From a virus: DNA of 21,819 nucleotides. This document shows, piece after piece, positions 1-21,819 of this stretch. The stretch lies in the IMG/VR virus record IMGVR_UViG_3300021961_008141, positions 1-21,819 of that record; one strand, given 5' to 3'. The translations under genes were made by a program, and so were the position numbers. Positions within the stretch are counted from its first letter, which is position 1. Every line of letters begins with the position of its first letter. The notes under the pieces were generated by a model that made no database searches, was not told the DNA's origin, and saw only the letters and a program-made list of their open reading frames with translations.

Positions 1-6
1 AGTGGC

Positions 7-35
7 GTGACAGAATACTCATTCTGTCTTATAAT
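7..35 (+). promoter_or_regulatory. sigma-70-like promoter upstream of tRNA-Gly
   Basis: A -35 box GTGACA (7-12, five of six consensus bases) is separated by 17 nt from a perfect -10 box TATAAT (30-35). It points to transcription starting near position 42, ahead of tRNA-Gly. The spacer holds an inverted repeat, GACAGAA / TTCTGTC (9-15 and 22-28), overlapping the -35 box, which could be an operator or only a chance dyad. Early genes of T4-like cyanophages use host sigma-70-type promoters, so the inference is reasonable but unproven. Confidence 0.55.
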
Positions 36-57
36 CCCTTCCGTGTGAAAGTGTGTC

Positions 58-73
58 GGGGGAGAAATCCCCC
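58..73 (+). other. GNRA-capped hairpin before tRNA-Gly
   Basis: GGGGGA (58-63) pairs with TCCCCC (68-73) around a GAAA tetraloop. It ends 7 nt before tRNA-Gly. No T-run follows, so it is not a normal terminator; it may stabilise or help process the tRNA precursor. Confidence 0.5.
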
Positions 74-80
74 ACCATTT

Positions 81-152
81 GCGGAATTAATTCAGTGGTA
101 GAATGTCAGCCTTCCAAGCTGAACGTCAGGGGTTCGAATCCCCTATTCCGCT
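81..152 (+). tRNA. tRNA-Gly (anticodon UCC)
   Basis: A full cloverleaf is visible. The acceptor stem GCGGAAT pairs with ATTCCGC (81-87/145-151), with discriminator T152. The D-stem is ATTC/GAAT. The anticodon stem TCAGC/GCTGA has loop CTTCCAA, giving anticodon TCC at 113-115. The T-arm is AGGGG-TTCGAAT-CCCCT. No CCA is encoded. The tRNA reads GGA and, by wobble, GGG codons, which suits an AT-richer phage. A hairpin lies on each side (58-73 and 154-171). Confidence 0.97.
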
Positions 153-153
153 T

Positions 154-171
154 CGGGAATCCGAATTCCCG
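154..171 (+). other. Hairpin immediately after tRNA-Gly
   Basis: CGGGAAT (154-160) pairs with ATTCCCG (165-171) around loop CCGA, starting two bases after the tRNA. Only TTTG follows, so it is a weak terminator at best. A role in 3' maturation or transcript stability is possible. Confidence 0.5.
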
Positions 172-307
172 TTTGTTGTACAACACTCTAAATAACCGAG
201 TGATGAAGCCTCAACTACTCGCCGATTCACGAAGTAACAACGGAGACAAGTCGAGTCTCTTATCATCCGCAGGTAAAACTCTGCGAGAAAATACTGAGGT
301 ATCTAAA
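172..307 (+). promoter_or_regulatory. Structured 5' leader of the beta-barrel gene
   Basis: There is no convincing gene between tRNA-Gly and the start at 308. Three short dyads are visible: CGAGT/ACTCG (197-201/217-221), GAGAC/GTCTC (243-247/255-259) and CGCAG/CTGCG (268-272/281-285). A GAGG Shine-Dalgarno-like sequence (296-299) precedes the ATG. The frame of the following gene stays open back to position 53, across the tRNA, which I take as chance. The leader may be regulatory; I do not recognise a known RNA family. Confidence 0.3.
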
Positions 308-664
308 ATGATTAAATCTACTATTGCAGCTCTTGCAGCTGCTCCCCTTTTCGCTGGTGCTGCAATGGCAGGACCTTATGTAAATGTGGAAACCAATAGC
401 GGTTTTTATGGAAATGATTATCGTGGAAGCACGACCGATGTCCATGCAGGATATGAGGGTGAAAGTGGTGATGCTAAGTGGTATGTCCAAGGGGGTCCTA
501 CTCTCGTGAGTCCAGATTCTGGTGCAACCGAAACCGAGCTCGGTGTTAAGGTTGGCGGCAGTATTGCTGTTGCTGAAAATGTCGATCTCTATGGTCGCGT
601 TTCTCTGATCACTGGATCTGAGAATACCTACAAAACTAAAGTAGGTGTGAAGTATCGGTTCTGA
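308..664 (+). CDS. Small secreted outer-membrane beta-barrel-like protein
   Basis: This 118-residue protein has a clear Sec signal peptide: MIKS, then an Ala-rich hydrophobic stretch, with likely cleavage after AMA at residue 21. The mature part (about 97 residues) alternates polar and hydrophobic residues in five or six probable strands separated by Gly/Ser/Asp turns. It ends in YRF; a C-terminal aromatic residue is the classic signal recognised by the BAM outer-membrane insertion machinery. The ATG at 308 is chosen because the signal peptide begins there and GAGG lies 8 nt upstream; upstream in-frame codons run through the tRNA. A strong terminator follows. It could be inserted into the host outer membrane, for example to alter permeability or block superinfection. 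The exact family is not recognised. Confidence 0.75.
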   Translation: MIKSTIAALAAAPLFAGAAMAGPYVNVETNSGFYGNDYRGSTTDVHAGYEGESGDAKWYVQGGPTLVSPDSGATETELGVKVGGSIAVAENVDLYGRVSLITGSENTYKTKVGVKYRF

Positions 665-680
665 TATCTGATCGCATATT

Positions 681-705
681 GGGGGGAATTCCCCCCTTTA
701 ATTTT
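681..705 (+). terminator. Rho-independent terminator after beta-barrel gene
   Basis: Six G (681-686), AATT, six C (691-696), then a T-rich tract. It lies 17 nt after the stop codon at 664 and ends the tRNA-Gly/beta-barrel transcription unit. Confidence 0.85.
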
Positions 706-728
706 CTTATACTAAAAAATCTTTTGAT

Positions 729-893
729 ATGAAAATCAATCTTTGGTATTGTAACGTATTAAATCTGTGGCGTTGGTCAATTACCGATAATCATCGTCCC
801 ATCTGTAAGCAAGAAACTGGACAAAACTCAGATCTTCAAGATGCTATGAGTGATATTGAAAAAACTGTAAAATGTATGAAGAGTAAATTTTGA
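729..893 (+). CDS. Small cyanophage-type hypothetical protein
   Basis: This 54-residue protein starts MKINLWYCNVLNLWRW and contains ITDNHRPICKQETG followed by a probable amphipathic helix (DLQDAMSDIEKTVKCM). The Trp-rich start followed by a 'D..RP....ESG' segment resembles a short unknown protein I associate with T4-like cyanophage genomes, recalled from memory. No function can be assigned. It has no signal peptide or membrane span. Its ribosome-binding site is weak. The degenerate tRNA-Val-like element begins 7 nt after its stop. Confidence 0.65.
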   Translation: MKINLWYCNVLNLWRWSITDNHRPICKQETGQNSDLQDAMSDIEKTVKCMKSKF

Positions 894-900
894 TTTTATT

Positions 901-973
901 GCCCGATGACCCAGCAAGTGAAGGGACCTGATTTACACTCAGACATCGACGGGAGCGTTACCTGTATCGGGCA
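901..973 (+). tRNA. Degenerate tRNA-Val(UAC)-like cloverleaf
   Basis: All four stems have tRNA geometry. The acceptor GCCCGAT/ATCGGGC (901-907/966-972) is perfect over 7 bp. Two bases separate it from the D-stem CCC/GGG (910-912/923-925). The anticodon stem CCTGA/TCAGA has one end mismatch and the Val-like loop TTTACAC, anticodon TAC at 934-936. A 5-nt variable region and a 5-bp T-stem ACGGG/CCTGT with a 7-nt loop follow. The tertiary-contact bases are lost: position 8 is G rather than U, the D-loop has no GG pair, and the T-loop is AGCGTTA instead of TTCRANN. It may be a pseudo-tRNA, a tRNA mimic, or a divergent functional tRNA. No CCA is encoded. Confidence 0.6.
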
Positions 974-979
974 TTTTAT

Positions 980-991
980 GTAATAAATAAG
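980..991 (+). promoter_or_regulatory. Possible late promoter
   Basis: GTAATAAATAAG resembles the T4-type late promoter core (TATAAATA-like) and lies about 35 nt before the zinc-ribbon gene at 1024. The AT-rich background makes chance matches common. Confidence 0.3.
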
Positions 992-1023
992 TAAAAACTG
1001 AAAATGATCTTGTAATATAAAAA

Positions 1024-1281
1024 ATGGATAATATTAAAATTAGGTGCCGTTCCTGCGGCAAAGAATTGGAAGGAAATCGAAACAAGACAGTAACTTGTGG
1101 ATGTCCGAATATGACAACAATTTGTGCAGATAAGATATCGGCACTTGACCTATCAAATGTCATCATGTTAAACTCTTATAGTGCCAAAAACAAGAAAGGT
1201 GTTCTTACTAACGAAGATCTCGCTTTTCAAGAATCGAGGCGCCAACGAAAAGTAAGAAAATTGGACTTTGAAGTCCGATAA
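1024..1281 (+). CDS. Small zinc-ribbon protein
   Basis: This 85-residue protein has an N-terminal CxxC (C8, C11) and a CGC pair (C25, C27) separated by a Gly/Asn-rich turn, consistent with a zinc-ribbon knuckle. A further Cys lies at 34. The C-terminal third is basic (ESRRQRKVRKLDFEVR), which could contact nucleic acid or another protein. No catalytic motif is seen. The type fits the small cyanophage unknowns. The stop codon lies 3 nt before tRNA-Ser, and the last codons can form a hairpin (1261-1278), so the mRNA and tRNA are probably separated by processing. Confidence 0.75.
   Translation: MDNIKIRCRSCGKELEGNRNKTVTCGCPNMTTICADKISALDLSNVIMLNSYSAKNKKGVLTNEDLAFQESRRQRKVRKLDFEVR
1261..1278 (+). 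other. Hairpin just before tRNA-Ser
   Basis: TTGGACT (1261-1267) pairs with AGTCCGA (1272-1278, one G-T pair) around TTGA. It lies within the last codons of the zinc-ribbon gene and ends 6 nt before tRNA-Ser. Confidence 0.4.
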
Positions 1282-1284
1282 TAT

Positions 1285-1371
1285 GGAGAGTCAATCCGAT
1301 TGGTGACGGAACCGCTCTTGAAAAGCGTTGAGGTGTTAAAGCCCTTGGGCGTTCGACTCGCCCACTCTCCG
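1285..1371 (+). tRNA. tRNA-Ser (anticodon UGA)
   Basis: This is an 87-nt class II tRNA. The acceptor GGAGAGT/ACTCTCC (1285-1291/1364-1370) has discriminator G1371, the usual serine identity base. The anticodon loop CTTGAAA gives TGA at 1319-1321 for UCA codons. The long variable arm GTTGAGGTGTTAAAGC fits Ser. The T-arm is GGGCG-TTCGACT-CGCCC. No CCA is encoded. It begins 4 nt after the zinc-ribbon stop and is followed directly by an AT-rich hairpin. Confidence 0.95.
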
Positions 1372-1412
1372 TTTAGTATATGTTTGTATATCAATACATA
1401 TGCTTTACTAAA
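1372..1412 (+). other. AT-rich imperfect hairpin after tRNA-Ser
   Basis: TTTAGTATATGT (1372-1383) pairs with ACATAT...TACTAAA (1396-1401 and 1406-1412), with a bulge. It starts immediately after the discriminator base and runs into an A-rich tract. A terminator on the complementary strand or a tRNA 3' processing structure is possible. Confidence 0.4.
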
Positions 1413-1416
1413 AAAA

Positions 1417-1441
1417 CAGTTATTATAACTATTAATAACTG
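1417..1441 (+). promoter_or_regulatory. 9-bp inverted repeat upstream of gene 1459
   Basis: CAGTTATTA (1417-1425) and TAATAACTG (1433-1441) are perfect inverted repeats around TAACTAT. They lie 17 nt before the ATG at 1459, overlapping the expected leader. This could be an operator or an mRNA hairpin; no T-run follows. Confidence 0.4.
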
Positions 1442-1458
1442 ACTAATGCAGGATACTT

Positions 1459-1608
1459 ATGGATCAACACACTTATGATAATTGGGTGAAGATCAAAAAG
1501 ACTTTCGAACAGTCTGGGAACACATCCAATATGTTTTACAAAAGAGCTTGCGCTATCGTAAGTGGAAAACCTGACCCTCTAGCAAGAATGCTTGGCGATG
1601 AAAAGTAG
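1459..1608 (+). CDS. Small cyanophage-type protein (MDQHTYDNW)
   Basis: This 49-residue soluble protein starts MDQHTYDNWVKIKKTFEQSG and ends in KPDPLARMLGDEK, mostly helical by inspection. An N-terminal 'HTYDNWVK.K..FE.SG' segment and a C-terminal 'GKPDPL' look like a short protein I recall as frequent in T4-like cyanophages; the function is unknown. An AGGA sequence lies 6 nt upstream. The gene heads a chain of overlapping small genes running to 2749, the first junction being an 11-nt overlap with the next gene. Confidence 0.75.
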   Translation: MDQHTYDNWVKIKKTFEQSGNTSNMFYKRACAIVSGKPDPLARMLGDEK

Positions 1609-1798
1609 TGATGAACTGATAACTCGTGAAGAATGTCAGGAGATGATCGATGCAGCAATACGACGACACAACCGTAATGCTTCTATCATTAGTATGTGCG
1701 TCGGTTGGGTGGTTCTTGCTTTATTTGCTGAGGGACTACTAAGACTTGTCGGAGTTATACCACCTATACTGCCATGGATGGACATTGCCTTGAAATAA
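1598..1798 (+). CDS. Small single-span membrane protein
   Basis: This 66-residue protein has an acidic N-terminal helix (residues about 4-24, MKSSDELITREECQEMIDAA), a basic RRHNR segment, then one hydrophobic span (about ISMCVGWVVLALFAEGLL) followed by a short hydrophobic tail. The positive charges before the span favour an N-in orientation. ATG 1598 is preferred over the in-frame TTG at 1592. It overlaps both neighbours, indicating translational coupling. The family is unrecognised; it may act in the host inner membrane or thylakoid, or serve lysis or exclusion, but nothing here decides. Confidence 0.65.
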   Translation: MKSSDELITREECQEMIDAAIRRHNRNASIISMCVGWVVLALFAEGLLRLVGVIPPILPWMDIALK

Positions 1799-1959
1799 TT
1801 GGTATAGTTTTCTTACTCATCTTTGCTTCTACGATGTTCTATCAGGGCACAATGATAATGAAGGGTAAGCGCGGTTACATTCATATGGACCGCGAGAAAC
1901 AAAAACTAGATGATATGAGAAAACGAATAGAGGAGATGATGAAAGAAAATGACGACTGA
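1774..1959 (+). CDS. Small membrane-anchored helical protein
   Basis: This 61-residue protein has an N-terminal hydrophobic span (about LEIIGIVFLLIFASTMFY), then a charged helix likely to form a coiled coil (REKQKLDDMRKRIEEMMKEND). It overlaps the previous gene by 25 nt and the next by 11 nt. A short membrane anchor plus cytoplasmic coiled coil resembles the general plan of spanin-like or inhibitor peptides, but no specific family is recognised. Start at ATG 1774. Confidence 0.6.
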   Translation: MDGHCLEIIGIVFLLIFASTMFYQGTMIMKGKRGYIHMDREKQKLDDMRKRIEEMMKENDD

Positions 1960-2071
1960 AGAATGGTTTATTTTTGTTGAGTTTTTTTCACATATGCTCT
2001 ATATGTTTGTTGCATTTATGTGTGGACTTGTGCTTGGATACATAATAGGATTTCGTAATGGAGGTATGTAA
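1949..2071 (+). CDS. Tiny membrane peptide (40 residues)
   Basis: MTTEEWFIFVEFFSHMLYMF begins a peptide that is almost entirely hydrophobic up to GFRNGGM. One membrane span with small-residue packing (CGLVLGYIIGF) is likely. It starts inside the end of the previous gene and its stop codon overlaps the next ATG (TAATG). No family is recognised. Consistent coupling with its neighbours is the main support for it being a gene. Confidence 0.5.
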   Translation: MTTEEWFIFVEFFSHMLYMFVAFMCGLVLGYIIGFRNGGM

Positions 2072-2121
2072 TGCCTGGAGATAATGAAATCAAATCACCA
2101 GTAAACCCAATTTTTGATTAG
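2071..2121 (+). CDS. Possible 16-residue peptide
   Basis: A tiny ORF encodes MPGDNEIKSPVNPIFD. It is supported by a strong GGAGG ribosome-binding site (2061-2064 region) placed correctly for ATG 2071, and by junctions of 1-nt overlap upstream and 1-nt gap downstream. At this size it may merely couple translation to the next gene. No function is suggested. Confidence 0.4.
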   Translation: MPGDNEIKSPVNPIFD

Positions 2122-2122
2122 A

Positions 2123-2284
2123 ATGAATTTTACTAACGAGCAAACCGAACTTCTTATTGACGCTATTTGGAAGCGTCAGCATCACTTTATTGCTGGAGAT
2201 AGAAGGTATCGTGAGTATGGAGATCTTCTAGAAATTCTTGAAGCATCTTTACCTTATAAGTACACAAGAGATGAATTTAAGTAA
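2123..2284 (+). CDS. Small soluble hypothetical protein
   Basis: This 53-residue protein, MNFTNEQTELLIDAIWKRQ..., is predicted mostly helical with a charged middle (AGDRRYREYGDLLEILEASL). Its composition resembles other short cyanophage unknowns; no motif identifies a function. It sits in the overlapping small-gene chain, and its stop codon abuts the next ATG directly. Confidence 0.6.
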   Translation: MNFTNEQTELLIDAIWKRQHHFIAGDRRYREYGDLLEILEASLPYKYTRDEFK

Positions 2285-2419
2285 ATGGAACATATGTTAG
2301 GAAAAGCACTCATTATAGTGGCAATACCCTTTGTAATCGCTACACTATATTTTGGTTCTAAGAAGGGGCACTATTATGAATCGGAAAATTACAGAGGAAA
2401 TGGAACCGCACACTGGTAA
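2285..2419 (+). CDS. Tiny single-span membrane protein
   Basis: This 44-residue peptide has one span (about LGKALIIVAIPFVIATLYFG), a basic KK after it, and a polar tail ending GTAHW. It overlaps the next gene by 44 nt in another frame. The immediate abutment to the previous stop and the clear hydrophobic segment support it; the family is unknown. Confidence 0.5.
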   Translation: MEHMLGKALIIVAIPFVIATLYFGSKKGHYYESENYRGNGTAHW

Positions 2420-2624
2420 GTGTTGGGATTTTGTAATGTCATCCTTTGCAAGAAGTTATGGTATAGAACGAGTTTTTAATACTGAAAACTTTCATTGGAT
2501 GGCATTGCAGTGGTGTGATGATAATAATTACACCTGCAATATTCATTTGGATGATCTAACAAAAGTAGACGCTTATTTTAGAAGGTATTACGAAGAATGG
2601 GACACTTCGCATCAGCAGTATTAA
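2376..2624 (+). CDS. Hypothetical protein, 82 residues
   Basis: The protein begins MNRKITEEMEPHTGKCWDFV and contains several aromatic residues and an acidic C-terminal helix (DDLTKVDAYFRRYYEEWD). An AAGGGG Shine-Dalgarno-like sequence precedes ATG 2376, so this start is preferred to the in-frame TTG at 2352. There is no transmembrane segment or recognisable domain. It overlaps the membrane peptide upstream and the next small gene downstream. Confidence 0.65.
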   Translation: MNRKITEEMEPHTGKCWDFVMSSFARSYGIERVFNTENFHWMALQWCDDNNYTCNIHLDDLTKVDAYFRRYYEEWDTSHQQY

Positions 2625-2749
2625 ACAATAATATTGCCTTGGCATTCATTTGCTATGCTCTTGTTTTTGTGCCTATCCTAGGAATATGGGCAGTTCATAA
2701 ATACAACTGGCAACACTGGGCACCGTTTGACAAGGGGCACAAGAAGTAG
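2597..2749 (+). CDS. Small single-span membrane protein (50 residues)
   Basis: MGHFASAVLNNNIALAF leads into one hydrophobic span (about IALAFICYALVFVPILGIWAV), followed by a Trp/His-rich polar tail, HKYNWQHWAPFDKGHKK. The ATG lies within the end of the preceding gene in another frame. It closes the small-gene chain before the tRNA-Pro leader. Its size is typical of small photosystem or lysis-related peptides, but no homology is recognised. Confidence 0.55.
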   Translation: MGHFASAVLNNNIALAFICYALVFVPILGIWAVHKYNWQHWAPFDKGHKK

Positions 2750-2762
2750 TATAATTAGTTCT

Positions 2763-2785
2763 GTTGGGAGGCAAGACCTCTCAAC
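2763..2785 (+). other. Hairpin immediately before tRNA-Pro
   Basis: GTTGGGAGG (2763-2771) pairs with CCTCTCAAC (2777-2785), nine pairs including one G-T, around loop CAAGA. It ends 4 nt before the tRNA. No T-run follows. Confidence 0.5.
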
Positions 2786-2789
2786 GCAA

Positions 2790-2864
2790 CGGGGTGTAGC
2801 TCAGCTTGGATAGAGCGCTGCTTTTGGGAAGCAGAAGTCGCAGATTCGAATTCTGTCACCCCGA
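2790..2864 (+). tRNA. tRNA-Pro (anticodon UGG)
   Basis: The acceptor CGGGGTG/CACCCCG (2790-2796/2857-2863) starts with the C1-G72 pair typical of bacterial tRNA-Pro. The anticodon stem CTGCT/AGCAG has loop TTTGGGA, giving TGG at 2825-2827. The T-arm is GCAGA-TTCGAAT-TCTGT, and the discriminator is A2864. No CCA is encoded. The tRNA reads CCA and other proline codons by wobble. Hairpins flank it at 2763-2785 and 2867-2884. Confidence 0.97.
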
Positions 2865-2866
2865 TC

Positions 2867-2884
2867 GCCAGTTCTCAAACTGGC
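2867..2884 (+). other. Hairpin immediately after tRNA-Pro
   Basis: GCCAGTT (2867-2873) pairs with AACTGGC (2878-2884) around CTCA, beginning three bases after the tRNA. It lacks a T-run and is a possible processing or stability element. Confidence 0.5.
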
Positions 2885-2893
2885 ACTCTCACC

Positions 2894-2922
2894 TTGACTA
2901 TATACAGTCAAACACTTATAAT
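2894..2922 (+). promoter_or_regulatory. Strong sigma-70-like promoter with spacer dyad
   Basis: TTGACT (2894-2899), a 17-nt spacer and TATAAT (2917-2922) form a near-consensus promoter about 25 nt before the gene at 2946. An inverted repeat TTGACT/AGTCAA (2894-2899/2906-2911) with a 6-nt centre overlaps the -35 box and spacer, suggesting possible repressor binding. Confidence 0.65.
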
Positions 2923-2945
2923 AATAAGGTATTCAACACACAACA

Positions 2946-3161
2946 ATGTCTCTGATCGAAAAATTCAAGAAGGATGTTAGCACTTTACGTTCTGCTGCTG
3001 ACGGGGATATCTACCTTGATGTAAAGAGTCCAAAACTTTATAAGAAAGTTCGTCGCTATTATGAAAATGAGGGCGTCGTGTTTTCTGGAGATGTCCTTGA
3101 TGACTATGAAATGCTGATGGATTATCTCTATCAAGACCTTCAAACTATTGAGGTTGCATAA
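2946..3161 (+). CDS. Small cyanophage-type hypothetical protein
   Basis: This 71-residue soluble, mixed-charge protein starts MSLIEKFKKDVSTLRSAADG and continues with KSPKLYKKVRRYYENEGVVF and an acidic helix. No catalytic motif is visible. It is the first gene after the strongest promoter in the window and its stop overlaps the next ATG (TAATG), so the two are co-expressed, probably early. Function is unknown. Confidence 0.75.
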   Translation: MSLIEKFKKDVSTLRSAADGDIYLDVKSPKLYKKVRRYYENEGVVFSGDVLDDYEMLMDYLYQDLQTIEVA

Positions 3162-3406
3162 TGCAAGTTGTCAAAAAACCCACTGTTCTTATGGAGCGGT
3201 TTCCTTATCGTTATGTTCAGGTTGGTAAGTTGGAAATCAACGGAATGCCTGATTGTCGCATTCAAAAGGTAGACTCCTATACTGGACGCTACCGTGATAT
3301 GTATCTCTGTGATAATGAGATGCAACTTATGACTGCTATGGAAGACCACGATTACACTTGTTGGTTGGATCCTGATAATGTACCTGCTTATGTAAAGGAG
3401 GATTGA
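3161..3406 (+). CDS. Small hypothetical protein, 81 residues
   Basis: The protein contains MERFPYRYVQVGKLEINGMP, suggesting a small beta-rich fold, and an acidic C-terminus (WLDPDNVPAYVKED). There is no signal peptide or span. It is translationally coupled to the preceding gene by a 1-nt overlap. An AAGGAGG ribosome-binding site for the next gene lies in its last codons. The family is unrecognised. Confidence 0.75.
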   Translation: MQVVKKPTVLMERFPYRYVQVGKLEINGMPDCRIQKVDSYTGRYRDMYLCDNEMQLMTAMEDHDYTCWLDPDNVPAYVKED

Positions 3407-3409
3407 TTG

Positions 3410-3547
3410 ATGTTCATTTCAGAAAACGTAACAGTAACGATTATAGCATTATTGATTGCGTCGATTGGATGGTACTATCTTTATTTGCTATCTATCGAGG
3501 GTGCCTTCAGTGTCACCGACGATGACGAAGACACGGATGGTCTATAA
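3410..3547 (+). CDS. Tiny membrane protein with acidic tail
   Basis: This 45-residue protein has a strong AAGGAGG (3395-3401) before ATG 3410. It has one hydrophobic span (about VTVTIIALLIASIGWYYLYLL) and a very acidic C-terminus (SVTDDDEDTDGL). Nothing identifies a function. It is the last of the 2946-3547 operon; the next 240 bases hold no clear gene. Confidence 0.65.
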   Translation: MFISENVTVTIIALLIASIGWYYLYLLSIEGAFSVTDDDEDTDGL

Positions 3548-3738
3548 CAGTACTGGTGGAGTCATCCTCATTATGCCCGTGATGGAGACACGATAAAAAC
3601 CCTGGTCGGGATGGTCAAATGACCCTCGGAGTTTACTGCCTCTCTCAAGGGCAGTTGGTGCGGATGGGATAACTCCCGCCTGGTTTCCAATTTCCAGTCA
3701 AAGAATTGGTGGCGAGCCTGCAATACCTACAGAGAATT
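3548..3738 (+). ncRNA. Candidate structured RNA or leader before the glycan operon
   Basis: No convincing ORF is present. Local complementarity is dense: CGTG/CACG (3578-3581/3589-3592), GGTC/GACC (3613-3616/3621-3624), ACTGCC/GGCAGT (3635-3640/3650-3655), GGGA/TCCC (3666-3669/3674-3677), and a compound helix CGCC...CCAATT/AATTGG...GGCG (3677-3692/3704-3714). The block ends in a terminator at 3739. Structured RNAs such as the manA and wcaG motifs are reported from marine T4-like phages, the latter near sugar genes; I cannot match either consensus by eye. It could be a small RNA or a cis-acting element for the operon. Confidence 0.5.
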
Positions 3739-3765
3739 GAGAGGTTGCATAAACCTCTCTTTTTT
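3739..3765 (+). terminator. Rho-independent terminator before the glycan operon
   Basis: GAGAGGTT (3739-3746) pairs with AACCTCTC (3752-3759), loop GCATA, followed by six T. It ends the upstream transcript or RNA element before the 18-gene operon. Confidence 0.8.
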
Positions 3766-3773
3766 AGTATAAT
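3745..3773 (+). promoter_or_regulatory. Possible promoter overlapping the terminator
   Basis: A perfect TATAAT (3768-3773) lies 17 nt after a poor -35, TTGCAT (3745-3750), inside the terminator loop. The sequence TATAATAATAAA also resembles a late promoter. It lies about 20 nt before the first glycosyltransferase. Its class is undecided. Confidence 0.4.
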
Positions 3774-3791
3774 AATAAAAAAGCAATCCTT

Positions 3792-4463
3792 ATGAAATTT
3801 CTAACATTTCTAAACACCGGATGTCTTGATATCTGTTTGAATATGTTGAAGTCCGCTGAGAATGTGGGCATCAATATGGACGACTTTATAATCGCTTGCA
3901 TGGATGAGGATGTTTATAAGTCCTTAATTCTTAAGGGTTATAAATCAGCATTTCTCTACATGAATCAAGAATTGAGAGAATATCAAGATTGGACATTCAA
4001 CCAGAACAGTGGATTTAGAAATATTGTTAGACATAAATGGAAGATCATCGATGGGGTCCATAAGGAGCATCCTAATTTGATGTGGGTTGATACTGATATT
4101 GTATTCAAGGAAAACCCCGTAGATATTCTTACAGGGCACGAAGAAGTATTATTTCAGACTGATGCTCCTGGTTCCACAATCTGCACCGGATTTATAGTCT
4201 TCAATGAGACTCCAGAGTGTCGTCAGTTGGTTGCTGAGTGTGGTGCAGATGATAGTGATGATGATCAACTCATTATGAATCGCATTGCACTGAGTAAATA
4301 TAACGATCATGTTGCTTTGTTATCAGAAGATCTTTTCCCAAATGGTAATGTATACTATCAGCAAGGTAGAAAAGAGAACGCTATGATTGTTCATAATAAT
4401 TGGATGGTTGGAGTAGAAACCAAGATCAATAAGTTTAAAGAGGAAGGACTGTGGTTTATTTGA
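3792..4463 (+). CDS. GT-A glycosyltransferase, nucleotide-diphospho-sugar transferase (GT77-like)
   Basis: This 223-residue protein resembles the Nucleotid_trans (GT77-like) fold: an N-terminal nucleotide-binding region, 'GFRNIVRHKWKII' before the metal motif, then WVDTDIVF with DTD at 100-102. CTGFIVFN (131-138), DDQ (157-159) and HNNW (201-204) follow, matching the usual order in this family. It would transfer a sugar from an NDP donor using a divalent metal; donor and acceptor are unknown. It is cytosolic, without a membrane span. It is the first gene of the operon and overlaps the next by 13 nt. Members are best known from plants and other eukaryotes. Confidence 0.7.
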   Translation: MKFLTFLNTGCLDICLNMLKSAENVGINMDDFIIACMDEDVYKSLILKGYKSAFLYMNQELREYQDWTFNQNSGFRNIVRHKWKIIDGVHKEHPNLMWVDTDIVFKENPVDILTGHEEVLFQTDAPGSTICTGFIVFNETPECRQLVAECGADDSDDDQLIMNRIALSKYNDHVALLSEDLFPNGNVYYQQGRKENAMIVHNNWMVGVETKINKFKEEGLWFI

Positions 4464-5314
4464 ATCAAGACTATTTGAGACCAAAGTCTCTTACGCCAAC
4501 CTATCCTCCATATCATAAAGGTGAGTATATTGAAGAATACTTTTATAGTCACTATCAGCAGTTAGATATCAAACCAGAACGGGAGTATATTGATATCTTC
4601 TGGTCTAATATCTTTTGCAATAAGATTTGGGCTGGGCAACCTTATCCAGATTTACAGAATCTTCTCTATGAAACTCTGAGTTCTGATGGCAAGTATTTTA
4701 CAGTTTGTCAGCAAGACGATGGACCTTTTGAGGACTTCCCAGAAGATACTATGATCTTCTCTGCAGGTGGTAATCGTAAAAAAGGTAATGTGATACCTAT
4801 CCCACTGGTTTGCTCTTCTATCCCTAAAGAAACGATTCCCAATAGGGAACACAAATACTTTGCTTCCTTTATTGGTTCTAATACTTACTGGGTTAGAACT
4901 GATATGGTAAAGGCATTCAGAGGTAAGGATGATTGTCTTGTGAAAGCAGGTAACTGGGATATTAACGTGGGTGAAGAGAAACTGAATAACTTCCTTGATG
5001 TTATGTCTGCTTCTAAGTTCTCCCTGTGCCCCAGAGGATACGGGACAACAAGTTTCAGACTCTACGAATCCTTTCAACTCGGAACAGTTCCAGTTTATAT
5101 TTCAGACGATCATGCACTTCCTTGGTCTGATGAACTGGATTGGGAAGAGTTTTGTGTTATAATTGATGATGAGAACATTGGGAATACCTACGATATTCTC
5201 AAGAGTATTTCAGACGATACATACAATGAGATGTTGAAGAAAGGTCAAGAACTCTATCAAGATTACTTCTCTCTTCAAGGAGTCTTTGAAAATATTATCA
5301 AAAGGGTGCAATGA
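4451..5314 (+). CDS. Exostosin-family (GT47-like) glycosyltransferase
   Basis: This 287-residue GT-B-type protein has the exostosin signature in its second half: ASFIGSNTYWVRTDM (about 138-152), SKFSLCPRGYGTTSFRLYES (188-207) and GTVPVYISDDHALPW (211-225). The Pro-Arg-Gly and Arg-Leu-(Tyr)-Glu residues are those conserved in the NDP-sugar site of GT47 enzymes. The start is GTG 4451 with AGGAAGG just upstream; the TTG at 4460 is an alternative. It lacks the membrane anchor of animal exostosins. Together with its neighbours it is a candidate for an early step of phage glycan assembly. ATGA overlap with the next gene. Confidence 0.8.
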   Translation: MVYLNQDYLRPKSLTPTYPPYHKGEYIEEYFYSHYQQLDIKPEREYIDIFWSNIFCNKIWAGQPYPDLQNLLYETLSSDGKYFTVCQQDDGPFEDFPEDTMIFSAGGNRKKGNVIPIPLVCSSIPKETIPNREHKYFASFIGSNTYWVRTDMVKAFRGKDDCLVKAGNWDINVGEEKLNNFLDVMSASKFSLCPRGYGTTSFRLYESFQLGTVPVYISDDHALPWSDELDWEEFCVIIDDENIGNTYDILKSISDDTYNEMLKKGQELYQDYFSLQGVFENIIKRVQ

Positions 5315-6060
5315 AAAAAGTTCTTCTAGTCTTTGGGTCTTATGGAGATCAAAGGCAACAATTCTTTGACACTTATATGTCTCCAAGAAATCAAGAGTAT
5401 GCTGATAAACACGGTTTTGAGTATCTTGAGTTAAAGGATAACCTGTATAAGTATCGTGGTAATTATACCTGGTTGAAGTTTACTATCCTTGAGCAAATGC
5501 TTGAGGAAGGTTATGTGACCGACGGTGATATTGTTACTCATTTGGATGCAGATATGTGCATTGCAAATACTGAGATTCCATATGAGACTAGTAAATCATT
5601 CTCGTATGCAATTGATTCTGGTAATACTCATTGTATGGGTAACTATTCTATCAAAGTCAATGAGTGGTCACGTCAACTTGTTGCCAATATTCTTTCGGAA
5701 GATAGATATCAAGCATTGAATGATGTGGTGTCTAGACATGAACGATTTGGGTATGTGAATAGTTTCTGGCATGAATTTAGAGAGCAAGCATCCTGGTATT
5801 CCCTTGCGGGGATTAAGAGACATTCTGACGAATCTTTTTGGAATCTTCCTGATTATGGTTGGCACTCTGATAAAACAGAGTGGACCATCTATTCTTTAGA
5901 AGATCTTTATGCCCATGTTGACATTCTTCCTACTGCTTGGAATGTGACAGAAATGGAAGAAGAATCTAGTTGTGAGTTTTTAATTAATGAAGTAAAAAGA
6001 GAAGATGTCATTATTCGCCACTTTGCTGGAGGGCAACAGTGGAGAAAGGAGTGGTTTTAA
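5311..6060 (+). CDS. GT-A glycosyltransferase, GMA12/MNN10 (GT34)-like
   Basis: This 249-residue protein has LVFGSYGDQR at the N-terminus, YTWLKFTILEQML (52-64) and the metal-binding HLDADM with DAD at 79-81, followed by a mostly acidic C-terminal half. RHFAGGQQW (236-244) resembles the late His-(x)-Ala-Gly motif of GT34 enzymes. It is expected to transfer a hexose or pentose from an NDP-sugar. Assignment to GT34 rather than another GT-A family is tentative. Start ATG 5311 overlaps the preceding stop by four bases. Confidence 0.6.
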   Translation: MKKVLLVFGSYGDQRQQFFDTYMSPRNQEYADKHGFEYLELKDNLYKYRGNYTWLKFTILEQMLEEGYVTDGDIVTHLDADMCIANTEIPYETSKSFSYAIDSGNTHCMGNYSIKVNEWSRQLVANILSEDRYQALNDVVSRHERFGYVNSFWHEFREQASWYSLAGIKRHSDESFWNLPDYGWHSDKTEWTIYSLEDLYAHVDILPTAWNVTEMEEESSCEFLINEVKREDVIIRHFAGGQQWRKEWF

Positions 6061-6062
6061 GT

Positions 6063-6347
6063 ATGAATTTTCTATTTAAAATTAGAGTTTTTTTGTGGTC
6101 AATTGTATCCGAAATTGAATATAAATTGTATCCATATAAAAATAGTGAACCTGAAGTTGACTATTTTTATATTGTTAAAAATGATGCTACCGGTGAAGAG
6201 TATACTATATTAGAATGGATTAAAAATTTTGATAATAGACTCGAAAAAATTGAAGATAATTATCTCCACATAAACTCAAATCTTAATAAAGTTGATAAAC
6301 TGGATCTAGATCTTTTGGATTTAAAAAATAGGATATATAAAAAATGA
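6063..6347 (+). CDS. Small unknown protein within the glycan operon
   Basis: This 94-residue protein has a hydrophobic/aromatic N-terminus (MNFLFKIRVFLWSIVSEI), an acidic middle, and a C-terminal Leu/Asn/Lys-rich helix with heptad character (about 60-94), suggesting a membrane-associated coiled coil. An AAGGAG lies about 10 nt before ATG 6063; the longer in-frame start at 6039 would overlap the previous gene more. It could tether glycosyltransferases or act as an assembly factor, but no family is recognised. This stretch looks more AT-rich than the genes on either side. Confidence 0.55.
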   Translation: MNFLFKIRVFLWSIVSEIEYKLYPYKNSEPEVDYFYIVKNDATGEEYTILEWIKNFDNRLEKIEDNYLHINSNLNKVDKLDLDLLDLKNRIYKK

Positions 6348-6982
6348 ACAATCAGAAATTAGCAATGAATTTAGTAGAAGTTGATACTGACCTTACAATG
6401 GTCAATGAGGGGCATGTTGGTGGATTTATCATTCAAAAAGATCCTGCAACATATACGCCAAAACTTTGGAAATATATTTGCGAAAATTTTAATATCAAAA
6501 GTATTTTAGATATTGGATGTGGAATGGGACATGCTATAGGGGAGTTTAATAAGTATTGTGATGAAGTTGTTGGAGTTGATGGATCCAAATATGTAGTTGA
6601 AAATTCACTATTTACTGAACAAATTTTTTATCATGATTTTGCTGTTGGAACTTTAGAAACAGAAGATAGATATGATCTATGTTGGTCTTGCGAATTTGTC
6701 GAACACGTTGATGAAAGGTATAGAGATAATTTCTTAGAAGTATTTTCTTATGCCAAATATTTGGCAATTACTTATGCTGAACCTGGACAACCTGGGCATC
6801 ATCACGTAAATTGTCAACCAAAAGAATATTGGATTGAACATCTCAAAAGATATGGATTTGAATATGATGAAAAAATTACAAGTCAACTCAGAGAAGTTGC
6901 ATATGAAGATGCTATCGAAATAAACCCAAAATATAAGGATAATCACTTTAATCTGAGAGGACTCTTCTTCATTAAAAAATGA
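6344..6982 (+). CDS. SAM-dependent methyltransferase (class I)
   Basis: This 212-residue Rossmann methyltransferase carries motif I SILDIGCGMGHA (53-64), the acidic motif II VVGVDGS (75-81) and a motif IV-like DLCWSCEFVEHV (111-122). A distinctive AEPGQPGHHHVN (145-156) is followed by EYWI...GFEY. It probably methylates a sugar or glycan hydroxyl, given its neighbours. It is clearly paralogous to the gene at 12659: the same CEFVEHV, the same AEPGQ.GHHHVN and the same RGLFF end. ATGA overlaps at both ends. Confidence 0.8.
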   Translation: MNNQKLAMNLVEVDTDLTMVNEGHVGGFIIQKDPATYTPKLWKYICENFNIKSILDIGCGMGHAIGEFNKYCDEVVGVDGSKYVVENSLFTEQIFYHDFAVGTLETEDRYDLCWSCEFVEHVDERYRDNFLEVFSYAKYLAITYAEPGQPGHHHVNCQPKEYWIEHLKRYGFEYDEKITSQLREVAYEDAIEINPKYKDNHFNLRGLFFIKK

Positions 6983-7716
6983 AAAAAATTAAAAATTTTA
7001 CGATTTGTTTACACTGTGGGTGTAGTAAAGATATTGTCGATGCTCAAATGGAAGCATTGTCTCCTCTAAATTTAAAGTATAAGGTGACCTGGAATAATAG
7101 GATTGATAGGCATCCAGAAATGTATCAGTCCTATTCAGAACTTATAAATCACTCCATTGCCACTTCTAATGATGAATGGGTCATTCTAATTAATGATAGA
7201 ACGCATCCGACAGTAGATGAAATAGAAAAAATGCTCTATTTGTTGGAAAATGGATATTCCTGCGTTTTTTTGTATAGTGTTGGATTTATGGGATTCTCTA
7301 AAGAATTGATCCGTAAAGTAGGATGGTGGGATCAAAGATTTACCTATGGTGGATGGGAAGATCGTGATTGGGTTTTTAGAATAAAGAAGAAAAATCTTTC
7401 ACTATATGAAAGTATAGAGAGTACATATGATATGAGTTGGAAGTCTCCTTTGAATGTTCCTGGTGCTGTCTTGTCCGGTCAGTTCTGGGAAAAGAAATAT
7501 GATATATCTTCCGAAATCGTATATCAAAAATTGGATGAGGAGAGTTATCCTGAGTGGGATAAGACATTGGGTGATGGTAGGGAAGATATTAGTTCTTCCT
7601 GGTTATCTTGGAATTACTCACAACTAAATATTATGTACGATCCTAGGTATAAACCTGGATCTGGTTTATCTGGATCATCTATTCTAAGAAATAGAGAAAT
7701 TGTGGAGAATTTTTAA
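6979..7716 (+). CDS. GT-A type glycosyltransferase (GT2-like)
   Basis: This 245-residue protein begins with a GT2-like strand pattern (FTICLHCGCSKDIVDAQMEA). It has WVILINDRTHP, where NDR (72-74) stands in the place of the DxD motif, and GFMGFSKELI followed by YGGWEDRDWVFRI with the acidic WEDRD (126-130), like the catalytic base region of galactosyltransferase-type GT-A enzymes. The metal-motif deviation (NDR rather than DxD) is notable and may mean altered metal use. Substrates are unknown. Start ATG 6979 overlaps the previous stop. Confidence 0.6.
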   Translation: MKKIKNFTICLHCGCSKDIVDAQMEALSPLNLKYKVTWNNRIDRHPEMYQSYSELINHSIATSNDEWVILINDRTHPTVDEIEKMLYLLENGYSCVFLYSVGFMGFSKELIRKVGWWDQRFTYGGWEDRDWVFRIKKKNLSLYESIESTYDMSWKSPLNVPGAVLSGQFWEKKYDISSEIVYQKLDEESYPEWDKTLGDGREDISSSWLSWNYSQLNIMYDPRYKPGSGLSGSSILRNREIVENF

Positions 7717-8334
7717 ATGCATTCAATTGATAGTATAGAAGAAGGCATTTTAAACTCCAAAGAATTTCCTGCAGATACTTTTCCTAAACCTTGCGGTAGA
7801 GATACATTTTATAGAAAATGTATGACTTTAGTTAAAGAAAGAACGGGATTATTTTTAGAGTTTGGAGTATGGACAGGTGGGACTATAAATTTCCTTTCTT
7901 CATTAAACCCGGATAAAAAGTTTTATGGGTTTGATTCATTTGAGGGACTTCCAGAAAATTGGGAAGGTATTGTTAATAAAGGACATTTTAAAACAGATAT
8001 TCCTAAGGTTAATGATAATGTTGAATTGGTGGTAGGATGGTTTGACCAAACTCTAGATAAATTTTTAGAGGAACATGATGAAACAATATCTTTCGTCCAT
8101 TTGGATGCTGATCTATATTCTTCAATTGATTATGTTTTAAAAAAAATTGAATCTAAAATAGAAGATAAGTGTGTCTTTATATTTGACGATTTTCTAGAAT
8201 TTCCAAATTATAAAGATCATAGTATAAAGTGCTTCTTAGAATTCTTGGAAAGAACTAATTACACATATACTCCAGTAGGACATGTGAAAGAAGTCTTCTC
8301 CAGATGCGCCTTCATTATCAACGTAAATAATTGA
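7717..8334 (+). CDS. TylF/macrocin-O-methyltransferase family protein
   Basis: This 205-residue class I methyltransferase has LFLEFGVWTGGTINFL (45-60) as the SAM loop, FYGFDSFEGLPENW (69-82), FVHLDADLYSS (126-136) and VFIFDDF (153-159). The Asp residues at 130, 132 and 157-158 match the Mg-binding residues of TylF-type sugar O-methyltransferases. It probably O-methylates a deoxy- or hexose unit of the glycan, which can cap chain ends. It begins immediately after the previous stop. Confidence 0.82.
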   Translation: MHSIDSIEEGILNSKEFPADTFPKPCGRDTFYRKCMTLVKERTGLFLEFGVWTGGTINFLSSLNPDKKFYGFDSFEGLPENWEGIVNKGHFKTDIPKVNDNVELVVGWFDQTLDKFLEEHDETISFVHLDADLYSSIDYVLKKIESKIEDKCVFIFDDFLEFPNYKDHSIKCFLEFLERTNYTYTPVGHVKEVFSRCAFIINVNN

Positions 8335-8338
8335 GAAC

Positions 8339-9298
8339 TTGAGAATACTATTCATAACAACCCAAAATCCAACGAAACAGGGAGACTTATTAGAAGTTTC
8401 TCTGCTTCATGGTTTGAGAACAGTTCTTGGCGAAGACTGTGTAGATTATCCAAGAAAGAAAATAATGTATCATGATTTTTCTGATACTCCGAAAGATACA
8501 TTACACGGAAGGGGATTTAGTTTATTAACAACACCAATTCAAGACATTGAAGATAGAGACATATTCAAACAAAAATTTGATTATGTAATTTATGGTGATG
8601 GTCATATGTATGGGGAAGTTCCAGAAATTGAAGGTGTAAATGAACTTGCAGATGGTAATGTATGGATCATTGATGGGCACGACTTATATGGCAGTGCTCC
8701 TAGAATGATTTCATATAATGATGAAGTGGTTATAGGATCTCAATTCACAAATTGTTTTAAGAGAGAACTTATAGAGTCTGATGATGAGAGTGTATATCCT
8801 ACTGGATTTGGTATTCCAGAAGAACGAATAAGAGAAGTTGATTTTTCAATTAAAGATCAACTCTACCAAAAGACTGCTCCCTCCTATTCTTTGTTTGAAG
8901 ATGCTGCAGATATGGGAGGAGGATTTTCTCATCATAAGTTTACTGTAGAGGATGACTATTATAATGATCTTTCTAGATCTTGGTTTGGGTTAACATGCAA
9001 GAAAGGTGGGTGGGATTGTCTTAGACACTATGAAATTATAGCGGCTGGTTCTTTACTTCTTTTCAGAGACTATCACAATAAACCAAGACTATGTTCCCCT
9101 CAAGAACTTCCTTGTTATGTTTACTCCTCAAAAGAACAACTATATAGTTTGATGTCCGAGTTAGTAGTGGAAAACAGACCAACATACAAATACTTACGAA
9201 TGCTTGAAAAGCAACGAGAATGGTTGTATAATGTAGGCACTACTTCTGCTAGAGCAAATAGTATCCTAAACACCTTACAAAAAGAAAATGATCATTGA
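8339..9298 (+). CDS. GT-B glycosyltransferase, CgeB-like
   Basis: This 319-residue protein opens with MRILFITTQNPTKQGDLLEV, typical of a GT-B N-terminal domain. Its second domain ends with GGWDCLRHYEIIAAGSLLLF (223-242), matching the nucleotide-sugar-binding Glu/Ala-Gly region of CgeB/GT1-2-like proteins. The start is TTG 8339, because MRILFITTQ begins exactly there and no better start lies nearby. There is no membrane span. The specific sugar is unknown. It overlaps the next gene by 11 nt. Confidence 0.6.
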   Translation: MRILFITTQNPTKQGDLLEVSLLHGLRTVLGEDCVDYPRKKIMYHDFSDTPKDTLHGRGFSLLTTPIQDIEDRDIFKQKFDYVIYGDGHMYGEVPEIEGVNELADGNVWIIDGHDLYGSAPRMISYNDEVVIGSQFTNCFKRELIESDDESVYPTGFGIPEERIREVDFSIKDQLYQKTAPSYSLFEDAADMGGGFSHHKFTVEDDYYNDLSRSWFGLTCKKGGWDCLRHYEIIAAGSLLLFRDYHNKPRLCSPQELPCYVYSSKEQLYSLMSELVVENRPTYKYLRMLEKQREWLYNVGTTSARANSILNTLQKENDH

Positions 9299-9971
9299 TA
9301 AAAATCTCTCCAAGATGAATACAAACCATCATCTTGCTTTTGAATATCTGGAATCTAAATTTACTAAGGAAGAAAAAAATTATAGAGTTATAGATATTGG
9401 TGGAGGAGAAAATTCGTGGGTTGGTGATTGGGCGACTCATCTTGTCGATAAATTTGTGGATCCAAAAAATTCACTTAAGTCTTTTGGAGCACAAGTTTTT
9501 AGCGTTGATATTGATGATACAAAAGAATGGGATCTTGTTTTGGAAGATGTAGAAAAAAACGGTTTGTTCGATTTTGCTGTTTGCTCTCATACTCTTGAAG
9601 ACGTTAACAATCCTCAAGTCGCTTGCAGAATGATTAATCGAATTGCAAAATCTGGGTATATTAGTATGCCATCAAAGTATGCTGAACTGGCAACCTTTGA
9701 AGGAAAATATGGACTTAGTTATTGCGGGTATCATCATCATAGATGGATCTATCAAATTAGAAATGATGTCTTGATTGGTGTTCCGAAAATGAACTTCCAT
9801 GATAATGTTGAGTTTGAATTCAATCAATCAGCAGCTGTTCATTCTGAAATAGCGTTTTTATGGGAAGATAACTTTGATTATGAATTCTTGTATCCACATC
9901 AAATGCTAGATAATAGAGAAGGTCCAGATAGAATTGCTGAGTTATTTGAAGATGACGATCTTATTCTCTGA
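9288..9971 (+). CDS. Class I SAM methyltransferase, third type in the cluster
   Basis: This 227-residue protein has motif I RVIDIGGGENSW (33-44), FSVDID (71-76) and a post-II region FDFAVCSHTLEDVNNP (94-109), like Methyltransf_11-type enzymes. A later CGYHHHRWIY segment may form part of the acceptor pocket. It probably methylates a sugar precursor or glycan. It is distinct from the paired methyltransferases at 6344 and 12659. ATG 9288 lies inside the previous gene. Confidence 0.72.
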   Translation: MIIDKNLSKMNTNHHLAFEYLESKFTKEEKNYRVIDIGGGENSWVGDWATHLVDKFVDPKNSLKSFGAQVFSVDIDDTKEWDLVLEDVEKNGLFDFAVCSHTLEDVNNPQVACRMINRIAKSGYISMPSKYAELATFEGKYGLSYCGYHHHRWIYQIRNDVLIGVPKMNFHDNVEFEFNQSAAVHSEIAFLWEDNFDYEFLYPHQMLDNREGPDRIAELFEDDDLIL

Positions 9972-9980
9972 GGTAAACAA

Positions 9981-10955
9981 ATGAGCAAAGTATTAATGAC
10001 AGGTGGACTTGGGTTCATCGGTTCTCACTGTATCGACAAATGGAAATCGGTTGGTTGGGATGTATGTGCTGTAGATAACATGTCTACTAATGCTATTCCT
10101 ACAGATCATCCTCTCGTAGATAATGTGGAAGTTATTCAGAAAAATATTCTGGATATTGATTATAAAACCTTACCGAAGGTAGATCTTGTCCTTCATCTTG
10201 CTTCTCCTGTTGGACCAGTTGGTGTCCTTAAACATTCTGGCAATATGGCAAGAATTATCCTTGATGATATTTACTGGGCAATCAATACAGCTAAGCATAA
10301 CAACTGCCCACTAGTATTCATCTCAACTTCTGAGATATACGGTCATCGTGATGAGAAGAGTTATCTTGAAGAAGAAAGTGATAAAGTTCTTCATGGAGAA
10401 TTCACGGTTAGAAATGAATATGCCATTGCTAAACTTTTATCAGAAATTGTTTTAACTAATCAGGCAAAGATTAATCCAGATTTTAGATATCAAATTATTA
10501 GACCATTCAATGTGACTGGTAAGTATCAACTTCCAGATGGTGGATTTGTTCTTCCCAGATTTGTTAATCAGGCATTAAATGGAGAAGACATTACTGTTTA
10601 TTATGATGGTCTTCAACTTAGAGCCTTCACTTGGGTTAAAGACATTGTTGATGGCATCTATTTAACTTCTATTGCAGATGATAAAGATTGGAACGAAGAG
10701 TGGAATATTGGAAATGAAAGGAATGAAAGAACAATTCTTTATCTTGCAGAAAGAGTGAAGGAAATTACAGGGACAGAATCTGAGATTGTCCATGTTGATC
10801 CAGTAGAACTTCATGGGCCACTTTTTGCAGAGGCGCCAGAAAAAATTCCAAATAGTGAAAAAATAAAAGAAAGACTTGGGTGGGCACCAACCAAAGGAGT
10901 TGACGAAGTTATTCGAGAAGTGGTAGAATACTACCAAAGTGGAGTTTGTGTTTAA
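9981..10955 (+). CDS. Extended-SDR NAD-dependent sugar epimerase/dehydratase
   Basis: This 324-residue enzyme has the NAD-binding TGGLGFIGS (7-15), a catalytic Ser/Thr region FISTSEIYG (113-121) and the YxxxK pair Y147/K151 (YAIAK). The substrate domain carries RPFNVTGKYQ and a C-terminal LGW. The order matches GalE/RmlB/UXS-type enzymes acting on UDP-, dTDP- or GDP-sugars; the exact reaction cannot be told. The next gene, a sugar-dehydrogenase-like protein, overlaps by one base (TAATG), so the two may act in sequence. Confidence 0.8.
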   Translation: MSKVLMTGGLGFIGSHCIDKWKSVGWDVCAVDNMSTNAIPTDHPLVDNVEVIQKNILDIDYKTLPKVDLVLHLASPVGPVGVLKHSGNMARIILDDIYWAINTAKHNNCPLVFISTSEIYGHRDEKSYLEEESDKVLHGEFTVRNEYAIAKLLSEIVLTNQAKINPDFRYQIIRPFNVTGKYQLPDGGFVLPRFVNQALNGEDITVYYDGLQLRAFTWVKDIVDGIYLTSIADDKDWNEEWNIGNERNERTILYLAERVKEITGTESEIVHVDPVELHGPLFAEAPEKIPNSEKIKERLGWAPTKGVDEVIREVVEYYQSGVCV

Positions 10956-11671
10956 TGAAGATCGGAATTGTTGGATATGGTGAGATAGGAAGTAGTATCG
11001 CCAAAGTATATGAGTCATTTGAAGGATTTGATGTAAGGGTTGTAGATCCATATCAGAATCGTAATGATGATATTGAGGGTGTTGAAATTCTCAATATTTG
11101 TATTCCCTTTATTGAAAACTTTGTAAAGGTTGTTCAGGATTATATTTCACAGGCCAATCCACGATACACTATTGTTCACTCTACGGTTGCTCCTGGAACT
11201 ACCGAACTTGTTGGTGGTAAAGTATGCCATTCTCCTATGAGAGGTCTTCACCCAAATCTTGATCTGGGTATGAAGACCTTCTTGAAGTATATTGGTCCAG
11301 TAGACCAAGAAGCAGCATCTTTGTATCAGGAGCATCTGAATAGTCTAGGAATCAAAACACATATTTGTAAGAATAGTAAGACTACCGAATATGCTAAGTT
11401 GTTAGACACGACTTACTATGGTGTCTGTATTGCATTCCATGCCGATGTTGCTCAGGTATGTGAGAATGAGGAACTTGAATTTGATGAAGTTATGACCTTG
11501 TTCAATCAAAGTTATAATGAAGGATATACTGAACTTGGTAAACCCAATGTGGTTCGACCAGTTCTTTATGCAACTAAAAAGATTGGAGGACACTGTGTGG
11601 TTCCCAATGCAAAAATCCTTAAGGATTATATGAACACTAAAACAGTCCAATCTATTCTTGATTATGAGTAA
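10955..11671 (+). CDS. Compact UDP-glucose/UDP-ManNAc dehydrogenase-like protein
   Basis: This 238-residue protein has the Rossmann glycine motif GIVGYGEIGS (4-13), STVAPGTTE (76-84, as in UDP-sugar dehydrogenases), an internal helix with TTEYAKLLDTTYY (143-155) including a conserved-looking Lys148, and KIGGHCVVPNAKIL (209-222), where Cys214 matches the catalytic Cys of WecC/UGD enzymes (GGHC). Full enzymes are about 400 residues with a C-terminal domain; that domain is missing. It may be an intact minimal oxidoreductase or have another role. ATG 10955 is chosen over the upstream TTG. Confidence 0.65.
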   Translation: MKIGIVGYGEIGSSIAKVYESFEGFDVRVVDPYQNRNDDIEGVEILNICIPFIENFVKVVQDYISQANPRYTIVHSTVAPGTTELVGGKVCHSPMRGLHPNLDLGMKTFLKYIGPVDQEAASLYQEHLNSLGIKTHICKNSKTTEYAKLLDTTYYGVCIAFHADVAQVCENEELEFDEVMTLFNQSYNEGYTELGKPNVVRPVLYATKKIGGHCVVPNAKILKDYMNTKTVQSILDYE

Positions 11672-12662
11672 AAAGAAAATAGCATTTCATAGTTATCAAT
11701 TGGGTGATCGTGGAACTGAGATTTGTCTTTATAAGTATGCAAAATACAATAGAGAAATTCTAGGAAATGAATCTATAATTATTTCTACCAGTTCTAGACC
11801 AACTCCGTCATTGGATAGATTTGAAGATTTTGAAACTATTCTTTATCCCGATGTTTGGATCAATGATGGTAAGAATGATTCGTTGAGATCTACCTTAGAA
11901 GATATTTGTGAGAAGAATCGAGTTGATGTCTTCTATGCAATTAAAGGTGGAGAAGATGATGGATTTATGCCAACCAATACAAAGAGACTGGCTCATTGTA
12001 TTTTTAGAATGGATCAACCGCATGGAGATGTATACTCTGGTGTGTGTAAATATATCTCCGAAAAGCACGGAGGAATTCACCCATACGTTCACCATATCCT
12101 TGAAAAGGAAGCACCTCATATTGAGGATGATTTTAGAGAAGAGTTTGGAATTCCTAAGGATGCATTAGTTCTTGGTAGGCACGGTGGGCACGATACATTC
12201 AGTCTAGGATTTACTCACGGTGCTATCATATCTGCCTTAGAAAATAGAAGCGACCTTTGGTTTGTGTTTCTCAATACGAGACCATTTGTAAAACACGAAA
12301 GAGTAATATATCTTCCGTGGACTATGGATGAAGAATACAAAGCAAAGTTTGTGAATACTTGCGATGCTATGATGCACGCTAGATATGATGGAGAAATTTT
12401 TAGTTTATCAACTGCCGAATTTTCTATTCGCAATAAACCGGTTATAACTTGGAATCCCCCAAATCCACCAAGTCACTATGATACCGGTCACATCAGTGTT
12501 ATGGGTGAAGACGCCATCTATTACGAAGATGCAAATGATCTATTCTTTATTTTAACCAATTTGGATAAGAAAGAAATTAATAATTTGGAGTGGGGTAAAT
12601 ACTGTGGTGACTATACTGCAGAAAATGTAATGAATGAATTTAAGGAGGTTTATTTGAAATGA
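11664..12662 (+). CDS. GT4-like (GT-B) glycosyltransferase
   Basis: This 332-residue enzyme has an N-terminal domain (IAFHSYQLGDRGTEI), a second-domain start FGIPKDALVLGRHGGHDTFS (161-180), typical of GT4 proteins, and an EX7E motif from E244 to E252 (EIFSLSTAE) within DAMMHARYDGEIFSLSTAE. It is predicted to transfer a sugar with retention, donor unknown. ATG 11664 overlaps the preceding stop by 8 nt and is preferred over TTG 11658. An AAGGAGG at its 3' end serves the next gene. Confidence 0.75.
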   Translation: MSKKKIAFHSYQLGDRGTEICLYKYAKYNREILGNESIIISTSSRPTPSLDRFEDFETILYPDVWINDGKNDSLRSTLEDICEKNRVDVFYAIKGGEDDGFMPTNTKRLAHCIFRMDQPHGDVYSGVCKYISEKHGGIHPYVHHILEKEAPHIEDDFREEFGIPKDALVLGRHGGHDTFSLGFTHGAIISALENRSDLWFVFLNTRPFVKHERVIYLPWTMDEEYKAKFVNTCDAMMHARYDGEIFSLSTAEFSIRNKPVITWNPPNPPSHYDTGHISVMGEDAIYYEDANDLFFILTNLDKKEINNLEWGKYCGDYTAENVMNEFKEVYLK

Positions 12663-13333
12663 CAGTAGAAACTTTAGATCAAACGCACGGACCCGATATT
12701 ATTGAGGGTCATCTTGGAGGATGCTCTATTGGTGGTGATGGTGGTACATATTATCCCATCATGTGGAAAAAAATGATTGAGAAGTATTCCGTAAAAACTG
12801 TACTTGATATCGGATGTGGTAGAGGATATTCTAGTAAATATTTCCAATCAATTGGTTGCGATATTCTTGGAGTTGATGGAAGCACCAAAGCAGGAGAAAT
12901 GTCACTAATACCAGAACATTTTTTGTTAAATGATTATGAAGGAGGACCTGCTCTTTCTAGATCTGAAATCGAATACAATGAAAAACCAATTAAAGATTTT
13001 GTTTTTGATTTGTGTTGGTGTTGTGAATTTGTGGAGCATGTTTGGGAAGAATATTCTCAAAACTTTATTGACGATTTTAAAGGTTGCAAATATGTTGCTA
13101 TGACATTTGCCGAGCCAGGTCAAGGTGGTCATCATCATGTTAATGAACAACCAGAAGAATATTGGATCAAAAAACTAGAGGCAAATGGGTTCGAGTATTT
13201 GATAGAAGAAACTGAAGAATTGAGGAGATTTGCTTCTGATGATGCAGATGAAAGGATGAAGATTCCTAATGTTCCATACTTTATACCTCACTTCGTTCAT
13301 AGAGGATTGTTCTTTAAAAATAAGGATGTTTGA
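12659..13333 (+). CDS. SAM-dependent methyltransferase, paralogue of the 6344 gene
   Basis: This 224-residue protein has LDIGCGRG (49-56), LGVDGS (70-75), FDLCWCCEFVEHV (116-128), AEPGQGGHHHVN (151-162), EYWI (167-170) and a final RGLFFKNK. These blocks line up with the gene at 6344, so the two arose by duplication or parallel acquisition and diverged. It may methylate a different position or sugar. AAGGAGG (12642-12648) lies 10 nt before ATG 12659. It is followed by the heptose kinase with a one-base overlap. Confidence 0.82.
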   Translation: MTVETLDQTHGPDIIEGHLGGCSIGGDGGTYYPIMWKKMIEKYSVKTVLDIGCGRGYSSKYFQSIGCDILGVDGSTKAGEMSLIPEHFLLNDYEGGPALSRSEIEYNEKPIKDFVFDLCWCCEFVEHVWEEYSQNFIDDFKGCKYVAMTFAEPGQGGHHHVNEQPEEYWIKKLEANGFEYLIEETEELRRFASDDADERMKIPNVPYFIPHFVHRGLFFKNKDV

Positions 13334-14280
13334 TGATCATTTCAAGTTGCCCTTTGAGGATCTCTCTTTTTGGGGGATCCACCGACAATCCATATTTTAT
13401 TGAAAAATATGGTAGAGGATCGGTAATTAGTTTTGCCAGCAATTTGAAGACTTATATAAGTCTTCACGAAGATAAATTAGGATATAATATCCAGGGTAAA
13501 AAATATATTATTAATTACTCTAGACGTGAAGAAACAAAATTTATATCTGATATTCAAAATGAATTAGTTCGTATAGTTCTAAACTATTTCGATTGTCTCC
13601 CAATTACAATATCAATGTTAAGTGATGCTTATTCACAGGGTAGTGGACTGGCTTCCTCTTCATCTTATATAATTTCGTTGATTAAATCTATTTCTTTATA
13701 TAAAGAAATTAATATGTCAGATAATGAAATATGCGAATTGGCATTCCTGTTGGAGCAAGAAATAAATCCATATTGTGGATATCAAGATCCATATGGTTGT
13801 GGTGTTGGGGGATTTAAAAGAATTGATTTTGAGAAGTCTGGTAATATTAAATATAATTTTTTATCGACAGATTTTTTTAAACATTATGATGCTCATTTAA
13901 TTTTTACGGGCATTACTAGAAATTCTAAAATTATACTCAAAGATGTAACATCCAATATTGACAAATCACTTCCCCTTTTAGATATCGTTGACAAAGCTCA
14001 TAAATCTCTTTACGATAGAGACTATGATGTGGTTTTGGAATTGATGTTGGATAGTTGGAAGCAAAAAAAGAATACAAGCTCTTTAATTGCCGAAAATAAA
14101 GTTATCCGCGAAATAGATGAAGAACTTACTTACAATGATACTGTGTTGTCCCATAAGTTGTGTGGTGCAGGTAACGGTGGATTTTTTCTAACATTTTCCA
14201 AACCAAATACCTTGAAAATTTCGCACAAGTCGATTAAAATAAACGTAGAGTCTAATGGTGTGATTGGAAAAATTTTATGA
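13333..14280 (+). CDS. hddA: GHMP kinase, heptose 7-phosphate kinase (HddA)-like
   Basis: This 315-residue GHMP kinase carries motif 1 PLRISLFGGSTD (7-18), motif 2 GSGLASSSSY (103-112), GYQDPYGCGVGGFK (149-162) with Asp152, and motif 3 CGAGNGG (277-283). The 'PLRISLFGGSTD' and 'QDPYGCGVGG' forms are those of D-glycero-alpha-D-manno-heptose-7-phosphate kinase (HddA), which phosphorylates C1 using ATP. The adjacent GmhA-like isomerase and phosphatase/nucleotidyltransferase support a heptose role. Fucokinase- or galactokinase-type substrates remain possible. ATG 13333 overlaps the preceding stop (TGATG). Confidence 0.8.
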   Translation: MIISSCPLRISLFGGSTDNPYFIEKYGRGSVISFASNLKTYISLHEDKLGYNIQGKKYIINYSRREETKFISDIQNELVRIVLNYFDCLPITISMLSDAYSQGSGLASSSSYIISLIKSISLYKEINMSDNEICELAFLLEQEINPYCGYQDPYGCGVGGFKRIDFEKSGNIKYNFLSTDFFKHYDAHLIFTGITRNSKIILKDVTSNIDKSLPLLDIVDKAHKSLYDRDYDVVLELMLDSWKQKKNTSSLIAENKVIREIDEELTYNDTVLSHKLCGAGNGGFFLTFSKPNTLKISHKSIKINVESNGVIGKIL

Positions 14281-14780
14281 ACCCATTTAAAGAGTATATT
14301 GATGTTCTTCAATGTGCCCATATGGGCAACGAATTTGAAAAGTTTCAAGAGGCATATGATTCTCATGCAAGAATAATAATATTGGGAAATGGTGGAAGTA
14401 ATTCTATCGCTTCGCACATTTCTCAGGATTATATGAAATTTCATGGTAAGAAAGTATCTATTCTTTCAGATCCATCTATGCTAACAATGCTCACCAATGA
14501 CTTTGGATATGATAATGCCTATCAGAAGTTTTTAGAGTATTATGTTGAAGAAGATACTCTTGTAATCATTATGAGCTCTGGCGGAGAATCTAAAAATATT
14601 TTGAATTGTTTAGTTTGGTGTGAAGAAAACTGTATTGATTATGGAATTCTGACCGGATTTTCTCCTGATAACACAATCAGGAGAAGAGCAACAAATGCTT
14701 TATGGAATTATTATATTGCCAGTGAGGACTATGGTGTGGTAGAATGTGTTCATCAAATCTTTCTTCATGGTGTTGTATGA
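14277..14780 (+). CDS. gmhA: SIS-domain sedoheptulose-7-phosphate isomerase (GmhA-like)
   Basis: This 167-residue protein has LGNGGSNSIASHISQDY (36-52), MSSGGESKNIL (99-109) with the serines that bind the sugar phosphate, and EDYGVVECVHQIFLH (150-164), whose His/Gln/His residues match the C-terminal catalytic segment of GmhA. It would convert sedoheptulose 7-phosphate to D-glycero-D-manno-heptose 7-phosphate, the substrate of the upstream kinase. It is somewhat shorter than typical bacterial GmhA. ATGA overlaps both neighbours. Confidence 0.85.
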   Translation: MNPFKEYIDVLQCAHMGNEFEKFQEAYDSHARIIILGNGGSNSIASHISQDYMKFHGKKVSILSDPSMLTMLTNDFGYDNAYQKFLEYYVEEDTLVIIMSSGGESKNILNCLVWCEENCIDYGILTGFSPDNTIRRRATNALWNYYIASEDYGVVECVHQIFLHGVV

Positions 14781-15499
14781 GATATTGTTTTGATATTGAT
14801 GGAACTCTTTGCGATACTCCTAACGATGAAAACGGAAAACCAGATTATTTAAATGCTAAACCATTTCCATATATGGTCGAGCAAGTAAATAGTCTGTATA
14901 ATGATGGGCATTACATTATTATGCAAACTGCCAGAGGAAAAGGTTCTGGTATCGATCATACTGAGTTGACTAAAAAACAACTTAGGGAATGGGGATTTAA
15001 TTATCACGAATTGTTCCCAATGTTTTGTAAACCAACCGCAGACATCTTCATTGATGATAAGGGGGAAAATATTGAGAGTTGGAAAAGAAATCAACCACAA
15101 GTAAGAGGAATAATTGCAGGATCGTTTGACATAATACATCCCGGATATGCTAGGATGTTTAAAGAATCCAAGTCTTATTGCAATCATCTTACAATCGCTC
15201 TTCACGAAAATCCTTCAATCGATAGACCAAAAAAAATACCTCCTATTCATACAATTGAAGAAAGAAAAGAAATTTTAATGTCTATTAAATATATTGATGA
15301 CGTTGTAGTTTATCAAAAAGAACATGAACTATATCAATGTTTGAAAAGTGGCAATTATCACGTTCGATTTCTTGGCGATGATTATATGGATTGTTCTTAT
15401 ACTGGAGATGAATTGGACATAAAGATAGTTTATATTAATAGAAATCATGATTATTCTACAACAGAATTGAAAAGGCAAATCGTTAAATCTTGGAGGTAA
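14777..15499 (+). CDS. HAD phosphatase fused to a cytidylyltransferase-like domain
   Basis: This 240-residue two-domain protein begins with a HAD domain (1-105): DIDGT (6-10, nucleophile Asp6 and acid Asp8), TARG (51-54), Lys85 and IDD (92-94). A nucleotidyltransferase domain (108-240) follows: GIIAGSFDIIHPGYARM (111-127), containing the HxGH-type motif as HPGY (121-124), and a C-terminal YSTTELKRQI. HldE-C, TagD and related enzymes use this fold to join NTP to a sugar or alditol phosphate. With HddA and GmhA the obvious role is removal of the 7-phosphate and formation of NDP-heptose. The ATG at 14777 is set by the HAD start; the longer frame is rejected. Confidence 0.78.
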   Translation: MRYCFDIDGTLCDTPNDENGKPDYLNAKPFPYMVEQVNSLYNDGHYIIMQTARGKGSGIDHTELTKKQLREWGFNYHELFPMFCKPTADIFIDDKGENIESWKRNQPQVRGIIAGSFDIIHPGYARMFKESKSYCNHLTIALHENPSIDRPKKIPPIHTIEERKEILMSIKYIDDVVVYQKEHELYQCLKSGNYHVRFLGDDYMDCSYTGDELDIKIVYINRNHDYSTTELKRQIVKSWR

Positions 15500-15502
15500 A
15501 GA

Positions 15503-16396
15503 ATGAAATCTTTAGTAACGGGTGGAGCAGGATTCATTGGGTCTCACATTGTTGATGAACTCATTGAAATCGGGCATGAAGTCATTGTTATTGACAATGA
15601 GAGTGCTGAATCAAATGAAGAGTTCTATTGGAATGATAAGGCACAAAATTACAAGTATGATATTCGCGACTATGAAAAGACAAGACCTCTTTATGAAGGT
15701 GTTGATTATGTTTTTCATACTGCCGCAGAAGCAAGAATTCAACCTGCTATTTTGAATCCCATTGAAGCAGTAAGTATTAATTGTGTGGGCACGGTAACCG
15801 TTCTTCAGTGCGCTCGCGAGGCAGGTGTAAAGAAATTAATGTATTCTTCTACTTCCTCCGGATACGGATTTAATGAACCACCCAATGATGAAACTCAGAG
15901 AGATGACTGTCTGAATCCATATTCAGTATCTAAAGTTGCTGGTGAAAAACTTTGCTCAATGTATACCAGTCTATTTGGTCTAAGGACTGTTACGTTTAGG
16001 TATTTCAACGTTTATGGTGAAAGGTCGCCCGTCAGCGGTCAATATGCTCCAGTAATCGGCATCTTCTTGCGTCAGCGAGGAGACAATGAATCTTTGACCA
16101 TAGTTGGTGATGGTGAGCAGCGTAGAGACTTTACTCACGTTTCTGACGTTGTTCAGGCAAACATTCTTGCGGCAACTAAGGAAGTTGATGAGGAATCCTA
16201 TGGTAAACTGTATAATGTTGGTAATGGGTCAAACTACTCCATTAATGAAATTGCAAACGCCATATCCAAAAATCAAACCAATATACCTCCGCGAATTGGT
16301 GAAGCAATGACAACTCTTGCAGATAACAGTAGGTTAAAGACAACCTTTGGATGGGAACCTAAAGTAAATTTAATGGATTGGATTTCTGAACAATGA
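15503..16396 (+). CDS. Extended-SDR nucleotide-sugar epimerase (GalE/WbpP-like)
   Basis: This 297-residue enzyme has VTGGAGFIGSH (5-15), SSTSSGYG (115-122), YSVSK with Y140/K144, and RYFNVYGERSPVSGQYAPVI, the substrate loop found in UDP-GlcNAc/UDP-glucose 4-epimerases. A GGAGG ribosome-binding site lies just before ATG 15503. It directly follows the NDP-heptose enzyme, so it may epimerise or dehydrate the NDP-heptose; GalE-type action on UDP-hexoses is equally possible. It is close to full length, and its C-terminus has GWEPKVNLMDWI, common to this family. Confidence 0.82.
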   Translation: MKSLVTGGAGFIGSHIVDELIEIGHEVIVIDNESAESNEEFYWNDKAQNYKYDIRDYEKTRPLYEGVDYVFHTAAEARIQPAILNPIEAVSINCVGTVTVLQCAREAGVKKLMYSSTSSGYGFNEPPNDETQRDDCLNPYSVSKVAGEKLCSMYTSLFGLRTVTFRYFNVYGERSPVSGQYAPVIGIFLRQRGDNESLTIVGDGEQRRDFTHVSDVVQANILAATKEVDEESYGKLYNVGNGSNYSINEIANAISKNQTNIPPRIGEAMTTLADNSRLKTTFGWEPKVNLMDWISEQ

Positions 16397-17100
16397 ATCT
16401 TATTATAGAATATTTCAATTCTCTTAATCATATGAGAAATGGAGAACTTCTTTATTGTCTCCATCAAAATCTTGGAAATAATTTGATTGATGCTGTGTAT
16501 CTTTTTATGGAAGAAGATACAGAACTTTATTTTGATTCTCCAAAAATTAAAAAAGTTATTAGAGATACAAGACCTACCTATCAAGAAATTTTTGAATTTT
16601 GTAATGAAAATTTAAAAGATCAAATATGCATTGTATCCAATGCCGATATTATTTTTGATGATACTCTTAGATATTTTAAGAGTATTAAAATGAATAAGCA
16701 ATTTTATGCTTTAAGTAGATGGGAAATATCTACTGGTGATGGTAAAAACTGGGAGATTGAACCGTATGATAATGCAGCATCTCAAGATTGTTGGATTTTC
16801 AATACACCCATTCCAACATCTGATGGCATGAACTATACTATGGGTGTTCCTGGATGCGATAATAAGATCACATATCAAATGAGAGAACTTGGGTATACAT
16901 GCAGAAATCCTGGAAAGAAAGTCGTTACCATTCATTTCCATCCAACAAACTGGAGAACCTATAGTCCTCAAGATGATAGAGTTCCGGGTCCATATCTTCT
17001 TGTTTCTCCTGTGGATAATTTTACAGGAACGCCTAATCACATTGATATTGATGGATTTGATGAGTATGGTAGACCTTTTAGGAAGGTTTCATCAGATTAG
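16393..17100 (+). CDS. Probable GT-A glycosyltransferase
   Basis: This 235-residue protein has CIVSNADIIFDD (79-90), where NAD replaces DxD, SQDCWIF (130-136), GVPGCDNKI (151-159) and IHFHPTNWR (180-188), a sequence of motifs like those of small GT-A enzymes found in viruses and bacterial capsule clusters. The last gene of the operon, it overlaps the preceding epimerase by four bases and is followed by a strong terminator. Its donor is unknown. Confidence 0.55.
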   Translation: MNLIIEYFNSLNHMRNGELLYCLHQNLGNNLIDAVYLFMEEDTELYFDSPKIKKVIRDTRPTYQEIFEFCNENLKDQICIVSNADIIFDDTLRYFKSIKMNKQFYALSRWEISTGDGKNWEIEPYDNAASQDCWIFNTPIPTSDGMNYTMGVPGCDNKITYQMRELGYTCRNPGKKVVTIHFHPTNWRTYSPQDDRVPGPYLLVSPVDNFTGTPNHIDIDGFDEYGRPFRKVSSD

Positions 17101-17111
17101 CAAACGCTAAC

Positions 17112-17139
17112 AAAAGGGGGGGCATATGCCCCCTTTTTT
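17112..17139 (+). terminator. Terminator ending the glycan operon
   Basis: AAAAGGGGG (17112-17120) pairs with CCCCCTTTT (17129-17137), and T continues to 17139. The near-symmetrical A/T flanks would let it act on both strands. It lies 11 nt after the last operon gene. Confidence 0.85.
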
Positions 17140-17143
17140 GATA

Positions 17144-17149
17144 TATAAT
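17144..17149 (+). promoter_or_regulatory. Possible -10 element before ferredoxin
   Basis: A perfect TATAAT lies 25 nt before ATG 17175, just after the terminator. No recognisable -35 box is at the usual spacing, so this could depend on a phage factor or be chance. Without it, ferredoxin would rely on read-through. Confidence 0.35.
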
Positions 17150-17174
17150 AATGTGCAATTGAGCATTTTTACTT

Positions 17175-17465
17175 ATGGAATACAATATCACTTTTCGCTC
17201 TTCCGACGGAACAGAGACCGTCACTTATTGTAAGGATGATCAGTACATCCTTGAAGCTGCTGAAGAGGCAGGTGTTGACTTACCATATTCCTGTCGTGCT
17301 GGTGCTTGCTCTGCTTGTGCTGGAAAGATTGTAGAGGGTGAGATTGACGACGAAGAGCAAACTTTCCTTGATGAGGATCAAGTAGATCAAGGTTTTGCCC
17401 TTCTCTGCTGTTCCTATCCAAAATCTGATCTTATAATTGAAACAGAACAGGAGGAAAATCTTTAA
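17175..17465 (+). CDS. petF: Plant-type [2Fe-2S] ferredoxin
   Basis: This 96-residue protein carries the cluster ligands C40, C45 and C48 (in [12 protein letters not shown]) and C78, spaced CX4CX2CX29C as in photosynthetic ferredoxins. The acidic surface ([12 protein letters not shown]) is typical for docking to ferredoxin-dependent reductases. In the infected cyanobacterium it would carry electrons from photosystem I to host or phage acceptors such as bilin reductases, nucleotide reduction or sulfite reductase. Cyanophage ferredoxins are an established auxiliary gene. No partner reductase is in the window. A 27-residue membrane peptide overlaps its stop. Confidence 0.97.
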
Positions 17466-17548
17466 TGTCATTACTCACCTTTGCAGCAATTCTATTCTCT
17501 TCTTTTGTAATGGCATCACTACTTACTAAGTGTGGAAAAGAAGTCTAA
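17465..17548 (+). CDS. 27-residue hydrophobic peptide after ferredoxin
   Basis: [20 protein letters not shown] followed by TKCGKEV forms a likely single membrane span. Its ATG overlaps the ferredoxin stop by one base (TAATG), and GGAGG lies about 10 nt upstream inside the ferredoxin end. It is followed by a terminator. It could be a membrane anchor or a small photosystem-like subunit; nothing identifies it. Confidence 0.5.
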   Translation: MSLLTFAAILFSSFVMASLLTKCGKEV

Positions 17549-17563
17549 TTTACTCATTAAATA

Positions 17564-17597
17564 AAACCTACTCTATATAAAGAGTAGGTTTTTTTAT
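17564..17597 (+). terminator. Rho-independent terminator after ferredoxin operon
   Basis: AAACCTACTCT (17564-17574) pairs with AGAGTAGGTTT (17581-17591) around ATATAA, followed by continued T. It abuts the start of the next small gene, at 17601. Confidence 0.9.
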
Positions 17598-17600
17598 AAA

Positions 17601-17765
17601 ATGCCAAGAGGAAAATTAACAAAAGATGCAATTAAGTGTGATGTGTTAAAAATAAAAATGGAATTGGATAAAGAATGGATGGATAAATCTGGATATGATC
17701 CAAAACATCTTGCCCATAGATATCTGAACAAGGTATTGGATAAAATTGAGGAATATAGGGTATAA
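17601..17765 (+). CDS. Small cyanophage-type helical protein
   Basis: This 54-residue protein, MPRGKLTKDAIKCDVLKIKM..., ends in HLAHRYLNKVLDKIEEYRV. It is strongly helical and charged, matching my recollection of a short cyanophage protein with an 'AHKYLNKVLDKIEEY' end. Function is unknown. Its stop overlaps the late-promoter-like sequence of the fibre gene. No ribosome-binding site is obvious. Confidence 0.75.
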   Translation: MPRGKLTKDAIKCDVLKIKMELDKEWMDKSGYDPKHLAHRYLNKVLDKIEEYRV

Positions 17766-17772
17766 TAAATAT
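17761..17772 (+). promoter_or_regulatory. T4-type late promoter for the fibre-like gene
   Basis: TATAATAAATAT lies 28 nt before the TTG start at 17801. The identical 12-mer recurs at 19604-19615 ahead of the next virion gene, and a TATAAATA lies at 21673. T4-like phages use TATAAATA for late transcription, so the repeated placement supports the assignment. Confidence 0.65.
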
Positions 17773-17800
17773 CTGTAGCGGAATATAGACAAGATATCCC

Positions 17801-19603
17801 TTGAAAAAGAAATTATTATCTCCAACAGAATTAAAACAGTTTCGTCTGCAGCAGGAAGAGCAGAGGAAACTTCGTGCTGAGCAGTTAGAAAAGAAGAATA
17901 AAAGATTAGCAGGACCAAAAGAATTACTGGATCCAAAACCAGTAGTTGAGGTTGTAGAAGAACCCGTTGTAGAAGTAGTATCCAAGGAACCGATTGAACT
18001 TCTGCAAGAAAGAGTAGAAGAGTTTGTCGCACAATATAGTGAAGAACTGGCACAGTTGGAAATTCGTCTTGCCAATAAGGTAGAACTGGATGAAATTAAT
18101 TTAGAACCAGTCAATAATAATATCAAGAGACTGAGGGATATAATTGATGAACTCCCAAAGGTCAAGTATTATGATGACGATCTAGATAAACTTACTGAGA
18201 GAGTAGATCAACTCCAAATATCTGGGTCTGAAATATTCCAACAGCATGGTGAGAACCTTAAGGAAGTTAAGAAGGTTATTCACCAGATGCTTGAGGATCT
18301 GGTAAAACTCGGTAAGAGAGAAATACCAGAGGCATTTGATCCGACTGATATTCAGACTGATATTGCGGGAACCAAAGAAATTTTCTATGAGAGAGTTGCT
18401 GAACTTAAGAAAGAACTTTCTGAACTTCCAGAGATTAAGTATTATGATGATGAACTGACTCAACTTCAAGAAAGAATAGAGGCAGTCAGAGATTCTATTC
18501 CTGAGATACCAGAAATCAAATACTATGATGATGACCTGGATAATCTTTTGGGTCTTATTGAGGAAGTGCGTGGAAATGTATCTCAACTCCCAGAGGTTAA
18601 GTATTATGAGAGTGAGATTGCTCAGTTAGAAGAAGCAATCAAGAGTGTAGAGGATAGAATACCAACTGTTCCTGAGGTCAGATATTATGAAGATGATATT
18701 GAGGCACTCAGAGAAGAGATTAAGAATGTAGAGGGACAGATACCAGAAGTCCCAGAGATACCTGAAATCAAATATTATGATGAGGAAGTTGAGGTTCTCT
18801 CTGAGGATATTGATAAGGTAAGAGATAGTCTTATTGATATCAAACTGGCAATCAGAGCAGTAGAGAAGTCTGTTGAGGATGTAGAAGGTCGTGAGATACC
18901 AGAGGCATTTGACCCGACTGGATTACAAATTGAGATTGAGAAAGCCTTCCGCGAGATTGAGAAACTTAAAGAGCAACCAGTTGCTGTTAAGGAAGATGTT
19001 GACCCATTGGTTCCATTAGACCAAAAGTTTGTAACCTTTGATGATTTAGCAGACCATTACAGAACTTTTATTGTTCGCATCCAGCAGCAATTAATGAGTC
19101 TTGGTGGAGGTGGTGAAGTCAACCTCCGTTACCTGGATGATATTGATAGGTCTTCCATTTCTGATGGCAAGGTTCTGTCTTATGATGCTGCGACGAAGAA
19201 GTTTAAGTTCATCAGTCCTGGTGCTGCATCATCTCTGTGGAGTGAGCAGGGCGCCAACATTTATAGAAACTCTAATGTTGGTATCAATAGTGCTAATCCA
19301 CAGGTAGCACTTGATGTTGTTGGCGATGTAAATGTAACGGGTGTCATTACTGCAACATCATTTACTGGTAGTGTAACTGGTGATGTAAGTGGTACGTTAA
19401 CTGGTGAGTTTGTTTCTAACCTCGATAAGACCTTACAGTATCAGTCAGGCACTCTATCTACTATCACCACATCACAAGGAACTAAAACCTTATATTATGA
19501 TGGAGCAGGTATTCTTACAAGCATCGTAGGCACGGGTGTTTATGTGAGTAAGACATTCACTTATGATGGAAACGGAGACTTGATTTCTGTGAACGTTTTA
19601 TAG
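17801..19603 (+). CDS. Long coiled-coil fibre-like virion protein
   Basis: This 600-residue protein has three parts. Residues 1-100 are charged helices. Residues 100-400 hold a tandem repeat, P-E-[IV]-[KR]-Y-Y-[DE] plus a short helix, with Tyr-Tyr pairs at 123, 214, 241, 268, 295 and 325; the central copies are 27 residues apart. Two copies of REIPEAFDPT (about 173 and 364) flank it. Residues 490-600 contain IGINS-type beta sequence with VTGVITATSFTG, common in phage tail-fibre shafts. The start is TTG 17801; no better ATG is near. It is likely a trimeric fibre or whisker, under the late promoter 17761-17772. It may be a target of the glycan operon upstream. Confidence 0.75.
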   Translation: MKKKLLSPTELKQFRLQQEEQRKLRAEQLEKKNKRLAGPKELLDPKPVVEVVEEPVVEVVSKEPIELLQERVEEFVAQYSEELAQLEIRLANKVELDEINLEPVNNNIKRLRDIIDELPKVKYYDDDLDKLTERVDQLQISGSEIFQQHGENLKEVKKVIHQMLEDLVKLGKREIPEAFDPTDIQTDIAGTKEIFYERVAELKKELSELPEIKYYDDELTQLQERIEAVRDSIPEIPEIKYYDDDLDNLLGLIEEVRGNVSQLPEVKYYESEIAQLEEAIKSVEDRIPTVPEVRYYEDDIEALREEIKNVEGQIPEVPEIPEIKYYDEEVEVLSEDIDKVRDSLIDIKLAIRAVEKSVEDVEGREIPEAFDPTGLQIEIEKAFREIEKLKEQPVAVKEDVDPLVPLDQKFVTFDDLADHYRTFIVRIQQQLMSLGGGGEVNLRYLDDIDRSSISDGKVLSYDAATKKFKFISPGAASSLWSEQGANIYRNSNVGINSANPQVALDVVGDVNVTGVITATSFTGSVTGDVSGTLTGEFVSNLDKTLQYQSGTLSTITTSQGTKTLYYDGAGILTSIVGTGVYVSKTFTYDGNGDLISVNVL

Positions 19604-19615
19604 TATAATAAATAT
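19604..19615 (+). promoter_or_regulatory. T4-type late promoter
   Basis: TATAATAAATAT begins right after the fibre stop codon, 19 nt before the ATG at 19635. It is identical to the sequence at 17761-17772. Confidence 0.65.
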
Positions 19616-19634
19616 TTCAGATTTGTTTATAAAA

Positions 19635-19925
19635 ATGGCATTTGATCCTGTAATTCAAAAATATATGTCTCACTTTTACGATGTTCATGGGACACTTCAT
19701 ATTACAATTAAATCAGATCTTACCAAAGCACTTGGTTGGGCAGATCCAAAAGTTGAGGATGGGGAACCATTCCTTAAAGACTCAATTCCAGTGTGTTTGG
19801 ATATTAATTATGATAATGATGATTGTGAAATGACAAGAACTAGTGACCTGGTTATTAAATTAAAATCAAAAGCGCAAAACGAAAATGTCGGATCAAACTC
19901 AGCACCAGCACCAGCAGACGCATGA
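19635..19925 (+). CDS. Small virion-associated protein, 96 residues
   Basis: This 96-residue protein begins MAFDPVIQKYMSHFYDVHGT and is soluble, with a beta-rich centre (TLHITIKSDLTKALGWADPK) and a polar, Ala/Pro-rich tail (SNSAPAPADA). It follows a late promoter and sits between two fibre-like genes, so a structural or chaperone role is inferred. ATG 19635 is chosen over TTG 19623. Its last 41 nt overlap a His-rich ORF in another frame. Confidence 0.65.
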   Translation: MAFDPVIQKYMSHFYDVHGTLHITIKSDLTKALGWADPKVEDGEPFLKDSIPVCLDINYDNDDCEMTRTSDLVIKLKSKAQNENVGSNSAPAPADA

Positions 19926-20004
19926 ACATCATGAATCGGAATGTTTTTGTGTCAATGGTAAATCAAAAAAGAAAGCATCGCACAAAAAAGTAGTTAGGAA
20001 ATAG
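19885..20004 (+). CDS. His-rich small protein overlapping its neighbour
   Basis: A 39-residue ORF encodes MSDQTQHQHQQTHEHHESEC, then FCVNG and a Lys-rich end (KSKKKASHKKVVRK). Six His and two Cys (CFC) suggest metal binding, and the basic tail could bind nucleic acid or the acidic fibre protein. It overlaps the 96-residue gene by 41 nt and ends two bases before the next ATG. It fills an otherwise empty 80-nt gap, which supports it, although no strong ribosome-binding site is visible. Confidence 0.5.
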   Translation: MSDQTQHQHQQTHEHHESECFCVNGKSKKKASHKKVVRK

Positions 20005-20006
20005 TT

Positions 20007-21662
20007 ATGGCAGCGCCTACAATTAATGTAAATCTGACAACGATTGATGAAGCAGAAAATGATCCCGCAGCTTGGGAGAAGGTAGGTGCTGGTGGTCAGG
20101 TCACTGGTGACGGTGATATTTACATTCAAGATGGTGGCGGAACAACAAATTCTGAAGTTACCACAATTGGTGCCTCAGCAAATATTCTGATTATGTATGA
20201 TAATGGATCTACCATTACCTTTGGTACTCAAGACCACCTATATGCTTGGATTAACTTTACTGCTCCTGCAAAAGTAAACTCAACTGCTTTGGGTGGACAA
20301 AGAATTGCTTTTGGCGATGGTAGCACCACAATCGGCAATATGGCCCAATATTATGTTGGAGGCAATGAGGCAGAATATATTCCTGGTGGTTGGAGATGTG
20401 TTGTAGCATCTCCAAGTGTAACTCCACAAGCAGGATCTGCTGCTGCACCATATCAATCTTTTGGTGCTGGTGGATTTGGTGCAGAAAACGTTGGTAAAGA
20501 TAACTTCTTTATTGATGTTATTAGATATGGCAGAGGACTTCAAACTGTAGATGGTGATAGTACTAATCCTGGTACTATGAAATCATTTACTGATGTAAAT
20601 GACGCAATTGCAAATCAATATGGAGTAGTTAGAGAGCAAGGTTCTGGTGCGTCTGTTCAAGGCGAGGTTTCTATTGGACATACTGATGCAACATCAACTG
20701 ATACTTATTTCAGTGATTCTAACTATGCAATTTTCGTTCCAAATAAAAATCCACTATCAGGAAGTTCTTCATATGCAACATTAGATACTTTTACTGGAGT
20801 TAGAGTTTTAGGTTCTGCAACGACTGCAATATTTTCCAACTTCAGTTTTTCTAGCAATGACGATTATGATAAAGGGTATTTTAGTTGCCAAACTTCATAT
20901 CCATTTACTTATTCTGCCGCAGTTGCACCACTAGATGTTGACTTGGATGGATGTACGTTCAATAACTGGGGTCAAACGCAGTTATCACCAGGTACAACAG
21001 CATCTAATACAACTTGGATTGGTTGCGAACCAATCACACTTAATTCTGGAACATTAGATAACTGTACGGTTGAAACTGGTGTCGGTGGTACTTATGTTTT
21101 TGCAGGTACAACACCAGACAATATTTCCAATACTTCATTTATTGGAGGAGGAACTGGAGGCGGACATGGATTTGAGGTGACTGCGGGTGGAACATATAGT
21201 TTTGTTGGAAACAACTTCTTTGATTTTGGTGCAAATGGGACCGACGATGCAGCAGTTCATATTAATGGTACCGGAATTGCCGTCACCTTTAATATCTCTG
21301 GCGGCGGGGATGGAAGCTTCACTTACAAATTAACTGGAGTTGGTGCTACTGTAGACTTTGTTTCTTCCGTTACTGTTAACGTAACTGGACTTCCTGTAGC
21401 TCCGACTGGTAATGCGACAGAAATTGAAGTATTGGGTGCTGGAACTACCAATCAAATCGGTGTAAGGACGGAAAACCATCGAACATCTACATATACCTTT
21501 AGTCTATCTTCTGGAGAAAGCTTTGACTTGCGAATTTTAAATCTTGATTATGTTCCATTGTTTGTTTCCAATCAAACTGCCTCAACGGATCCAACAAACG
21601 TTCCTGTTGACTTGAAATTGGACAGAGTATATGATGACGATACTCCACCTACAGGCGAATAA
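20007..21662 (+). CDS. Beta-helix-like virion protein
   Basis: This 551-residue Gly/Ser/Thr/Asn-rich protein has no signal peptide. Residues 308-430 show rung-like beta repeats (LDGCTFNNWG, SNTTWIGCEP, TLDNCTVET, ISNTSFIGGG), suggesting a parallel beta-helix as in tailspikes and appendage proteins. The N-terminal region (1-130) would join it to the particle. The C-terminus (about 495-551) is a small beta domain with YTFSLSSGESFDLRI and an acidic end. An AGGA lies just before ATG 20007. It is likely an appendage or capsid-decoration protein made late. Confidence 0.65.
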   Translation: MAAPTINVNLTTIDEAENDPAAWEKVGAGGQVTGDGDIYIQDGGGTTNSEVTTIGASANILIMYDNGSTITFGTQDHLYAWINFTAPAKVNSTALGGQRIAFGDGSTTIGNMAQYYVGGNEAEYIPGGWRCVVASPSVTPQAGSAAAPYQSFGAGGFGAENVGKDNFFIDVIRYGRGLQTVDGDSTNPGTMKSFTDVNDAIANQYGVVREQGSGASVQGEVSIGHTDATSTDTYFSDSNYAIFVPNKNPLSGSSSYATLDTFTGVRVLGSATTAIFSNFSFSSNDDYDKGYFSCQTSYPFTYSAAVAPLDVDLDGCTFNNWGQTQLSPGTTASNTTWIGCEPITLNSGTLDNCTVETGVGGTYVFAGTTPDNISNTSFIGGGTGGGHGFEVTAGGTYSFVGNNFFDFGANGTDDAAVHINGTGIAVTFNISGGGDGSFTYKLTGVGATVDFVSSVTVNVTGLPVAPTGNATEIEVLGAGTTNQIGVRTENHRTSTYTFSLSSGESFDLRILNLDYVPLFVSNQTASTDPTNVPVDLKLDRVYDDDTPPTGE

Positions 21663-21672
21663 TAATTATAAT

Positions 21673-21680
21673 TATAAATA
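21673..21680 (+). promoter_or_regulatory. T4-type late promoter, exact TATAAATA
   Basis: TATAAATA lies 39 nt before the ATG at 21720 and after the stop of the preceding virion gene. The exact T4 late consensus supports late expression of the downstream gene. Confidence 0.7.
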
Positions 21681-21719
21681 TAATTAAGGTAATCAAAAAG
21701 TAATTTATTTTTATAGGCA

Positions 21720-21819
21720 ATGGCAAAAATTACAGACCCGGATAATCTATTTTATTCCGAATACACTTATACAAGTGCTATAGATCCTACCATTGCTTTA
21801 GATGGTGGTCCAGCCAATA
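21720..21819 (+). CDS. Start of another virion structural gene (partial)
   Basis: The first 33 codons encode MAKITDPDNLFYSEYTYTSA... and run off the window. The position after a late promoter and beside fibre-like genes suggests a structural protein. A possible AGG lies just before the ATG. Nothing more can be said from this fragment. Confidence 0.6.
   Translation, partial: MAKITDPDNLFYSEYTYTSAIDPTIALDGGPAN

Follow-up and report, generated by a model that had tools for sequence, protein, structure and literature searches.

The structured block that the original prediction had placed at 3548–3766 of the window (the whole stretch of phage DNA analysed here, 21,819 nt) was resolved as a single predicted RNA at 3529–3714, an array in which four H-type pseudoknot modules stand in tandem (A1, A2, B1 and B2, in the order AABB). 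The wcaG RNA of Rfam (RF01761) represents only the last two of these modules, B1 and B2. We interpreted the array as the structured 3′ end of an early orf71-gp206-orf45 transcript, which it would stabilise, at the border of a gene cassette, and gave this interpretation a probability of about one half.

The wcaG RNA itself was known. It was proposed in 2010 as a candidate riboswitch from its gene context (PMC2864571). Cyanophage annotations already include it (PMC9964418, PMC9602691, PMC10665884). No description of the modules 5′ of wcaG, the tandem arrays or the position before a promoter was found in a search of mostly open-access literature.

The block and its match to wcaG

Reading of the sequence, the list of open reading frames and a terminator search agreed that 3548–3766 holds no convincing gene and has an intrinsic terminator at its end. 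The compound helix described there is present as complementarity, CGCC (3677–3680) with GGCG (3711–3714) and CCAATT (3687–3692) with AATTGG (3704–3709). The block therefore existed as claimed, but its borders shifted, since the first module starts at 3529 and the −10 box past the terminator ends at 3773.

A search against Rfam identified RF01761 at 3627–3723 on the plus strand, with 99.3 bits against a gathering threshold of 42 and with the full model aligned (1–98 of 98). The 3′ half of the block, thought to be unexplained, thus belongs to a named family. Two known marine phage motifs had been mentioned for the block. The guess of wcaG was correct for 3627–3723; manA is absent, as RF01745 gave no match in the whole window, nor at E ≤ 5 in 3400–3900. 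The stretch 5′ of wcaG (3529–3626) matched no Rfam family even at E = 5, and manA and the other families were rejected for it.

Energy folding did not set the block apart (z = −1.66; 10 of 200 shuffles were equally good). The single modules folded near chance (z from −0.03 to −0.85), and the terminator alone stood out (z −4.1). With neither block nor modules above chance, folding energy was dropped as evidence of structure, and comparison among relatives was needed instead.

Two types of pseudoknot module

Type A modules consist of a 4-bp stem, a 7-nt loop (NYGGNNN) and an A-rich tail, followed by CUGGU. Module A1 (3529–3557, plus strand) has the stem AGAC/GUCU (3529–3532/3540–3543), the loop ACGGAUG and the pseudoknot pair C3534–G3550. 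Module A2 (3578–3606, plus strand) has the stem CGUG/CACG (3578–3581/3589–3592), the loop AUGGAGA and the pair U3583–A3599. CUGGU follows in both. The model R1 scored A1 at 35.7 bits (E 1.7e-10) and A2 at 40.7 bits (E 3.9e-12), both sequences being among the 30 used to build it; the next best match in the window reached 6.7 bits. Neither is in Rfam, and the pairs of both were backed by comparison of relatives.

The two modules are joined by GUGGAGUCAUCCUCAUUAUGCC (3556–3577, plus strand), and the linker UGGUGGAGUC is common after A modules in relatives. A second linker, 3′ of A2 (3607–3628, plus strand) and likewise shared with relatives, could be read directly as a hairpin, CGGG-AU-GGUC/GACC-CUCG.

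In type A, position 2 of the loop pairs with position −3 of the tail, as C-G in 42 and as U-A in 21 of 63 distinct modules, with no exception. In a longer subtype, loop position 5 and tail position −4 were paired in 32 of 32 (A-U, G-C or U-A); shuffles reached 24 at most. The alignment of 30 distinct modules had 95% of its cells paired and 37 two-sided changes, against 10 when shuffled and at most 8 when slid; stem pairing by itself is not independent evidence, as modules of either type were chosen partly by their stems.

In type B modules, helix a (3–4 bp) joins the letters before UUUC to a hairpin loop, and a helix b is present in addition. Module B1 with its hairpin (3629–3680, plus strand) has helix a between GAG (3629–3631) and the loop CUC, helix b CUGCC/GGCAG (3636–3640/3650–3654) and the hairpin GGG/CCC (3666–3668/3675–3677). 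Its pseudoknot complementarity was found in 68 of 101 distinct modules, and in 29 after shuffling. Module B2 (3680–3714, plus strand) has helix a CUGG/CCAG (3680–3683/3694–3697) and helix b CAAU/AUUG (3688–3691/3705–3708), followed by GUGGCG. Both modules lie in the RF01761 match.

All 360 cells in 40 distinct ungapped B2 modules were paired (100%), with 93 two-sided changes against 27 in shuffles, and both helices contributed. Helix a occurred among relatives as CUGG/CCAG, CCUG/CAGG and CCAG/CUGG; the pattern that fetched the first set had fixed CCAG in the B2 loop, and the variants were supplied by other patterns and by isolates.

The loop-tail pairing of type A and the helix a pairing of type B played no part in choosing the modules for these covariation counts. 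Relatedness inflates such counts. That the pairs are so varied, and that slid versions scored low, speaks against kinship as the whole cause. Covariation among related phages was strong for both types, as the original prediction of a conserved structured RNA implied, and a conserved short ORF that might have explained the block instead was not found. It is the covariation that shows the structure to be real.

The array agrees with wcaG in matching its full model, in the phage group and in the sugar genes downstream. It differs in a 5′ extension of 98 nt, made of two modules outside the model, in containing pseudoknots that are missing from the Rfam covariance model, and in preceding the predicted promoter of the downstream genes instead of following it.

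Arrays among related phages

A blastn search returned 46 cyanophage records with array-like DNA. Several of the matches ran past the wcaG borders, back to about 3551 (S-RIM4, 83%; S-H35, 84%). Scanning IMG/VR with a 3′-hairpin pattern gave at least 119 stretches, in which repeated modules make up the part 5′ of wcaG. The B2 pattern had no exact match in the GTDB species genomes of bacteria.

In 24 complete phage genomes, some of which had contributed sequences to the A-module model, all 33 strong A matches (in 20 genomes) lay at the wcaG locus, inside its single strong match or no more than 1.9 kb upstream of it, and none elsewhere. Syn9 carries wcaG but no A modules, and P-SSM4 and ACG-2014d lack both. 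An A-module pattern that makes no use of wcaG picked out 85 distinct loci, and the wcaG motif was within 1.6 kb in 45 of the 56 that had enough sequence. On these sequence comparisons, A1 and A2 appear to belong to the same RNA as the wcaG match.

Like wcaG, manA is a cyanophage RNA found near tRNAs, and it is present in some of the wcaG contigs. It differs in having no match in the window, and type A modules were confined to the wcaG locus in the 24 genomes. An abiF RNA was also seen near wcaG in a tRNA-rich region (L098, 2550–2586; S-CREM1, L129, 2823–2859).

The tandem arrays had mostly 2–4 modules and occupied one place per phage genome. Among 182 distinct chains of at least two modules, the commonest order was BBB (40), followed by AA (30), BB (28), AABB (27), AB (21) and ABB (20), with fewer of the rest. 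Some arrays (L110 among them) scored as two tandem wcaG copies, and others (L202, L229, L258 and L260), with one or two modules, fell below the Rfam reporting threshold. In some arrays (L001 and, by reading, L144) a third type of pseudoknot stands where B would be. In L144 it stands alone (2290–2345; GAACCC/GGGUUC and GUUGG/CCAAC), ends in UGGCGAGCCUGA, precedes a promoter-terminator and a sugar gene, and was missed by Rfam. In L188 and L235 an additional long hairpin separates a B2-like module from the terminal GUGGCG.

The variable number of modules is what would be expected of an RNA decoy whose pseudoknot repeats bind and inactivate an endoribonuclease of the host, or some other protein that binds RNA, like the type III antitoxin ToxI, itself a tandem array of H-type pseudoknots (PMC8860590). 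We regard a decoy of this kind as very unlikely. The modules of one array are unlike each other in sequence and topology, and no toxin gene of the ToxN kind was found among the neighbouring proteins that were scanned against Pfam.

Terminator, promoter and downstream genes

The array is followed by an intrinsic terminator (3739–3765, plus strand) that consists of an 8-bp stem, GAGAGGUU/AACCUCUC (3739–3759), and a T-run. A predicted promoter is embedded in it in the manner of a PeSL (3745–3773, plus strand; TTGCAT at 3745–3750, 17 nt, TATAAT at 3768–3773). As cited in PMC4503421, a PeSL joins a terminator stem-loop and an early promoter at a gene-exchange border in T4-type phages (Comeau 2014, Arbiol 2010). 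The element at 3739–3773 resembles this description in combining an early sigma70-type promoter with a terminator stem-loop at a putative exchange border, and differs in being preceded by a structured RNA array. It is the only promoter-terminator composite in the window; such composites are rare in these phage genomes (0–3 by pattern).

The arrangement was conserved. The terminator loop holds a −35 box (TTGCAT, TTGACA or TTTACA), with TATAAT 17 nt on, in 87 of 97 distinct contexts, against 0 of 97 after shuffling. In a wider sample of 188, both terminator and promoter were present in 129, the terminator only in 17 and neither in 39, and the −35/−10 spacing was 17 in 120 of 132. Where the terminator is absent, a tRNA often lies 3′ of the array. 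In L058, L059, L077 and L098 the array runs straight into a gene, with no terminator or promoter in between; the RNA thus does not form a 3′ end in every case.

The surface-sugar operon downstream (3792–17100, plus strand) encodes glycosyltransferases, a GDP-mannose dehydratase-like protein, methyltransferases, a heptose-type kinase, a SIS protein and a cytidylyltransferase. Adjacent GHMP kinase, SIS-domain and cytidylyltransferase-like genes at 13330–15499 suggest that the phage has a pathway for a nucleotide sugar of the heptose type. At the right end of the operon (17115–17150), a strong hairpin, GGGGGCATATGCCCCC, with a T-run (both near 17118–17139) and then TATATAAT, forms a terminator with a −10-like box and without a module array.

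The known tie of wcaG to exopolysaccharide or high-light genes was thus seen here, in the sugar operon downstream, and likewise in relatives. The block does lie upstream of an operon, as had been noted, but a role as operon leader is not supported, since the promoter-bearing terminator intervenes. This would place the RNA in the preceding transcript, unless polymerase reads through. The same separation in 87 of 97 contexts speaks against the 5′ UTR location proposed for wcaG and against its Rfam type, cis-reg, which is an annotation of function and not of the sequence model. Judged by sequence, with read-through possible, the polysaccharide genes that wcaG was proposed to control would mostly have their promoter downstream of it.

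This position makes a metabolite riboswitch, or another 5′-UTR switch of the downstream genes, unlikely, for all that the gene-context proposal of 2010 and the surface-sugar gene that comes first downstream in most viral contigs favour one. In isolates, hli, tRNA-Gly, 2OG oxygenases and tail fibre genes also lie downstream. Complementarity between array and terminator arm was the same as with arms swapped among loci when G-U pairs were counted (8.00 against 8.00), and marginally higher with Watson-Crick pairs only (5.24 against 5.03). Attenuator or antiterminator pairing with the terminator arm was rejected, as permuting the terminators among 79 loci gave just as much complementarity with G-U counted.

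The main rival is a processive antitermination RNA (put- or EAR-like), in which the transcribed array alters polymerase to pass the terminator and read the long sugar operon. Polysaccharide operons elsewhere use antitermination (EAR, RfaH/ops). The array stands directly 5′ of the terminator in most contexts, a long operon (13 kb) of the polysaccharide kind follows, and both the conserved unpaired sequence and the arrays without terminators would be compatible. We consider this doubtful, since the operon owns a promoter inside the terminator, plus-strand terminators within it are few and weak, and arrays precede tRNA, hli and tail-fibre genes too.

The preceding early unit

The unit upstream of the array starts with a predicted sigma70-type promoter, TTGACT-17-TATAAT (2894–2922, plus strand; 11 of 12 consensus matches). 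A promoter of at least 11/12 before orf71 was conserved in 66 of 77 distinct loci, compared with 15 of 300 random windows. The first gene, orf71 (2946–3161, plus strand; phrog_552, function unknown), is upstream in about 97 of 116 loci, and the gp206 homologue (3161–3406, plus strand; phrog_481, function unknown) in 96 of 116. A perfect TTGACA-17-TATAAT promoter (12/12) also occurs at 2727–2755, directly before tRNA-Pro.

A 45-aa ORF (3410–3547, plus strand; ATG at 3410, listed from TTG at 3407), with no family match, ends at a TAA (3545–3547) inside module A1. The first module started within 30 nt of the stop of an ORF of at least 45 aa in 81 of 102 distinct arrays, with offset peaks at −2 and +19; of random positions, 14% lay as near to such a stop. 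The stop codon is often within the conserved UAA of the module, as in the window.

In L229, L244 and L258 the array is preceded by a tRNA, not a gene. There, one type A module lies between tRNA-like sequence and a promoter or promoter-terminator (in L258 no terminator was seen by eye), without a gene stop, and scanning detected no Rfam-level wcaG in L229 and L258.

Since gp206 occurs in 461 phage records and array-like DNA in 46, the upstream genes do not need the array. The predicted fold of gp206 (pLDDT 85) had no PDB relative at E ≤ 0.001, which left the fold comparison uninformative on gp206 as an array-binding protein.

A proposed cassette border

The first downstream genes belong to 27 families; in metagenomic contigs, most of them encode sugar enzymes. 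In 177 locus pairs with non-homologous downstream genes, identity was 0.92 in the array, 0.79 in the promoter-terminator and 0.61 beyond, dropping to background directly past the composite. We read the array and the promoter-terminator as a putative fixed left border, at which surface-sugar cassettes would be exchanged. An earlier paper had remarked on LPS clusters close to hli03 and tRNAs (PMC3037559).

The same drop in identity would be expected of a sequence kept mainly as DNA, a shared recombination site for cassette exchange with RNA structure secondary, and PeSL cassettes are cited in PMC4503421 as mediating shuffling in T4-type phages. This was the least probable of the readings weighed. 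Compensatory changes preserve the pairing while altering the DNA, which homology-based recombination does not explain.

Possible action of the array

The positions of the stop codons, the terminator, the promoter and the identity drop would place the array in the preceding transcript, forming its end, at the putative cassette border. Transcription from the promoter at 2894–2922 would pass the genes and the array and halt at the hairpin at 3739–3765, whose own promoter would restart it at about 3780 for the sugar operon. The pseudoknots may act on their own RNA, in the manner of REP elements or 3′UTR-derived RNAs, either by keeping exonucleases off its 3′ end or by giving rise to a small RNA that is stable. 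Where a tRNA replaces the terminator, tRNA processing would likewise leave the array at a 3′ end. Transcription of this kind, the 3′-end role and stabilisation are what we infer from the layout, and a 3′-end or small-RNA role is the simplest reading.

The REP/BIME elements of enterobacteria are intergenic structured elements able to protect the upstream mRNA. The array resembles them as a structured element between genes, and differs in consisting of pseudoknots, in having one locus per genome and in its conserved unpaired sequence.

The strictly conserved unpaired letters in the arrays (CUGGU, UGGUGCGGAUGG and GUUUC) suggest a specific binding partner, which argues against a passive shield. 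We hold it tentatively possible that the arrays are modular protein- or polymerase-binding RNAs, whose interchangeable pseudoknots (A, B and the third type) show a UGG motif in tandem, titrating a host RNA-binding protein or RNase, or modifying RNA polymerase early in infection. A CsrA-type sponge of GGA loops was dropped, as the loops vary (CUGGA, UUGGG).

If the RNA is indeed the 3′ end of the preceding transcript, and wcaG the end part of a modular array, a search for a ligand on the sugar mRNAs would target the wrong transcript. The Rfam wcaG model would be too short, and the function would be testable. The array locus would mark where cyanophages swap their surface-sugar cassettes.

What the first reader, a model, noticed from the sequence alone, without database searches (positions are those of the whole stretch)
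13333..16396. Phage heptose pathway that mixes two known routes
GmhA-like isomerase, a GHMP-type HddA-like kinase, a HAD phosphatase and a nucleotidyltransferase lie side by side with overlapping ends. Known biology: HddA belongs to the GDP-heptose route, which ends with HddC, a mannose-1-phosphate-guanylyltransferase-like enzyme. ADP-heptose routes use a PfkB-type kinase with a HxGH-type transferase (HldE). Here the HddA-type kinase is paired with a HxGH-type transferase and no HddC is seen. The phage may make a non-standard NDP-heptose. I infer this from domain types alone.
Basis: partly seen in the sequence, partly recalled or inferred. Interest (0 to 1): 0.8.

Follow-up and report, generated by a model that had tools for sequence, protein, structure and literature searches.

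The report
Hybrid phage sugar-activation gene cassette
Ocean viruses of cyanobacteria, and a few of their hosts, carry a fixed block of genes that seems to make an activated seven-carbon sugar by joining the kinase of one known route to a modified transferase of the other, a combination I could not find described.

Summary
Window 13333-16396 encodes four overlapping or near-contiguous genes: a GHMP kinase (nearest HddA/WcbL), a short GmhA-like SIS isomerase, one polypeptide fusing an AfhF-like HAD phosphatase to an HxGH-superfamily nucleotidyltransferase, and an SDR epimerase. Untruncated relatives keep this set: 80 IMG/VR contigs found through the kinase, 76 found through HAD-NT, phage SynMITS9220M01, and four picocyanobacterial chromosomes. 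Across 50 whole records an HddC-like gene occurs once (SynMITS9220M01, beside its own second HddA); PfkB is almost absent. A huge phage fuses kinase and transferase in one ORF. One chromosomal copy has a broken HAD domain and the only GmhB among four host genomes, 3 kb away, which suggests that HAD does GmhB's job. The transferase is not strictly HxGH: all 98 distinct members read HPGY, with Tyr where the second catalytic His belongs. Best reading: isomerase, GHMP kinase, HAD, HPGY transferase and epimerase make a non-GDP NDP-heptose for glycan islands. The sugar is inferred; nucleotide and anomer are unknown. A pentose remains possible, because the nearest HAD structure is a phage D-arabinose-1,5-bisphosphate phosphatase. 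New variant of a known kind.

The parts
13333..14280 (+). GHMP-superfamily sugar kinase, 315 aa, HddA/WcbL-like (KIN)
   Evidence: NF049969 HddA 88 bits; WcbL 4usk Z 34.3 over 305 residues; WcbL R13, D22, S118-120, Q162, D163 = R9, D18, S108-110, Q151, D152, conserved in the family
14277..14780 (+). SIS-domain aldose-ketose isomerase, 167 aa, GmhA-like (SIS)
   Evidence: TIGR00441 gmhA 48 bits; E. coli GmhA E 3e-12, RB69-type arabinose-5-P isomerase no match; D51 where E. coli GmhA has the active-site Glu
14777..15085 (+). N-terminal capless HAD phosphatase domain, AfhF-like
   Evidence: 9iqw AfhF Z 12.3, 31% identity; D6, D8, T/S51, K85, D94 present in every complete viral member
15086..15499 (+). 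C-terminal nucleotidyltransferase domain with HPGY in place of HxGH
   Evidence: CTP_transf_like E 1e-9; TagD 1coz Z 17.3, HldC 5xf2 Z 15.7; HPGY in 98/98 distinct members
15503..16396 (+). Extended SDR nucleotide-sugar epimerase/dehydratase (EPI)
   Evidence: PF01370 E 1e-56; galE 155 bits, heptose_epim 113 bits, both under cut-off; follows HAD-NT in most relatives
3792..13333 (+). Upstream glycan island: glycosyltransferase-like genes, methyltransferases, SDR and UDP-sugar-dehydrogenase-like genes; likely users of the product
   Evidence: Nucleotid_trans, Exostosin GT47, TylF, Methyltransf_11, Epimerase, UDPG_MGDP_dh

Best explanation
The block is a self-contained nucleotide-sugar pathway. 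Proposed steps: SIS converts sedoheptulose 7-phosphate to D-glycero-D-manno-heptose 7-phosphate; the GHMP kinase phosphorylates C1 to give the 1,7-bisphosphate; the HAD domain removes the 7-phosphate; the fused HPGY transferase couples the 1-phosphate to a nucleotide (CTP weakly favoured, ATP or UTP possible, GTP unlikely); the SDR enzyme epimerises or otherwise alters the NDP-heptose, which neighbouring glycosyltransferases use. It is a hybrid of the GDP-heptose route (kinase) and the ADP-heptose route (transferase superfamily). Shown by sequence: domain identities, fusion, gene order, conserved catalytic residues, absence of HddC from nearly all records. Inferred: substrate, order of steps, nucleotide, anomer and use.
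For: Kinase, SIS and HAD-NT in the same order in all untruncated contigs of 80 found by kinase; all 66 contigs found by HAD-NT that reach far enough upstream carry the kinase. Kinase and transferase fused in one 458-aa ORF in huge phage LR756511. HddC-like in 1 of 50 whole records, none in those of 126-236 kb apart from SynMITS9220M01; PfkB scarce (two other hits are RmlA-like). Kinase best matches heptokinase WcbL, Z 34.3 vs 31.5 for fucokinase. Of four picocyanobacterial genomes with the cassette, only G311 has a damaged HAD and only G311 has GmhB (157 bits), 3 kb away. In these four genomes the cassette transferase is the only rfaE_dom_II match. SIS resembles GmhA, not the RB69-type arabinose-5-P isomerase.
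Against: No window protein reaches a curated heptose-family cut-off. Nearest HAD structure is a D-arabinose-1,5-diphosphate phosphatase. WcbL appears to bind the alpha anomer (PMC4691232), whereas HldE-type transferases use beta (established knowledge), so one enzyme must have changed. SIS has Asp for the GmhA active-site Glu. A review states that heptoses are absent from the cyanobacterial LPS core (PMC4390846). The GmhB correlation rests on one case among four genomes.
Confidence: 0.62

Rival explanations
1. Same logic, other sugar: a pentose such as D-arabinose (isomerase, 1-kinase, 1,5-bisphosphate phosphatase, nucleotidyltransferase), as in the DNA-arabinosylation modules of RB69-like phages.
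For: HAD domain nearest to AfhF, a phage D-arabinose-1,5-diphosphate phosphatase (Z 12.3), found in RB69-type modules (PMC6024577).
Against: SIS matches GmhA (E 3e-12) and not the RB69-type arabinose-5-P isomerase; the kinase is nearest to a heptokinase; the RB69-type module has no annotated GHMP kinase or HxGH-type transferase; host copies sit in polysaccharide islands. The same HAD family also sits beside a PfkB kinase and an HPGH transferase in P-SSM2, so it is not arabinose-specific by context.
Confidence: 0.2
2. The product is ordinary: the GHMP kinase has simply replaced PfkB and makes the beta-1-phosphate, so the cassette yields standard ADP-beta-heptose as reported for other viral heptose enzymes. 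(This is a version of the best explanation, not an alternative to all of it.)
For: Viral heptose enzymes are reported to make ADP-heptose (PMC11573728, PMC11461863); phages P-SSM2 and P-TIM68 use a PfkB kinase with an HPGH transferase and the same HAD family; Cr30 pairs a GHMP kinase and SIS with an unlinked HPGH transferase and has no NTP_transferase.
Against: HPGY is universal in this cassette and was not seen outside it, which suggests an altered active site; fold and profile lean to cytidylyl- at least as much as to adenylyltransferases.
Confidence: 0.25
3. The transferase acts on a non-anomeric phosphate (TagD-like, for example a CDP-polyol) and is only a neighbour of the heptose genes.
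For: TagD is the best structural match (Z 17.3).
Against: Fusion to the kinase in LR756511 and to the HAD in all 79 cassette loci where both domains were found; such a route would not need a 1-kinase and a phosphatase.
Confidence: 0.06
4. The real product is GDP-heptose: an HddC outside the fragment or from the host finishes the pathway.
For: SynMITS9220M01 carries an HddC-like gene (60 bits); hosts hold general NTP transferases.
Against: In SynMITS9220M01 that HddC-like gene lies beside its own second HddA-like kinase (287 bits), a separate set; no HddC in the other 126-236 kb records; host hits are all far below the 300-bit cut-off.
Confidence: 0.05

Closest known systems
[quoted passage not shown]
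   Same: GmhA-like isomerase, HddA/WcbL-type GHMP kinase with the tested catalytic residues, a phosphatase step
   Different: No HddC; HxGH-superfamily transferase instead; HAD is not GmhB and is fused to the transferase
ADP-heptose route (GmhA, HldE or HldA/HldC, GmhB, HldD)
   Same: Transferase domain of the HldE-C/HldC superfamily, isomerase, an SDR epimerase at the end
   Different: GHMP not PfkB kinase; HPGY not HxGH; HAD of another family; epimerase not assignable to HldD
Cyanophage PfkB-type sets (P-SSM2, P-TIM68)
   Same: Same HAD family and transferase superfamily in the same phage family
   Different: PfkB kinase, HPGH transferase, separate genes, no SIS seen next to them
Phage arabinose activation (AfhF; RB69 ORF055c/ORF53_52c)
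   Same: Isomerase, phosphatase and nucleotide-transfer logic; homologous HAD
   Different: SIS without BLASTP similarity to this one, NTP_transferase-type pyrophosphorylase, no annotated GHMP kinase
Synechococcus phage SynMITS9220M01 heptose genes (PMC7378029)
   Same: Carries the same cassette; its kinase, isomerase and epimerase were listed as heptose LPS genes
   Different: The fused HAD-transferase was left hypothetical and the mixed route was not noted

Membership tests
GDP-heptose route | HddA-type GHMP kinase with catalytic residues of WcbL | tested here: met
   R9, D18, S108-110, Q151, D152 conserved; Z 34.3 to WcbL; the HddA equivalog cut-off (600 bits) is not reached: 88 bits
GDP-heptose route | HddC guanylyltransferase (NTP_transferase fold) | tested here: not met
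   Absent from the window and from 49 of 50 records once two RmlA-like hits and one marginal hit (13.7 bits) are set aside
GDP-heptose route | GmhB-type HAD-IIIA phosphatase | tested here: not met
   TIGR00213 finds none in five viral records of 126-236 kb nor in SynMITS9220M01; the fused HAD is AfhF-like
ADP-heptose route | PfkB-type kinase (HldE-N/HldA) | tested here: not met
   Kinase is GHMP; PfkB in 3 of 50 records, one of them under the cut-off
ADP-heptose route | Transferase of the HldE-C/HldC superfamily | tested here: met
   CTP_transf_like over cut-off; HldC Z 15.7, behind TagD 17.3; rfaE_dom_II only 51 of 181.5 bits
ADP-heptose route | HxGH catalytic motif | tested here: not met
   HPGY in 98/98 distinct members
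ADP-heptose route | HldD 6-epimerase | tested here: inconclusive
   heptose_epim 113 of 274.6 bits; galE 155 of 262
Heptose routes in general | GmhA acting on sedoheptulose 7-phosphate | tested here: inconclusive
   gmhA 48 of 209 bits; active-site Glu replaced by Asp
AfhF-like sugar 1,omega-bisphosphate phosphatases | Capless HAD with DxD, T/S, K, D catalytic set | tested here: met
   Intact in all complete viral members; 9iqw Z 12.3
RB69-type arabinose activation | Arabinose-5-phosphate isomerase homologue and NTP_transferase pyrophosphorylase | tested here: not met
   BLASTP finds no SIS match; PF00483 none in the window
STTR5 heptose nucleotidyltransferases | (F/L)xxGRSTT motif with Arg before STT | tested here: not met
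   Tyr at that place in 94 of 96; motif from PMC11573728
Any NDP-heptose pathway | Formation of an NDP-heptose in vitro | not testable with these tools
   Needs enzymes and NMR/MS

The most novel reading that the evidence does not exclude
A third route to activated heptose: a GHMP kinase makes the alpha-1-phosphate and a transferase of the HxGH superfamily, remodelled to HPGY, couples it to CTP (or ATP/UTP) to give an alpha-linked, non-GDP NDP-heptose that, as far as I could find, no organism is known to make. It is carried mainly by cyanophages and exchanged with host surface-glycan islands.
Probability: 0.35. Interest if true: 0.82.

Novelty: new variant of a known kind. Interest (0 to 1): 0.6.

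Why it matters
Tang et al. (Science 2024, as summarised in PMC11461863) found heptose enzymes in viruses but no viral phosphatase; the fused AfhF-like HAD is a candidate for that missing step. The cassette gives a compact, testable hybrid route, a natural family in which a residue thought essential in HxGH transferases (the second His; H31A/D abolish activity in a FAD synthetase, PMC3509593) is always Tyr, and a sign of an unusual sugar in marine picocyanobacteria and their phages, whose LPS core is said to lack heptose (PMC4390846).

Tried and rejected
HddC supplied nearby: rejected for most records; L093 and L094 hits look like RmlA beside RmlB. GmhB in LR756511 (60 bits): it lies in a kinase-plus-HAD ORF that looks like polynucleotide kinase, not GmhB. 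Phage contamination for the cyanobacterial hits: the contigs of G050, G689 and G455 carry ilvC- and clpP-like genes (G050 also ftsZ-like), G311 lies on a 581-kb and G455 on a 1.9-Mb contig, so these are taken as chromosomal. HPGY as a general feature of phage or cyanobacterial transferases: rejected, all other relatives examined read HxGH. Strict link of GHMP kinase with HPGY: not absolute, since phage Cr30 has a GHMP kinase and an HPGH transferase, though not adjacent. Literature searches for a described GHMP-kinase/HxGH-transferase heptose route found none; the library is partial. CDP-6-glucitol enzymes (PMC10918830) use a PF01128 (IspD-type) transferase and are not related. A paper on AfhF was not found in the library.
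Full report
WHAT IS THERE. The window is a 21.8-kb IMG/VR virus record. It carries a cyanophage outer-membrane-protein-like gene, a 2Fe-2S ferredoxin-like gene, tail-fibre-like genes and three tRNAs, and its relatives often carry psbA/psbD (21 of 50 records), so it is most likely a cyanophage fragment. Between 13333 and 16396 lie four co-directional genes: KIN 13333-14280, SIS 14277-14780, HAD-NT 14777-15499 and EPI 15503-16396. KIN/SIS and SIS/HAD-NT share 4-base ATGA overlaps.

DOMAIN IDENTITIES. KIN: GHMP kinase; best curated model is HddA, 88 bits against a 600-bit cut-off; PDB sequence matches are HddA/WcbL kinases. An AlphaFold model (pLDDT 90) is nearest to heptokinase WcbL, Z 34.3, 305 residues, 2.4 A, ahead of fucokinase at 31.5. 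WcbL's tested residues R13, D22, S118-120, Q162 and D163 (PMC4691232) align with R9, D18, S108-110, Q151 and D152, which are conserved in the family. SIS: GmhA-like at 48 bits; Asp51 stands where E. coli GmhA has its active-site Glu, and Glu156 near the place of a Gln (catalytic roles from general knowledge). HAD-NT: one polypeptide; model pLDDT 91.6. The NT half is nearest to TagD (Z 17.3) and HldC (Z 15.7), the HAD half to AfhF, the D-arabinose-1,5-diphosphate phosphatase of phage HY126 (Z 12.3). EPI: an extended SDR of the GalE/HldD kind, not further assignable.

NOT CHANCE. A kinase-based scan of viral contigs gave 80 loci; all that are not cut off next to the kinase hold SIS, HAD and NT downstream in this order, and most hold EPI next. 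Some have one inserted gene, usually a methyltransferase; in L036, L049 and L064 EPI is further away, and in L061 and L066 no close EPI is seen. HAD and NT are fused in 79 of 79 loci where both were found. The reverse scan with HAD-NT gave 76 new loci (many of them the same contigs seen again): 66 carry KIN, the other 10 end within about 700 bases upstream of HAD. Phage SynMITS9220M01 has the same block; its announcement lists the kinase, isomerase and epimerase as heptose LPS genes (PMC7378029).

THE MIXED ROUTE. In 50 whole records HddC (NF049965) rings in four: SynMITS9220M01 (60 bits), two that look like RmlA next to RmlB, and one marginal 13.7-bit hit. In SynMITS9220M01 that gene sits next to a second HddA-like kinase (287 bits), so one phage carries both a classical-looking set and the hybrid cassette. 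PfkB rings in three records. In the 595-kb phage genome LR756511 a single 458-aa ORF joins the kinase to the HPGY transferase, with the same EPI downstream and no HAD domain. Fusion is strong evidence that kinase and transferase act in sequence.

HPGY. Of 98 distinct HAD-NT proteins all read HPGY. Relatives outside the cassette, from phages P-SSM2, P-TIM68, Cr30, CRP-6, Vibrio, Acinetobacter, S-H68 and Agathobaculum phages and six cyanobacterial loci, read HxGH. In a FAD synthetase the second His of this motif is needed for activity (PMC3509593). The family keeps its other signature residues (R222, S227, T229), so it is probably active but chemically altered. The Arg that marks NTP promiscuity in heptose transferases (STTR5, PMC11573728) is Tyr here in 94 of 96, so nucleotide preference cannot be read from it. 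P-SSM2 and P-TIM68 pair a PfkB kinase with HPGH and the same HAD family, so kinase type and motif change together in these examples; Cr30 is an exception (GHMP, HPGH, not adjacent).

HOST COPIES AND THE PHOSPHATASE. Among 399 genomes of one cyanobacterial order four carry the kinase at E <= 1e-40, all with the full block. Three have an intact HAD and no GmhB match in the genome. The fourth, G311, has a damaged HAD (DIDGT to DIDES, the TARG stretch with T51 deleted, D93 to G) beside an intact HPGY domain, and encodes GmhB (157 bits, over cut-off) 3 kb away in the same island. This is one case, but it points to HAD doing GmhB's work, removal of the 7-phosphate of a heptose bisphosphate. The cassette transferase is the only rfaE_dom_II match in these four genomes. 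In a kinase tree two of these host copies (the only two included) form one clade (96/91) inside a viral group of 25 (100/99), consistent with virus-to-host transfer; long branches and midpoint rooting make this tentative. The islands hold glycosyltransferases and sugar-transferase genes, so surface polysaccharide is the likely destination in hosts.

SUGAR IDENTITY. For heptose: kinase nearest to WcbL, SIS nearest to GmhA and not to the RB69-type arabinose-5-P isomerase, GmhB replacement. For a pentose: HAD nearest to AfhF. RB69-type modules have isomerase, pyrophosphorylase and AfhF (PMC6024577), but no annotated GHMP kinase. I put heptose at about three to one.

OPEN CHEMISTRY. HddA/WcbL is taken to make the alpha-1-phosphate (WcbL appears to bind the alpha anomer, PMC4691232) while HldE-type transferases take beta (established knowledge). 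Either the kinase has switched to beta, giving a standard product, or the HPGY transferase takes alpha, giving a new nucleotide sugar. Nothing here decides between these.

HAD and transferase are fused; the motif is HPGY; three proteins plus an epimerase make the set; the cassette is a widespread conserved unit of cyanophages, not a peculiarity of this phage. Databases often call the HAD 'phosphoheptose isomerase' (phrog_1238 and RefSeq records), which is wrong by domain.

Noticed in passing
L002:6941-8944 (SynMITS9220M01 genes 196-198): A second, classical-looking set in the same phage: HddA-like kinase (287 bits), a cupin, and an HddC-like nucleotidyltransferase (60 bits).
   Followed up: partly
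L005:5038-6414 (LR756511, huge phage): GHMP kinase and HPGY nucleotidyltransferase fused in one 458-aa ORF, without the HAD domain or a nearby isomerase.
   Followed up: yes
L192:7829-8536 and 4468-5001 (G311, minus strand): Chromosomal HAD-NT with a degenerate HAD domain and a true GmhB in the same island.
   Followed up: yes
window cassette HAD (phrog_1238) and RefSeq records such as NC_024794: AfhF-like HAD phosphatases are widely annotated as 'phosphoheptose isomerase', a propagated naming error.
   Followed up: partly
L014, L018-L022, L024, L032, L045, L046, L069, L085 (between KIN and SIS); L016, L056, L060 (between SIS and HAD-NT); L052: A methyltransferase-like gene (in L052 a gene that looks like a 2-oxoglutarate/Fe oxygenase) is inserted at two different places within the cassette.
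   Followed up: no
records of L012, L036, L045, L064 (handles G003, G017, G023, G034): psbA/psbD matches are split into pieces with gaps or stops, as introns, insertions or assembly errors would give.
   Followed up: no
L002:4263-5417 (SynMITS9220M01 gene 192): A fusion of a nucleotidyltransferase domain with an RpiB/LacA-type sugar-phosphate isomerase, annotated as 'phosphatase'.
   Followed up: no
window 6344-6982 and 12659-13333: Two methyltransferases that look paralogous (shared LDIGCG and EFVEHV motifs) lie within the glycan island.
   Followed up: no
L091 (Acidimicrobiaceae MAG contig, 13.4 kb): Carries the full cassette; its kinase groups with viral ones, so it may be a misbinned phage contig.
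   Followed up: no
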